From Psychrobium sp. MM17-31 (GTDB lineage Bacteria > Pseudomonadota > Gammaproteobacteria > Enterobacterales > Psychrobiaceae), in the NCBI RefSeq assembly GCF_022347785.1, contig NZ_JAKRGA010000003.1, positions 1-64,000 on the forward strand: a stretch of 64,000 nucleotides of DNA. The letters run 5' to 3'. Below, one piece after another: positions 1-64,000 of this stretch. Position 1 is the first letter of the stretch. Every line of letters starts with the position of its first letter. The notes beneath the pieces were generated by a model. That model had not been told where the DNA came from. It saw only the letters and a list, made by a program, of their open reading frames with translations, and did not search any database. Made by a program: the position numbers and the translations under genes.

Positions 1-3000
1 CCAACCAACTGTTTGCGATTGATGCAACAAGCGGCATAGTGACGATTAAAGCCGAGCGTGGTCTGAATTATGAAACAGCGCAATCGCACGATATTACGAT
101 TATTGCGACCTCAGAGGACGGTTCAACCTCAAGTAATACCTTCACTATCAGTGTTGGTAACAACGAAGAAGGTCGCGGCGGCGAAGGCACCTCGGGTGAT
201 ACTGATACCGATGTATCAGCCATTACGGATATCGATACCTCAGTGGTGACGATAGAGCATGATGCAGCTAAAGACACGTTGGTGGGTATTACTGCATTTG
301 CCGAAGATACCGATACTGGTGATACGGTGACGTACAGCCTAAGCGGCGTTAACAAAGACTTATTTAGCATCGATGCAAGCTCAGGCGTGATTCGTGTGGC
401 AGATGGCTTTAGCACCGATGCGACGTCACTGGATGTGATTGTTGTTGCAACATCGACGGACAAATCAAGCTCAAGTGAAACCTTTACCATTGCCATTAAC
501 CAAGATGTTGGTCCGTTAATAGACGAAAATGATGATGCGAATAATGTCGCCGAAGATGCCGAAGTTGGATCAGAAGTAGGGATCACTGCCTTAGCAAAAG
601 ATGCAAATGACGAAGATGTCGTGACTTACGCACTGTCAGCGGCTGACCAAACCGCTGGTTTATTTGCTATTGATGCAACCACTGGTGTGGTGACCGTTGC
701 TGGCTCACTTGACCACGAAGATGCAAGTTCACACAGCATTACAGTGATAGCCACATCAGCCGATGGCTCAACCTCAAGCGATAGCTTTACCATTAATGTC
801 ACTGATGTTAATGAAGCGATTAGTGAGCTTAAGGATGATAACGATGACGCCAACACAGTTGCTGAAAATGCTGCTGCAGGCACAACCGTTGGCATTACCG
901 CACTTGCGACAGACCAAGATGATAGCGTGACATACGCACTGTCAGCAGCTGACCAAGCTGCTGGTTTATTTGCTATTGATGCAACCACTGGTGTCGTAAC
1001 AGTTAAAGGCTCATTTGACCACGAAGATGCAAGTTCACACAGCATTACAGTGATAGCGACATCAGCCGATGGCTCAACCTCAAGCGATAGCTTTACCATT
1101 AATGTCACTGATGTTAATGAAGCGATTAGTGAGCTTAAAGATGATAACGATGACGCTAACACGGTTGCGGAAAACGCCGCTGCTGGCACAACTGTTGGTA
1201 TTACCGCGCTTGCTACAGACCAAGATGAAGATGACAGCGTGACATACGCACTGTCAGCGGCTGACCAAGCTGCTGGTTTATTTGCGATTGATGCAACCAC
1301 TGGTGTGGTGACCGTTGCTGGCTCACTTGACCACGAAGATGCAAGTTCACACAGCATTACAGTGATAGCCACATCAGCCGATGGCTCAACCTCAAGCGAT
1401 AGCTTTACCATTAATGTCACTGATGTTAATGAAGCGATTAGTGAGCTTAAGGATGATAACGATGACGCCAACACAGTTGCTGAAAATGCTGCTGCAGGCA
1501 CAACCGTTGGCATTACCGCACTTGCGACAGACCAAGATGAAGATGACAGCGTGACATACGCACTGTCAGCAGCTGACCAAGCTGCTGGTTTATTTGCTAT
1601 TGATGCAACCACTGGTGTGGTGACCGTTGCTGGCTCACTTGACCACGAAGATGCAAGTTCACACAGCATTACAGTGATAGCCACATCAGCCGATGGTTCA
1701 ACGTCAAGCAATAGCTTCACCATTAATGTCACTGACGTGAATGAAGCGATTAGCGCGCTTGAAGATGATAACGATGATGCCAACAGTGTTGCTGAAAATG
1801 CAGCAGCTGGCACAACGGTTGGTATCACGGCCTTAGCGACTGATGAAGATGCCACAGACACTGTGTCTTATGCACTGTCAGCGGCTGACCAAACCGCTGG
1901 TTTATTTGCTATTGATGCAACCACTGGTGTCGTAACAGTTAAAGGCTCACTTGACCACGAAGATGCAAGTTCACACAACATTACAGTGATAGCGACATCA
2001 GCCGATGGCTCAACCTCAAGTGATAGCTTCACGATTAATGTCACTGATGTTAATGAAGCGATTAGTGAGCTTAAGGATAATAACGATGATGCCAACACGG
2101 TTGCTGAAAACGCAGCAGCTGGCACAACGGTTGGTATCACAGCCTTAGCGACTGATGAAGATGCCACAGACACTGTGTCTTATGCACTGTCAGCAGCTGA
2201 CCAAGCTGCTGGTTTATTTGCTATTGATGCAACCACTGGTGTGGTGACCATTGCTGGCTCACTTGACCACGAAGATGCAAGTTCACACAGCATTACAGTG
2301 ATAGCCACATCAGCCGATGGCTCAACCTCAAGTGATAGCTTCACGATTAATGTCACTGACGTAAACGAAGCTATTGGCACGCTCACCGATAGCAACACTG
2401 CGGCTGACAGCGTGGCAGAAAACGCAACGGTCGGAACAACCGTTGGTATTACCGCACTTGCGACAGACCAAGATGAAGATGATAGCGTGACATACGCACT
2501 GTCAGCAGCTGACCAAGCTGCTGGTTTATTTGCTATTGATGCAACCACTGGTGTGGTGACCGTTGCTGGCTCACTTGACCACGAAGATGCAAGTTCACAC
2601 AGCATTACAGTGATAGCCACATCAGCCGATGGTTCAACGTCAAGCAATAGCTTCACCATTAATGTCACTGACGTGAATGAAGCGATTAGCGCGCTTGAAG
2701 ATGATAACGATGATGCCAACAGTGTTGCTGAAAATGCAGCAGCTAGCACAACGGTTGGTATCACGGCCTTAGCGACTGATGAAGATGCCACAGACACTGT
2801 GTCTTATGCACTGTCAGCGGCTGACCAAACCGCTGGTTTATTTGCTATTGATGCAACCACTGGTGTGGTGACCGTTGCTGGCTCACTTGACCACGAAGAT
2901 GCAAGTTCACACAGCATTACAGTGATAGCGACATCAGCCGATGGCTCAACCTCAAGTGATAGCTTCACGATTAATGTCACTGACGTAAATGAAGCGATTA

Positions 3001-6000
3001 GTGAGCTTAAAGATAATAACGATGACGCTAACACGGTTGCGGAAAACGCCGCTGCTGGCACAACGGTTGGTATTACCGCGCTTGCGACAGACCAAGATGA
3101 AGATGACAGCGTGACATACGCACTGACAGCGGCTGACCAAGCTGCTGGTTTATTTGCGATTGATGCCATTAGTGGTGTTGTAACGGTTGCTGGCTCACTT
3201 GACCACGAAGATGCAAGTTCACACAGCATTACAGTGATAGCCACATCAGCCGATGGCTCAACGTCAAGCAATAGCTTTACCATTAATGTCACTGATGTTA
3301 ATGAAGCGATTAGTGAGCTTAAGGATGACAACGATGACGCCAACACAGTTGCTGAAAATGCTGCTGCAGGCACAACCGTTGGCATTACCGCGCTTGCTAC
3401 AGACCAAGATGAAGATGACAGCGTGACATACGCACTGTCAGCAGCTGACCAAGCTGCTGGTTTATTTGCGATTGATGCAACCACTGGTGTGGTGACCATT
3501 GCTGGCTCACTTGACCACGAAGATGCAAGTTCACACAGCATTACAGTGATAGCCACATCAGCCGATGGCTCAACGTCAAGCAATAGCTTTACCATTAATG
3601 TCACTGATGTTAATGAAGCGATTAGTGAGCTTAAGGATGACAACGATGACGCTAACACGGTTGCTGAAAATGCTGCTGCAGGCACAACCGTTGGCATTAC
3701 CGCGCTTGCGACAGACCAAGATGAAGATGACAGCGTGACATACGCACTGTCAGCGGCTGACCAAGCTGCTGGTTTATTTGCGATTGATGCCACTAGTGGT
3801 GTTGTAACGGTTGCTGGCGCGCTTGACCATGAAACCGCGCCGCAACACACAGTAACCGTGATTGCCACCTCAACAGATGGCTCAACGGTAAGCGATAGCT
3901 TTACCATTAATGTCACTGACGTAAACGAAGCTATTGGCACGCTCACCGATAGCAACACTGCGGCTGACAGCGTGGCAGAAAACGCAACGGTCGGAACAAC
4001 CGTTGGTATTACCGCACTAGCCACAGACCAAGATGAAGATGACAGCGTGACATACGCACTGTCAGCGGCTGATGAAGCTGCTGGTTTATTTGCGATTGAT
4101 GCCACTAGTGGTGTTGTAACGGTTGCTGGCGCCCTTGACCATGAAACTGCGCCATCACACACAGTGACTGTGATTGCTACATCAACCGATGGCTCAACGT
4201 CAAGCGATAGCTTTACGATTAATGTCACTGATGTGAATGAAAGCCCTGTAGCGACTAATGATAACTTTGCTGACTTCCAGTTAATTGCAAAAATTGACGA
4301 GAATCGAGGAGTTCAAAAGTTTCAGGCGTTTGATGCACTCGACGGGTATAGCAATAGTGTTAGTACTGTGTCAGTTGGAACTGATGGGCGATTTGCAAGC
4401 GTATGGCGCACGGATAATAGCGACAATGATGCTTCTATTTACGTGCAAAGCTTTAATGCTGATGGTTCACCTAATACTGCGGTTAATCCTGCTACAGGTG
4501 GAATGATAAAGCTCCAAGCTACTGGAAATGTTGACGGACAAAATTATCATCCGGCGATATCTGCAATAGGCGATTCCGGTGCATTTGCAGTAACTTGGAT
4601 GGGGGAAGAACCAGAAAGTGGTGATTTCTCTATTTATTTGCAACTGTTTAACGCAGATGGAACATTAAATCATTCACCGAATGGAACACAGAAATTAGAA
4701 GCTTTTGATAACACATCTGGAGAAGATCGTCTGCCTCGAATTACTAGTGTTGGCAACAATGGCGATTTCGTTGTGGTCTGGACCGGTGAAGATGAGCAAG
4801 GAGATCACTCTGTAAGTTACGCGAAGTTTGATATTAATGGTGAGATTTATGCCCCCGGCATTCAAAAGCTTGAAGTTGCTGGCAATCTTGCAATGGATGA
4901 TTTTACAACGTCCGTTACAGCGCTGGGCGACGATGGTTCATTTGCAATTGGTTATATAGGCACTGATCTCGAGGGCGATACTTCGGGCTATGTTCAAACT
5001 TTTGACGCAAGCCTTGGCAAACTTAGTCTTAATAAACTGGAGACACCAGATAGTACAACGATAAATGAAAATGGTACTCAAATAGCCTCTATCGGTAATG
5101 ATGGCTCCTACGTTGTAGTGTGGAGTAGTACTCAGGGGAGTTTTGGTAACGAAGTATACTCAAAACACTTTGTGCAACGTTTTAATGCTGACGGTTCGCC
5201 TCATGCTTCCGGGATTCAAGAGTTATCGGATGACTACCCTGAACTCGCTCGTGCGGATGCTAATGTTGTTGCATTAGGTGATTCAGGTGCTTACGCAATT
5301 ACGTGGACAGTTGGTCTTAGTGATATCAATACGTCAGCAAAATCGTTTGTTCAGTTTGTTGGTCCAAATGGTGACTTAGGAGCAACTTCGCCAACTCAAT
5401 TACAAGCGCCATTTATGCAATCTGGTAATGAATGGCCAACAATTACACCGTTAGATGATGGTGGATTTGTAGTGACTTGGATTGGTGAGGTAGTCGGTGA
5501 CCGATTGGAGGGCTTCTTTAACTATATACCCGGTCAAACGTTTGTCTTTACACAAAAATTTAATGCAGATGGTACAATAGATACCTCTCCGAGTCCTGAA
5601 ACGAACGGTGTGATATTAGTCGAAAGTTATGATGCTAGTCGTGTTATTAACTTAATTCCTGATACAACAGCTGTTGGAACTGACGGAGCTTACGTTGTTA
5701 CTTGGCCGAGCTTAGATAAAGATGGAAATGTTGCAATTTATACTCAGTCGTTTGATGAGAATGGCGTTAAGATTCAAGAAAATCCTGCTAGCCCAGGCGT
5801 TTATAAACTAAATGTTCTCGCTAATGATTTTGACCAAGACACGGGAGACCAAATTTCAATTTGGAAAATTGCCGATCAAGATGCAACTTCGGGTCAAGAG
5901 ATCGATATATTCCAGGGTGGTGAACTCGTTGGTACAGCAAGAATAGAGTCAAATGAAATCGTATTCACACCAGGAGCTAGCCTTGCCCGTTTAGCTGAAG

Positions 6001-9000
6001 GCGAAAAATTAAGTATTTCGTTTGAATATACAATTCGCGATAGCGAAAATAACTCAGATACAGATTCAACAGCGACTGTGACCTTTAACGTAATAGGCGC
6101 AGACGATGCAAGTGTCATTGTTGATGATCTTGTGACGACACAAGAAAATGAAACGTTAAATGGCAATGTTTTAACAAACGATAGTGATGTCGATAATACG
6201 CTAATTATCGAAACGTTTATTCTGCCGGGTGATACTACGATATATCAAGCGGGCAATACAGGTACTATCGAAAATGTGGGTACTTTTACCTTAAATAGTG
6301 ATGGTAGCTATACTTTCGTGCCAGAAGAAAATTACTCTGGTAATGTTCCTCAAATTCATTATTACACTAATACAGGAGCGCGTGGTGCGTTGAATATTAC
6401 CGTTGTTAATGGTCCTGAGGTAGGGGCAATTAGTGACGAAGATGCTAGCGGAGACAGTGACAACCACAAACTCTCTGAAAATGCAGTTGTCGGTACTGAA
6501 GTTGGCATAACCGCATTTGCTGAAGATCCTGATGATGAAGTGACGTACAGTCTTGCAGACAATGATGGCGGTTTATTCGCTATCGATGCGACGTCCGGTG
6601 TAGTCACTCTCGTTGGCAACGTTGATTACGAAACAGACAAGAGTCACAAGATTACCGTACAAGCAAACTCGGAAGATGGCTCAACCAGTACTAAAGTCTT
6701 TACCATAGATATTGGTGATAATAATGACGGTAATGGTGGAGAGGGTACAACTGGTGATACTGATAATGCTGTAACTCAAGTGCATGACTCGGACGATGTG
6801 ATAGCGAGTTTGGTATCTGAGAATGCACCGATTGGTACTTACGTTGGTATGACGGCATTCGCCGAAGATGCTGATGGCGATAAAGTGACTTATAGCCTTA
6901 TCGATGTGGGTATTGATGAGCAAGGGCGTGCTAAGTTTGCCGTCGATGCAGATACAGGGGAAATAACTGTTGCAGGTAATTTGGACTTCGAAAAGGAAAA
7001 TCTCGAAGAAATTACTATGGTGGCAACATCCGAAGATGGTTCAACATCGACACAGCAAGTAATAATTGTTATTCACAACAATGAACAAGGGATAGGAGGA
7101 ACTGGAACAACAGGTGATACCGATAATGCTGTGTCAGCAATTACCGATAGTGATAATACGATTGGCAAAGTATCTGAAAATGCTATTGCCGGAACCAAAG
7201 TTGGCATTACGGCATTTGCCGATGATAGTGATAGACGCGATGATGTCGCTTATAGCATCGTTGGTGATGCGGGACCATTTGTTATCGATGCATCGACCGG
7301 TGTGATTACCGTTACAGGTAATTTAAATTATGAAACTCAAGATACATACCAGTTAAAAGTATTAGCAACTTCTAAAGATAGCAGTACGTCAACCCACACC
7401 TTTACTATTGAAGTAGATAATAATGAAAATGGGCTAGGTGGCGAAGGAACAAGCGGCGACACAGATAGAGCCGTTGATCAAGTACGCGATAGTGATGACG
7501 TTATTGTGAGTCTCGTATCTGAAAATGCGACTATTGGTACCTATGTAGGGTTGACTGCATTTGCCGACGATCCGGACGGAGATAAGGTCACATATAGCCT
7601 GATTAATGTTGGTGTCGATGAACAAGGCCGTGAAAAATTTGTCGTCGATGAAAACACAGGTGAAATTACTGTTGCGGGTAATTTAGATTTTGAAAAGGAA
7701 AACTTTGAAGCAATTACGATGGTTGCAACATCGGAAGATGGCTCAACATCGACTCAACAAGTGACAGTCGTCATTCATAATAACGAGAAAGGTATCGGCG
7801 GTGAAGGAACACAAGGCGATACTGATAATGCTGTCAGTGCAATTGAAGATAAAAACACCGCAGCGAATATTATCGTAGAAAACGCGACCGTGGGCAGTGA
7901 AGCTGGGATCACTGCATTCGCTAACGATCTTGATAATGGCGACGAAGTTACTTACAAATTATCCGATGCAGACATAGCGGCTGGGCTCTTTGCGATTGAT
8001 GCAAACTCCGGTGTTGTAACTGTTGTTGGTAACCTGAATTTTGAAACACAGCAATCTCACGATATTACGGTAATAGCAACCTCTGAAGATCAAAGCTCAG
8101 CCACCAAAAACTTTGTGATTACTGTTAGCGATATTAATGAAGCACCTGTGATCACAGAGGTCGAGTCATTTACAGCAGTAGAAGAAACTGCGCAGTTAAA
8201 TCAAATTGTTGCTCGCATAATTGCAATAGATCCTGATACTGATGAGTTAACGTTCTCAATCACTCAAGGTAACGAGTTAGGTTATGTCACCATCGATTCT
8301 GATAGTGGCGAAATAACACTGACCCAAGCGGGAATCGATGCGCTAAATGACAATGCGGGAAATATCACTACCTTATCATTAACAGTTCAAGTTAGTGACG
8401 GTGATTTATTTACTCAACAGCCTGTTGTTATCACACTTGATGAGATGGTCGCACCAACAATCGAGATAGCCAGTAGCTCAGACACTGGTGAGTCTGATAG
8501 CGATGGTATAACTTCTCAAAACAAACCTATCTTTGCAGGCAACGGCGAGATCGGTGCCACTATAGTGCTAACTATCGATGGCACTGAAATAGGTCGCGGT
8601 GTTGTTCAAGGAGATGGCACATATACAATCATCTCAGCAACTACATTAGATGATGGTGAGCACACAGTTGTGGTTACGGCAACAGATAGTAGTAACAATG
8701 AAAAAAGTGCTCCGTTAAGTATTACTATCGATACGCAAGGGGTGGGGGCTATCAGCGTTGATCCTGTCACTGACAATAACATTATCGATAAAGATGAAGT
8801 CGGCACACAAATTACTATTACAGGCAGTGCAAGCGGAGAGTTTGCTACTGGCGATTCTGTTACCACCACGATAAATGGCACCCAGTATAGCGGTGTGATT
8901 TCAAGTGACGGTAACAGCTGGTCAATTGAGAATGTTAGCACCGATGATATCATCGCAGACAATGAGTTTAGTATTCAGGCGAATGGTAGTGATGTTGCTG

Positions 9001-12000
9001 GCAACGCTATTTCACATGCTCAAACAGTGACTGTTGAAATCTATGAAAATAATGCGCCTGTTGCTGTTGATGATGACACTGTTGTTGTTTCTTCAACGCA
9101 GGTATTAGTAGAAGAAACATTCGGAAGTGGCACAACAGGTTGGCAAAATCAAAAGCTTAACTCAGGACGTTTAAAAGTCGAAAATGGCACAACATCGTCG
9201 AAAGTCTTCGATTTTGGACCTGAACACGCTGGTGAAACAGTGACCATTTCCTTTAGGGCTAAAGGGAATAAAAATTGGGATGGTGGAGCAGATGACATCA
9301 AAGTGTATTTTAATGATGTTAAAGAGATTGATGATTCGTATACCAATGGAAATTGGCATCAATATAATGACATCGCAGTCACTTTAGATGCACAAGGGCG
9401 CGTGAAATTGGCTTTTGAAGCATCTACGAATGCTAACAATGAAGACTTATTAATTGATAATGTCGTTATTAAAACGGGTGATGATTACACCTCGAATATT
9501 ACTACTGATGAAGATAGCGCATTAACGATTGATGTATTAGCGAATGATAGTGACGCAGATGGAGATGCGCTCACTATTACTCATTTAAATGGAACTGAGT
9601 TAACTAATGTTATTAACAGCGTTGAAGTGCTAGACGTCAATGGAATGTTGGCAGGGCACATTAGTGTGGTCGATGGCAAGGTGGTATTTACGCCTGATGT
9701 ATCACTTAATTCTATGGCGCAAGGTGAAGAACTCGCATTGAGTTTTACCTATTCAATTAGTGATGGTGATGCTAGCGACAATGCAACTGCGAGCTTTGTT
9801 GTGGCTGGTACTAATGATCTTCCTGTCATTACACAAGTCGAGACTCAGGTTGAGAATTCTGTTCAATCTATCGTGATTGCGACAATTACAGATATTGACG
9901 GAGATTTAGATCTCGATGCAACTAATGCTTCTGCACAAAATGGTACCGTGAGTATTAACGCGAATGGAGAAGTAATATATACACCAAACACGAATTTTTC
10001 TGGAATAGAAAGTATTACGATTACTGCTATTGATGAAGCTGGTGCTATTGTCCCACAAACCATTAGTTTGAACGTAATGCATGTCAACCATGCGCCAGTA
10101 GCAGTCGATGATACCTTTGGTGCTTTGGAAGATGTGTCCAACTTATTAAGCGCGACGAATTACACGGGTAACGTCAGTTATGGCCAAGAGATAGCTTATC
10201 AAGGCATCGTGGGCAAGCGTCAACAAATCGAAGTCTTGAATGAAAATGGTGATTTTGCTATGACTTGGCAAGTGATTGCTAATGGTCAAACAAAAGACTC
10301 TATTGCAGTTCAAATGTTTAATAGTGAAGGTGATGCGATTAGCAGCGTTGTCCTAATGGATACTGTTGGACTTGACGATGAGGATAACTTGCCACGGATT
10401 ACTGCTCTCGGTGACAGCGGTGAATTTGTGGTGAGCTGGCAAGGTAAAGAACACACCTCGCAAGGCAGTGATTACTCGATTTTCACGCAGCAATTTAACG
10501 CTGACGGGACGATTTCAGGCCATGAGCGACATAAATTCGAATCGGGTCCAACCAATGCTGCCGACAAATACCAGCAAATTACGTCGATTGGCGACAATGG
10601 CGAATATGTCATGGTGTGGTATGGCAATGTTGGTGGCAATTATTATCATTTCTTACAGGAATTTGATAGTAACGGCGAACCGTCTGGCTCTGCTACACGC
10701 CTAGAGCCAGCAGGAGCACCACTAGGTAGCGAATTCAAGCCTGATATTACCGAAGTTGGTAATGACGGTAGTTATGTGGTTACTTGGGTTGGGACATCAG
10801 GTGGCAAACGTCACGTTTATACTCAGAAATTTAATAACGATGGCTCGTCAGCTGATGTTGTTTCCTATCAAGCAGATTCAAGAAACCCAGATTACAATCA
10901 GGCTACATCCACAGTAACCGAAGTTGGCACTGATGGTAGTTATGTATTGGTATGGAGTAACTACACTAGTGTGAATCGTTCTGAAACATACTTCCAACGC
11001 TTTGACGCCGAAGGTGAGCCTGTATCAAACTCACCAACTAAAGTCGATCAACAAGGCACTAAGCACAATGATTATAATCCGCAGGTTGTTGCTTTAGGTG
11101 ACAGTGGTAATTTCGCATTAGTGTGGGAAGAAACAAACGGAACAGAAAGTCTCATATATATTAAAGCCTATAATGCAGACGGCTCAGCAATGCGCACTGA
11201 AGCTATCACATTGGATGGGTTTACTAATGTTGACTTACGCAATGCAAATCCAAGTATTACCAATATAGGAACCGATGGCGATTTTGTGATTGCTTGGGAA
11301 AGTGAAGCTGATAGTAGTGATAATTATGCTGTCTTCGTCCAACGTTTTAACAATCTGGGGCTGCCAGTGGGTGAAATGGTTCAGCTTGATGAGCCAAGTA
11401 CTACCTGGACAAATCAAATATTTAAAGAGCCTCAAGTTTTTGCCAACGGCAATGATGGTGCCTTTAATGTGGTATGGCGTGGGCATGATGATACACAATA
11501 TACCTCTTTAAATATTCAAGGTTTCGACGCCAACGGTCAGCGTATTGGTGATTTTGGCAATAGCCGAGGTGATTTCGATATTACTCTTGATTCTGAGGCA
11601 TTAAGCGCGCAACAAGTTAGAGTTACCTATTCGACTGGTCAGCTCATGGTTAATGGTGAAGCAGTTGCCTCTGGCAGCTTAGTCAATGTTGATGAGTGGA
11701 ATAATGTTCAATTAGTTAATGCTAAAGGCAAAGATTATGACTTAAAGATTGAAGCAGTTTCTGCCGATGAAATTGGCCAAGATGAAATACAGTTGCTTGA
11801 TGTCTTAGCTAATGATAGTGATCCAAATAACGACCCCCTATCTATCGTTGAAATAAACGGTCAAGATGTCTCGCAAGGACAGGAAGTTGATATTACCGTT
11901 TCCGGTGAAGTAATTGGAACTGCATCAGTGGTTAATAATCAAATTCGCTTTGTACCAAGTGATGTTTTACACGTATTACCTGAAGGCGAGATAGCAAGTT

Positions 12001-15000
12001 ATAGTTTTGATTATCGTATTGCTGATGATAAAGCTCTGAAGAGTGAAATAGCACAGGTAACTTTCAATGTGATCGGTACTAATGATGCGCCAATAGTTGA
12101 GTTTACGCATACTGACGTTGTGAGAGATGGCGATGTTGTTATTGTTGGGAATGTTCGTGATATAGATAGTGAATTAGACTTTTCTAAAACCACAATTAGT
12201 GCAGATAGCGGTGTCGTTACTATTGATGAGAGTACTGGAGATATCCTTTATACAGCGCAAGGAAATGCTGAACAGGCCCAAATAACTATTAATGCTTTTG
12301 ATGAACAAGGAGCTAAAACTAAGGTAGTACACAAAATAACTATCGAAATTCCAAATAGTGCGCCGGTGGCACAAGATGATGATTTTACGACGAGAGACGA
12401 AATGCCGCTGCGAGTAAATAGTGATACTTCTGGTATTCGAGAAGAATATTCGGATATTGCTGTACTTAATGATGGTAGTTATGTTGTGACCTGGTCTACT
12501 TTTGGAAGTAGTGGTGGGGTGTTCTTTAAACATTTTGATGCGAATGGAAATGCACTGACAGATAGTGAATTGGTTCATCAATATGGTAGAGAGTCATCCC
12601 CTTCAATTACAGCGGCAGCTGATGGCGGTTTTGTTATTGCTTATCAGGGAAGTTCAGGTATTGCTCAATTTAAGCGCTATAACAGTGATGCTGAACAAAT
12701 TGGTGTTGGTGAGCAGAGTTTAACTTACAGCCTTGATGAGTATAAAAATCAATTAGAAATCATGGCTCTGGATGAGGGCGGTTTCGCAGCTGTTTATGAA
12801 CATTGGGGGGCAGGTAGCATAGTGTCTTCTGATGTTCGTTTTGAATTGGTGGATGCAGATGGCAATGTAACTTTGACAGATGTTGTTATTACTAATGACG
12901 ATAATATACATGATATGAGCCCACAATTGGCGCAACTTAATAATGGCAGCTTTGTTGTTACTTGGTTGTCGTGGCAAGAAGATGGCTGGCAAATACAACA
13001 ACAGCGTTTGAGCAGTGATGGTTCCAAGATTGGTGGTGTCACTGAAGTGTCGACAACTAACTATACTGGTGACTCATCGGCCGTTAACGTTAATAAGTGG
13101 CCTGTTGTGAGTGAGTTACAAGATGGCGGTTATATCATTGCATGGTACGCAATGACTGAATATTCTGGTCAGATTTCGGGAGATAACATCTATCAACTTA
13201 TGACACAGCGTTTTGATAAGGGTGGTCAAAAAGTTGGAGGCGAAAAAGTTGTTAGTGATGGCTTAATGAACATAGGCACAGATATCACACAGCTAAGTAT
13301 TGATACGTTAGCTAACGGTAATTTAGTCGTTGTCTATGCATCTGAGACTATGACAGATGAGGCCAATATTTTTGTTCGGGTAATAGATAAGAACGGTACT
13401 GCTGTAAGTCAAGAAATTCAAATTAACCCAGATTCAGATTATGCACACAAGACTCCGTCAGTGAAATCACTTGATGACGGTGGTTTTATTGTAACTTGGG
13501 CGCTGTTTGAAAATGATGAAGAAGGGGACATTTTTACTAAGCGCTTTGATGCTAGCGGTGTTGAAACTGGAGCCAAAATTATTTATGAAGAAGATGCCCC
13601 TATTGTTTTGGATGTTTTAGCTAATGACAGTGATGTAGATAATGACACGTTAGTTATCACTCAAATTAATGGTCAAGATGTATCTTCTGGGCAAACGGTA
13701 GAAGTTACTAATAATAAGGGAAAAATTATTGGTACTGCGAGTGTTATTAATGGAAAAATTGAGTTTATTCCTGGCGAAGAGATTGAGAAGCTCAAGCAGG
13801 ATCAATTGAAAGACTTTAGTTTTGAATACACGATTAGTGACGGGGAAGCGACTGATAGCGCTACTGTAAGTTTTACTGTTCGAGGATCAGAAAATGCAGT
13901 CCCTGTAGTACAAGATGATAAAAGCACTTGGGTTGATATTTCTGATGAGATTATTATTACTGGTTTTGATAATGCATCAACAGGCATAAAACACGAAGAC
14001 GATACAAGCTCGCGTAGTGACGGAGATTTATTTGATTATGCAGCTGTCGGCAATGATGGTACATCGGTATTAATTTATGGTGGAAGTGATACCGGTAAAT
14101 ATTATGTGCAGCGAATAAACGCTGACGGTACCAAGAATGGTAATGCGGTTGAGTTAAAAGGCAGCAGCACTTTAGCTATAATGAACTTTGAACCTAAAAT
14201 AACTGCTATTGGAAATAGTGGGGATTATGCAGTGACCTTTATTGGTCAGAAAAACAATGGCTCGAAAGCTGTTTATGCACAAAAGTATAGCGCTGATGGT
14301 GATACTGTTGGTGCATTACAAAAAGTTGATATTGATACAGCTGGTATTAGCGATAGTAAAGTTGAAGCCGATGTTCCTAATACCGCGAGTAACTTTGGTA
14401 AAGTATCTGAAACACAGACATTTACAGAGCTAATGTATGGCAATAATCAGGAAGCCGAATTAGCCAATGGCAATATTGTCCGAGTTTGGACTGCTTTTGA
14501 TGGGACTTCAGGAAATCAGTATAACAATACTGTATTTGCTCGTGTTTATAGCAAAGACGGGCAGCCATTAGCTGATGAGTTTGAAGTTAATCAGTGGCAG
14601 GGGCAAGCAAGCGCAAATGCTAAGAAGAGTTTTAGTGAAGTTGTAGTATCAGCGTCAGCTGACGGAGGCTTCAACATATTTTGGCATTCATATAATCAAT
14701 CTAACTTTGAAAGTAATGATCCTACACGTGACACGTCAGATATTTCGACCGATCTTATGGTTCGAAGTTATGATAGCAGTGGTAATGCAGTCACAGATGA
14801 AGTGGCGTTAGAAAGTTACCAAGAATCTGGTCATGTTAGTTATGAGTATTCTAGCTCTTCGAGACAAACCAATTCATTGCTATTGGCGAATGGAAACACA
14901 CTCGTTTCTTGGGTTGAGCCAGATGAATTTACAAACCAACCAGAACTAAAAACAATGATTTTGGATTCAGATCTTAACGTAGTTCACGATGAGGTTGGTA

Positions 15001-17732
15001 ATTTATCTGTTTCATTGCATTACTATCAAGGAAAGAGTAATTCAACAACAGACTATGATAATAGCGTTGAAGCGCACAAGTTTGATACTGTTAGCGATAT
15101 TCGAGTCGTTGAAACAGCTGATAATTTGTTGCTCTATACTGCGTCAGGTTATAAGCGAAGCGCCAATAATGGAGATGGAGAGTCATCTGATTATGAAACT
15201 TGGACATGGGTCATTGACCCTACGACGAATCAACGTGTTGGTGATACTCAACAGCTAACACCTGTTCAAAAAGGTATTTCTTATCATTCTGTTGGACTTG
15301 CCTTTGATCCTATTACTAAATTATATGCATCATTCCATGCAACAGGTAATCAACTTTACAGAACGGATTTAGATGCCCAAGGAAATATTATTAATGCTAG
15401 TTACAGTGTTGGTAGTCTCGACTATGTTAATTATCGAACAGGACATCGCTTAACTGAAAGTTCGATTGGTGCAACTATTGATAGTGACGGTAATGTCGTC
15501 GCATTCTATTCCTACGGTATTTCTAATATTGGCTCTGGCCACTATGGTTCTGTTATTTCTAAAATATTCCCAAGTAATGGCGGGCCTGCGACTACAACGG
15601 AGCACGAATATAATTATGGTATGGGGCATCCTTATGAAGGCGAGCTTTATCAAAAAACAGATGGCACTTTTTCCTATAGTTTTTCTGCAGGAACTGGAGT
15701 TACGGCTAACATTCATCGTTGGGGAGGGAGCTTTGTCGTTGAAGGCGCAGCTGGAAAAGCTGATTCACCTATTGTTACTGAGGCAAACGAAGTATTTATT
15801 ACGTCTACTCAGCAAGATGGTAGCTATGCTGTTCTCTTTACATCGGTAAACCCAGATACATCTACTCTTAATGTTTATACGCAAGCATTTAAGGCTAATG
15901 GTAAAAAAGATGGAATCGCGAAAAATATCACCCCTAATGACTTGAAAGATGGCAATGTAGCGGATATTGCATTAATTGAGTCTGATAATAGTTTTGCGTT
16001 GTCATTCCAACGTGGTGAGCAGGCTTATATACAACTCCTTAATCAAGCTTTGGCGAAATATAATGCGCCAATATCACTTGGTGAGCAAACAAGTGATGTG
16101 ACTATTATAGCTAGTCAAAATGGTGAGTTTTTGGCGGCTTATCAGTCTGGTGTTGATAAAACTGCTGCTATAGAGGTGAAACGATTTGATAGTGAAGGTG
16201 AACAACTTGGTAACACTATTGTTTTAAATACTAAATCTAGTGGTAAACAGGTAGCTGATACTGCGCCAAATATTACAGAGTTAACTGATGGTAGCTTTGT
16301 GGTAGTGTGGAGTGGTGCTGGAACGACATCAACTACTGATGATATTTACGTTGCAAGATTTGATCGGGATGGCAATGAACTTAGTCGAGTGCGCATGAAT
16401 ACATCAGCCAAAGATGATCAGCTACCTAGTGTGACGGGTATCGGTGATGATGGTGAATTCGTTGTTGCATGGCATAGTGATGCAATTTATAGCCAAAAAT
16501 TTAGCGCTGATGGTAATAAAGTTGGCAATAAAGTAAAAGCTGGCCCACTCGATAATCTTAACGTTGATGCAGAAAATGTGCATTTAATTGCCTTGCCAGA
16601 TGGGCGATTTGCGATAAGTTTTGAATCCGACGGTAGTTTATATACCCAAACATATAATGCTAATGGTTCTAAGTCACTTATTATTGAGAATAAGACTCAG
16701 ATTGGCGACTTTGAATTAGCGGATCTCGATGTCGCAGATATTAATACTGTTTATCAAGTCCAGTATACTCAAGGTCAATTAATGTTGGATGGTCAAGAGG
16801 TTGCTAGTGGTAGTGAGATTACAGCTGCACAGTGGCACAATGCAGTAATGAAAGGTGTTAATTTAAATAATTTTGATTTAACGCTTAAGCAATCAATATC
16901 ATTAATGACGGATGAAAATACGCCTATTCGCGTCAATGTTCTTGCTAATGATACTGATTTAGAGGGAGATGCACTAAGTATTGTTACTATCGATGGTCAA
17001 GACGTTAGTCATGGGCAAACCGTTGAGGTGACTGATAATAAAGGACGTATTCTTGGCTCTGCACGTGTTGTCAATGGTGAAATTGAATTTACTCCAGGTG
17101 AGCAGATCCACAAATTAACACCGGGACAGACTAAAGAGTATAATTTTGATTATACGGTGACTGACGGTAAATCAGAAAGCGCTCCTGCGACGGTAGTATT
17201 TCTTGTGGAAGGGGCTGAGCCTATCAATCAATCTGTGATCGCTCAGAATGCGGAACAACTTAAAACTCCCGCTACCCCTGACTCTGACAATATTGGTAAT
17301 AATGATATTGCTTTTAATGAGGTGAATTTAGATACTAGAGGAGTTGAAATTGAAGAGAGCGTTAATATCATTGGCCTTGATGCTTCTCTTATTGACGTTG
17401 AACATGCTGATGAAGTCTGGTTTGCTCATGAAAATGACAGTCAGCAAAGCGAAAGCTCAATTGTTGATGCGTCAGATTATGAAAACTTGATCTTGGAAGA
17501 GCAAGAATCATTGTTGCAATACCTAGATTCCAACTTCGATGAAGACAAAGAGTTGATTCAAGGATTAGATAATGAACTTGAAGCGCTAGATACACCGCCA
17601 CCGTCAATTACCGACCAAGAAGAAGTGATTGTTAACGGTAATAAAGATGGTGTTGTGCTACAACCTAACGGTAACAGCGTTGATCCAGAGTCAGCACAAA
17701 GCCTCGATGATTTAGATGATGATATTGTGTAA
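1..17732 (+). CDS. Giant cadherin/VCBS/propeller-repeat surface protein, 5' partial
   Basis: The reading frame is open from base 3 to a TAA at 17730-17732, so about 5,909 C-terminal residues are visible and the start lies outside the window. A GTG at 39 is only an internal codon, because cadherin-like sequence continues upstream of it. Order seen: two cadherin-type repeats; twelve 312-bp cadherin-type units (about 525-4245); propeller-like repeats (4300-5770); more cadherin repeats with GGxGTxGDTD linkers (6410-8150); two Ig-like domains (8450-9040); a jelly-roll-like segment (9110-9480); propeller blocks at 10190-11555, 12440-13570 and 14020-16680, each followed by a VLANDxD domain; then an acidic tail (17215-17732). 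DxD-rich repeats suggest calcium-stabilised extracellular modules, so adhesin or matrix protein is the likely role. No RTX nonapeptides and no membrane anchor are seen at the C-terminus, and no secretion genes lie downstream. Function and export route are inferred only weakly. Confidence 0.85.
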   Translation, partial: NQLFAIDATSGIVTIKAERGLNYETAQSHDITIIATSEDGSTSSNTFTISVGNNEEGRGGEGTSGDTDTDVSAITDIDTSVVTIEHDAAKDTLVGITAFAEDTDTGDTVTYSLSGVNKDLFSIDASSGVIRVADGFSTDATSLDVIVVATSTDKSSSSETFTIAINQDVGPLIDENDDANNVAEDAEVGSEVGITALAKDANDEDVVTYALSAADQTAGLFAIDATTGVVTVAGSLDHEDASSHSITVIATSADGSTSSDSFTINVTDVNEAISELKDDNDDANTVAENAAAGTTVGITALATDQDDSVTYALSAADQAAGLFAIDATTGVVTVKGSFDHEDASSHSITVIATSADGSTSSDSFTINVTDVNEAISELKDDNDDANTVAENAAAGTTVGITALATDQDEDDSVTYALSAADQAAGLFAIDATTGVVTVAGSLDHEDASSHSITVIATSADGSTSSDSFTINVTDVNEAISELKDDNDDANTVAENAAAGTTVGITALATDQDEDDSVTYALSAADQAAGLFAIDATTGVVTVAGSLDHEDASSHSITVIATSADGSTSSNSFTINVTDVNEAISALEDDNDDANSVAENAAAGTTVGITALATDEDATDTVSYALSAADQTAGLFAIDATTGVVTVKGSLDHEDASSHNITVIATSADGSTSSDSFTINVTDVNEAISELKDNNDDANTVAENAAAGTTVGITALATDEDATDTVSYALSAADQAAGLFAIDATTGVVTIAGSLDHEDASSHSITVIATSADGSTSSDSFTINVTDVNEAIGTLTDSNTAADSVAENATVGTTVGITALATDQDEDDSVTYALSAADQAAGLFAIDATTGVVTVAGSLDHEDASSHSITVIATSADGSTSSNSFTINVTDVNEAISALEDDNDDANSVAENAAASTTVGITALATDEDATDTVSYALSAADQTAGLFAIDATTGVVTVAGSLDHEDASSHSITVIATSADGSTSSDSFTINVTDVNEAISELKDNNDDANTVAENAAAGTTVGITALATDQDEDDSVTYALTAADQAAGLFAIDAISGVVTVAGSLDHEDASSHSITVIATSADGSTSSNSFTINVTDVNEAISELKDDNDDANTVAENAAAGTTVGITALATDQDEDDSVTYALSAADQAAGLFAIDATTGVVTIAGSLDHEDASSHSITVIATSADGSTSSNSFTINVTDVNEAISELKDDNDDANTVAENAAAGTTVGITALATDQDEDDSVTYALSAADQAAGLFAIDATSGVVTVAGALDHETAPQHTVTVIATSTDGSTVSDSFTINVTDVNEAIGTLTDSNTAADSVAENATVGTTVGITALATDQDEDDSVTYALSAADEAAGLFAIDATSGVVTVAGALDHETAPSHTVTVIATSTDGSTSSDSFTINVTDVNESPVATNDNFADFQLIAKIDENRGVQKFQAFDALDGYSNSVSTVSVGTDGRFASVWRTDNSDNDASIYVQSFNADGSPNTAVNPATGGMIKLQATGNVDGQNYHPAISAIGDSGAFAVTWMGEEPESGDFSIYLQLFNADGTLNHSPNGTQKLEAFDNTSGEDRLPRITSVGNNGDFVVVWTGEDEQGDHSVSYAKFDINGEIYAPGIQKLEVAGNLAMDDFTTSVTALGDDGSFAIGYIGTDLEGDTSGYVQTFDASLGKLSLNKLETPDSTTINENGTQIASIGNDGSYVVVWSSTQGSFGNEVYSKHFVQRFNADGSPHASGIQELSDDYPELARADANVVALGDSGAYAITWTVGLSDINTSAKSFVQFVGPNGDLGATSPTQLQAPFMQSGNEWPTITPLDDGGFVVTWIGEVVGDRLEGFFNYIPGQTFVFTQKFNADGTIDTSPSPETNGVILVESYDASRVINLIPDTTAVGTDGAYVVTWPSLDKDGNVAIYTQSFDENGVKIQENPASPGVYKLNVLANDFDQDTGDQISIWKIADQDATSGQEIDIFQGGELVGTARIESNEIVFTPGASLARLAEGEKLSISFEYTIRDSENNSDTDSTATVTFNVIGADDASVIVDDLVTTQENETLNGNVLTNDSDVDNTLIIETFILPGDTTIYQAGNTGTIENVGTFTLNSDGSYTFVPEENYSGNVPQIHYYTNTGARGALNITVVNGPEVGAISDEDASGDSDNHKLSENAVVGTEVGITAFAEDPDDEVTYSLADNDGGLFAIDATSGVVTLVGNVDYETDKSHKITVQANSEDGSTSTKVFTIDIGDNNDGNGGEGTTGDTDNAVTQVHDSDDVIASLVSENAPIGTYVGMTAFAEDADGDKVTYSLIDVGIDEQGRAKFAVDADTGEITVAGNLDFEKENLEEITMVATSEDGSTSTQQVIIVIHNNEQGIGGTGTTGDTDNAVSAITDSDNTIGKVSENAIAGTKVGITAFADDSDRRDDVAYSIVGDAGPFVIDASTGVITVTGNLNYETQDTYQLKVLATSKDSSTSTHTFTIEVDNNENGLGGEGTSGDTDRAVDQVRDSDDVIVSLVSENATIGTYVGLTAFADDPDGDKVTYSLINVGVDEQGREKFVVDENTGEITVAGNLDFEKENFEAITMVATSEDGSTSTQQVTVVIHNNEKGIGGEGTQGDTDNAVSAIEDKNTAANIIVENATVGSEAGITAFANDLDNGDEVTYKLSDADIAAGLFAIDANSGVVTVVGNLNFETQQSHDITVIATSEDQSSATKNFVITVSDINEAPVITEVESFTAVEETAQLNQIVARIIAIDPDTDELTFSITQGNELGYVTIDSDSGEITLTQAGIDALNDNAGNITTLSLTVQVSDGDLFTQQPVVITLDEMVAPTIEIASSSDTGESDSDGITSQNKPIFAGNGEIGATIVLTIDGTEIGRGVVQGDGTYTIISATTLDDGEHTVVVTATDSSNNEKSAPLSITIDTQGVGAISVDPVTDNNIIDKDEVGTQITITGSASGEFATGDSVTTTINGTQYSGVISSDGNSWSIENVSTDDIIADNEFSIQANGSDVAGNAISHAQTVTVEIYENNAPVAVDDDTVVVSSTQVLVEETFGSGTTGWQNQKLNSGRLKVENGTTSSKVFDFGPEHAGETVTISFRAKGNKNWDGGADDIKVYFNDVKEIDDSYTNGNWHQYNDIAVTLDAQGRVKLAFEASTNANNEDLLIDNVVIKTGDDYTSNITTDEDSALTIDVLANDSDADGDALTITHLNGTELTNVINSVEVLDVNGMLAGHISVVDGKVVFTPDVSLNSMAQGEELALSFTYSISDGDASDNATASFVVAGTNDLPVITQVETQVENSVQSIVIATITDIDGDLDLDATNASAQNGTVSINANGEVIYTPNTNFSGIESITITAIDEAGAIVPQTISLNVMHVNHAPVAVDDTFGALEDVSNLLSATNYTGNVSYGQEIAYQGIVGKRQQIEVLNENGDFAMTWQVIANGQTKDSIAVQMFNSEGDAISSVVLMDTVGLDDEDNLPRITALGDSGEFVVSWQGKEHTSQGSDYSIFTQQFNADGTISGHERHKFESGPTNAADKYQQITSIGDNGEYVMVWYGNVGGNYYHFLQEFDSNGEPSGSATRLEPAGAPLGSEFKPDITEVGNDGSYVVTWVGTSGGKRHVYTQKFNNDGSSADVVSYQADSRNPDYNQATSTVTEVGTDGSYVLVWSNYTSVNRSETYFQRFDAEGEPVSNSPTKVDQQGTKHNDYNPQVVALGDSGNFALVWEETNGTESLIYIKAYNADGSAMRTEAITLDGFTNVDLRNANPSITNIGTDGDFVIAWESEADSSDNYAVFVQRFNNLGLPVGEMVQLDEPSTTWTNQIFKEPQVFANGNDGAFNVVWRGHDDTQYTSLNIQGFDANGQRIGDFGNSRGDFDITLDSEALSAQQVRVTYSTGQLMVNGEAVASGSLVNVDEWNNVQLVNAKGKDYDLKIEAVSADEIGQDEIQLLDVLANDSDPNNDPLSIVEINGQDVSQGQEVDITVSGEVIGTASVVNNQIRFVPSDVLHVLPEGEIASYSFDYRIADDKALKSEIAQVTFNVIGTNDAPIVEFTHTDVVRDGDVVIVGNVRDIDSELDFSKTTISADSGVVTIDESTGDILYTAQGNAEQAQITINAFDEQGAKTKVVHKITIEIPNSAPVAQDDDFTTRDEMPLRVNSDTSGIREEYSDIAVLNDGSYVVTWSTFGSSGGVFFKHFDANGNALTDSELVHQYGRESSPSITAAADGGFVIAYQGSSGIAQFKRYNSDAEQIGVGEQSLTYSLDEYKNQLEIMALDEGGFAAVYEHWGAGSIVSSDVRFELVDADGNVTLTDVVITNDDNIHDMSPQLAQLNNGSFVVTWLSWQEDGWQIQQQRLSSDGSKIGGVTEVSTTNYTGDSSAVNVNKWPVVSELQDGGYIIAWYAMTEYSGQISGDNIYQLMTQRFDKGGQKVGGEKVVSDGLMNIGTDITQLSIDTLANGNLVVVYASETMTDEANIFVRVIDKNGTAVSQEIQINPDSDYAHKTPSVKSLDDGGFIVTWALFENDEEGDIFTKRFDASGVETGAKIIYEEDAPIVLDVLANDSDVDNDTLVITQINGQDVSSGQTVEVTNNKGKIIGTASVINGKIEFIPGEEIEKLKQDQLKDFSFEYTISDGEATDSATVSFTVRGSENAVPVVQDDKSTWVDISDEIIITGFDNASTGIKHEDDTSSRSDGDLFDYAAVGNDGTSVLIYGGSDTGKYYVQRINADGTKNGNAVELKGSSTLAIMNFEPKITAIGNSGDYAVTFIGQKNNGSKAVYAQKYSADGDTVGALQKVDIDTAGISDSKVEADVPNTASNFGKVSETQTFTELMYGNNQEAELANGNIVRVWTAFDGTSGNQYNNTVFARVYSKDGQPLADEFEVNQWQGQASANAKKSFSEVVVSASADGGFNIFWHSYNQSNFESNDPTRDTSDISTDLMVRSYDSSGNAVTDEVALESYQESGHVSYEYSSSSRQTNSLLLANGNTLVSWVEPDEFTNQPELKTMILDSDLNVVHDEVGNLSVSLHYYQGKSNSTTDYDNSVEAHKFDTVSDIRVVETADNLLLYTASGYKRSANNGDGESSDYETWTWVIDPTTNQRVGDTQQLTPVQKGISYHSVGLAFDPITKLYASFHATGNQLYRTDLDAQGNIINASYSVGSLDYVNYRTGHRLTESSIGATIDSDGNVVAFYSYGISNIGSGHYGSVISKIFPSNGGPATTTEHEYNYGMGHPYEGELYQKTDGTFSYSFSAGTGVTANIHRWGGSFVVEGAAGKADSPIVTEANEVFITSTQQDGSYAVLFTSVNPDTSTLNVYTQAFKANGKKDGIAKNITPNDLKDGNVADIALIESDNSFALSFQRGEQAYIQLLNQALAKYNAPISLGEQTSDVTIIASQNGEFLAAYQSGVDKTAAIEVKRFDSEGEQLGNTIVLNTKSSGKQVADTAPNITELTDGSFVVVWSGAGTTSTTDDIYVARFDRDGNELSRVRMNTSAKDDQLPSVTGIGDDGEFVVAWHSDAIYSQKFSADGNKVGNKVKAGPLDNLNVDAENVHLIALPDGRFAISFESDGSLYTQTYNANGSKSLIIENKTQIGDFELADLDVADINTVYQVQYTQGQLMLDGQEVASGSEITAAQWHNAVMKGVNLNNFDLTLKQSISLMTDENTPIRVNVLANDTDLEGDALSIVTIDGQDVSHGQTVEVTDNKGRILGSARVVNGEIEFTPGEQIHKLTPGQTKEYNFDYTVTDGKSESAPATVVFLVEGAEPINQSVIAQNAEQLKTPATPDSDNIGNNDIAFNEVNLDTRGVEIEESVNIIGLDASLIDVEHADEVWFAHENDSQQSESSIVDASDYENLILEEQESLLQYLDSNFDEDKELIQGLDNELEALDTPPPSITDQEEVIVNGNKDGVVLQPNGNSVDPESAQSLDDLDDDIV
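525..4245 (+). repeat. Twelve tandem 312-bp cadherin-type coding repeats
   Basis: The landmark before 'TYALSAAD' (GTGACATACGCACTG and variants) falls at 621, 927, 1239, 1551, 1863, 2175, 2487, 2799, 3111, 3423, 3735 and 4047. Spacing is exactly 312 bp (104 codons) except the first step, 306 bp, where unit 2 lacks two codons (DQDDSV against DQDEDDSV). Each unit encodes VAENAAAGTTVGITALATD, LFAIDATTGVVTVAG and SFTINVTDVNEA strands typical of cadherin-like domains. Many units are nearly identical at DNA level, which points to recent duplication or gene conversion. Confidence 0.93.
4300..5770 (+). repeat. Propeller-like repeat block 1 (about 8 repeats)
   Basis: About eight degenerate repeats of roughly 50-65 residues share the pattern [IVL]G[DNT][DNS]G[SADR][FY][VA]xxW...(F/Y)xQxF(N/D)ADG, for example IGDSGAFAVTWMGEE and VGNNGDFVVVWTGED. 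The number of repeats and the alternation of hydrophobic strands suggest a beta-propeller, which is an inference. The block lies between a PVATND motif (about 4246) and NVLANDFD (about 5809). Confidence 0.7.
6410..8150 (+). repeat. Diverged cadherin repeats with glycine-rich GDTD linkers
   Basis: Five cadherin-type repeats carry SENAxxGTxVGITAFAxD and LFAIDATSGVVTV strands. They are joined by linkers of the form NNExGxGGEGTxGDTD, which also occur at the extreme 5' end of the window (about 160-210). Unlike the 525-4245 array these units are clearly diverged at DNA level. Alternate units resemble each other: the unit near 6780 and the one near 7490 share VDEQGR and LDFEKEN segments, suggesting an old two-unit duplication. 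Confidence 0.75.
10190..11555 (+). repeat. Propeller-like repeat block 2 (about 8 repeats)
   Basis: Eight repeats of the same pattern as block 1, for example LGDSGEFVVSWQGKE, VGNDGSYVVTWVGT and IGTDGDFVIAWESEAD, each ending in an (F/Y)xQxFNxxG-like strand. The block is preceded by HAPVAVDDTFG (about 10090) and followed by a GQLMVNGEAVASGS linker and DVLANDSD (about 11802). Confidence 0.7.
12440..13570 (+). repeat. Propeller-like repeat block 3 (about 7 repeats)
   Basis: Seven repeats, for example LNDGSYVVTWSTFG, LNNGSFVVTWLSWQ and LDDGGFIVTWALFE. The block follows SAPVAQDDDF (about 12360) and is followed directly by APIVLDVLANDSD (about 13596). Seven is a usual propeller blade number, but no structure is known to me for this repeat. 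Confidence 0.65.
14020..16680 (+). repeat. Propeller-like repeat block 4 (about 15 diverged repeats)
   Basis: About fifteen more diverged repeats, for example IGNSGDYAVTFIGQ, SADGGFNIFWHS, LTDGSFVVVWSGAG and IGDDGEFVVAWHSD. The length would suit two consecutive propellers. The block follows VPVVQDDKST (about 13900). It is followed by a second GQLMLDGQEVASGS linker (about 16700-16890) and NVLANDTD (about 16936). Confidence 0.6.
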
Positions 17733-17757
17733 TCACTAAATCAGCATCGCTTTTGAT

Positions 17758-17790
17758 AAAAACTGACGTTAGTGATAACGTCAGTTTTTT
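17758..17790 (+). terminator. Intrinsic terminator of the giant repeat-protein gene
   Basis: AAACTGACGTTA pairs with TAACGTCAGTTT across a 4-base loop (GTGA), and a T run follows. It begins 25 bases after the stop codon. It also overlaps the GTG at 17772, which argues against that codon as the start of the next gene. Confidence 0.9.
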
Positions 17791-17819
17791 ATGCCTGCGT
17801 ATTAGGGAATGAAACAACA

Positions 17820-18326
17820 ATGAGAATTGAAACAGAGCGTTTGATCATTGAAGAGTTAACAGTTAATGACACTGAGTTTTTAATTGAATTACTTAACCAG
17901 CCAAGCTTTAAGCAAAATATCGGTGAGCGTTACGTCGATGATAAACAAAGCGCGATCAATTTTCTCGAAAACGGCCCATTTCTAACTTATCCGCGAGAAA
18001 TTGGCATGCATTGCGTGCGCATTAAAGGATCAGGCGAGCCTATTGGCTTGTGTGGGTTAATGAAGCGCGATTATTTTGTGATGCCGGATCTTGGCTATGC
18101 GTTTCTTGAACAAGTACACGGGTTAGGCTATGCCAGTGAAGCGGCGAGGGAAGTTGTTAACTGGGCTAACTTTGACAAAGGATATAATCGGTTGTGTGCA
18201 ATGACGGCGCCTAGCAACGAAGCGAGCATCAATTTGCTACTTAAACTAGGCTTTGAAGAAACTTCATTGCCATCGGTGCCCAATGAAATGAAAGACAGCC
18301 GTTATTTCGAATTACCACTAAATTAA
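17820..18326 (+). CDS. GNAT acetyltransferase, RimJ/RimL type
   Basis: This 168-residue protein is an acetyl-CoA-dependent N-acetyltransferase. The N-terminus MRIETERLIIEEL is the usual opening of the RimJ/RimL-like group, and HGLGYASEAAREVVNWA is the acetyl-CoA-binding motif. I chose ATG 17820: the longer frame from GTG 17772 starts inside the upstream terminator, and an AGGG lies about 13 bases before this ATG. It is a single gene between the giant-protein terminator and a shared terminator with fabA. The substrate cannot be told from sequence; it may be a protein N-terminus or a small amine. Confidence 0.85.
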   Translation: MRIETERLIIEELTVNDTEFLIELLNQPSFKQNIGERYVDDKQSAINFLENGPFLTYPREIGMHCVRIKGSGEPIGLCGLMKRDYFVMPDLGYAFLEQVHGLGYASEAAREVVNWANFDKGYNRLCAMTAPSNEASINLLLKLGFEETSLPSVPNEMKDSRYFELPLN

Positions 18327-18341
18327 CCTGTTTCAGAAACT

Positions 18342-18373
18342 AAAACGCCGCGCTAAAACTAGTGCGGCGTTTG
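18342..18373. terminator. Bidirectional terminator between the acetyltransferase gene and fabA
   Basis: AAACGCCGC (18343-18351) pairs with GCGGCGTTT (18364-18372) around a 12-base loop. The A and T flanks make it usable in both directions, and it sits between two convergent genes. Confidence 0.8.
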
Positions 18374-18394
18374 TCGTTAACTATCAACTAGCGT

Positions 18395-18910
18395 TTAGAA
18401 TTTAGTCGTATCGCTAAATAAACCAACTTTTAAGTCTTTAGCAACGTAGATTTCACGGCCATCAACTTCCATAGTTGCATCTGCCATACCCATTACTAAT
18501 TTGCGGTTGATAACGCGCTTCATGTTGATTTTGTAAGTAACCTTTTTAGCATCTGGTAATACTTGGCCAGTAAACTTCAATTCGCCTACACCTAGTGCAC
18601 GACCACGGCCAGTGCCGCCAATCCAGCCTAGGTAGAAACCAACGAGTTGCCACATTGCGTCTAAGCCAAGACAACCAGGCATTACAGGATCGCCGATAAA
18701 GTGACAATCGAAGAACCAAAGATCTTTCGTAATATCTAGTTCGGCAATGATTTCACCTTTGCCAAACTCACCACCGTCTTCGGTCATGCTAACGATGCGA
18801 TCCATCATTAACATGTTAGGTGCAGGCAGTTGTGGGTTGCCTTCACCAAATAACTCGCCACGACCACTGGCTAATAAATCTTCTCTTGTGTAACTCGACT
18901 TTTTAATCAT
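18395..18910 (-). CDS. fabA: 3-hydroxydecanoyl-ACP dehydratase/isomerase FabA
   Basis: FabA dehydrates 3-hydroxydecanoyl-ACP and isomerises trans-2- to cis-3-decenoyl-ACP, the branch point of anaerobic-type unsaturated fatty acid synthesis in the cytosol. The 171-residue length matches the family. The hot-dog active site is plain: His70 in [13 protein letters not shown] and Asp84 in [12 protein letters not shown], with [17 protein letters not shown] downstream. The gene lies 87 bases downstream of the Lon-like protease gene on the same strand, the same pairing as lonH (ycbZ)-fabA in E. coli. A FabR-like palindrome lies 37 bases upstream of the start codon. Confidence 0.97.
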
Positions 18911-18946
18911 TTTTATAAACCACTCTTAAAATTTGTGCGCTAGATT

Positions 18947-18964
18947 AGCGAACAGATGTACGCT
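18947..18964. promoter_or_regulatory. Candidate FabR-type operator upstream of fabA
   Basis: Read on the minus strand this is AGCGTACATCTGTTCGCT, an imperfect 18-bp palindrome with 7 of 9 paired positions. It resembles the AGCGTACA-type sites bound by FabR upstream of fabA and fabB in enterobacteria, as I recall them. It overlaps a second inverted repeat, GTGCGCTAGATTAGCGAAC (18935-18953). No fabR gene is in the window, so binding is inferred. Confidence 0.45.
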
Positions 18965-18997
18965 TAACAACTCCGATGACCATTAAGGGCGCATGTT

Positions 18998-21001
18998 TTA
19001 CCAGAATTTTAGCCGCGATAAGAATGATTCTGGCGCTTGCGGTGGATTGTTAATTTCCTCAATACGCGCTGCGATAGCGCCGTAGACGGAATCAGCAGGA
19101 TATTCACCGTTGTCATCGGCTTCACCTGCCGTTAGACCAAAGGATAGGGCGATTGCTTGCTCAATATGCTCAACGGGATAAATCGCAAATTGACCGCTTT
19201 CAATTGCCGCGATGATTTCATCTGGCAAATTAAGGTTAGCAATATTTGATTTAGGAATTATGACACCTTGATTGTCTTTAAAGCCATTAGCCTGACAGAC
19301 ATTGAAAAAACCGACGATTTTCTCATTAACGCCGCCAATGGCCAAGATATTACCAAATTGATCCATGGCACCAGTCACAGCGATTCCTTGATGCAGTGGC
19401 TTTTTAGCAAAGGCTGATAATAAACAAAGTAAGCTTGCCATCGCGGCGCTATCACCGTCGATACCTTGGTAAGACTGTTCGAACACTAAATTGGCATCAA
19501 GCGGGATTTCATCATCCATCGCAAATTTTTGGTGTAAATACGAAGTCAGGATCGCAACACCCTTGGCGTGAATATTACCTGCTTGATCGACTTTGCGCTC
19601 CACATCGCCAATATCGCCATCGCCGTAATACACGGCGGCTGTTACGCGAGATGGCTCACCAAAGCTATCAAGGTCTGTATCGAGTACAGACAGCGCGTTG
19701 ATTTGGCCAATTTGTTTGCCTTCGGTGACTAGCAATAGTTGTTTGTCTTTGATGGCTTCAAAACTGTATTGCGCGACGCGATTTTTGCGATGGTTATAAG
19801 CATTTATCGCTTCGATAATATGGCTAGATTCGATATGTTCATTGCCGTTGGCAAACACCTGCGCCTGTTGAATGAGTGATTTTAGTAATGCACTGTCAAG
19901 GGACATACGTTGGTGATGCTCAATTAAAAACGATGAGTAGTTCATCAAGGCCACTAAGGCCTCGCGGCTTAGCTCATTACAACCAGCTCGGCGTGAAATG
20001 TTTTGCAGAAAACCTGCATACTTGACGTAGTCTTTGTCATCATCGAGGGCGAATTGATGATTAACTTCGGCAACTAGCGGAAATAATTGCGTGATGTCGG
20101 GATCGAGATCTAACAGGCCGCGATAAGACAGGGCATCTCCGACCAAAATAATCTGCGTTTTTAAATCAATCGCTTGCGGATCGAGCCAGTGATTGGCACT
20201 GGTCCACTTAATTTGGCGATCAAATAAGGATGACTTTAACTCAAACCACAGCTGCGGGTTCTCCAGCAGACGATCGCTCGGCAACACCAAAACGCCGCCA
20301 TTGGCTTGATGTAATAAGCCGGGCTGCAATAAATGATGGTTAGCGACAGTAGTGCCTTGCTCGGTAACTTGTGCGATATCGCCAAAGAGCTTAATGCTGT
20401 TTGGGTTATCACAAAATACGATTGGGAAAGAGTCATCCGCTTCGTGAGATACAAAGTTATTCACTAATACTGGGTGTGATAGTGCGTAACCATTATCTAA
20501 ATTTTTAGCGAGATCGTTTAAGAAACTTAGTACCTTAGGTAAGCGCTTAAACACTTTAAGTAGTGGCTCAAGCTCAACGGTAAAATATTTCTCTTCACTC
20601 TCTGGATTGTCTTTAACTAATAAAGCGGCGCGTTTTAGCCAAGAGTGTACTAAACGCGTAAACTTAACTCCTTGTCCAGCGGGTAAGTTTAAACAAATTG
20701 GTTTACGAGGATTTGTGACATCTTCACAGTACACCACGTCAAAGACATTTTCTGCGGTAAGGGGATTGGATAATAATAGCTCTCGAATTAGCGCTTTTGA
20801 ATCAATCGCTGGATAGCCAAGCACCACCATGTGTTGCTCGCTACATTGCTGTGTCGCAAAAAACTTAAAGGCATTTTGTGCGCGCTCTTGGCCAAGGCTT
20901 AAGCCTATGGCATCGAGCCACGAATGATTTTCTAACAGGGTTTGGGCACGCTGCTGATTAAATCCAATCTGGTTAACTGTTAACCCTGTTACTGCTTTCA
21001 A
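18998..21001 (-). CDS. Lon-family ATP-dependent protease, LonH/YcbZ type
   Basis: This 667-residue cytosolic protein matches the YcbZ/LonH group. An N-terminal AAA-like part includes QPGLLHQANGGVLVLP, and a C-terminal Lon proteolytic domain follows. The Ser-Lys dyad is present: Ser518 in GDSAAMASL and Lys561 in GGVNEKIVGFF, 43 residues apart as in E. coli Lon. The start codon is TTG, supported by AAGGA 7 bases upstream (minus strand AAGGATTTTATCTTG). No classical GxxGxGKS Walker A is evident in the N-terminal half, as is usual for YcbZ, so ATP dependence may be reduced. It lies directly upstream of fabA, an ancestral pairing, and 56 bases downstream of rlmI. Confidence 0.9.
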   Translation of the reverse strand: MKAVTGLTVNQIGFNQQRAQTLLENHSWLDAIGLSLGQERAQNAFKFFATQQCSEQHMVVLGYPAIDSKALIRELLLSNPLTAENVFDVVYCEDVTNPRKPICLNLPAGQGVKFTRLVHSWLKRAALLVKDNPESEEKYFTVELEPLLKVFKRLPKVLSFLNDLAKNLDNGYALSHPVLVNNFVSHEADDSFPIVFCDNPNSIKLFGDIAQVTEQGTTVANHHLLQPGLLHQANGGVLVLPSDRLLENPQLWFELKSSLFDRQIKWTSANHWLDPQAIDLKTQIILVGDALSYRGLLDLDPDITQLFPLVAEVNHQFALDDDKDYVKYAGFLQNISRRAGCNELSREALVALMNYSSFLIEHHQRMSLDSALLKSLIQQAQVFANGNEHIESSHIIEAINAYNHRKNRVAQYSFEAIKDKQLLLVTEGKQIGQINALSVLDTDLDSFGEPSRVTAAVYYGDGDIGDVERKVDQAGNIHAKGVAILTSYLHQKFAMDDEIPLDANLVFEQSYQGIDGDSAAMASLLCLLSAFAKKPLHQGIAVTGAMDQFGNILAIGGVNEKIVGFFNVCQANGFKDNQGVIIPKSNIANLNLPDEIIAAIESGQFAIYPVEHIEQAIALSFGLTAGEADDNGEYPADSVYGAIAARIEEINNPPQAPESFLSRLKFW

Positions 21002-21047
21002 GATAAAATCCTTAAATAACTGTTTCTTTTAAACTTATCACGAATGT

Positions 21048-21066
21048 GTGCGCTAGACTAGCGCAC
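21048..21066. promoter_or_regulatory. Perfect 19-bp palindrome upstream of the Lon-like gene
   Basis: GTGCGCTAGACTAGCGCAC is a 9-bp inverted repeat around a single A. It overlaps the rlmI stop codon and lies 47 bases upstream of the Lon-like TTG start. A near copy, GTGCGCTAGATTAGCGAAC, lies at 18935-18953 upstream of fabA. It may be a regulator site shared by the two genes; a role is not proven. Confidence 0.4.
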
Positions 21067-22260
21067 GGTTACCGCAAGGCCTTTGAGGTAAAAACCTTCA
21101 GGGAAGGTACTGGCGATTGGGTGATCAGAGGCTTGTGACAAACGGCCAATGATTTGTGCGTCACGTCCTGCATCTAGCGCAGCATCGGCAACGATTTTTT
21201 GGAACAAATCTGCCGCCATCAGGCCAGAACATGAGTAAGTTAATAGTGTGCCGCCTGGATTTAACAGTTGCATTGCTACCATGTTGATATCTTTATAACC
21301 GCGACAGGCACCGTTAAGTTGTGACTTGTTGTCGGCAAACTTAGGTGGATCGAGGATGATGACATCAAATTTCTTACCTTCATCGCGATAGCGGCGCAAT
21401 AGTTTAAATACATCGGCTTGTATAAAATCGACTTTCGATAAATCAAGGTTATTAATTTCGATATTCTGCTTAGCAATGTCCAGCGCGCTTTGGCTTAAAT
21501 CGACATTGGTAAAATGCTTAGCGCCATTTTTCATGGCATAGATACCAAAGGTACCTGTATAACTGAAACAGTTAAGCACTGTTTTATCTTTACAATAACT
21601 ACCAGCGATGCGGCGGTTATCTCGTTGGTCAAAATAGAAACCTGTTTTATGACCGCCAGGAATGTCCACTAAGATTTTTACGCCATTTTCTTCGATGACG
21701 CTTAGCTCTTGTGGCTCGTCGCCTTTAATCGGTCCCTTAACTGGTTTTAAACCTTCTTTCTTACGCACATCGACATCAGAGCGATCGTAAATATTGTAAT
21801 TAGGGAAGATAGCTTCTAACGCACCGATGATATGGTGACGATTATATTCTGCGCCAGCACTTAACAGTTGAGTCACTAAGGTGTTGTCATAGTGATCGAT
21901 AGTGATGCCCGGTAGGTAATCAGACTCGGCAGCGACTAAACGAAAACCTGTGAGCTGCTGATCTCTTATCAGCTCTTGGCGAACATCGTGGGCAGATTGA
22001 ATACGCGATGCGAAAAATGCTTGATTGATAACTTCTCCTTGCTCAAACGACCAAATACGCACGCGAATTTGCGAGTCTGGCGAAAAAGCACCACAGGCTA
22101 ACCAGTTGCCTTTAGCATCTAATACATCAACAGTTTCGCCCAATTGTGGCTTGCCTTTCACCGCTTTAATAGCCATCGAGAAGATCCATGGATGGCGGCG
22201 ATTTAACGCCTTTTCGCGGCCGGGTTTTAGAATAATTGACGCGCTGTTTTGTTGTTGCAT
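21058..22260 (-). CDS. rlmI: 23S rRNA (cytosine1962-C5)-methyltransferase RlmI
   Basis: This 400-residue protein (E. coli RlmI has 396) methylates C1962 of 23S rRNA with S-adenosylmethionine. An N-terminal PUA-like part ([22 protein letters not shown]) is followed by a Rossmann methyltransferase. [13 protein letters not shown] is the SAM-binding loop, LDPPKF is motif IV, and TYSCSG carries the motif VI cysteine. I start it at ATG 22260 (MQQQNSAS), preceded by CAGGGTGCATC. The frame stays open to 22347, but the extra residues do not look like the family and lack a good ribosome site. It is transcribed divergently from pheS. Confidence 0.95.
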
Positions 22261-23543
<1,283 letters not shown>

Positions 23544-23554
23544 GGGTTAATCAC

Positions 23555-25942
23555 ATGAAATTTAGTGAATCATGGTTACGTGAGTGGGTTAACCCAAACG
23601 TAAGTAGCGAAGAATTATCAGCCCAGCTAACAATGGCTGGCTTAGAAGTTGATGATGTTGAGCCAGTAGCTGCCGAGTTTACCAACGTTGTTGTTGGTGA
23701 GGTGGTAGAGTGTGGTCAACATCCTGATGCCGACAAACTACAAGTAACGAAAATCAACGTTGGCGAAGATGAGCTAGTTGATATTGTTTGTGGTGCGAAA
23801 AACTGTCGTCTGGGTTTAAAAGTAGCGGTTGCTAAAGTTGGCGCTGTATTACCAGGCGATTTTAAAATCAAAAAAGCGAAATTACGCGGTCAGCCATCAT
23901 TTGGCATGCTGTGTTCATTTAGCGAGTTAGGCATGGCTGATGACAGCGATGGTATCTTAGAGCTGCCATTAGACGCGCCAATCGGCACTGATTTACGTGA
24001 TTATCTAAAGCTTAATGATGTGTCTATCGATGTTGATTTAACGGCAAACCGTGCTGACTGTTTAGGTATTAAAGGTTTAGCTCGCGAAGTTGCTGTATTA
24101 AACAACATGGATGTAACGCCAGTTGAAATTACAGCTGCTGACGTAACCATCGACGATAAGCTTGAAATCACATTAAGCGCGCCACAAGCGTGTCCACGCT
24201 ACCTAGGTCGTGTGATCAAAGGTGTTGATGTTAAAGCAGCAACACCACTTTGGATGCAAGAGAAGTTACGCCGCAGTGGTATTCGCAGCATCGATGCTGT
24301 GGTAGACGTGACTAACTACGTATTACTAGAGCTTGGTCATCCAATGCACGCGTTCGATTTATCAAAAATCGATGGTGCCATTGACGTTCGTATGCCAACA
24401 GCCGACGAAAAACTAACGCTACTTGATGGTAACGAAGTAACGTTAAACGACGATACATTAGTTATCGCTGATAACAGCAAAGCATTGGCGATGGCAGGTA
24501 TCTTCGGCGGTGAAACCAGCGGTGTTAACGATGAAACACAAGACATTTTCTTAGAAAGTGCGTTTTTCGGTAAGTTAGCTATTGCTGGTCAAGCACGTAA
24601 ATACGGTTTGCACACTGATGCATCACACCGTTATGAGCGCGGTGTTGATCCTAAGTTACAGTTTGACGCAATGGAGCGTGCTACCGAGCTGCTTTTAACC
24701 ATCGTTGGCGGCCAAGCTGGTCCTATCGTAGAAGCGGTTAGTGAAGAGCACTTACCAACATCAAATAAAATTGAATTACGTCGCAGCCGTCTAGAGCGCA
24801 TCATCGGTATTTCAATTATCGATGAACAAGTGACTGAAATTCTAACCCGCTTAGGTATTGAAACAACAGCACACGCCGATGGCTGGACATGTCAATCGCC
24901 AAGCTACCGTTTCGACATCAACATCGAGTCTGATCTTATTGAAGAAGTTGCCCGCGTATACGGTTACAACAACATTCCAAATGTTGCACCAGCGGCGCTA
25001 TTAACAATGAGCGAGCACAAAGAAAAAGAGCTAAGCGTTAACGATTTACGCAATGCGATGGTTGCACGCGGCTTTAACGAAGCCATTACTTACAGCTTTG
25101 TTGATCCTAAGAAACAAGCGGTATTATTCCCTGAGCTTGAGCCTAAGGTGTTACCACATCCAATCTCGGCGGATATGTCAGTAATGCGTGTGAGCTTATG
25201 GACAGGCTTATTAGCGGCAGTTTCTAACAACCAGAAGCGTCAGCAATCTCGCGTTCGTCTATTTGAAACCGGTCTTCGTTTCTACCCAGACGCCAACAGC
25301 GAGCATGGCATTTCACAAGATCCTATGATTGCCGGTGTTATTGCTGGTGGCATTAGCGACGAGCATTGGGATTTAGAATCTCGCGCCGTTGATTTCTTCG
25401 ATCTTAAAGGTGATTTAGAAGCGCTAATGGAAGTGACTGCAGACGTTGAGCAATTTGAGTTCAAAAAGGCGAATTTAGACGCGCTTCACCCAGGTCAATC
25501 TGCGGAAATTTTCGTTAATGATGAGTCAGTTGGCTTCATCGGTGCTATCCATCCACAGCATGAAAAGGCACTTGGCCTCAATGGTCGTACCATTGTATTT
25601 GAAATCAAACAAGCTGCTCTTTTACAAAGAAAATTACCTGAAGCCGTTGCCCAGTCTAAGTTTCCAGCGAACCGCCGCGATATCGCACTAGTGGTTAAAG
25701 AAGACGTTAATGCAAAAGATGTTATAAAAAGCATACAAAATGTTGGCGAAAATCAGTTAGTTGGCATAAACTTGTTTGATGTATACCGCGGTCAAGGTAT
25801 CGAAGATGGATATAAGAGTTTAGCGATTGCGTTAATTTTGCAAGATGCGACTCGAACTTTGGAAGATAAAGACATTGCATTGGTTGTCGAAAAAGCAGTC
25901 AAAGCAGCTAATGATTCATTTGGTGCAACTTTAAGAGACTAG
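23555..25942 (+). CDS. pheT: Phenylalanine-tRNA ligase beta subunit PheT
   Basis: This 795-residue beta subunit binds tRNA and edits mischarged Tyr-tRNA-Phe. Domains in order: EMAP/tRNA-binding domain (about 40-150, [15 protein letters not shown] and [12 protein letters not shown]), B3/B4 editing region (about 210-380, containing [12 protein letters not shown]), B5 domain (about 400-475), catalytic-like module (about 480-680), and a C-terminal ferredoxin-fold anticodon-binding domain (about 700-795, [13 protein letters not shown]). It lies between pheS and ihfA, with only 3 bases before the ihfA ATG, so the two are probably translationally coupled. Confidence 0.98.
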
Positions 25943-25945
25943 AAT

Positions 25946-26242
25946 ATGGCCTTAACTAAAGCCGATATGGCAGAACATCTATTTGAAAATCTGGATTTTA
26001 GTAAAAAAGAAGCCAAGGAGATGGTTGAGTTATTTTTTGAAGAGCTACGTGGCTGTTTAGAAAGTGGCGAACAAATCAAGTTATCAGGTTTTGGCAACTT
26101 TGATTTGCGTGATAAAGCGGAACGTCCTGGTCGTAACCCTAAAACTGGTGAAGATATTCCAATTTCTGCACGCCGTGTCGTGACTTTTAGAGCTGGGCAA
26201 AAGCTTAAAGCTCGCGTCGAGCAATTAGAAGCCAAAGAATAA
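25946..26242 (+). CDS. ihfA: Integration host factor alpha subunit
   Basis: IhfA pairs with IhfB to bend DNA at specific sites in recombination, replication and transcription. The protein has 98 residues. The HU/IHF fold is clear: an N-terminal helical part ([16 protein letters not shown]), then [20 protein letters not shown], whose arm carries the DNA-intercalating proline of the family. The gene is third in pheS-pheT-ihfA, 3 bases after pheT, and is followed by a strong terminator. Confidence 0.97.
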
Positions 26243-26269
26243 CTTCTAGCTGTATTTACATCGCTAAAG

Positions 26270-26307
26270 AGCCAATGTCCATCGTTGATGGACATTGGCT
26301 TTTTTTG
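26270..26307 (+). terminator. Terminator of pheS-pheT-ihfA
   Basis: AGCCAATGTCC (26270-26280) pairs with GGACATTGGCT (26290-26300), an 11-bp perfect stem with a 9-base loop and a following run of seven T's. Confidence 0.95.
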
Positions 26308-26413
26308 TTTGTGTTGCATCGATTAATGCCTGTAAGACAAGTATTGCCTAATTTCAATAATGACGCACGACTTGCTTGCTATTGGTAGTTTTAATTCGAG
26401 TATATTGGTGCAT

Positions 26414-26442
26414 AAAAAAGCCGACAATATGTCGGCTTTTCG
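26414..26442 (-). terminator. Terminator of the HBM chemoreceptor gene
   Basis: GCCGACA (26420-26426) pairs with TGTCGGC (26430-26436). On the minus strand it is flanked by AAAA and followed by a T run, 21 bases beyond the chemoreceptor stop codon. Confidence 0.88.
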
Positions 26443-26462
26443 TTAGATGGTTCCAGTGTAAA

Positions 26463-28292
26463 CTAGATTTTAAACTGAGAAACTGCTTGGCTTAAAGTGT
26501 CTGATTGTGTCGCAACCTCTTTGCTCATTTGCGAGTTTTGATCTGACAAACCAGAGGTTTCGTCAGTGACGTCGCGGATCTTAACAACGTGTTTGTTAAC
26601 TTCACTTGCGACGGCGCTTTGTTGTTCGATTGCAGCGGCTACAGATTGAGTCATGCCCAAAATTACCGACACATCATCGGTGATTTCTTGCAGCATCTTA
26701 CCGGTGCTAGACGCTTGCTCTGCACTGATTTCACCCTGGTCACGACAGGTTGCCATCAGTGCGACAATCTCAGAAGTTCGACCTTGGAATTGAGAAATAA
26801 TAGATTCGATTTCTTTGGTTGAGTCCTGCGTTTTACTTGCAAGGCTGCGTACTTCGTCTGCTACTACTGCGAATCCTCGACCTTGTTCACCCGCGCGCGC
26901 CGCTTCAATTGCTGCGTTCAGAGCGAGTAGGTTTGTTTGCTCGGCGATGCCGCGAATTACTTCTAATACCTGACCGATGCTTTGGCTGTCAGTCTCAAGT
27001 GCGGTGATAACCTGTTCTGAATCTAACAAGTTAGATGACAATTGATTAATTTGCTCAATCGTTTTTTCTACACCTTGTTGACCCATAATGGCATTTTGAT
27101 TGGTCATTTCGGCTTTGTTAGCTGTATCGGATGTATTGTTTGAAATCTCATCGACAGTAGCCACCATTTGCGTGATCGCAGTAGCTACCATATCAGTTTC
27201 AGCCATTTGGCTTTGCACGCCTTGAGTCGTTACTGCAACATTATTGGCCAATTGATTAGTTGCATCATTTAGCGCGACGACTGAAGAATTAACTTCGGTG
27301 ATCAAGCTTCTAAATTGCGAAACCATCTGGTTGAAGTGCGTCGACATCTCAGCTATTTCATCGTTACCGTCGTCTTTTGCTCGTAGCCCTAAATTCTTGG
27401 TCTCACCAATGGTTATCATTAGGTCTCTTAGCTGCTCGATAGGGCGTAGTATACTGCGAGAAGTTGCTAGCGAAATGGCGATAGCAATTGCTAATATGAT
27501 GAAAAATAGCGAAAACTGAAAATAGGCGATTGAATTTTCTGTCTCAAGAATTTTTGCTTTATTACTTGCTACTATGTCTTCAAGTAAGGTTTCGGTTTTG
27601 TGTACCGTTGCCCGCATATTTCCGAGGATGCCGAGTTTTTGATTGAAGCCAAAAGTCTTCTTGGCTTCAAATAGGGCGCTGAATGAATTTTGGTAGTCAC
27701 GTAATAGCGTTGGTGCAGTGGCGTCTAACTGCGAAGAACTTGCAATAGTATCATTCATCGTTTGTAGTGCTTCGTCAGATGGTTGCAACATGAACTGTCG
27801 TTCTATCGCTTTCAATTGGAATAATTCGCTAGTTGCACGATGATCTCCATTGCCGATAGCACTTAATAATTCTTGTGAAGCAATGTTTAAACGTCCTTGT
27901 AATCCAAGATCAGTTTTATAGCCAATGGTTTTTTGTTGCTGGTTGAGCTTTTCAAATATTCTTTGATATTGGCTCAGGATATCGTCAAACTCATTGATCT
28001 TACCAACGCTAAGATCAAATTCTCGGAATGTGGTTTTGAGGTTATTGCTATGGGATTTAATTTTCGCAACGTTCTTTTGAAATTTTCCGATGTATTTTTC
28101 GTCTCTACGGGCCAGAAAATCTTTTTCGTTGCGGCGTAATTGAAGAACGCCTTTATCAATTGCATCTGCAGTTTCAACGCCTTCTAAAAGGCTGTGCATG
28201 GTGTTGAGGCTGTACATTTGTAACCCTAGCATCAGTAACATACTGATCACTAGTAGGGCGGTACTAAGGAGTAATTTGAGTTTAATGTTCAT
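26463..28292 (-). CDS. Methyl-accepting chemotaxis protein with HBM-type sensor
   Basis: This 609-residue transmembrane chemoreceptor signals to the CheA-CheW array. TM1 is at about 8-28 and a periplasmic helical sensor at about 29-255. The sensor carries LRRNEKDFLARRDEKY (52-67), the signature of helical bimodular (HBM) domains that bind small organic acids in known cases. TM2 is at about 258-277, HAMP at about 278-330, and the signalling hairpin contains [20 protein letters not shown] and [15 protein letters not shown]. No C-terminal CheR-tethering pentapeptide is seen (the end is SQFKI). It is a monocistronic gene with its own terminator. The ligand is unknown. Confidence 0.93.
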   Translation of the reverse strand: MNIKLKLLLSTALLVISMLLMLGLQMYSLNTMHSLLEGVETADAIDKGVLQLRRNEKDFLARRDEKYIGKFQKNVAKIKSHSNNLKTTFREFDLSVGKINEFDDILSQYQRIFEKLNQQQKTIGYKTDLGLQGRLNIASQELLSAIGNGDHRATSELFQLKAIERQFMLQPSDEALQTMNDTIASSSQLDATAPTLLRDYQNSFSALFEAKKTFGFNQKLGILGNMRATVHKTETLLEDIVASNKAKILETENSIAYFQFSLFFIILAIAIAISLATSRSILRPIEQLRDLMITIGETKNLGLRAKDDGNDEIAEMSTHFNQMVSQFRSLITEVNSSVVALNDATNQLANNVAVTTQGVQSQMAETDMVATAITQMVATVDEISNNTSDTANKAEMTNQNAIMGQQGVEKTIEQINQLSSNLLDSEQVITALETDSQSIGQVLEVIRGIAEQTNLLALNAAIEAARAGEQGRGFAVVADEVRSLASKTQDSTKEIESIISQFQGRTSEIVALMATCRDQGEISAEQASSTGKMLQEITDDVSVILGMTQSVAAAIEQQSAVASEVNKHVVKIRDVTDETSGLSDQNSQMSKEVATQSDTLSQAVSQFKI

Positions 28293-28440
28293 AAAAGACT
28301 CTTTGTTGAAAGGCGATAATACTTGTATTCGCTAATACGGTTCTGAAGTAAATTCCAGCGGATAAACTTCATCTGAGTCCCTTCAATGACAGTATCGACT
28401 GCATACGTTTTAAGTTTAGAAGTAATTAAACTAAACGCAA

Positions 28441-28467
28441 AAAAAACCGGACAACTGTCCGGTTTTT
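28441..28467 (-). terminator. Terminator of ackA-pta-lipoprotein transcript
   Basis: CCGGAC (28447-28452) pairs with GTCCGG (28457-28462) around AACT. A runs on one side and T runs on the other extend the stem and supply the U tract on the minus strand. It lies 21 bases after the lipoprotein stop. Confidence 0.9.
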
Positions 28468-28487
28468 ACGCAATTAGCACCTATAAG

Positions 28488-28931
28488 TTAGGATTTTGAG
28501 ATTTTTTTCACTTTCCAGCGGTTGTTTTCCCAAGTCATGGTAAGGAATCGATCATCTGCAACAACGCCGCCTTGATATTTACCACGAATGTGTAGTTCGA
28601 CCTTGGTGTCTTTTTTCGACTTACGAAAGAAATCGCCACCAACATCTGTCACTTGAATCGTGGCAGAATCCAATGAAAGCTGCATCATGTTACGCTGGAT
28701 CATTTTGATACTGCGGTAATGATCGACTAAGCCTGCAACGCGCTTCACAGAATGTTTTTTAATTGCCTTAATATCTTTCGAATTATAGATGGCTTCAACG
28801 AATTCTTTTGCGACATCTTCAGGCATCTTTTTAGATTCTTCGTCGCCGCAAGCGGCAAGCGTTAATGCCATTAATGCAATAATTATTGCTTTGATTCTAG
28901 CGCCAATCGGCATTAAAAATTTAGTGTTCAT
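28488..28931 (-). CDS. Small predicted lipoprotein, DUF4878-like
   Basis: This 147-residue protein has a type II signal peptide: basic n-region, hydrophobic [11 protein letters not shown], and lipobox LAAC with Cys28. The mature part begins GDEESKK and looks like a compact alpha/beta fold similar to DUF4878/NTF2-like lipoproteins: a helical [14 protein letters not shown] segment followed by strands ([26 protein letters not shown]). Its ATG overlaps the last codons of pta by 11 bases, so it is probably translated from the ackA-pta message. The +2 residue after Cys is Asp, which in E. coli would favour inner-membrane retention. Function unknown. Confidence 0.75.
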
Positions 28932-31065
28932 GATTTTGAGCTTGTTTTCCTTGAATTGCGGTTAAGGCGATAGTGTAAACAATATCGTCAACTAATGCAC
29001 CCCGTGATAAATCATTGACCGGTTTACGCATACCTTGGAGCATTGGGCCAATACTTATTAAATCGGCACTTCGTTGCACAGCTTTATAGGTGGTGTTACC
29101 AGTATTTAAATCTGGGAAGATAAACACATTGGCTTGTCCTGCTACTGGACTGTTTGGCGCCTTGGATGCGGCAACGTTCTTCATAATCGCCGCATCGTAT
29201 TGTAGTGGGCCATCGATAATTAAGTCTGGGCGGCGCTCTTGAGCAATTTTGGTTGCTTCACGCACTTTTTCAACGTCAGAGCCACTGCCGGATGTTCCCG
29301 TTGAGTAACTAATCATAGCCACTTTTGGAGAGATACCAAAGGCAATCGCTGAATCTGCTGATTGAATAGCGATTTCTGCAAGCTGTTCGGCATTTGGATC
29401 TGGATTAATTGCACAATCACCATAAACAAGCACTTGGTCCGGCAATAACATAAAGAATACAGAAGACACTAAACTCGCATCAGGGGCTGTCTTTACCAAT
29501 TGCAGTGGTGGGCGAATAGTATTAGCGGTGGTGTGGATGGCGCCAGATACTAGTCCGTCAACTTCATCTTGTGCCAGCATCATAGAGCCCAAAACAACAT
29601 TGTCTTCTAGCTGCTCTTGAGCCACTACTTCAGTAAGACCTTTGTGCTCGCGCAATTTCACCATCGGCTCGACATAGCGCTGACGAACTTCTTGTGGGTC
29701 AACAATAGTCACACCGGCGCCTAATTCCACACCTTGTTGGGTGGCAATTAATTCGATATTTTCTTGATTACCTAACAACACACAGTTTGCAATGTTGCGC
29801 TGTGCACAAATCGCCGCGGCCTTGATAGTTCTCGGCTCTTCACCTTCTGGCAATACCACTGTCTTATTGGCGCGACGTGCCATCTCAGTTAACTGATATC
29901 TAAAGGCTGCTGGTGATAAGCGGCGCTGGCGGCTAGAGGCATGCGTTAGCGAGCCGATCCAATGTTTGTCGATATGGCTGGCGACAAATTCATCAACCTT
30001 GTTGATGCGCTCAACGTCATCATCCGGCACTTCGTCGTTGAAACTTTGCAGATCAATCGATGTTTGCCATGTATTGGTATCAACCAACAAAATTGGTAAG
30101 CCTGTTGCCATCGCTTGCTGACACAGATCCATCACAGGTTGTTCAGGCTCATAACCATTGGTTAGCAGTAAAGCGCCGATTTTTACGCCATTCATCGCTG
30201 CTAGACAGGCTGATACAATCACATCTGAGCGATCACCCGAGGCAACCAACAATTTATTGGCGCTAAAGTTTTCAACCATGTTTGGAATACTGCGGGCACA
30301 GAAAGTAATACTGCGTAGACGACGGCTGTGAATTTCACCTTCGTTGATGATTCGAGCTTTCAAATGATTGGCTATGTCGATAACACGCGGCGCAATGATT
30401 TGTTCGTTCCAAGGGATGTAACCTAAAACGCGAATTGGGCTGCGACCAAATAGTTGGAACACTTCCATTTGTTGTTGGTTAGAAGTATTACCGCCATTTT
30501 CAAGATCTTGACGTAATACGCCATTGTCATCGATAGGGGCGTTAATTTTGTTAACGATACAGCCTAAGATTCGCTCAGCACCGGTACCACCAAATGGCTG
30601 ACAGGCAAGCTCAATGCGCTCTTTTTGTTGGATCGCGCTGTCGCTACCTGGCGAAGTAACAAAAACCACTTCGGCATCGAGCGCTTTGGCGATTAAGTTA
30701 TTGAGGCGCGAAGTGTACTGTTGCTTACGGGTTGGCACCAAGCCTTCGATGATTAAAATATCATTATCGCTTTGGGCAAGGTTTGCTTGTTCAACGATTT
30801 CTTCCAGCAGAATATCCGACTTACCACTACTCATCAGCTTGCCAACGTAGTTAGGCGATAGCGGTTTCGGTGGCTCAATATTCGGGTTGCGACCGATAAT
30901 GGTACTTGAACGCTCTGGGCCAACGTCGCCCGTTACTGGCTGGGCGACAGGTTTGAAAAAGTTTACTTTAATGCCATGACGTTCGATGGCATGTACTAAT
31001 CCCATGCTGACAGAGGTTAAACCAACACCAAAACCAACAGGCACTAACATTATTGTTCTAGCCAT
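28921..31065 (-). CDS. pta: Phosphate acetyltransferase Pta
   Basis: Pta converts acetyl-CoA and phosphate to acetyl-phosphate and CoA. At 714 residues it is the long enterobacterial form (E. coli 714). The N-terminal P-loop-like/BioD-like domain starts [21 protein letters not shown], a DRTGG-type regulatory domain lies at about 215-330, and the catalytic PTA/PTB domain covers about 390-714 with [15 protein letters not shown] and [18 protein letters not shown]. It follows ackA after 3 bases on the same strand, so the two form the acetate overflow and acetyl-phosphate pathway. Confidence 0.97.
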
Positions 31066-31068
31066 GAT

Positions 31069-32262
31069 CTACTCCTGAGTTAAAGCGATGGCATCAAGGG
31101 CAATCACTAATTCTTCGTTAGTTGGGATAACCATTGCTTTGGCACCGCTGTTTTTGGTGATAACGCCTTGATTACCAAAGCGAGCGTCTAGGTTTGCTTG
31201 CTCATCGAGCGCTAGGCCGAAGATTTCAAGTTGCTCAATAACGCTGGCGCGAATCAGATCTGAGTTTTCACCGATGCCACCAGTGAAAACGATAGCGTCT
31301 AGGCGGCCAAGTGGTACTGTGTATGAAGCAATGTATTTGGCGAGGCGGTAACAAAAGACATCAAGGGCCAGTTTAGCACCGGCATGGCCTTGTTGCGCTC
31401 GCTCTTCTATCACGCGACAATCATTTGTTAATTCTGAAAGTCCTAATAAACCGCTTTGTTTGTTAAAGACGTTATTCACTTCGTCATTACTGTAGCCAAG
31501 TTGGTCAATCATATATTGCGCGATCGCTGGATCAACGTCGCCGCAGCGGGTCCCCATTACTAGTCCTTCAAGTGGTGTTAAGCCCATACTGGTATCAACA
31601 CTTTGGCCATTCTTGACGGCGGTGACACTAGCGCCGTTACCCAAATGGGCGCTGATAATATTGGTTTCTGACACATCTTTATCAAGCATCTTCGCAGCTT
31701 GTTGAGTAATGAAGTAATGGCTGGTGCCGTGAAAACCGTAGCGACGAATGCCGTGCTCTTTATAAAGCGCGTGGGGCAGTGCATAAGTAAAGGCTTTTGC
31801 TGGCATACTTTGATGAAATGCGGTATCGAACACAGCAACCTGGGCTAGGTTAGGGAATGCCTGTTGCGCCGCATTGATGCCAATGAGGTTAGCAGGGTTG
31901 TGCAGTGGTGCAAGTTTGGAAATGGCTTCCAATTGCTCGATGACCTGATTGTCGATAACTACCGACTGCGTAAATAGCTCGCCACCATGTACAACGCGAT
32001 GTCCGACCGCAATGACTGCGTCGTTTAATGATAAATCGCTAAGTAAGGTAACTATTGTATCGACGGCGCTTTGGTGCATTGCATTGGCATTTAACGCTAT
32101 CGTTTTCTTATCACCTTGGTATTTATATTTAATAATGGGGTTACTAGAACCTAGAGCGTCGGCAAGGCCACTTAAAATTTCATCGTGAGACTTAGCGTCG
32201 ATTAATGAAAATTTCAGTGATGAGCTGCCACAATTTAAAACAAAGACCAGCGAATTGTGCAT
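31069..32262 (-). CDS. ackA: Acetate kinase AckA
   Basis: AckA makes ATP and acetate from acetyl-phosphate and ADP (reversible). It has 397 residues. The ASKHA fold is shown by [16 protein letters not shown] at the N-terminus, [28 protein letters not shown] and [20 protein letters not shown] precedes the ATG. It is first in ackA-pta and divergent from yfbV, the same arrangement as in E. coli. Confidence 0.98.
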
Positions 32263-32478
32263 TGGGGTTTCCTAACATATCGGACAAAGATGATGATTAC
32301 CGCTCTATAGGTTCTAAAGATTGTGGGGCTAGTAAAGTGAGAGGCGAGCCACTACAATAATTAAATATCTACAGATTTCGACGCGATAATCGGCATTAAA
32401 TTAAGAATGTGATTATATACTTAAGTCGTATTTTTGTGTCGCAGTTTTTTGAATAATTATCATTAATTTGAGAGTTTT

Positions 32479-32916
32479 ATGACCGAAATTAAACTTTTGA
32501 TCGAGCAGGGCAGAGAGTATCAGGCATTATGGCCTGAGCAACGTGCACTTTCGGTGATTTTTCCTGATCCTAAGATTATTAAGTTGTCGAAGCTATTGCA
32601 GAAAAGTGCTGCGGGCATCGCCTGCTTAAGTTTTGTTGCTCAATATCTCTATTTCGGTCATGAAGTCATGCCTCGTGCACTTGCAATGTCGTTGTTGGTG
32701 TTGAGTATTCCTTATCAAAGTTTAATTTGGCTAGGGCATCGCGCCAAGCAGCCGTTGCCGCTTGGCTTAATTAGTTGGTGCAGTGATATTCGCAGTCAAA
32801 TGATTAACGCGGGAATTAATGTAGCTCCCATTTCTCGCAAAGCATCCTATAAAGACATGGCATTACTGCTTAATCAAGCCTATAGCAAACTCAATAAGGC
32901 ATTTGAATTGCCGTAG
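32479..32916 (+). CDS. yfbV: UPF0208/DUF412 membrane protein YfbV
   Basis: This 145-residue inner-membrane protein matches the YfbV family (E. coli 151). In E. coli YfbV is reported to insulate the chromosome against spread of the Ter macrodomain organisation, but the mechanism is unclear. Two hydrophobic segments are at about 50-64 (AAGIACLSFVAQYLYF) and 72-88 (LAMSLLVLSIPYQSLIWLG). SDIRSQMINAG in the C-terminal part is typical of the family. It is divergent from ackA, as in enterobacteria, and only 16 bases separate it from the convergent rlmA. Confidence 0.9.
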   Translation: MTEIKLLIEQGREYQALWPEQRALSVIFPDPKIIKLSKLLQKSAAGIACLSFVAQYLYFGHEVMPRALAMSLLVLSIPYQSLIWLGHRAKQPLPLGLISWCSDIRSQMINAGINVAPISRKASYKDMALLLNQAYSKLNKAFELP

Positions 32917-32932
32917 TACACAAATCAGTTTG

Positions 32933-33739
32933 CTATGGCTTTTTGAATAGTGTGACTAGAAAGTCCAGTTCTATCTCAAAAGGGCAAGCCGCTTTTATTT
33001 TCTCGCGTATTTCTGGTGTCGCTTTCCAAGCAAAAGGCGTCATATCCAATAATCGAATACAGTCTTCAGCGCTTGGTGTTATTGTATAAGTCAGTTGCTC
33101 ACTGTTTACGCGCTCTAAGCCTGTAAATAGTGTGTCTTGCGTTTGATGCGGACGTACTTCTTGATAAATAAACTCTCGCAGTTGCCATAAATGACGTGGC
33201 GCCGGTGTGACATTGATGAAATGTCCGCCAGTTTTTAACACGCGAAGCAATTCAGTATCGCTGACAGGTGCATAGACTTTAAAGGCGACGTCAACGCATT
33301 CATTGATAAATGGCATGGCCTCCGAGCTGGCAACCGCGTATTCACCTGCCGGATCTTTTCTAGCCGCTCTCATGACAGCGGGCTTTGAAATATCAAAGCC
33401 AAAGTGTTGCCAACCGTTCTCTTCGCAAATTGCTCTTGAGTAATAGCCTTCGCCGCAGCCAATATCGAGAATGGTTGTTTTGTCTTTTGCTAGTGACTGC
33501 ACTAGCTTTTCTAGTGCATGAGCCAACGTCCGATAGTAGTTGCCTGCGAGAAAAGCTTCTCGTGCAGCAATCATCTCTTTACTATCGCCGGGCTGCTTTG
33601 ACTTTTTGTTTTGAACAGGTAATAGATTGAAATAGCCTTGTTTTGCCCGATCGACACTGTGGTTATTATGACAAATGAGTTGTTTGTCGTTGTTTGATAG
33701 GTTTAGTGCTGATTGGCAAAGCGGGCATTGATAAATCAT
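32933..33739 (-). CDS. rlmA: 23S rRNA (guanine745-N1)-methyltransferase RlmA
   Basis: This 268-residue SAM-dependent enzyme methylates G745 in 23S rRNA. An N-terminal zinc site has Cys5, Cys8, Cys23 and His27, followed by VDRAKQGYFNLL. The Rossmann fold has TTILDIGCGEGYYSRA as motif I, then FGFDISKPAVMRAARKD. This matches the RlmA(I) group found in Gram-negative bacteria. Downstream partner on the strand is yfbV, convergent. It may share a transcript with the CbiM-like gene 18 bases upstream. Confidence 0.93.
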   Translation of the reverse strand: MIYQCPLCQSALNLSNNDKQLICHNNHSVDRAKQGYFNLLPVQNKKSKQPGDSKEMIAAREAFLAGNYYRTLAHALEKLVQSLAKDKTTILDIGCGEGYYSRAICEENGWQHFGFDISKPAVMRAARKDPAGEYAVASSEAMPFINECVDVAFKVYAPVSDTELLRVLKTGGHFINVTPAPRHLWQLREFIYQEVRPHQTQDTLFTGLERVNSEQLTYTITPSAEDCIRLLDMTPFAWKATPEIREKIKAACPFEIELDFLVTLFKKP

Positions 33740-33757
33740 AGAAAACTTCTAATTGGC

Positions 33758-34363
33758 TTAACGATAAAGTAAAACCCATTGGGGGCGGTGTTGTAACAAC
33801 GTAATCAGAACTGTCGCATTAAACAGTAACTCTGGTAGCCAAAACAATGGGCTGAGAATTATATACTGGTTTAATACCGCATCGACAGCGACATTTGATA
33901 CAAAAACATAATAGAGTGATAAGCCAAGTGTTTTCACGCAGAAGATAATGGTGCTGCCAAGACCAGCAGTGACGAATGAAAAGCGCCAAAGGTTGCGATG
34001 TTTGGTGAGCTGCACCCATTTAGCAAAGACAAAGAGCGGAATTATGTAGCCGGCTAGCCAATAGCCACCAATGTCACTTATGGCTAATTCGCCTATTAAC
34101 ACTAAAGAGGCTATAACCATGGCGACTGCACATAATGAAAGTCTAATGCCGATTACTAGTGATACTGCCGCTAATCCCATAAAGTGCATTGGCATTTGCG
34201 GGGATAAGCCACCAGTGAGGGAGGCGAGTAAAATGAGGGTGAGGGTTGCAGCGCAAAATAAATGAAACGCGATACCTTTGCCTTTGAGCTCGCTTAGCGT
34301 TGGTAACGGTTTTATGCTCACAAGCACTAAGGAACAAACCGCGATAAGGCAAAGGTTGATCAT
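33758..34363 (-). CDS. CbiM-like membrane protein without transporter partners
   Basis: This 201-residue polytopic protein has about six hydrophobic segments. HFMGLAAVSLVIGIRLSL and GYWLAGYIIPLFVFAKW match the core of CbiM-type substrate-binding permeases of energy-coupling-factor metal transporters. No CbiN, CbiQ or ATPase gene is near, and the MHI-type N-terminal metal-binding start of true CbiM is absent. A solitary CbiM-like protein, possibly in metal or other small-molecule uptake, is the best description; function is uncertain. It lies between rlmA and an acetyltransferase gene on the minus strand. Confidence 0.6.
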   Translation of the reverse strand: MINLCLIAVCSLVLVSIKPLPTLSELKGKGIAFHLFCAATLTLILLASLTGGLSPQMPMHFMGLAAVSLVIGIRLSLCAVAMVIASLVLIGELAISDIGGYWLAGYIIPLFVFAKWVQLTKHRNLWRFSFVTAGLGSTIIFCVKTLGLSLYYVFVSNVAVDAVLNQYIILSPLFWLPELLFNATVLITLLQHRPQWVLLYR

Positions 34364-34382
34364 GTAAATGTTATTCGCCTAA

Positions 34383-34904
34383 CTAGGCTGGCTCTTGTTC
34401 TGTCTCATTAGTTAAGACTTTTTCTAACAAAGCGACATCATGAAACTCGTCGAATTTTTTACCTACTTGGCCCATGGTTCCAACAGTTTCAAATCCCATA
34501 TTGTGGTGCAGGGCAATCGATGCGTCATTTGGCAGAGTAATCCAAGCGTAAGCGCGATTGTAATCTTGAGATTTTAAGGCATTGAGTAGATGGCGATAGA
34601 GGGCACGTCCGACGCCTTTTTCCTCACAATCTGGTGCTTTGTAAACGGTAACCTCTGTTGAGCTAGCATAGGCTTGTTTGGCTTTAAACGTACCGTTGTA
34701 GGCAAAACCGATAACTTTATCGTCCTGAACAGCGACTAGCAAAATATGGCGCTGCTTTAAAATAGCTGTTTGATACCACTGCAAGCGTTGGGCGATTGAC
34801 CAAGGCTCAACGTCAAAAGTGATAGCAGAGTGCTCTATAAAGTGATTATAAATGGCGTTTACATGGTAAAGATCGCCAAGGACTGCCTGTCTTATAGTTA
34901 TCAT
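34383..34904 (-). CDS. GNAT acetyltransferase, phosphinothricin/methionine-sulfoximine type
   Basis: This 173-residue protein looks like the Pat/Bar/MddA group of GNAT enzymes, which acetylate phosphinothricin-like or methionine-derivative amino acids. Family marks are the opening ITIRQAVLGDLYHVNAIYNH, ITFDVEPWSIAQRLQW, the acetyl-CoA loop EEKGVGRALYRHLL, and the C-terminal NMGFETVGTMGQVGKKF. It is the first gene of a possible minus-strand group with the CbiM-like gene and rlmA. True substrate not known. Confidence 0.82.
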   Translation of the reverse strand: MITIRQAVLGDLYHVNAIYNHFIEHSAITFDVEPWSIAQRLQWYQTAILKQRHILLVAVQDDKVIGFAYNGTFKAKQAYASSTEVTVYKAPDCEEKGVGRALYRHLLNALKSQDYNRAYAWITLPNDASIALHHNMGFETVGTMGQVGKKFDEFHDVALLEKVLTNETEQEPA

Positions 34905-34921
34905 ATTAAAATCTCACATGA

Positions 34922-34945
34922 CGCACTGGTACTAATAACAGTGCG
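34922..34945. other. Hairpin between xthA and the acetyltransferase gene
   Basis: CGCACTG (34922-34928) pairs with CAGTGCG (34939-34945) around a 10-base loop. No T run follows on either strand, so it is not a standard intrinsic terminator. It could be a weak terminator of xthA or an RNA processing hairpin. Confidence 0.4.
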
Positions 34946-34959
34946 AGTTATGGTTAAAT

Positions 34960-35769
34960 TTAAAATTCAAACGATGACCAAATAGGCGCGTGATCAGAAG
35001 GTTTTTCGATCCCTCGCAATTCGTAGTCGACGTCCGATTCAACACAGTATTGACTGAGGTTTTCAGTCGCTAATATTACATCAATGCGCAGGCCGCGATT
35101 ATCGTCAAAGCCGCGTGAACGATAATCAAACCAGCTGTATTTATCATTGGTTTCCGGATGTAACAGTCGGAAAGTATCTTCTAGTCCCCAACCTTGTAGT
35201 CGCGCTAGCCATTCACGCTCTTCTGGAAGGAAGCTACATTTACCTGTGCGCAACCAACGTTTGGCATTGTCTGGACCGATGCCAATATCTAAGTCTGTTG
35301 GTGAAATGTTAATGTCACCCATCACAATGACATTCTCATCATTGGTGTGATTCTTTTCTAAATAATCCTGCAGATCTTGATAAAACTTCTCTTTGGCAGG
35401 GAATTTAGTTTCGTGCTCGCGATTTTCCCCTTGTGGGAAGTAACCGTTTAACACGCGCACTTTGTTGCCAGCAGCAGTAGTAACAGTAGCCATAATCATC
35501 CGGCGCTGCGCATCTTCCGTATCTGTTTCCCATCCGTATTGAACGTCTTCAACGTCCAATTTAGTCATTAACGCAACACCGTAGTGACCTTTTTGGCCGT
35601 GATAGAACACCTTGTAACCTAGTGCTTCTACAGCGTCGAGCGGAAATTGAGGGTTATCGACTTTGATTTCTTGTAAGCCAATTACATCTGGTTGATGCTT
35701 ATTTACTAAGGCTTCTAGTTGATGAAGCCTAGCGCGGAGGCCATTAATGTTAAAGGAAATTACTTTCAT
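34960..35769 (-). CDS. xthA: Exodeoxyribonuclease III XthA
   Basis: XthA is the major AP endonuclease and 3'-repair exonuclease, a metal-dependent member of the EEP family. The protein has 269 residues. Catalytic signatures are Asn7 in [11 protein letters not shown], Glu34 in [20 protein letters not shown], and the closing [10 protein letters not shown] with the general-base His260. It appears monocistronic, with 91 bases to the HD-GYP gene upstream. Confidence 0.96.
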
Positions 35770-35860
35770 AAATACTTCTTTTTTAAATTATTATTGCGTA
35801 AAACTTAAACGCTTCGTTTGATTCTATCCCACCAAAAAAATTGAGCAACAGCTAATTTTA

Positions 35861-37120
35861 TTATTCGATGAAAAAAGATAATTGCGAGCGTGGATTGAGA
35901 TAATTTTTGATATGCGGCTCAACACTTCGAGGTGAAAGCGCAGACTCAATCGTGACTTCTTCTTGGTCTAAATCGATGATTGCTGCCTCATCGCGGGGAA
36001 TTTTTTCATCAAACACCATGACACAAGGTGCTAGCAGTTTTGCCGTATTGACGGTGATAACTATGCCAATTTGGCCGTTATTTAATTTGACTAAAGTTCC
36101 AGGTGGGTAAATGCCAAGCGATTTAACGAAGGCACTTAGCTGTTTTTCGTCAAACTGAGACTTCTTACTGGCAAACAAATAGCTAAGGCTTTGTGCTGGT
36201 GTGCGAGCCTTGCTCTCGTCATAGGGATAGCAAAGGTTTTCATACAAATTAACCATCGAAATAATCAGTGAATGTGGATGTAATTTGTCCTTTGTTAAAC
36301 CCTTAGGGTAGCCGCTACCGTCAGCATATTCGTGATGTTCGCTAATTAATCGTTTAACAGTGTCATTAATTGATGGCACGTTATTGATAAATTCAATGGA
36401 GTATTCCGGATGCTTTTCGATAACAAATTTTCGTTTGGCAGGTGTTACGTCTTTGCTGGTGTAAAATTGACTAGGAATTTTCAACTTGCCGATATCGTGC
36501 AGCAATCCTGCGGTACCTAGGTCACTAATCTCACTTTCTTTTAAACCAACTTTCTTACCAATCATCATCGCCAATACCGATACCGATACTGCGTGCTGGT
36601 GGCTGTCCATATCGTCGCGATCATCACCAACCAAATGAAGAACTAAGTCGTCCTTACCTAGCAGGGCCTTAGTCATGGTAGCCATTACACTTTGAGCTTC
36701 TTCCATTGCCACTAGAGGACGAGATTGTACCTTGGAAGTTAAAGAGCGCACTTTACTCAAGGCGTTTTGATAAGCTTGTTCACACTCTTTGATGGCTCGG
36801 CGATGCTGCTGCATCGCGAGGATTTGTTGCTCTTTATCGCTAAGCTTGTTTTTGAGTAGCGTTGTGTCTTGTTCAGTTTCGACGTTCGCTGGCGCACTAT
36901 CTTCTTTGACAGGTAACGGATGAGCATCGCTTTTACTAGGAATCGCGTAAACGTGCTTGATGTTTGCTTGCTTTAATAACGCAATTTGATTTTGCGACGT
37001 AATTTTAAATTGGTTAAACATGAAAGGGTGCGCGTTCCATCGCACAGGCAGTTTGATATAAACTCCTGGTTGCAGGCGATCTATGGTTAGTTTGATTCTG
37101 GCACTATTATCTTTCATCAA
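35861..37120 (-). CDS. HD-GYP domain protein, probable cyclic-di-GMP phosphodiesterase
   Basis: This 419-residue protein has an N-terminal DUF3391-type region (IKLTIDRLQPGVYIKLPVRW, about 8-140) and a C-terminal HD-GYP domain (about 165-350). The HD signature is AGLLHDIGKLKIPSQF, and HHEYADGSGYPKGL carries the GYP motif, so the metal and substrate ligands appear intact. Such proteins hydrolyse c-di-GMP and lower biofilm or adhesin production. No transmembrane segment is seen; it is probably cytosolic. It lies just upstream of xthA and downstream of yciI on the minus strand. Whether it influences the giant surface protein in this window is unknown. Confidence 0.88.
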   Translation of the reverse strand: MMKDNSARIKLTIDRLQPGVYIKLPVRWNAHPFMFNQFKITSQNQIALLKQANIKHVYAIPSKSDAHPLPVKEDSAPANVETEQDTTLLKNKLSDKEQQILAMQQHRRAIKECEQAYQNALSKVRSLTSKVQSRPLVAMEEAQSVMATMTKALLGKDDLVLHLVGDDRDDMDSHQHAVSVSVLAMMIGKKVGLKESEISDLGTAGLLHDIGKLKIPSQFYTSKDVTPAKRKFVIEKHPEYSIEFINNVPSINDTVKRLISEHHEYADGSGYPKGLTKDKLHPHSLIISMVNLYENLCYPYDESKARTPAQSLSYLFASKKSQFDEKQLSAFVKSLGIYPPGTLVKLNNGQIGIVITVNTAKLLAPCVMVFDEKIPRDEAAIIDLDQEEVTIESALSPRSVEPHIKNYLNPRSQLSFFIE

Positions 37121-37129
37121 CAGTTTTCT

Positions 37130-37432
37130 TTAGGCAGGAAGCACTTTTTTAAAAGGTTTTACGACAACGCTTTCATAGACGCCAGCAGAAACATATGGAT
37201 CAACGTCTGCCCATTGCTGTGCTGCCTCTAAGCTTTCAAATTCAGCAACCACTAATGAGCCACTAAAGCCTGCTTGTCCAGGATCTTCGCTATCGATAGC
37301 AGGCGTTGGCCCTGCAAGTAACAAACGTCCTTGGGCTTGTAACTCGTTTAAACGAGCTAGATGGTCTGGACGGGCCGCTAAACGTTTTTCTAAACTGTTT
37401 GCAACATCGGTTGCATGAATCATATACCACAT
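37130..37432 (-). CDS. yciI: YciI family protein
   Basis: This 100-residue protein is close to E. coli YciI, a ferredoxin-like dimeric fold with a conserved His-Asp pair. The start [20 protein letters not shown] and the blocks [20 protein letters not shown] and [14 protein letters not shown] match it through most of their length. I use ATG 37432, preceded by TTAGGAACAAGTTTT; the frame runs open to 37495 but the added residues overlap yciB and do not match the family. Its enzymatic role is not established. It follows yciB on the same strand. Confidence 0.9.
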
Positions 37433-37451
37433 AAAACTTGTTCCTAATTTA

Positions 37452-37988
37452 TTACTGTGCGTCATCGCTAGGCATGTATTTGTAGATATACACACCAGAG
37501 CAAATGAACATAATGAAGGTAAGGGCGGTTAGGCCGAAGACTTTAAAATTAACCCAAGTATCTAGACTTAGATTAAAGGCAATCCAGAAATTTAAAACGC
37601 CAGCAATAACACAGGTCGCTGCCCAGCCAAATGACAGGTTACGCCAAACATACGATGGTGCGTCTATTTCACTCCCCATCAGCTTCTGCGGGATTGATTG
37701 GCCTACTAATTGATAACCTAAAAGTACTAAGGCGAATACGCCATAAATAATTGATGGTTTCAATTTGATGAAATTGTCGTCGTGGAAATAAAGAGTGAGG
37801 GCACCAAACACGCTCACTACGCCAAATACAATCCAGTTTTGACGTTCTATTTTTTTGAAAATGATTTGTAAGGCGATTAGTTGCAATACCGTAGCACCAA
37901 TGAGCACAGCAGTCGCGGTATACACGTCGAATAAATAGTAGCTAATGAAAAAGGCGGCAAGTGGCAGGTATTCGAGAAGGTGCTTCAT
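37452..37988 (-). CDS. yciB: Inner-membrane septation protein YciB (IspZ)
   Basis: This 178-residue integral membrane protein has about five hydrophobic segments. [23 protein letters not shown] opens it as in the YciB/IspZ family, and [29 protein letters not shown] ends it. In E. coli it interacts with elongation and division proteins and affects envelope integrity. It precedes yciI by 19 bases, so the pair is probably co-transcribed. Confidence 0.93.
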
Positions 37989-38073
37989 AAAACGTTGATT
38001 CTTATTTATATGTATTGCTGGATATTGTAATCAAACAGACGCGAGCTTGTCACTAGGCCTCTGAGTTTGTCGA

Positions 38074-38106
38074 TAAAAAAATAGCCAGCGATTGCTGGCT
38101 ATTTTA
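38074..38106 (-). terminator. Terminator of the trp operon
   Basis: ATAGCCAGC (38081-38089) pairs with GCTGGCTAT (38094-38102) around a GATT loop. The A run at 38074-38080 becomes the U tract on the minus strand. It lies 22 bases after the trpA stop. Confidence 0.93.
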
Positions 38107-38128
38107 GACGGGCTATATTACAAGCAGG

Positions 38129-38935
38129 CTATTTTGTGGCAGCTTTCATCGCGCCAATAAACTCACCTAGCTCGCTTAGCATTTGTGAATTATTATTGAG
38201 GTTTTTCTCAATAATTTTCACTACGGCTGAGCCGCTAATAATGCCGTCGGCACCGCTTGCTAGGCCGTTTTTCGCATCATCTGGTGTAGAGATACCAAAA
38301 CCGAGTAATAGCGGCGGTGCATTGTTTGCTTTAAGGGTATCAATCAAGTGATTGACTGGCATTTGTACCTTTGATTCTGTACCCGTCACACCAGCGCGAG
38401 ACAATAAGTAGGTATAACCTTCGCTGTGCTCGGCAACCGCTTTTAATGTTTGCTCGCTGCCATTTGGCGGCGCAATGTAAATTGACTGAATACCTGCGGC
38501 AGTGGCAGCTGATTTAAACGGCGCGCTTTCACGTAGCGGCACATCGGCGATTAACACCGAATCAACACCAGCTTTGGTACATTTTTCAAAGAAAGTATCC
38601 AAGCCGTTGCTCGCCACAAGGTTGGCATAAAGCAAAAGACCGATCGGCGTTTGTGGGTGCTTAGCACGGATTTTGGCGATAATATCAAAACACACATCTG
38701 GTGTTGTGCCCGCATCTAAAGCCCTGTCGCTTGCCGCTTGAATGGTTGGTCCATCGGCACTTGGATCTGAAAATGGAATACCAAGCTCTAGCGCGTCGGC
38801 ACCAGCGTTCACTAAGGTATCGATAACCGCTAATGATTGCTCAGGATTTGGATCGCCAATGGCAACAAAAGGAACAAAAGCGCCTTCGTTTTTTGCTTTG
38901 AGCTGGCTAAATAGCTCGTGATATCTATTAGTCAT
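38129..38935 (-). CDS. trpA: Tryptophan synthase alpha chain
   Basis: TrpA cleaves indole-3-glycerol phosphate to indole and glyceraldehyde-3-phosphate and passes indole through the tunnel to TrpB. It has 268 residues, the same as E. coli. The catalytic Glu is in [33 protein letters not shown], together with the Asp of [11 protein letters not shown] start it at ATG 38935, which overlaps the trpB stop by 8 bases; the frame extends to 38992 inside trpB, but those residues are not TrpA-like. Last gene of the operon. Confidence 0.97.
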
Positions 38936-40121
38936 GAGCAGCTCCTCGCTCTTGTAAAACTTGGGTAACATGGGCGAGATCTTTATCGCCACGGCCTGAT
39001 AAATTCACCAATAATGTCATCGGCTCTGTTGCTTGCTCGGCCATTTTATAGGCGTAGGCAAGGGCATGTGACGATTCTAGCGCTGGAATGATACCTTCAC
39101 AGCGAGCAAGACGTTGAAACGCTTCAAGTGCTTCATCATCTGTGACTGATTCGTACTTTGCTCGACCTGTTGCTGCTAAATGCGCGTGCTGCGGCCCAAC
39201 ACCAGGGTAATCTAGACCAGCAGATACCGAGTAAGACTCTTCAATTTGGCCATCACCGTCTTGCATTAAATAGGTGTAAGTACCGTGAATAATACCTTTG
39301 CGACCTTTGCCGATAGTTGCGCCGTGTAGGCCACTATCAAGACCTTTACCAGCAGGTTCAACGCCAATTAGCGCAACGTCTTTTTCGTCGATAAAATCGG
39401 CAAACATGCCAATCGCATTTGAACCACCGCCAACACAAGCAATAACGGCATCAGGTAGTTGGCCTTCAACTGCGACGATTTGCTTTTTAGCTTCCTCGCC
39501 AATCATTTTTTGGAACTCACGAACTAAGGTTGGGAATGGATGAGGGCCCGCCGCGGTGCCCAGTAAGTAATGAGATTTTTCATAACTTGCTGACCAGTCA
39601 CGCAATGCTTCGTTTACCGCATCTTTTAGCGTGCCGCTACCCGCAGTTACTGGGATAACTTCTGCGCCCATTAATTTCATACGAAACACATTTGGCTGCT
39701 GACGTTCACAATCTTTGGCGCCCATATAAATTCGCGCTTTTAAACCAAGTAGCGCACAAGCAAGAGCCGTAGCCACACCGTGTTGACCGGCGCCTGTTTC
39801 GGCGATAATGTCGTTTTTACCCATGCGTTTAGCGAGTAGGGCTTGACCTAATACTTGATTGGTCTTATGGGCACCACCGTGGAGCAAGTCTTCGCGCTTT
39901 AAGTAGATTTTTACATTCGGATTTGGGCTAAAACGCGTGGTAAGCGTTAGCGCCGTAGGGCGACCTGCGTAGTTTTTTAACAGATCGGTAAATTCTTTTT
40001 GAAAATCTTCGTCAGACTGGCTGTCGACAAAAGCTTTTTCTAACTGCTCAAGGGCAGGTACTAGGATTTCTGGCACGAACATGCCACCGAAATCACCAAA
40101 GTAGGGAGAGGTATTACTCAT
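38928..40121 (-). CDS. trpB: Tryptophan synthase beta chain
   Basis: TrpB is the PLP enzyme that condenses indole with serine to tryptophan. It has 397 residues. The PLP lysine lies in [18 protein letters not shown], the phosphate-binding loop is [12 protein letters not shown], and [18 protein letters not shown] is the usual start. It precedes trpA with an 8-base overlap, so coupling of synthesis of the two subunits is likely. It starts 11 bases after the trpCF stop. Confidence 0.98.
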
Positions 40122-40132
40122 TGTTTAAAATC

Positions 40133-41548
40133 CTAATATTGTCTAATTTGTTGCATTACTTGTTTAATTTTGACGAGATCTTTAACCCCAGGGCTAGTTT
40201 CCACGCCCGAGTTAATATCAAGTCCTAAGAAGCCACTGTGAGCTGCCAGTTTGATGTTGTCTGGGCCAAGGCCACCAGCGAGCATTGACTGTGTTTTTAA
40301 CTCGCTTGGTACTAGTTCCCAATCAAAGCTTTCGCCTGTGCCGCCAAACTGCACGCTGTGATCATTAACCACCGCGCTGTCGATCAATAAACGATCTGCA
40401 TCACTGGCGTTAATGTCATTTAGTTGGTCGCTACGCTGCGCTTGCCACACTTGGGTGTTTGGTAGCTGTTGTTTCAGCGCAGTCACGTAATCAGAATCTT
40501 CGTTGCCGTGCAGCTGAACAACATCGAGCGATACCTTGGTTGCTATCTCGATTAAATCATCAAGTTCTTCATTAACAAATACGCCAACAAACTTCAGGTT
40601 AACGCCTGCTTTAACGTCGAGTGCTTGCTCAGGCGTTACGTAGCGCGGCGATTTAGGAGCGAAGATAAGGCCACCATAAACTGCGCCAGCAGCTGCTACG
40701 CCGTGCGCAGTAGCATTATCGGTAAGGCCGCAAATTTTGTTTTCACCAAAAATAAGTTGGCGACAGGCTAAGTCGATATCTGTTTGTGCCATTAGTGAAC
40801 TACCGACCAAGAAGCCGTTTGCGAATGGTGCTAAATCGGTGATTTGTTGATGAGTGCTAATACCCGATTCGCTGATTATAATGCGATCATCACCGATTTT
40901 TGGGGCAAACTTCTTAGTGGTGTTTAGATCTATCGATAAATCACGTAAATCACGATTGTTAATACCAATAATCTTGGCATCTAGAGCTAGCGCACGCTCT
41001 AGTTCTTTCTCGTTACTTACTTCGGTGAGAATATCCATTGAATATTGGTTGGCGACGTTCGCTAGCTCGATATACTTGTCATCGTCTAACACTGAAAGCA
41101 TTAGCAAAATGGCATCTGCTCCCATGTAGCGCGCTAAGTGAATTTGATAAGCGTCGACAAAAAAGTCTTTACACAGAATAGGTTGCTCAAGCAGTTCACG
41201 TACTTGTTTAACATATTCAAATTTACCTTGGAAATAGGCTTCATCGGTTAATACCGAGATCCCTGCAGCGTAGTGTTGGTAGGCACCGCAAATCTCGACT
41301 AAATCAAAATCATCGCGAATCAGACCTTTGGATGGCGAGGCTTTTTTACATTCTAAAATGTAGCCAGCATTCTCACCGCTTAGTGCTTCAAATAAACTGC
41401 GAGTTGATGGCTTGAGAGCTTTAATGATCTCATTAGCGGCATAACGCTGCTGTAATTGACTAATTTGCGCAGGTTTATCGGCAACAATTTTATCCAGTAC
41501 TGTACCTGTCACACGCAGGCCATCGATCATTTGTTGTGTTACTGTCAT
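40133..41548 (-). CDS. trpCF: Bifunctional indole-3-glycerol phosphate synthase / phosphoribosylanthranilate isomerase
   Basis: This 471-residue fusion has two TIM barrels. The N-terminal half (about 1-260) is IGPS, with ILECKKASPSKGLIRDDFD, LCKDFFVDAYQI and ISESGIS. The C-terminal half (about 265-471) is PRAI, beginning KICGLTDN and containing FVGVFVN, VQLHGNEDSDY and GLDINSGVETSPGVKD. The fused form is as in E. coli TrpC. It catalyses two consecutive steps from phosphoribosylanthranilate to indole-glycerol phosphate. Its ATG overlaps the trpD stop (ATGA). Confidence 0.97.
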   Translation of the reverse strand: MTVTQQMIDGLRVTGTVLDKIVADKPAQISQLQQRYAANEIIKALKPSTRSLFEALSGENAGYILECKKASPSKGLIRDDFDLVEICGAYQHYAAGISVLTDEAYFQGKFEYVKQVRELLEQPILCKDFFVDAYQIHLARYMGADAILLMLSVLDDDKYIELANVANQYSMDILTEVSNEKELERALALDAKIIGINNRDLRDLSIDLNTTKKFAPKIGDDRIIISESGISTHQQITDLAPFANGFLVGSSLMAQTDIDLACRQLIFGENKICGLTDNATAHGVAAAGAVYGGLIFAPKSPRYVTPEQALDVKAGVNLKFVGVFVNEELDDLIEIATKVSLDVVQLHGNEDSDYVTALKQQLPNTQVWQAQRSDQLNDINASDADRLLIDSAVVNDHSVQFGGTGESFDWELVPSELKTQSMLAGGLGPDNIKLAAHSGFLGLDINSGVETSPGVKDLVKIKQVMQQIRQY

Positions 41549-42564
41549 GCGTTAAATTCCTTACTTGCTGCGGCGAGTTGTTCAACCACCTTATATGGCG
41601 CGCCGCTTCGAATACTATTAAGTGCTACTTCAACGCCAGTTTTAATATCTTGGCACTGACCCGTTAAATAAAGGGTAGCGGCTACATTAACGGCTACCGC
41701 ATATTCATGGGCGGTTTTGCCTTTGCCTTGCAGTAAATCAGTGATTAGGGCGGCATTTTCCTTCGCATCACCACCCGTTAATGCATCAAGTGGAAACGCT
41801 TCAATTCCCATGTCTTGCGGTGTAATTTGATAGACCTTTACTTCGCCATCTTTTAACTCGGCTATATCGGTTGGGCCGTGAATGGCCATTTCATCAAGAC
41901 CGCTGCCATTAACCACCAGCGCACGTTCGACGCCAGTCTGTTTAAGGGTGTGAGCAATTGGTTCAATTAGCGATTTATCATACACGCCCATTAACTGACG
42001 ATTTGGCGCAGCTGGGTTAATCATTGGTCCTAATACGTTAAAAATAGTGCGGGTTTTAAGGGCTTGGCGCACAGGGGCTGCAAAACGAACCCCTTGGTGA
42101 TACTGCACTGCAAACAAAAAACACAGATTGTAGTTATCTAAACAATGGCGCGATTGCTCAGGTGACATATCCAATTTGATGCCAAGGGCTTCAAGTAGAT
42201 CGGCGGAGCCTGATTTACTCGATACGCTACGGTTACCGTGTTTGGCTACTTTGATACCACAAGCGGCAGCAACAAAAGCACTTGCGGTGGAAATATTGAT
42301 GGTATTTGAGCCATCACCACCAGTGCCACAACTATCGATAAATGAATAGTCAGGGCGTGGGAAGGGCAAGGCGGCTTGTTTTAATGCTAAGACGGCGCCA
42401 GCAAACTCGTCGCTAGTTTCACCTTTGATTTTTAATGCGCTTAGTAATGCACTTAGCATGATTGGCTCGACATTGCCGCTCACAATTTCGCTAAACAATG
42501 CTTGTGATTGCTCTACAGATAAATCTTGTTGGCGGTAGAGCTGTTCTAAAATATCGTGGATCAT
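41545..42564 (-). CDS. trpD: Anthranilate phosphoribosyltransferase
   Basis: TrpD joins anthranilate to PRPP. The 339-residue protein is the stand-alone form, not fused to the TrpG glutaminase as in E. coli. The PRPP/metal site appears as DSCGTGGDGSNTINIST, KHGNRSVSSKSGSADLLEALG and FNVLGPMINPA. It follows trpG after 30 bases and overlaps trpCF by 4 bases. Confidence 0.97.
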   Translation of the reverse strand: MIHDILEQLYRQQDLSVEQSQALFSEIVSGNVEPIMLSALLSALKIKGETSDEFAGAVLALKQAALPFPRPDYSFIDSCGTGGDGSNTINISTASAFVAAACGIKVAKHGNRSVSSKSGSADLLEALGIKLDMSPEQSRHCLDNYNLCFLFAVQYHQGVRFAAPVRQALKTRTIFNVLGPMINPAAPNRQLMGVYDKSLIEPIAHTLKQTGVERALVVNGSGLDEMAIHGPTDIAELKDGEVKVYQITPQDMGIEAFPLDALTGGDAKENAALITDLLQGKGKTAHEYAVAVNVAATLYLTGQCQDIKTGVEVALNSIRSGAPYKVVEQLAAASKEFNA

Positions 42565-42594
42565 TACAGTTCCTTCTTTATTTCAAGGTTGCGT

Positions 42595-43224
42595 TCATGC
42601 GTTGGCATGAGAAACCTTAGCTTGCATTAAATGAGTAAGCGATTGCACCAATAATGCTTCGCCGCCTAGGGTTAAAATTGATTCGGGATGAAATTGAAAG
42701 CCAATGATACTTTCAGTCTCATCCATCACCGACATCACAATGTCGTCGATATTAGCCAATACCTTTAATCCGCTTGGCATTTGGGTCGCCATCAACGAGT
42801 GGTAGCGTGCGACAGGCATAGGATTAATTAGATCTTTAAATGGTCCCAAATTATTGTGCGTAATATCTGAGGATTTACCGTGCACGGTACCCGGTGCAAG
42901 ACCAATGGTGCCACCAAATGATTGCACAATAGCTTGATGGCCTAAGCAAATGCCAAGCATTGGAAATTTGCCGCGACACTTGTCAATTAGCTCGACTAAA
43001 CAACCTGCATCACTTGGTGAACCTGGCCCTGGCGATAATACTAATACTGGCTTTAGCTCGCTGCTTTTCATTTGTTCAATAATGAAATCTGCTGATAGGT
43101 CGTTGCGATAGATGGTGACCTTAACCCCCATGACGCGAAACTGATCGACGAGGTTATAGGTGAAAGAGTCAAAATTATCGAGTAAATACACGTGACATTG
43201 TGACAGTTGGTCTAGCTGAGTCAT
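42595..43224 (-). CDS. trpG: Anthranilate synthase glutamine amidotransferase component
   Basis: TrpG supplies ammonia from glutamine to TrpE. The 209-residue class I amidotransferase has the nucleophile Cys in MLGICLGHQAIVQSFGG and the His-x-Glu pair in GFQFHPESILTLGG; VYLLDNFDSFTYNLVDQF is the usual opening. PabA-type function is possible in principle, but the place directly after trpE (TAATG junction, 1-base overlap) marks it as trpG. Confidence 0.96.
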   Translation of the reverse strand: MTQLDQLSQCHVYLLDNFDSFTYNLVDQFRVMGVKVTIYRNDLSADFIIEQMKSSELKPVLVLSPGPGSPSDAGCLVELIDKCRGKFPMLGICLGHQAIVQSFGGTIGLAPGTVHGKSSDITHNNLGPFKDLINPMPVARYHSLMATQMPSGLKVLANIDDIVMSVMDETESIIGFQFHPESILTLGGEALLVQSLTHLMQAKVSHANA

Positions 43225-44747
43225 TACAGACCTCCTTGTGCAGCAATTGCTGAGAGTACGGCTTGCGCTTTGGCGCGGGTTTCGTCAGCCTCGGCTTGGG
43301 GATCTGAATCGAACACTACACCAGCGCCTGCTTGGACAATGGCTGTATTGTCTCTGACAAAGGCCGAGCGGATAACAATACAGCTGTCCATATCACCTGC
43401 ACTGTTAATGTAGCCAACGGCGCCGCCATAGCTGCCGCGTCGCTGTTGCTCAACATCGCGGATTAGGCGTGACGCTTCAATTTTAGGGGCTCCAACTAAG
43501 GTACCCATATTCATACAAGCTTGGTAAGCGTGTAGGGCGTCAAGATCACTTCGCAGTTGGCCTACCACGCGAGACACCAAATGCATTACATGAGAGTAAC
43601 GATCGACTTTTAATAATTCCGCTACTTTTCGGGTACCTGCTTCACTAATACGTGCAACGTCATTACGCGCAAGATCAACGAGCATAATATGTTCGGCAAG
43701 TTCTTTCTTATCAAGACGCAAATCCAGCTCTAAACGGCCGTCTAAATCGGCGTTAATGCTGCCATCGCTGTTAAAGCCGCGACGGCGCGTACCGGCGATT
43801 GGGTATACTTCAACTTGATTGGTCGTTTGTTCATACTTAAGGGCACTTTCAGGGGATGCACCAAAGAGCACAAAATCCTGATCTTTTATATAAAACATAT
43901 AAGGCGATGGGTTAGTGCGCTTGAGCTCAACATAGGCTGCTAATGGATTCGGACAAGGCAGTGAAAATTCTCGTGACGGTACAACTTGGAAGATATTACC
44001 TTGGACAATCTCTTGTTTAAGCGTCTTAACGATGTCAATAAAATCCTCATCGTTAATATTAACGGCAACATCTTGCGCGATTGCACTGCCAGTGATGGCG
44101 GTTGGCGTAAAATCTTGGATGGCGGTTAATAAAGCTTGGTGATTATTTGCTATCCCGTCATCAAATGATTGATTAACCAGTGTTGCCGTTTGGCGTTGAT
44201 GATCAAGTAGTAGCGCATCTTCGATGACGTAAAAAACAAAGTCGGGACAATTATTGGCGCCGCTTGTTACCTCTGGCAAGTTTTCCACCGAGGCAATCAT
44301 GTCATAAGCAAAAGTACCAGCGATATAACGGTGAGCGTCGTCATCACTTTGTCCTTGACTAAGCAACGCATTTAATTCGCGTAGTGCACTAAATGACGAT
44401 AACGCTTGCAACTTACTGTCTTGGTCTAGTTCTTGATTAGGTAGCGGATAACTCAATGTCACTGACATTTCATCGCTGGCGCTAACTAAATCAGCAAAAT
44501 GCGCGACTAAAGGCTCAACTAATGCGCGGCCGTTATTGTTAAGCGCACTAAGCGTAACATCGCGATGCTGACAGACGATTTTCATCGCACTGCTTAATAG
44601 CAACAAGCTTTGCATGTCATCTTTTGAATCGATTTCGCTCGATTCAAGTAGCATAACATTATGCCGTCCCTGTGTGAGTTGCGAGAAAAGCTCAGTGGGG
44701 TACTGGCTATACTGGCAACTGCTTTTTGTTAGTTTACTCTTGATCAT
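43224..44747 (-). CDS. trpE: Anthranilate synthase component I
   Basis: TrpE makes anthranilate from chorismate. With start at ATG 44747 it has 507 residues. The feedback-inhibition motif LLES is present (NVMLLESSEIDS), and the chorismate-binding domain covers about 230-500, with QVVPSREFSLPCP, MFYIKDQDFVLFGASPES, YPIAGTRRRG, GAPKIEAS and YGGAVGYI. The frame remains open to 44855, but the extra residues run into the attenuator hairpin, so the longer start is rejected. First structural gene of trpEGD(CF)BA. Confidence 0.96.
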   Translation of the reverse strand: MIKSKLTKSSCQYSQYPTELFSQLTQGRHNVMLLESSEIDSKDDMQSLLLLSSAMKIVCQHRDVTLSALNNNGRALVEPLVAHFADLVSASDEMSVTLSYPLPNQELDQDSKLQALSSFSALRELNALLSQGQSDDDAHRYIAGTFAYDMIASVENLPEVTSGANNCPDFVFYVIEDALLLDHQRQTATLVNQSFDDGIANNHQALLTAIQDFTPTAITGSAIAQDVAVNINDEDFIDIVKTLKQEIVQGNIFQVVPSREFSLPCPNPLAAYVELKRTNPSPYMFYIKDQDFVLFGASPESALKYEQTTNQVEVYPIAGTRRRGFNSDGSINADLDGRLELDLRLDKKELAEHIMLVDLARNDVARISEAGTRKVAELLKVDRYSHVMHLVSRVVGQLRSDLDALHAYQACMNMGTLVGAPKIEASRLIRDVEQQRRGSYGGAVGYINSAGDMDSCIVIRSAFVRDNTAIVQAGAGVVFDSDPQAEADETRAKAQAVLSAIAAQGGL

Positions 44748-44824
44748 GGTTAATTCACTGTTTGTAATTTGCGTTACTTTTTCGTTGTTGCAAAGCTTGC
44801 GAATTTTTACGTTGAATAAAAAAC

Positions 44825-44852
44825 AAAAAACCCGCTCGTTAAGCGGGTTTTT
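44825..44852 (-). terminator. trp operon transcription attenuator
   Basis: On the minus strand AACCCGCT pairs with AGCGGGTT around a short loop and runs into a long T/U tract, between trpL and trpE. The stem's CCCGC arm can alternatively pair with GCGGG just after the trpL Trp codons (minus strand TCGCGGGCTTAA), giving the antiterminator expected for classic ribosome-stalling attenuation. Confidence 0.92.
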
Positions 44853-44886
44853 CAATGTTGTCTGTTTTATTTTTATACAACCACTG

Positions 44887-44955
44887 TTAAGCCCGCGAAG
44901 AATTCACGCGCCACCACCAAAGATTTGTAAGGATAGTCAGAGATTTTTGTTGCAT
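44887..44955 (-). CDS. trpL: trp operon leader peptide
   Basis: This 22-codon frame on the minus strand starts MQQKSL, has three consecutive Trp codons (TGG TGG TGG, codons 13-15) and ends NSSRA then TAA. It lies 31 bases before the attenuator region and upstream of trpE, exactly where a leader peptide is expected. Stalling at the Trp codons when charged tRNA-Trp is scarce would favour the antiterminator. An ACTAGT core at 44963-44968, just upstream, resembles half of a TrpR operator; whether TrpR acts here is unknown. Its Shine-Dalgarno is weak. Confidence 0.93.
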   Translation of the reverse strand: MQQKSLTILTNLWWWRVNSSRA

Positions 44956-44984
44956 AATAGACACTAGTTTTTATTCTCAATATA

Positions 44985-45075
44985 AATTGTTGATTATAAA
45001 TCGTGTTTTAGACTGAAAATTAATCAATTGTTGGTTATTCAGCCCAAATGTGGCTATAGAATTTAACAATTGTTG
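44985..45075. promoter_or_regulatory. Three spaced AATTGTTG repeats in the trpL-rnm region
   Basis: AATTGTTG occurs at 44985-44992, 45026-45033 and 45068-45075, spaced 41 and 42 bp, about four helical turns. The second and third are both CAATTGTTGG. They lie in the divergent promoter region of trpL and the PHP gene. Regulator unknown; chance occurrence in AT-rich DNA is possible. Confidence 0.35.
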
Positions 45076-45131
45076 GATGATGTCAAGCACCTATTGTGAT
45101 TGTTTTATTAAATTGTAAGGTTTTTTGGTCA

Positions 45132-45983
45132 ATGATATTTGATTTGCACTGCCATACCACTGTTTCAGACGGCAAACTAACCCCTAAAGAACTCACCGCG
45201 CGTGCAGTTGAACGTGGGGTTGACGTGTTGGCGTTAACAGATCACGACACCACAGATGGTATTGCGTTAGTTCAAAAAGAAATAACAGATAACCAATATG
45301 ATCTTAAATTAATTAGCGGTGTTGAAATATCAACCTGTTGGGAAAATAAAGATATTCATATTGTCGGCCTTAACTTTGATGTTGAGCATCCAGCGATGGT
45401 GGCCTATTTGGAAAATCAATCGCAGATCCGTGAGGCCCGCGCCATGGAAATCGCCCGTCGTGTTGAAAAGACCCAGCAAATTGATAATGTTTATCAAGGC
45501 GCTAAAGCGATTGCTGGCGAAGGTCAAATCGGTCGCGGACATATTGCGCGCTATATGATTGAGCAAGGTATGGTCAAGGATAATGCCACTGCTTTTAAGA
45601 AATACCTCGCGCGCGGCAAAGTTGGCTATGTACCGAGTCCGTGGCCTGATATGAAGTCAGCAATCGATGTCATTCATCAAGCTGGCGGGCAAGCGATATT
45701 AGCGCATCCAATGGGCTATAAGCTGTCGGGAAAATGGCTGCGTAAACTGACCATTGCGTTTAAAGCTGCTGGTGGCGATGCACTTGAAGCCGCAGGCTGC
45801 CAACTTGCGCCGCCACATCGTCAGCACCTTGCTGCTCTTGCACAAGAATATGAATTACTTGGCTCTGCCGGCAGTGATTTTCATTTTCCATCGAGTTGGA
45901 TTGAACTTGGCCGCAATCTGTATTTTGCAAAAGGTGTAACGCCTGTTTGGTCGCTGTGGCCTGAATACGTACAAGCTGTTTAA
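45132..45983 (+). CDS. rnm: PHP-domain 5'-3' exoribonuclease RNase AM (TrpH/YciV)
   Basis: This 283-residue PHP-domain phosphoesterase matches E. coli YciV/TrpH, reported as RNase AM, which matures the 5' ends of 23S, 16S and 5S rRNA and degrades short RNA and pAp. Metal ligands are visible in FDLHCHTTVSDGKLTP, LALTDHDTTDG, ILAHPMGYKL and GSDFHFP. I use ATG 45132 (MIFDLHCH); the frame from 45096 adds residues not found in the family. It is divergent from trpL, as in E. coli, and first of a run with yciO, scpA, scpB and rluB. Confidence 0.92.
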   Translation: MIFDLHCHTTVSDGKLTPKELTARAVERGVDVLALTDHDTTDGIALVQKEITDNQYDLKLISGVEISTCWENKDIHIVGLNFDVEHPAMVAYLENQSQIREARAMEIARRVEKTQQIDNVYQGAKAIAGEGQIGRGHIARYMIEQGMVKDNATAFKKYLARGKVGYVPSPWPDMKSAIDVIHQAGGQAILAHPMGYKLSGKWLRKLTIAFKAAGGDALEAAGCQLAPPHRQHLAALAQEYELLGSAGSDFHFPSSWIELGRNLYFAKGVTPVWSLWPEYVQAV

Positions 45984-46006
45984 GCATTATCAATATAAGG
46001 ATTACC

Positions 46007-46627
46007 ATGAGTCAGTATTTTTACGTTCATCCCGATAACCCACAACAGCGCTTAATAAAGCAAGCGGTAGAGATTATCGAAAACGGCGGTGTTGTTATTT
46101 ATCCCACAGATTCGGGCTATGCCATTGGCTGCCAGCTTGATAACAAATCTGCATTAGAGAAAGTGTGTCGAGTACGGGAAATCGATAAGGCGCATAACTT
46201 TACCTTAATGTGTAGCGATCTGTCGCAAATTTCCCAATACGCCAAATATGACAATCAGTGTTTTCGTGCGCTAAAACACGCGACACCAGGGCCTTACACC
46301 TTTATCTTTAGAGCGACGCGCGACGTCCCAAAGCGGGTTCAAAATCCTAAGCGTAAAACCATAGGTTTGCGGGTTCCTGATAATAATATTGCCCACGCGT
46401 TGTTGGAATTATTAGGTGAGCCGATCTTATCTACATCGTTAATATTACCGGGTGAAGTGGTGACAGAGTCTGATCCTGAAGAGATCCGTATGAAACTAGA
46501 AAAGCACGTCGATCTCATTATCGATGGTGGTCACCTTGGTGAACAGCCAACCACCGTTGTTGATATGTCAGATGGCCCTTTTGTGTTAGTGCGTGAAGGT
46601 GCTGGCGATCCGTCGCCATTTGTTTAG
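46007..46627 (+). CDS. yciO: Sua5/YciO/YrdC family protein YciO
   Basis: This 206-residue protein has the YrdC fold that binds ATP and dsRNA: VVIYPTDSGYAIGCQLDN, KAHNFTLMCSDLSQ, GPYTFIFRATRDVPKR and TIGLRVPDN. Sua5/YrdC relatives make threonylcarbamoyl-AMP for tRNA t6A; the YciO branch has a less certain role. It follows rnm by 23 bases, the E. coli order, and precedes scpA by 20. Confidence 0.92.
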   Translation: MSQYFYVHPDNPQQRLIKQAVEIIENGGVVIYPTDSGYAIGCQLDNKSALEKVCRVREIDKAHNFTLMCSDLSQISQYAKYDNQCFRALKHATPGPYTFIFRATRDVPKRVQNPKRKTIGLRVPDNNIAHALLELLGEPILSTSLILPGEVVTESDPEEIRMKLEKHVDLIIDGGHLGEQPTTVVDMSDGPFVLVREGAGDPSPFV

Positions 46628-46647
46628 CGACGAGATAGTTTAGTTTG

Positions 46648-47466
46648 ATGCAAGATAACGACGAATTAGCGCCGCGGAAACCAATCGCACTGGTGGCTGG
46701 TGAGCCAGTAGATAAACAGCCGACTGATCTTTTTATTCCGCCTGATGCGCTGCAGGTTTTTCTATCGGCGTTTGAAGGTCCATTAGATTTATTGCTTTAT
46801 CTAATTCGCAAACACAAATTCGACATCTTAGATCTTCCCATTAGCAGGATCACTGAGCAGTACATGGAATATGTCGATTTAATGAAGGAGCTCAATTTAG
46901 ACTTAGCGGCTGAATATCTATTGATGGCTGCTATTCTTGCGCAAATTAAATCGAAAATGTTACTGCCGGTGCAAGAAACCGTTGAAGACGAAGAAGCGGA
47001 TCCTCGTGCGGAGCTTGTCAAAAGGTTGCAAGAATACGAAAGCTACAAGCGGGCAGCGTTAGATATTGAAGCGCTGCCTCGATTAGATCGGGATTACTAC
47101 ACTGCCCATGCAATCAAGGCGGATAACTTGGTTGCTGATTCGCCGCTTAGTGAAGTGACTTTAAAAGAGCTAAGTCTTGCATTTACTCAAGTGATGAAAC
47201 AAGTGCAGGCAAATGTCCATCATCATATTCAACGTGAATCACTATCGACGCGAGCGCGGATGAGTGAAATCATGGATAAATTAAGTGAAAACACCAGTCT
47301 AATGTTTTGGCAATTGTTTAATGTTGAAGAGGGACGAGCTGGCGCAGTGGTGTCATTTTTAGCGATTTTACAACTGTGTAAAGAGCAAATGATTGGTATT
47401 GCCTTAGCGAGTGAAGACGACTCTCTCAATGTTTTCTTATTAGCCACCGACGACGTATTGGAATAG
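46648..47466 (+). CDS. scpA: Segregation and condensation protein A
   Basis: ScpA is the kleisin that bridges SMC heads together with ScpB. It has 272 residues from ATG 46648; a TTG just before it (46645) is a less likely start. FEGPLDLLLYLIRKHKFDILDLPISRITEQYMEY is the SMC-neck-binding N-terminal part (here about 35-70), with a middle acidic section (EDEEADPRAELVKRLQEYE) and a C-terminal winged-helix part. A classic smc-scpAB complex in a gammaproteobacterium suggests that the organism may use SMC-ScpAB rather than, or in addition to, MukBEF. Neighbour scpB supports the call. Confidence 0.93.
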   Translation: MQDNDELAPRKPIALVAGEPVDKQPTDLFIPPDALQVFLSAFEGPLDLLLYLIRKHKFDILDLPISRITEQYMEYVDLMKELNLDLAAEYLLMAAILAQIKSKMLLPVQETVEDEEADPRAELVKRLQEYESYKRAALDIEALPRLDRDYYTAHAIKADNLVADSPLSEVTLKELSLAFTQVMKQVQANVHHHIQRESLSTRARMSEIMDKLSENTSLMFWQLFNVEEGRAGAVVSFLAILQLCKEQMIGIALASEDDSLNVFLLATDDVLE

Positions 47467-47471
47467 AAAAT

Positions 47472-48089
47472 ATGGTCAACGAAGCACAAAGCGACCTGAA
47501 CGAAGTCTCAACCGAGCCAGAAATGGTCGTGCCAAAGTCACCTAAAGGCACTAAACAATTGATTGAAGCCGCATTATTTGCATTTGATAAACCAATGACG
47601 GTTAAAATGCTCAAAGATAGTGTATTATCGCATCTCAAATTATCAAGCAAAGAGATAAAAGCGCTTCTCGATGAGCTGACAAGCGACTATCAAGAGCGCG
47701 GAATCGTATTACGAGAGACTGCCAAGGGGTTTACTTTTATAACAGATGAAAGTTTAAGTGAGCCGCTAAGCCGACTATGGCAGGAGAAATCACCAAGGTA
47801 TTCTCGAGCGTTATTAGAAACCTTGGCACTAATCGCCTACAAACAACCCATCACTCGCGGTGAAATTGAACATTTGCGCGGTGTTGCCGTCAGCAGCAAC
47901 ATTATGAAAACACTGATGGAGCGGGAATGGGTTAAAGTGGTTGGTCAAAAAGATATTGCAGGCAAGCCGTCAATATACGGCACTACCAAAGAATTCTTAC
48001 ATTATTTTGGACTGACGTCCTTGGCACAGTTGCCAGAACTTACAGAAAGTAAGCTTGAGATGGCGCTTAGCGAACTCGAGCAACAATAG
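47472..48089 (+). CDS. scpB: Segregation and condensation protein B
   Basis: ScpB dimers bind the ScpA kleisin in the SMC condensin. The 205-residue protein has two winged-helix domains: KQLIEAALFAFDKPMTVKML and ALLETLALIAYKQPITRGEIE, then VGQKDIAGKPSIYGTTKEFLHYFGL, a family signature. It starts 5 bases after scpA and precedes rluB by 7 bases, so the three are co-transcribed. Confidence 0.95.
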   Translation: MVNEAQSDLNEVSTEPEMVVPKSPKGTKQLIEAALFAFDKPMTVKMLKDSVLSHLKLSSKEIKALLDELTSDYQERGIVLRETAKGFTFITDESLSEPLSRLWQEKSPRYSRALLETLALIAYKQPITRGEIEHLRGVAVSSNIMKTLMEREWVKVVGQKDIAGKPSIYGTTKEFLHYFGLTSLAQLPELTESKLEMALSELEQQ

Positions 48090-48096
48090 GGTTAAC

Positions 48097-49005
48097 ATGA
48101 GTGAAAAATTACAAAAAGTACTAGCACGCGCTGGTAAAGGATCGCGTCGCGAACTCGAAAAAGCGATCAGCGAAGGGCGAGTCAGTGTCAATGGTAAAGT
48201 AGCGACATTGGGTGCTCGTGTTGAAGCCAGTGATGCAATCCGTCTTGATGGTGTCGTAGTAAACATCGAAGAAGCGGAAAAACAGATTTGTCGTGTGATT
48301 GCCTATCACAAACAAGAAGGTGAATTATCGACCCGTAAAGATCCCGAAGGGCGTGACACCGTCTTTGATCGCTTGCCAAAACTGCGCAATAGCCGTTGGG
48401 TTGCTATTGGTCGTTTAGACACTAACACCTCTGGTTTGATGCTATTTACCACCGATGGTGAACTGGCCAACCGCCTTACGCGTTCTAAGCGGGAAATTGA
48501 GCGTGAATACGCAGTGCGCATTTTTGGCGAAGTGCTGGATAAAAACATTCAACATCTTCGCGCGGGTATCGAATTAAAAGACGAAGGCAAAATTAACTTT
48601 GAAAAAGTCAAACTTCAGCCGGGTGAAGGATTGAATCGCTGGTTCCACTGTATTTTGACCAAAGGGCGAGATCGCACCGTGCGTCAAATGTGGGAGCATG
48701 AAGAGATTCAAATTAGTCGTTTGATCCGTTTGCGTTACGGCAATATCGGTCTTGAAAAATCATTGCCTCGTGGCGGATGGCAGGATCTTGAGCTTCCGCA
48801 AATCAACTATTTACGTGAGCTAGCAGGATTAGAACCAGAAACAGAGTCATTCTTAAATCTTCGCGAAGAGCAACGCAATAAAACGGCGCGTATTCGCCGC
48901 GCCGTGCGTAAACATCGCGTTATCAAAAAAGCCGATGAGCAACGCGGTAAGCCTGCGAAAAACAAAAAGCACCGTCAAACGCAAAAGAAACGAACACGCA
49001 TGTAA
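48097..49005 (+). CDS. rluB: 23S rRNA pseudouridine2605 synthase RluB
   Basis: RluB makes pseudouridine 2605 in 23S rRNA. With ATG 48097 (AGGG upstream) it has 302 residues; the frame from 48055 would overlap scpB with unrelated residues. The N-terminal S4 domain is MSEKLQKVLARAGKGSRREL, and the catalytic aspartate is in GRLDTNTSGLMLFT. A highly basic C-terminal tail (KHRVIKKADEQRGKPAKNKK) probably binds RNA. It follows scpB by 7 bases. Confidence 0.95.
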   Translation: MSEKLQKVLARAGKGSRRELEKAISEGRVSVNGKVATLGARVEASDAIRLDGVVVNIEEAEKQICRVIAYHKQEGELSTRKDPEGRDTVFDRLPKLRNSRWVAIGRLDTNTSGLMLFTTDGELANRLTRSKREIEREYAVRIFGEVLDKNIQHLRAGIELKDEGKINFEKVKLQPGEGLNRWFHCILTKGRDRTVRQMWEHEEIQISRLIRLRYGNIGLEKSLPRGGWQDLELPQINYLRELAGLEPETESFLNLREEQRNKTARIRRAVRKHRVIKKADEQRGKPAKNKKHRQTQKKRTRM

Positions 49006-49028
49006 TTACAATAATAAAAGGGAAAATT

Positions 49029-49478
49029 ATGAAATATAAACAAGGTATCTTCATTGCTATGGCGAGTGTAGCATTATTTCTAACACCGGCGGTGAATGCT
49101 GCTAATGCAACACAAAAGCTTGGAAATTGTTTAATTGACCAGCTCAACGGCAAAGAGCGTAAGACACTTGCAAGGTGGGTGTTCTTTTCAATGGGAGCTC
49201 ATCCAGAAATTAGCGAGTTTTTATCAGTATCAAACGTTGAACGTACTAAAACTGATAAGTACGTTGGAGAACTTATTACTCGATTATTGGTAAAAGATTG
49301 TCCTACTGAAACAGTTAAGGCAGTGAAAGAAAATCCGCGTGCAGTTGAGCAATCATTTCAGCTAGTTGGTGAAGTTGCTATGCAAGAGTTAATGAATAAT
49401 GAACAGACAATGAAAGCAATATCAAATTATGTTCAATATACTGACCAAAAAGCATTGCAAATGATGATTGGTAAGTAG
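49029..49478 (+). CDS. Secreted hypothetical protein
   Basis: I do not recognise a named family. The 149-residue product has a clear signal peptide (MKYKQGIFIAMASVALFLTP, cleavage after AVNA, about residue 24) and a mainly helical mature part of about 125 residues with two cysteines (Cys34, Cys91) that could form a disulfide. GGGAAAATT precedes the ATG. It lies 23 bases after rluB and ends at a terminator, so it may share the rnm-rluB transcript. A periplasmic location is likely. Function unknown. Confidence 0.8.
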   Translation: MKYKQGIFIAMASVALFLTPAVNAANATQKLGNCLIDQLNGKERKTLARWVFFSMGAHPEISEFLSVSNVERTKTDKYVGELITRLLVKDCPTETVKAVKENPRAVEQSFQLVGEVAMQELMNNEQTMKAISNYVQYTDQKALQMMIGK

Positions 49479-49494
49479 TTTTCAAGCTGAAATT

Positions 49495-49527
49495 AAAAAC
49501 GCCGCTCAAATCGAGCGGCGTTTTTTG
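49495..49527. terminator. Bidirectional terminator between the hypothetical gene and the TonB receptor gene
   Basis: ACGCCGCTC (49499-49507) pairs with GAGCGGCGT (49513-49521). A5 on the left and T6 on the right allow termination on both strands, between convergent genes. Confidence 0.92.
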
Positions 49528-49562
49528 TCGGTCGACACTTTCGACTATAAAGAGTCGGGGGA

Positions 49563-52448
49563 TTAGAACGAGTATTCTAAACCAGCGTAGTAGTAAGCGC
49601 CGTTAAAGCCGAACGGAGCAGAGCGGCGAGAGTAGGTAAATACACCCGGGCTGCTTACGATTTGATTGCCACTGGCATCAACGATTGTCCCCGTGCGCGA
49701 GTTACCAATGGTATTTTTATCAGGGTAAACATCAAAGATGTTATTACCGCCGATATTCACCGACATATTGTCGTTAATTTGGTATTTCACGCGTAAGTCG
49801 GTAAGGATTTCTGCGCCGTAGGTTTGGCGGCCACCATCTGTTACCGTGTATTCGCCATAGCGATTAAACGCAAGGTTTATTGACCAATCTTCAATGGTAT
49901 ATAAACCAGTAACGCTGATGCGATCTTTAGGCTGCCATTCCTCAATAATAGAGATGTCTTGCTCAGAGAATATGTCGCTAGGATCAACATCACCCAAAGC
50001 ACTGTTCGCTGGTGCAAATACTTTAGCCACCTCGGTATCGGTAAAGTTTGCGGCAAAGGTTAGATTTAAATCACCGTCGGCTACTTCCGTATTCCATGTC
50101 GCGATAATATCTAAACCCTTAGTCTCGGTATCAGCACCATTTAAGAAGAATTGGCCAGCACCAGCGCCTGCGGCAGTTAATGCGCTATCGAGGGTATCGG
50201 ATAAGCCATAACCTAATTTATTACTAATCACGATGCGATCGTCGATATCAATGGTGTAGTAATCAATGGTTAAATTAACATCGTCGGTAACAGCGACAAC
50301 TGCGCCTAGGCTAAAGTTGGTGGACTCTTCTTCTTTAAGCTCTGGAATCCCGATAGATTTGGCGAGGTTACTGTCATTGCGGAACGTACCCACTTGCACG
50401 GCAATTTGATCGCCATCTGGGTTTGCCGGATCGTTAATAAACTGGGTGGAGATATTGTTAAAATAAAGCTGCTGCATAGATGGTGCTCTAAAGCCACTAC
50501 TCATCGCACTACGCAGTGAGAAGTTATCAGTCACTGACCAATTGGCTGCCACTTTGAAGTTGGTACTGTCGCCAAATCCTTCGTAATCATCATAACGCAC
50601 AGCGCCGCTGATAATGAAATCATCAGATAGTTCGGTTTCCATATCTACATAGAAAGAGGTCACATCACGCGTCTCGTCAACTTCTGACACTGGGCCTATA
50701 CCACCAAAGCCTTGGGTACCAGCACTGCGATCTGTCGCATAGAGGCTCTGACCCTCGACGGTATCGTAATCACGATATGAATACTCTTCGCCTGCGGTTA
50801 CAGCGTACCAATCGGTGCGTAACTCTGCGCCAATGGCAAGCTCTAGCGCGTCATAACTTGCGGTGTAATCAAGATTAATAGTGCGTAGCGCTAATTCAAG
50901 GCCGTACGCTGCTGCTTCACGTGGTACGCTTGCACGAATTTCATCGGCGCTCAGATCGGTTGTGTAACGCAATGAATTAGCGTAGGACGAGTTAATGGTA
51001 TCGCTAGTGACATAGTCAATTTTGTTTTGACCATAGGTATAAGAAATGTCGAGGCTTGAATCGTTATCAAACTCTGTGCTGTAGCCAAAATTGTATGAGA
51101 TATCGTTAATATCTGAATTGATTTTTGGCAGGAATCCAGCTGGGATAGTCGCATCGCCGTCTTGTAATGGCGCATTACCCCCATTGTTGGCATTGTGACG
51201 GAAGAATGCGGCCGATTCGTTATCGCGCTTCGAATAGGTGATAAAACCGTATAGTTCACCAGCACCTAATTCATAGGCTGTGTTTACGGTCAGGGCGAAT
51301 TGACGAGAATCTGCGTCACCAATGCGGAAGGTTTCACGTGTTGCTGTTGCTTCGCGTGGATCGCCAGCTACCTTAACGCCATTAGCACCGTCAGTACAAC
51401 CTGAGAATTGACAAGAGCCGTGGAGGCCTGCGCGGTTAGTAGTGCCACGATCGCGAATATTAAGGGTGGTATTTAAATAGCCGCTGTCACCAAGCGCAAA
51501 GCCTTTAGCAACATCGAGATTGGTGCTCTCACCGTCACCTTCGCTATATTGGCCGTATTGTAAGCCAACTTTGCCGCCGTCTTCTTCATCATTGAGCACG
51601 ATATTGATAACACCGGCGATGGCGTCAGAGCCGTATTGGGCTGCCGCGCCATCGCGCAGCACCTCTATGCGTTTAATAGCAGCAGCTGGAATTGCATTCA
51701 TGTCGGTACCAGCCGTACCACGACCAACAGACGTATTAATGTGAATAAGACTTGCTTGATGGCGACGCTTACCGTTAATTAACACCAAGGTTTGATCAGG
51801 TCCTAAGCCACGTAGTGTTGCTGGACGTAGTGCATCCGTCCCGTCGCTAATGGCTGAGGTTGAGAAATTAAACGACGGTGCGATGGCCTGTAGCATACGT
51901 CCGACTTCAATTTGCCCAGTGTTTTGCAGTGCTTCTTTCGACAGAATATCTACTGGCACAGGTAAGTCATCCGCCGAGCGACCGGCGACACGGCTACCAA
52001 CGACGGTAATAGCTTCGGGTTTCTTTTCGGCTTTGGGCTGCTCATCCGCAGCTTGAACGGTGGTGTTGGTGGCTAGCAGGGCGGGGATCATCGCCGCAAG
52101 TGTAGTCTTCTTCATTGCTGTTGTCTTCCTATCATCATTATCTATTTTAATGCTGATTTGATTAGCGTCGTTAACAACAGCGACGAGTCCAGAGCCATTG
52201 AGTAGGGCCTTAATGCCAGAATTGACACTGTAATAACCCTTTAAGCCGTCAACGTCGTGTTTGCTCACGACGTCAAATGAAAAGACAATGGTTTTGTCGG
52301 CGGTTTTCCCAAAAGCGATTAACGCCTTGTCGGCGCGCTGTTTGCTAATATCGAATCTAATCAATTCATCAGCTGCAAATACGTTTGATCCAAGTAAGCT
52401 ACCTGAAACAAGTAGCCAAACTGACAATATCGTTTTGCGTGATTTCAA
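49563..52448 (-). CDS. TonB-dependent receptor with N-terminal STN signalling domain
   Basis: This is an outer-membrane TonB-dependent transporter. From the TTG at 52448 the product starts MKSRKTILSVWLLVSGSLLG, a good signal peptide ending NVFA. Next come an STN signalling domain (FDISKQRADKALIAFGKTAD to VVNDANQISIKID), a second signal-like segment (MKKTTLAAMIPALLATN, ATG 52115), a plug domain (EAITVVGSRVAGR to GAAAQYGSDAIAGVINIVL) and a 22-strand-type barrel ending in Tyr-Ser-Phe. The first ATG in the frame is the one at 52115, which has its own AGGAAG; translation from it gives a normal 850-residue receptor without STN. The frame is open to a TTG at 52568. It follows fecR-like and sigma-factor genes, so it probably senses its substrate and induces itself. 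The substrate is unknown. Confidence 0.85.
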   Translation of the reverse strand: MKSRKTILSVWLLVSGSLLGSNVFAADELIRFDISKQRADKALIAFGKTADKTIVFSFDVVSKHDVDGLKGYYSVNSGIKALLNGSGLVAVVNDANQISIKIDNDDRKTTAMKKTTLAAMIPALLATNTTVQAADEQPKAEKKPEAITVVGSRVAGRSADDLPVPVDILSKEALQNTGQIEVGRMLQAIAPSFNFSTSAISDGTDALRPATLRGLGPDQTLVLINGKRRHQASLIHINTSVGRGTAGTDMNAIPAAAIKRIEVLRDGAAAQYGSDAIAGVINIVLNDEEDGGKVGLQYGQYSEGDGESTNLDVAKGFALGDSGYLNTTLNIRDRGTTNRAGLHGSCQFSGCTDGANGVKVAGDPREATATRETFRIGDADSRQFALTVNTAYELGAGELYGFITYSKRDNESAAFFRHNANNGGNAPLQDGDATIPAGFLPKINSDINDISYNFGYSTEFDNDSSLDISYTYGQNKIDYVTSDTINSSYANSLRYTTDLSADEIRASVPREAAAYGLELALRTINLDYTASYDALELAIGAELRTDWYAVTAGEEYSYRDYDTVEGQSLYATDRSAGTQGFGGIGPVSEVDETRDVTSFYVDMETELSDDFIISGAVRYDDYEGFGDSTNFKVAANWSVTDNFSLRSAMSSGFRAPSMQQLYFNNISTQFINDPANPDGDQIAVQVGTFRNDSNLAKSIGIPELKEEESTNFSLGAVVAVTDDVNLTIDYYTIDIDDRIVISNKLGYGLSDTLDSALTAAGAGAGQFFLNGADTETKGLDIIATWNTEVADGDLNLTFAANFTDTEVAKVFAPANSALGDVDPSDIFSEQDISIIEEWQPKDRISVTGLYTIEDWSINLAFNRYGEYTVTDGGRQTYGAEILTDLRVKYQINDNMSVNIGGNNIFDVYPDKNTIGNSRTGTIVDASGNQIVSSPGVFTYSRRSAPFGFNGAYYYAGLEYSF
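52125..52130 (-). promoter_or_regulatory. Internal Shine-Dalgarno inside the receptor frame
   Basis: On the minus strand AGGAAG lies 9 bases before the ATG at 52115, which begins MKKTTLAAM. It is a good ribosome site inside the long STN-containing frame and is the basis for proposing a second, shorter receptor product. Confidence 0.55.
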
Positions 52449-52631
52449 GCGTCGAGCTTTATGTTTAGCCCGTTGCTTAGTTAGTAAACAGATCAGGATG
52501 AGAAATCCTCTACTACAAATGGAATTAAATTTTATTTTGGCGTATAAAGGCTGACAATGCCAGCGCAAAGCTTAGAATAATTAGTCGAAAACTGTAATAA
52601 AATAATATGGTTACGCTATGACAGCCTTAAA

Positions 52632-53687
52632 TTAAGGCTGTGCAGCGGATAATTGAACGGTATGTGGTGTGGAGTAGGTCGCTTGAATGTTGAAATTGCT
52701 GTGAAGTGAATCAACTAAGCCATCGATATCACCAGCCTTAAAAAAGCCTGCAATCTTAATGTCGGCAATTGCTGGATCGACAATTTCAAATTCGGTTGCC
52801 GTGTAGCGGCTAACTTCATCGAGTGCTTGGGTGAGTGATTCACCTTCAAAAATAATCATGCCTTGTTGCCAAGCGAGATCTTTTTGAATGGCTTCGTCTG
52901 GAAGTTGTAGAATTGGTGCTCGCAGATTAGGCGCTATTTTCGCTTTTTGACCAGAAGATACTATGGTGGCATTACCTGTCGTACCAACACTAGTGGACAT
53001 TGCATGAGTTAAATCATCGAGGGAGTTATCACCCTGTGCGACGAGTACACGACCTTCTGTGACCACCAGTTCCATGGTAGTTTCGGAATTCTTTTGCACG
53101 TTAAAAATGGTGCCAAGTGCTGTAAAGGTACTTTCGCCGACTTGAACTGTGAATGGTCTAGCAGGATCTTTGGCAACGTCGAAATTGGCTTCGCCGCTAT
53201 CTAACACTAATTTGCGGTGTTGTGGTGTGAACTCAATGGTTAAGGCGCTCGCCGTATTGAGCACGACAGTACTACCATCAGATAAGGTGAAGGTATTAAA
53301 CTCACCAACTTGAGTCGCATAGCTCTCAGATTGATAACCCGCTATGCCCATAGCAGCTGGTAGCCAAGATTGTTGAGTTAACATTAACGTTCCAGCGACG
53401 AGCACTGCACCCATTGATGCGGCAATCGACCAACGTCTCTTTCGCACTGGTTGCTGGGCTGGAATACTGTCTAGTGGGAACAGGGCGCTTAATTCATTTA
53501 GCACACTCAGGTTGTCCCAAAACGCTGCCATTTTTAATAATTGGCGGTGGTTCTCTTCATGTGCGTTTATCCAAACGGAGAGTTCTCGCATTTCCTCTTC
53601 AGATAATCCGCGATCGAGTTTGCTTATCCAAAGGCTAGCTTGGGCCTGGATATCGTCCTTTTTTACAAACTGACTAATGTTACTCAT
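52632..53687 (-). CDS. FecR family anti-sigma regulator
   Basis: This 351-residue inner-membrane protein matches FecR regulators. An N-terminal cytoplasmic anti-sigma part contains ASLWISKLDRGLSEEEMRELSVWI and HEENHRQLLKMAAFWD, and one transmembrane segment follows (about 88-108, SIAASMGAVLVAGTLML). The periplasmic FecR domain begins at about 128, with FTLSDGSTVVLNTASALTIEF and RPFTVQVGESTFTALGTIFNV. The C-terminal part (ALDEVSRYTATEFEIVD) is STN-like and would contact the receptor's STN domain. Its ATG overlaps the sigma-factor stop (ATGA). Confidence 0.92.
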   Translation of the reverse strand: MSNISQFVKKDDIQAQASLWISKLDRGLSEEEMRELSVWINAHEENHRQLLKMAAFWDNLSVLNELSALFPLDSIPAQQPVRKRRWSIAASMGAVLVAGTLMLTQQSWLPAAMGIAGYQSESYATQVGEFNTFTLSDGSTVVLNTASALTIEFTPQHRKLVLDSGEANFDVAKDPARPFTVQVGESTFTALGTIFNVQKNSETTMELVVTEGRVLVAQGDNSLDDLTHAMSTSVGTTGNATIVSSGQKAKIAPNLRAPILQLPDEAIQKDLAWQQGMIIFEGESLTQALDEVSRYTATEFEIVDPAIADIKIAGFFKAGDIDGLVDSLHSNFNIQATYSTPHTVQLSAAQP

Positions 53688-54238
53688 CGGCTTTTAAACT
53701 CTTTTACCGTTTGTTGGGTGTCGCGTGTTGGAGACTGCTCTATGGATTCCATGTATTGTACACTTAATAGCAGTCCTTTAGCGACGTGTTTTTCGACAGT
53801 GCTTTCACTAATTTGTAAGTAATTGGCGATCTCTTTTTGGGTGAGTCCATATACTTTTTTTAGGATAAAACATTTTCGGACGGGGCCTGATAATTGCTGA
53901 GCCGCTTTTACAAAATGAAGAAAACGCTCTTTGCTCTCAAAATTGTCCTCAAAGTTATCTGTTAATAATGAGACAGGCGATTGCGATAAATCCTCTATCG
54001 ATTGATTGAGTTTTTCGGCGGATTTGGCTTTGTGATTTAAGGCAAGGTTTTTTGCTGTGGTGAGCATGTAGCTGCGGGCGTATTTTATTTCCTGTTTTAG
54101 CTCTGCTTCATAGCCACGCACAAAAGTATCTTGGACAATATCGTCAACATCTTCTGGTTTGACAATATTGCTTATAACGCGGCGTATTTGACCAGTATAT
54201 TTAACAAAGCTGCTGAAAATATTAGATTTATTGTCCAC
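53684..54238 (-). CDS. ECF RNA polymerase sigma factor, FecI-like
   Basis: This 184-residue sigma-70 family factor has region 2 (VKPEDVDDIVQDTFVRGYEAE and ARSYMLTTAKNLALNHKAK) and region 4 (LTQKEIANYLQISESTVEKHVAKGL), with no region 3, as in ECF factors. It is co-directional and overlapping with the FecR-like gene and then the TonB receptor, so it is the output of a cell-surface signalling cascade. It would be released by FecR and transcribe the receptor gene. Confidence 0.93.
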   Translation of the reverse strand: MDNKSNIFSSFVKYTGQIRRVISNIVKPEDVDDIVQDTFVRGYEAELKQEIKYARSYMLTTAKNLALNHKAKSAEKLNQSIEDLSQSPVSLLTDNFEDNFESKERFLHFVKAAQQLSGPVRKCFILKKVYGLTQKEIANYLQISESTVEKHVAKGLLLSVQYMESIEQSPTRDTQQTVKEFKSR

Positions 54239-54320
54239 AGAAGCAAGTCCCTTTGATTAGTTAGACCAATATAGGCGGTTGGAGATTATCTTGCAACTTT
54301 GTTTTTCTAATTAACAGGCA

Positions 54321-55946
54321 CTAGTTATTGGCGGTAAAGCCGATTCTAAAGCCACCCCAATGTTTTCCTTTGACAAAAATCGGTGCCGAGACATCGTGCA
54401 TAATCTCGCCTGTGTCGCGCTTGTAAGTTTGTAGCAAGAACTTTTCTGTATGGGCGCCACAGCGAATGCCTGTAGGGTCATTGAATAGTCGTTTTGTTCG
54501 ATTATTGACGACGTCTTTATCATAATTTCCAGTAAGTGGCTTAGAGAACTTGGCGTTATGAGTGGGGAAGTAGCCATTGTTATCGACGGCACCAGCGTAA
54601 ATCATGTCCTTAAACGTATCGAGCAATGGCTCTTGAATAGCGGGAAGATGCTGGTCGGTAAAACTATCGAAAGCTGTAGTGTATTTTGGCGGATTAGTAT
54701 TGGCGATCTCTTGATAATTTCGATCGAACAAGTCTTGGCGTGATATCTGGTTATTGTCGATTGCTGTGTCAAACATGGTGCCAATAGCCTGGGCTGCAGA
54801 CTGCGCTTGTTGACACATGGTCTCAATCGTAGTTCCTGTTTTAAATGCTGATAGTTGGATAAAGATCGATTCCGTTGACTTCGATAGCTCGGTGGCATCG
54901 TGTGAAACATCAGAGGTTTCCTTGCCTTTATGGCTGAGAAATTCACTGATTTTTAGTATCGAGCTCGATAATTCTTCCGTGGTGGCATCTTGTTCTTTAA
55001 GCGCGGAGCTTATTTGGCCAATGGAGTGAGACGAGCCTTCCATCAACTGGCTGATGCGCTCCATTGATTCTGACAGTGAATGACTTACTTCCACCACTTG
55101 CGATGTTTGATTCGATACCTCATCCATAACTTGGGTAGTTGATTCGGTTTGATGGGTCATATCCTTAAGCATTTGGCCGATTTTGTCTGTGGCATCAGCA
55201 GTTTTTGAGGCAAGGGCACGTACTTCATCTGCAACGACGGCGAAACCGCGTCCTTGTTCACCTGCTCGCGCGGCTTCAATAGCAGCGTTTAAAGCGAGCA
55301 GGTTCGTTTGTTCAGCAATTGAATCGATAACATCGGTAATACTTTGAATTTCGGAAGCGCGTTCCACAAGCTTGTGGATCTGCGTCGTCGCATTGGCTAC
55401 GCCGCTATGAAGAGTCGTAATACTATCGATATTACTTTGTAATTGGGCTTTGTTGGTTTCACTGGCCTGTTGAGCATCTATCGCCGATTGTGCCGTTATA
55501 GTGGCGTTGTGATTAATTTCTTTGGTGCTGGCGGCTAGTTCTTCAGTTGCAGCAGCAACACGGCTTGCTTCATCGCCTGTGTTTTCGATATCGGCGGCGA
55601 GTTGCTCAACGAAGAAGGCGACTTGCGCTGAATTTATTGCCAGTTCACTTGCGCGGTTACCAATTTCCTGCCCGACATTGGTCATTTGTAGATCTTTGGC
55701 TTCCATTAAATCATGCGCATTGTCACTCTGATCTAATTGGTGTTTGGCGGCTAATTGAGATAATTCTTGAAGATAGGGCCTTTGAATATTAAAGAACAGC
55801 AATGCGAGGTTTAAACCAACGGTGAGTATTGCACCAATGGTAATGGTTAACGATAAAGATAAATTCTGGGAAAGGATAGCTATTGCGATGCTCGCCAGAA
55901 AGTTGAGAGCAGCAAAAGAGACGAATGTAACTGGGCGAATTTTCAT
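54321..55946 (-). CDS. Methyl-accepting chemotaxis protein with C-terminal Cache-like sensor
   Basis: This 541-residue receptor has two closely spaced transmembrane segments (about 8-25 and 32-51) with almost no periplasmic loop, and no obvious HAMP. A methyl-accepting signalling domain (about 90-350) contains [20 protein letters not shown] and [19 protein letters not shown]. After it comes a 150-residue C-terminal region with [19 protein letters not shown] and [10 protein letters not shown], resembling Cache-type ligand domains, which would lie in the cytoplasm. I start at ATG 55946 because GAGG lies 7 bases before it; an ATG four codons earlier has worse spacing. It sits upstream of the sigma/FecR/TonB operon, but 82 bases and no overlap separate them. 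Confidence 0.85.
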
Positions 55947-56040
55947 GATAAACCTCATCCTTGTCGCAAATCACAAGGGTTATTACTACATTAGTAGTTA
56001 ACCTAGGTGCTTTAATAATAAAAAACTATTAGACCAAAGC

Positions 56041-56196
56041 ATGTATTCAAACAGGCCTATTTTTCAAGTTATTGCTGATAGCCTTTGCAGTCAATGCTTT
56101 TGTTATGATATTCAAACGGGAGTTGTTGATTTAGATCAATCGGTTGAAAAGATAAATGTCTTGCGAATTTTAGAGAGCGTTAAACACGCCTTCTAA
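56041..56196 (+). CDS. Candidate small protein of 51 residues
   Basis: An open frame from ATG 56041 to TAA 56196 lies in the gap between two minus-strand genes. It encodes MYSNRPIFQV..., with three cysteines at 16, 19 and 21 (LCSQCFCYD), and ends ILESVKHAF. The hairpin at 56187-56221 starts inside its last codons and is followed by TTTT, as for a short transcript. No good Shine-Dalgarno is seen before the ATG. It may be a real cysteine-rich small protein or chance. Confidence 0.35.
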   Translation: MYSNRPIFQVIADSLCSQCFCYDIQTGVVDLDQSVEKINVLRILESVKHAF

Positions 56197-56226
56197 TCAC
56201 CACAGGTAATTTAAGAAGGCGGCTTT
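56187..56226 (+). terminator. Hairpin with short T run after the 51-codon frame
   Basis: CGCCTTCT (56187-56194) pairs with AGAAGGCG (56214-56221) across a 19-base loop; GCTTTT follows on the plus strand. It could also serve cmoB on the other strand, although the U tract is poor there. The large loop makes it a moderate terminator at best. Confidence 0.45.
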
Positions 56227-56251
56227 TAAGTTTTTGCTAAGAATAAGGCGT

Positions 56252-57238
56252 TTAAGTAATTGGAGCTTCAGTGGTATTAGCAATAATCACCGCACGTTTA
56301 GGGGCAGGGTGACCTTCGATAGTTTTGCTGTGCTCATTTGGATCTAAAAAGTCTTCCAATGACTCAAAGTCCATCCACTCGGTGCGGCGTTGTTCTTCCA
56401 GTGTGGTGTCACAAACATCGACGCAGCGTACGTTTTCAAAACCGAGCTTTTCTAGCCACAGGATCAGAGCATCAACGCTCGGCAAGAACCACACATTATT
56501 CATTTTGCCATAGCGCCCTGGTGGCACTAGCACTTGGTTTTCGTCGCCGTCGATCACTAATGTTTCTAATACCAATTCACCACCCGGACGCAGTTGGTCT
56601 TTTAACTGCTGCAAATGATCGATTGGCGATTTTCGGTGATATAACACCCCCATCGAAAATACCGTATCAAAGGCGCGTAGCTTAGGTAGCTCTTGAATGC
56701 CGAGTGGCAACAAATGAGCGCGTTGGTCGCCATTGGCTAGGTGACGGATAATCTCGAATTGGAACAAGAATAGGGTAGAAGGATCAATACCGACGACAAA
56801 ATCAGCCTCATCGCCTAACATGCGCCACATGTGATAGCCGCTGCCACAGCCGACATCTAATACAGTGCGGTACTTCAGTGGTGAGATATGTTCGCGCAGG
56901 CGCTCCCATTTCCAATCGCTACGCCATTCGGTGTCGATGTGAATATCGTGGACGAAGAATGGCCCTTTGCGCCATGGGGTAAACATCTTAAGCAATGATT
57001 CGAGTTTCTTTAATTCGCCCGCTGGCACATCTTCACTAGTCGCAATGCGCACTGCATTTTTAAAATCGATATTATCAGCGTGAATATGCGGCAACTTTTC
57101 CATGCACTTTTGCCATTTGGGAAATTGACCGTGCTGATGTTCTCGCTGCCATGTGCCTAATTGTGCTGGCAGTGTTTCTAACCAATGACTTAATTGGTTT
57201 TTGGCAATAATTTGATAAAAGTTACTAAAGTCAATCAT
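56252..57238 (-). CDS. cmoB: tRNA U34 carboxymethyltransferase CmoB
   Basis: CmoB transfers a carboxymethyl group from carboxy-S-adenosylmethionine to 5-hydroxyuridine 34, giving cmo5U in tRNA. It has 328 residues. The N-terminal part has [18 protein letters not shown], and the Rossmann core has [19 protein letters not shown] and [35 protein letters not shown] and [13 protein letters not shown] are family blocks. It lies 55 bases downstream of cmoA on the same strand. Confidence 0.97.
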
Positions 57239-57293
57239 TAGAGATTGTCCCTTATTTAAATGTGTCTATATAACTAATTTGAACGTTTAGTTG

Positions 57294-58034
<741 letters not shown>

Positions 58035-58279
58035 TCACTCAAAATTAAGTGCGCGCATTTTACAGCAGGTAGGTGGGCGTGTCTTGTGAAAGTTGATTGT
58101 TAGCTAAAATGTCTTTTCTGCGTGTGATCTTCAAAGGTAGAAGCTGTGCTTGCTTTATGAGGTAGTCAGTGACATATTCCCGTTGACGTCGATAAGACTT
58201 ATCGCAATAGACGGAACGGTTTGTTATTAAAAGAATTAAGGCGAGAGTTTAGGTAAAAGGTTAGTGTGAGGTTATAACA

Positions 58280-58735
58280 ATGATTAAAGAGCTAAAATTG
58301 CGTAATTTACTTGTCGTATTGGTTTTCTTTTCAATATCATCATTTGCTGATGATGTTCGAAAGCTAGAAGCTAAAAATCCGCAATGTCAGAAGGAGTTGG
58401 AAGAATTTGTGGATGATTATACGAAATATCGAGGTCAGCTCCATTTTGACTTCGAAATGTCGAGGTTAAAGCAGTTTTTGCAAATTAGACAACTTGCATT
58501 TAGTGAAAGTGCTTTTGAAACACAGAAGCAAATTGATAGATACATTCTCAAAGCTTTGACCTATCTTTTAAATGCAAACGCAAATGTAAAGAGGGGACTT
58601 CATACTGTGGAAGTACGAGAATTTAAAGATCTATTTGAGCGTGTGCCGTTACAGATTGACCCCAGTCAAAATGATATACTTCTGGCGCGATTGGAATCAC
58701 GTTTGAAAGATTCTGAACGCTTAAATGACGATTAA
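58280..58735 (+). CDS. Exported hypothetical protein
   Basis: I recognise no family. The 151-residue product begins with a signal peptide (MIKELKLRNLLVVLVFFSIS, cleavage about SFA/DD at residue 23). A charged, helical mature part of about 128 residues follows, with a single cysteine (Cys36 in NPQCQKELEE). GAGG lies 9 bases before the ATG. It lies between cmoA, divergent, and an acetyltransferase gene 20 bases downstream, with which it may be co-transcribed. Periplasmic location likely; function unknown. Confidence 0.7.
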   Translation: MIKELKLRNLLVVLVFFSISSFADDVRKLEAKNPQCQKELEEFVDDYTKYRGQLHFDFEMSRLKQFLQIRQLAFSESAFETQKQIDRYILKALTYLLNANANVKRGLHTVEVREFKDLFERVPLQIDPSQNDILLARLESRLKDSERLNDD

Positions 58736-58755
58736 CAATAGCAAATCAGTCAAAA

Positions 58756-59214
58756 ATGAATTCGCCAATAATTATCACCAAAACCCTTCCATCAGATTTT
58801 CTAGCCATTGCTGCACTCGATCGTGTGGCGTGGCTTAACAATGCCCACGGTGAGTTTATCCCCGATGGTGAGCACTCATGGCGCATTTGGTGCGAGCACG
58901 CGGTTATGTATAGCGCCAAGTGCGATGAAGAAGTCGTTGGCGCTATTCTCGCATTTGCTTGTGAAGATGGCCGCTATTGCTTGCACAAGGTGATGGTAGA
59001 TGATTCGCAGCGCGGTAAGGGCATTGGTGGTATGTTATTTAAGGCATTATTCGATGAACTTGATGAAAAACGCGTAGAATGTTTCTTAACGGTCGATCCC
59101 AACAATAATCATGCGATTGCGCTTTATGAGTCGTGGGGTTTTGACGAACGTGAGCTGGTGGAGGGCTTTTACCGCGCTCATGAACATCGCTATGTGATGA
59201 CTCGCAAGCCCTGA
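58756..59214 (+). CDS. GNAT family N-acetyltransferase
   Basis: This 152-residue GNAT enzyme has the acetyl-CoA motif VMVDDSQRGKGIGGMLFKAL (about 81-100) and the following DPNNNHAIALYESWGFDERELVEGFY strand-helix, as in many RimI-like proteins. The substrate cannot be deduced. It starts 20 bases after the exported hypothetical gene and ends 134 bases before aspS. Confidence 0.85.
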   Translation: MNSPIIITKTLPSDFLAIAALDRVAWLNNAHGEFIPDGEHSWRIWCEHAVMYSAKCDEEVVGAILAFACEDGRYCLHKVMVDDSQRGKGIGGMLFKALFDELDEKRVECFLTVDPNNNHAIALYESWGFDERELVEGFYRAHEHRYVMTRKP

Positions 59215-59270
59215 TTATTGTCGTAAATTCATCCAGTTTAAGATCTTGATCTAACGCTTGATTTTAGCGC

Positions 59271-59299
59271 TTACCTAATTGCTATTTTTTCTTTATACT
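59271..59299 (+). promoter_or_regulatory. Candidate sigma-70 promoter of aspS
   Basis: TTACCT (59271-59276), a 17-base spacer and TATACT (59294-59299) form a promoter-like pair 50 bases before the aspS ATG. The -10 matches five of six consensus bases; the -35 matches three. Confidence 0.4.
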
Positions 59300-59348
59300 A
59301 TGCGCCATTATGTAAGCGCCCCAAGGGCAGAAGTTAGGAAATTAGACA

Positions 59349-61124
59349 ATGCGCAGCCATTATTGCGGACAAGTAAATGAATCTTTAATCGGTCAACAAG
59401 TTGAGCTTGTTGGTTGGATCAACAAACGACGTGACCTAGGTGGCGTTATCTTCTTAGACCTACGCGATCGCGAAGGTATCTTACAAGTGGTTTACGATCC
59501 AGATTTAGAAGACGCATTTGCTGTTGCTAACAGCCTGCGTAACGAGTTTTGTGTAAAAGTTACTGGTATTGTTCGTCCACGTCCAGAAGGTCAAGTGAAC
59601 AAAGACATGGCTACTGGTGGCGTTGAAGTACTAGGTAAAGCACTAGAAATCATCAACAAAGCAGAGCCATTACCGCTTGATTCAAACCAAAATAACTCTG
59701 AAGAAGCGCGTTTAAAATACCGCTACTTAGACTTACGTCGTCCTGAAATGACAGAGCGTTTAGTATTCCGCTCTAAGGTAACTGGTTTTGTACGTCGTTT
59801 CTTAGAAGACAACGGCTTCTTAGATATCGAAACACCAATCTTAACTGCTGCTACGCCAGAAGGTGCGCGTGACTACTTAGTACCAAGTCGTACTCACAAA
59901 GGTAAGTTCTTCGCACTACCACAATCTCCACAGCTATTTAAGCAGCTGCTAATGATGTCTGGTATGGACCGTTACTACCAAATCGTTAAGTGTTTCCGCG
60001 ATGAAGACTTACGTGCCGATCGTCAGCCAGAGTTCACCCAAATCGATATCGAAACGTCATTCATGACATCAGATGAAGTGCGCGGTAAAACAGAAGAGCT
60101 AGTTCGTAACTTATTCAACGATTTATTAAACGTTGATTTAGGTGAGTTCCCAACCATGACTTACGCGGATGCTATGCGTCGTTTTGGTTCAGACAAGCCT
60201 GATTTACGTAACCCATTAGAGTTAGTAGACGTTGCTGATTTATTAAAAGATGTTGAGTTTAAAGTATTCTCAGGTCCTGCAAATGACGAGAAAGGCCGTG
60301 TTGCTGTAATCTGTGTACCTGGCGGTGCATCACTATCTCGTAAGAACATCGATGACTATGGCAAGTTCGTAGGCATTTACGGTGCTAAAGGTCTAGCGTG
60401 GATGAAGGTTAACGACATCGATGCTGGGATGGAAGGCATTCAATCGCCAATTCTAAAATTCTTAAACGAAGAAGTTGTGAAAGGCATTTTAGAGCGCACT
60501 AACGCGAAAACTGGCGATATTATTTTATTCGGCGCTGATAGTGCAAACATCGTGACTGAAGCAATGGGCGCGCTACGTCTGAAATTAGGCGAAGATTTAG
60601 GTCTAACTTCTGATGAGTGGAAACCACTATGGGTTGTTGATTTCCCAATGTTCGAAGAAATCGATGGTCAGTACCATGCATTACATCATCCGTTCACGGC
60701 ACCAGTTGGCGTAACCCCAGAAGAGCTAGAAGCTAACCCAGCAGCTGCGCTATCTGACGCATACGACATGGTATTAAACGGTTGTGAATTAGGCGGTGGT
60801 TCAGTGCGTATCCACAACGCGCCAATGCAAAGCAGCGTATTTAGAATCTTGGGCATCAGCGATGAAGAAGCACAAGAGAAATTTGGTTTCTTACTTGAAG
60901 CATTGAAATACGGTACACCACCACACGCTGGTTTAGCTTTCGGTCTTGATCGTTTAATCATGCTAATGACAGGCACTAGCTCGATTCGTGACGTTATGGC
61001 GTTCCCGAAAACAACGACTGCCGCTTGTCCATTGACTAATGCACCGGGTAATGCGAACCCTGCACAGTTAGATGAGTTAAACATCGCGTCGACTGTTGTT
61101 GAAGAAGAAAAATCAGAAGACTAA
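59349..61124 (+). CDS. aspS: Aspartate-tRNA ligase
   Basis: AspS charges tRNA-Asp. The 591-residue bacterial-type enzyme has an N-terminal OB anticodon-binding domain (about 1-105, [20 protein letters not shown]), the class II core with [20 protein letters not shown] (motif 2), a GAD insertion domain (about 290-410), and [15 protein letters not shown] (motif 3). RBS-like TTAGGAAAT precedes the ATG. It is monocistronic, with a strong terminator, and its codon use looks highly expressed. Confidence 0.98.
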
Positions 61125-61154
61125 TCCGCGCCTGTGATTAACTTTTGAATAAGA

Positions 61155-61180
61155 AACGAGCCACTGGCTCGTTTTTTTTT
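61155..61180 (+). terminator. Terminator of aspS
   Basis: AACGAGCC (61155-61162) pairs with GGCTCGTT (61166-61173) around a 3-base loop, followed by a run of T's. Confidence 0.95.
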
Positions 61181-61193
61181 GATTTTTAACAAA

Positions 61194-61213
61194 TACTGTA
61201 CTTGTAACCAGTG
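61194..61213. promoter_or_regulatory. LexA (SOS) box upstream of ruvC
   Basis: TACTGTACTTGTAACCAGTG has the CTG-N10-CAG core, with TACTG on the left and CAGT on the right. It lies 65 bases before the ruvC ATG. It predicts DNA-damage induction of ruvC-ruvA-ruvB by LexA; in E. coli the corresponding box sits before ruvA rather than ruvC. Confidence 0.78.
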
Positions 61214-61278
61214 GTTTTATGACATAACCTATCACCATGATAAAAGCACAGTGTGCAAATAAGGTTTAAATCAATTTT

Positions 61279-61866
61279 ATGTCAATCATCCTCGGGATAG
61301 ATCCAGGCTCTCGTGTCACAGGCTACGGCGTGATCAAAAAGCAAGGCAATAAGCTTAGCTATGTCGCCAGTGGCTGTATTCGCATTAGCGAAAAAGAGCT
61401 GCCACAGCGTCTAAAGCAGGTGTTCGATGGCGTGACGCAATTGATTGAAACCTATAAACCAGATGAATTTGCCATCGAGCAAGTGTTTATGGCGCGTAAT
61501 GCAGATTCGGCATTAAAGCTTGGTCAGGCGCGCGGTGTCGCTATTGTCGCAGCCATGAATGCATCGATTCCCGTTGCTGAATATGCAGCGCGTTTGGTAA
61601 AACAAGCTGTTGTTGGCACAGGGGCAGCGACTAAAGATCAAGTGGGGCACATGGTAACGCAAATGCTTAAGCTACCAGCGCAGCCGCAAGAAGATGCTGC
61701 CGATGGTTTAGCAATTGCCATTTGTCACGCTCACAATACACAAAGTCTCATTGCGATGGCGGGGAAGAGTACGGCGCGTTCAGCTAAAGTACTACGCGGT
61801 CGTTATCAGCTGAGTAAAGAGCAGCTCAAAGCAAACAAAATAACAATAAAAGATTTAAAAGGATAA
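61279..61866 (+). CDS. ruvC: Holliday junction resolvase RuvC
   Basis: RuvC cuts Holliday junctions symmetrically with RuvAB. The RNase-H-fold acids are visible: Asp8 in [13 protein letters not shown], Glu in [20 protein letters not shown], and the Asp pair in [15 protein letters not shown]. At 195 residues it is about 20 longer than E. coli RuvC (173), because of a basic C-terminal extension ([18 protein letters not shown]). First in ruvC-ruvA-ruvB, 4 bases before ruvA. Confidence 0.97.
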
Positions 61867-61870
61867 GCGC

Positions 61871-62494
61871 GTGATCGGAAGATTAAACGGCATAGTTGCT
61901 GAGAAACAGCCTCCATTATTATTACTTGAAGTCTCAGGCGTTGGTTATGAAGTACAGATGCCCATGACCAGTTTTTACCAAATGCCAGAGGTGGGTGAAT
62001 CAGTCACTATTCATACTCACTTTGTGGTGCGTGAAGATGCGCAGTTGCTGTATGGATTTGCGCAAAAGGTTGAGCGAGAGCTGTTTCGTGAAATCATTAA
62101 AGCCAATGGCGTGGGGCCAAAGCTTGGTTTAGCGATTTTATCGGGCTTATCGGCAGCAGAGTTTGTTAATCTGGTGGCTAATAATGATGCGGCATCATTG
62201 GTGAAACTGCCGGGTATTGGTTTAAAAACCGCAGAGCGTTTGATTATCGAGCTAAAAGATCGTCTGAAGAACTTCACGTTAAGTCAGCAAAAAGATTTAG
62301 GCGATTTATCATTGCCGCAAGAAGCCTTGGGTTCAACCTTTGTGGAAGAAGTTGATGTTGAGCAAGATGCTATTGATGCGTTGCTCGCCTTGGGTTATAA
62401 ACAAACGCAAGCAAGTAAAGTCGTTAAGAAAGTCCGCACACCAGATATGAGCAGTGAAGACCTCATTAAAGCGGCACTTAAGTCGATGATTTAA
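61871..62494 (+). CDS. ruvA: Holliday junction branch migration protein RuvA
   Basis: RuvA tetramers bind the junction and load RuvB. The 207-residue protein has the OB domain ([20 protein letters not shown]), helix-hairpin-helix motifs ([14 protein letters not shown] and [19 protein letters not shown]), and the RuvB-contact domain III ([20 protein letters not shown]). The start codon is GTG at 61871, 4 bases after ruvC. ruvB follows after 23 bases. Confidence 0.97.
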
Positions 62495-62517
62495 ATAGCA
62501 GCAAAAGAAGCTAAATA

Positions 62518-63528
62518 ATGATAGAAGCAGATAGACTGATCCAAGCCGAATCTATGGACGAGAGCGAGCATAATATCGATCGCGCAATGCGACCGAAAAT
62601 GCTCGATGATTACACTGGCCAAACTGATGCTAAGGCGCAGTTACGTATTTTTATTAAAGCGGCGAAACAGCGGGATGAAGCATTGGATCACATGTTGGTT
62701 TATGGCCCACCGGGTTTAGGTAAAACGACACTCGCTCATATCGTTGCTAACGAAATGGAAGTCAACGTTAAAACAACCTCTGGTCCAGTGCTTGAAAAGG
62801 CTGGGGACTTGGCCGCACTGCTAACTAACCTTGAACACGGCGATATTTTATTTATCGACGAGATCCATCGCTTAAGTCCGGTCGTTGAAGAAATTCTCTA
62901 TCCAGCGATGGAAGATTATCAGCTCGATATCATGATTGGCGAGGGCCCAGCTGCACGCTCAATCAAGTTAGAGTTACCACCATTTACTCTAATAGGTGCA
63001 ACCACGCGCGCAGGTTCATTAACTTCACCACTACGAGCGCGTTTCGGCATTCCGCTGCGATTAGAGTTTTATACAGTTGAACAGCTTACTGACATCGTGA
63101 CTCGCAGTGCGGGACAATTAGAAGTTGATATTGATCGCGGCGGCGCAACCGAAATCGCTAGACGTTCTCGCGGTACACCGCGTATTGCTAACAGATTATT
63201 ACGCCGCGTGCGAGATTTCGCGCAGGTGAGTTATGACGGCAGGATCACCCAAGAAGTCGCTAACGAGTCGTTGTCTGTCCTAGATGTTGATAGCGAGGGT
63301 TTTGATTTTATGGATCGTAAGATGCTAATGACTATTATCGAGAAGTTCGACGGTGGTCCAGTCGGTTTAGATAATCTTGCGGCGGCAATTGGTGAGGATA
63401 AAGACACGCTTGAAGATGTAATTGAACCTTTTTTAATTCAACAAGGCTTTATTCAACGTACTCATCGCGGCCGAATTGCAACGGCACAAACCTACCTTCA
63501 TTTTGGTTTATCATCCAATAAAGATTAA
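62518..63528 (+). CDS. ruvB: Holliday junction DNA helicase RuvB
   Basis: RuvB is the hexameric AAA+ motor of branch migration. It has 336 residues. Walker A is [13 protein letters not shown], Walker B is LFIDEIHRL, sensor 1 is [20 protein letters not shown], and sensor 2 is in [21 protein letters not shown], followed by the C-terminal winged-helix domain ([20 protein letters not shown]). Last gene of the operon; a terminator lies 73 bases downstream. Confidence 0.98.
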
Positions 63529-63601
63529 TCTTCTTAAAAAGTTGGCTAGAGTTACTCTGGTCAGCGCTTCAAAAGCGAGTTTCTTAAATTTCAGGCAAAA
63601 A

Positions 63602-63630
63602 AAAGCCCACTAAAAAGGCAGTGGGCTTAA
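63602..63630 (+). terminator. Terminator-like hairpin downstream of ruvB
   Basis: AAGCCCACT pairs with AGTGGGCTT across an 8-base loop (63603-63628). An A run precedes it and only TT-AAA follows on the plus strand, so it would terminate better for a minus-strand transcript entering from the right; it may serve both. Confidence 0.6.
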
Positions 63631-64000
63631 ATGACCGACAATGGTCAAATAGGAAGTTAAGTAATTCACAAAAGAGATAACTTTGTTAACGGCGAACTAC
63701 TAGGCCGTTAACTAAGAGGCAGTTAACAAGAGCGCCTCTCGAGATGGGTGCATAATACGCTGGTCGAACCTTTCATTCAAACTAGAAAATCTGCGAATTA
63801 GCATTAGAAAAACTAATGACTAATCTTGGCGCTGCATAAATAATAGCCTTTAGATGGCCATTTGGCGGGTGTTAAGTAAAACCAGTGCATAGTCATGCAG
63901 TTGCTACGAATTACCAAAAGTTATCAAAGTGTGAACTTGATCGCCTTTTGTTAAACGCATGTATGAATTAGCACGAATTGTAACAGGATGATTCAGGCAT
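63631..64000. other. Non-coding tail of the window
   Basis: No convincing gene is seen. GTTAACGGC (about 63684-63692) and GCCGTTAAC (about 63703-63711) form an inverted repeat, and a third GTTAAC follows at about 63723. A minus-strand promoter or leader region of a gene beyond the edge is possible; no tRNA or conserved RNA was recognised. Confidence 0.4.

Follow-up and report, generated by a model that had tools for sequence, protein, structure and literature searches.

Five predicted split Big_9 domains with propeller-type and jelly-roll inserts in a giant adhesin-like protein of Psychrobium sp. MM17-31

The stretch of Psychrobium sp. MM17-31 DNA analysed here (64,000 nucleotides, hereafter the window) opens with a long coding region in which two short motifs, PVAxDD and VLAND, stand hundreds of residues apart, and this arrangement raises the question of whether each pair of motifs belongs to one Ig-like domain interrupted by a large insert or whether the first motif is only a connection between neighbouring domains. 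The open reading frame concerned (3..17732, plus strand) has 5,909 codons and encodes the C-terminal part of a giant adhesin-like protein. It lacks a start codon because the window begins at a contig end, where the 5' end of the frame is cut. By eye, positions 3-4230 consist of very similar tandem cadherin-like repeats of about 100 residues each, and these repeats are the likely cause of the contig break. At the opposite end lies a C-terminal tail without a Pfam match (17205..17729, plus strand) that terminates in LDDLDDDIV, compared with LDDIDDDII at the terminus of the frame at locus L059 of the congener G007.

Five PVAxDD segments and six VLAND segments occur in the window frame. The first-pass annotation had read them as five split pairs, and we found all five within one open frame where it had placed them, its coordinates being right to within about 10 bases and its insert lengths to within about 15 residues. 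The PVAxDD segments start at nucleotides 4245, 9057, 10095, 12363, and 13902 and their VLAND partners at 5814, 9534, 11802, 13614, and 16938, with 523, 159, 569, 417, and 1,012 residues from the first PVAxDD residue to VLAND. The strands themselves stand 153-1,006 residues apart from their VLAND halves, and no further PVAxDD lies between the members of any pair.

All parts of the split domains are encoded on the plus strand, and each of the five remainders is a Big_9 match. In split domain 1, the first strand VNESPVATND (4233..4262) is followed by an insert of eight propeller-type blades, assigned with a blade profile (4263..5780), and by the remainder of the Big_9 domain with its VLANDFD (5781..6083). 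Split domain 2 consists of the strand ENNAPVAVDD (9045..9074), a predicted jelly roll for which the model is weak and the fold matches include carbohydrate-binding modules (9075..9500), and the remainder at 9501..9800. In split domain 3, VNHAPVAVDD (10083..10112) precedes eight propeller-type blades and then a beta module of about 65 residues beginning GDFDITLD (10113..11768), with the remainder at 11769..12068. Split domain 4 starts with PNSAPVAQDD (12351..12380), continues with seven propeller-type blades by the same profile, one of them at 3.0 bits (12381..13580), and closes at 13581..13880. Split domain 5 starts with ENAVPVVQDD (13890..13919) and carries the longest insert, about 995 residues with 11 blade matches above 0 bits, one at 0.1 (13920..16904), before its remainder at 16905..17204.

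A matrix for the first strand was derived from 236 VLAND sites at loci outside the genus of the window, with VLAND as its only anchor and ten columns that cover residues -23 to -14; these loci had been found by searching with sequences of the window protein and are not a random sample. A strand lies no more than 40 residues from VLAND at 207 of the 236 sites, 14 sites are split candidates, and 15 are neither. The region around the insert was read for four of the 14 candidates (L048, L139, L151, and L069) and in part for L042, and some of the others may hide an Ig domain without VLAND. In the window, by comparison, none of the six VLAND sites has a local strand and five are split. The five first strands score 13.3, 18.6, 21.2, 22.1, and 14.2 for split domains 1 to 5, the top five positions of the frame, and they are exactly the five among 5,900 positions that score at least 10, a threshold that was fixed after the scores were known, with the next non-overlapping position at 8.2. 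Because only these five positions reach a score of 10, we do not regard the five pairs as products of chance. The sixth VLAND (aa 2056) is a counter-case, with a best upstream strand score of -2.2 and a best local score of 3.8. The frame at L059 of G007 shows the same arrangement, the strand standing 153-1,018 residues upstream at six of its seven VLAND halves and, at a score of 10, locally at none; the seventh has the degenerate strand HTLTAINDDF. A plain pattern count of PVAxDD-VLAND gaps, in which 75 of 109 gaps measured 11-25 residues and 32 exceeded 60, was replaced by the matrix count, as several of its long gaps were missed VLAND variants.

The assignment of the strand to a domain can be approached from the Big_9 profile as well. 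Pfam assigns the domains that enclose the inserts (the domain frames) to Big_9, Cadherin_4, or Cadherin_5; all five in the window exceed the curated Big_9 cut-off, and a Big_9 match with E up to 0.001 was obtained in 11 of the 11 domain frames scanned from a set of 14. The first-pass annotation had favoured VCBS or tandem-95 domains, a naming that is not borne out: the Pfam matches across 4200-17729 include no VCBS model, and tandem-95 reached 22.5 bits in the window and 33.0 bits in L059 against a cut-off of 90. Among the 35 Big_9 matches in the genome, 26 start at profile position 1 and two at positions 2-3. The other seven start at positions 9-17, and these are the five domain frames of the window, which begin at positions 10-17, the domain frame of a jelly-roll paralogue (C3:396880), and one match at C4:388258. 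The Big_9 start positions and the strand matrix agree with each other, and at this level the repeated nested layout that the first-pass annotation had described stands. Moreover, the domain that precedes the segment is a cadherin repeat by eye before split 1, matches Ig_like_ice and Ca_tandemer before split 2, is an unsplit Big_9 domain before split 3, and is the fourth domain frame itself before split 5. Despite this variety of preceding domains, PVAxDD accompanies VLAND domains, and sequence comparison supports its belonging, as a first strand, to the domain after the insert. Judged from sequence, the split and the Big_9 family of the domain frames are established, and five Ig-like Big_9 domains are discontinuous, with the first strand before the insert and the bulk after it. 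When the domain-frame profile was searched against PDB sequences, no credible relative was found (the hits were thioredoxins, with values of 0.04-0.09, and a fragment of an RTX protein, with 0.12 and an i-Evalue of 3.3), and no significant match to a solved split domain was obtained.

The inserts had been described as propeller-like or jelly-roll-like, and by prediction both the blade profile and the fold matches bear this out. Inserts 1, 3, and 4 gave 8, 8, and 7 blade hits at a spacing of 49-74 residues, and insert 5 gave 11, one of them at 0.1 bits and two of them separated by a step of 276 residues; the jelly-roll insert gave zero. The profile was made from these same inserts, so it describes their regularity and is no independent test. 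Read in this way, the repeat nature of four inserts is evident in their sequences; inserts 1, 3, and 4 are predicted arrays of eight, eight, and seven blades, and insert 5 is a predicted long array with 10-11 detected blades, which perhaps forms two rings, as its length alone would suggest. For inserts 1, 4, and 5 the propeller type is predicted from repeat similarity only. For insert 3 it is predicted from an AlphaFold2 model of the preceding domain and split domain 3, built from nine sequences, which shows repeated strands at a mean pLDDT of 80.2 and a pTM of 0.61. With E no higher than 0.001, a Foldseek search of this model against the PDB returned 210 matches, and we take the good ones to be propeller proteins. 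Among the best 50 of the 210, the highest TM by target length was 0.53, for the rhamnose-glucuronate lyase 7esl (443 columns, rmsd 7.6), clathrin heavy-chain domains reached 0.33-0.45, and many rows had a low TM and an rmsd above 20. The model of the jelly-roll insert is weaker (pLDDT 63, three sequences, blocks of 61-84 at residues 121-240), and the predicted fold matches the extender domain 4kdv of M. primoryensis (TM 0.71, 30% identity) and, among carbohydrate-binding modules, the CBM36 structure 7ay3 (TM 0.61). Neither the jelly roll nor the propeller profile found a credible relative among the sequences of solved structures. The beta module of about 65 residues (GDFDITLD...DYDLKIEA) that stands between propeller and domain frame at about 11550-11760 has equivalents in L059 and L060; in the alignment it is present in several inserts and missing from others.

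A comparison with G007 bears on how the inserts and the domain frames have evolved. The downstream genes of L059 and of the window, which in the window are Lon-like, methyltransferase, PheS, and PheT, agree in codon count (667, 400 vs 429, 326, and 795) and have the same order and strand; because of this agreement in length, order, and strand, L059 is taken as the orthologous locus. Counterparts in G007 were identified for four of the five window inserts, with identities of 37-56% along 140-973 residues (W4/w4, 47% over 973; W2/b, 52% over 550; W3/c, 37% over 374; jelly roll, 56% over 140). No such counterpart exists in G007 for insert 1, whose best matches are 33-34% to other propellers. The order of modules is not the same in the two proteins, and the best matches of the domain frames often disagree with those of the inserts. 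In a tree of 14 domain frames over 97 columns, with no branch starred, W2 and G_b already group together (56/70). An approximately unbiased (AU) test rejected a sister relationship for the jelly-roll domain frames W_JR and G_JR (p 0.008, or about 0.03 when corrected for four tests) and did not reject it for W4/G_w4 (p 0.242) or W3/G_c (p 0.219); placing the three jelly-roll domain frames together gave p 0.035. For one of four pairs, these comparisons weakly suggest that inserts and domain frames have separate histories. Gene conversion between neighbouring domain frames is an alternative that would look alike.

The propeller module was matched in three of nine genomes of the genus with the window's own counted, in 22 of 394 genomes of the order with the three genus genomes counted, where many matches cover only the domain frame, and in 67 of 369 genomes of the class with its own counted, where many cover only the domain frame or the blades. 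Nested arrays of the window's blade type were found in the window, G007, G004, and L069, the last being on plasmid p49 of the alphaproteobacterium Pseudooceanicola algae, in which NQAPVAGADN is followed by seven detected blades and then by TEDGKLKSRIKDLLANDSD. The L069 array is the only one of the 39 blade arrays listed (20 of 24 loci) that shows both split halves within the flanks listed with it. Further arrays of L069 and of L080 are followed by VLAND and preceded by no clear strand, and the others listed show neither. For the blade family of the window, as far as these sequences go, nesting is the exception.

Other cargo appears at the same point. At L139 (353-1540; genome G431, same class and another family), a PD40 repeat (E 3.9e-6) lies between PVAVDD and VLAND and is a different, unrelated propeller repeat at the same socket. 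In the paralogue L064 (G000:C3, a 4,773-codon frame on the minus strand), a related jelly roll splits a Big_9 domain at the same point, with a strand-to-VLAND gap of 157 residues, and the inserts of L055 and L151 look like jelly rolls by eye. At L038, L040, L041, L045, and L047, from five genomes of family f12, about 295 residues separate the strand from VLAND; this segment is possibly other cargo or an Ig domain without VLAND. Combined jelly-roll and domain-frame matches that start within the insert were seen at G007:C110:10269-10877 and G004:C81:3231-3800, in frames of 1,836 and 1,767 codons. Two stretches of viral contigs were matched and none was confirmed as a relative, and searches of PHROGs with two pieces and of PADLOC with one piece gave no match.

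The rest of the gene is probably present on contig C1, which starts with a minus-strand frame (G000:C1:1-9804) that ends ...TATNQ. The window opens with NQLFAIDATSG inside a cadherin repeat; by eye, the ends of C1 and C3 have eight bases in common and one cadherin repeat continues across them, and a scripted check found no overlap of 30-299 bases between the two ends. From these eight bases and this one cadherin repeat, the adhesin gene seems to be cut by two contig ends; the C1 part (about 3,270 codons) and the window frame (5,909) are likely to be one gene, and its complete product may have about 9,180 residues. The C1 part contains many cadherin matches, and its N-terminal region has a retention_LapA match below the cut-off (E 1.4e-4, 22.1 bits vs 50) and a TAAG segment that is presumably the LapG site. 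On C8, LapD-like, LapG-like, OmpA, outer-membrane efflux, and HlyD genes stand side by side, with Peptidase_C93 adjoining LapD_MoxY_N/GGDEF/EAL. The RTX motif GGxGxD occurs zero times in the window frame, zero times in L059, and twice in the C1 part, so an RTX block is taken to be absent. On this evidence, the gene looks as if it encodes a giant adhesin of the LapA type that lacks an RTX roll.

The first-pass annotation knew of no described family of this kind, a statement that is contradicted by published work, since the split-domain principle is already known from RTX adhesins. In PMC10865825 and PMC12077191, these split domains consist of one strand, a ligand-binding domain, and then the Ig-like remainder, and they are said to project ligand-binding heads. 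The split Ig-like domain of FrhA, known from a model, has 12 residues before and 106 after its sugar-binding domain, and a split domain of AhLap was crystallised with its insert (PMC10865825, PMC12077191). Modules of FrhA and AhLap bind fucosylated glycans and a vWFA domain of AhLap binds a diatom (same two sources). It is also noted in PMC10865825 that a structure or model is usually needed to spot such domains with any ease, as their sequence is discontinuous and may escape homology-dependent programs. The window protein resembles FrhA, AhLap, and MpIBP, as these papers describe them, in the succession of strand, whole domain, and Ig bulk and in having these in what, for the window protein, would be the ligand-binding region. 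Unlike them, its domain frames are Big_9 and it has no RTX block. The cargo differs too: in the published cases described there, it comprises sugar-binding or CBM, peptide-binding, PA14, RTX roll, and vWFA domains, whereas in the window it consists mostly of propeller-type arrays of 400-1,000 residues, with five splits per protein.

Further likenesses can be drawn to other adhesins. The window protein resembles LapA-type adhesins in its repeat stalk and in the LapD, LapG, and efflux genes of the genome, and it probably has an N-terminal retention module with TAAG, for which the match lies below the curated cut-off. It differs in that its stalk is cadherin-like and the Lap-type genes are on C8. 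The extender domains of the M. primoryensis ice-binding adhesin match the domain that precedes the jelly roll (Ig_like_ice, Ca_tandemer; 4kdv fold), while the stalk in the window is cadherin-like. BapP of Pseudoalteromonas tunicata, a biofilm adhesin, has an N-terminal propeller followed by Big_9 repeats according to PMC12153261, and it is alike in combining a propeller with beta-sandwich repeats, among them Big_9. The word propeller is absent from the main text of PMC10865825 and PMC12077191, and among the papers listed by literature searches no title or opening of an abstract mentions a propeller in a split domain, though the survey by Graham et al. 2024 may include propellers. What is apparently new here is that propellers serve as cargo, that a single protein has five splits, that the arrangement can be recognised by a signature in the sequence, that a PD40 insert occupies this site in another genome, and, on weak sequence-based evidence, that inserts and domain frames evolve separately.

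We consider it probable that a giant LapA-type surface adhesin has its distal, ligand-binding end in this region, where five Big_9 split domains carry projecting inserts. The tandem cadherin-like domains would form an extended stalk, and the five distal Big_9 (Ig-like) domains would act as split domains. In each, the chain would lay down the first strand N-x-A-P-V-A-x-D-D, exit by the loop that follows to form an entire beta-propeller or jelly-roll domain, and re-enter just before V-L-A-N-D, where the Ig fold would be completed. Because both ends of an insert leave from one place, each insert would stand out from the side of the fibre and leave its far face exposed. By analogy with the published heads, such projecting inserts may bind ligands, and it is our guess that the jelly roll and the propellers bind glycans or other surface polymers.

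This reading has to be weighed against one in which PVAxDD either serves as a calcium-binding linker or ends the domain before it, with propellers and Ig-like domains merely alternating along the chain. Calcium is typically bound by acidic linkers between domains of this sort. In the model of split domain 3, where the blocks at the strand region have a pLDDT of 75 and 69, PVAxDD lies after the final strand of the domain before it (E82-92) and forms only the isolated bridge at V99, and in the jelly-roll model the strand region falls to a pLDDT of 28. A linker would, however, hardly stay so close to VLAND, at most 40 residues away in 207 of the 236 sites of other loci, nor would it account for the Big_9 domains after the inserts lacking their first 9-16 profile positions, which are present in 26 of the 35 genome matches. 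The preceding domain varies as well, and altogether we hold the linker reading to be quite unlikely.

Two further alternatives accept the split and differ on its meaning. It is possible, if somewhat unlikely, that the inserts are structural spacers or enzymes instead of ligand-binding heads. Lyases and sialidases are among the fold matches listed for insert 3, and the RTX roll insert of AhLap has no obvious ligand site and does not bind erythrocytes (PMC10865825 and PMC12077191). Against this, the cadherin array already supplies extension, and the inserts of FrhA and AhLap mentioned above bind fucosylated glycans or, for the vWFA domain, a diatom. That the inserts are instead mobile or duplicated pieces of recent origin, with selection playing no part in their pairing with the domain frames, seems very improbable. 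The different module order in the window and G007, jelly-roll domain frames that are not sisters though their inserts are, and the missing G007 orthologue of insert 1 would fit such an origin; the counterparts of the other four inserts, at 37-56% identity, and a reading frame that is open throughout argue against it.

Beyond the window, we tentatively propose that the loop after the first Big_9 strand could be a general socket that accepts entire folds with no relation to one another (several jelly rolls and beta-propellers from two or more families), that inserts and domain frames could be reassorted in giant adhesins, and that the strand-VLAND signature could reveal unknown ligand-binding heads directly from sequence; we regard this broader proposal as rather less likely to be right than wrong. 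Its odds are lowered because only one of the 39 listed blade arrays shows both halves.

For split domains of the Big_9 type, the strand matrix together with VLAND allows recognition from sequence when no structure is at hand. Genomes could in this way be screened for candidate ligand-binding heads of giant adhesins, and suitable boundaries chosen for their expression; propellers, as heads, would extend the known cargo by a large and versatile fold. Should the discordance between the jelly-roll inserts and their domain frames hold up, it would be one way in which adhesins could change their target.
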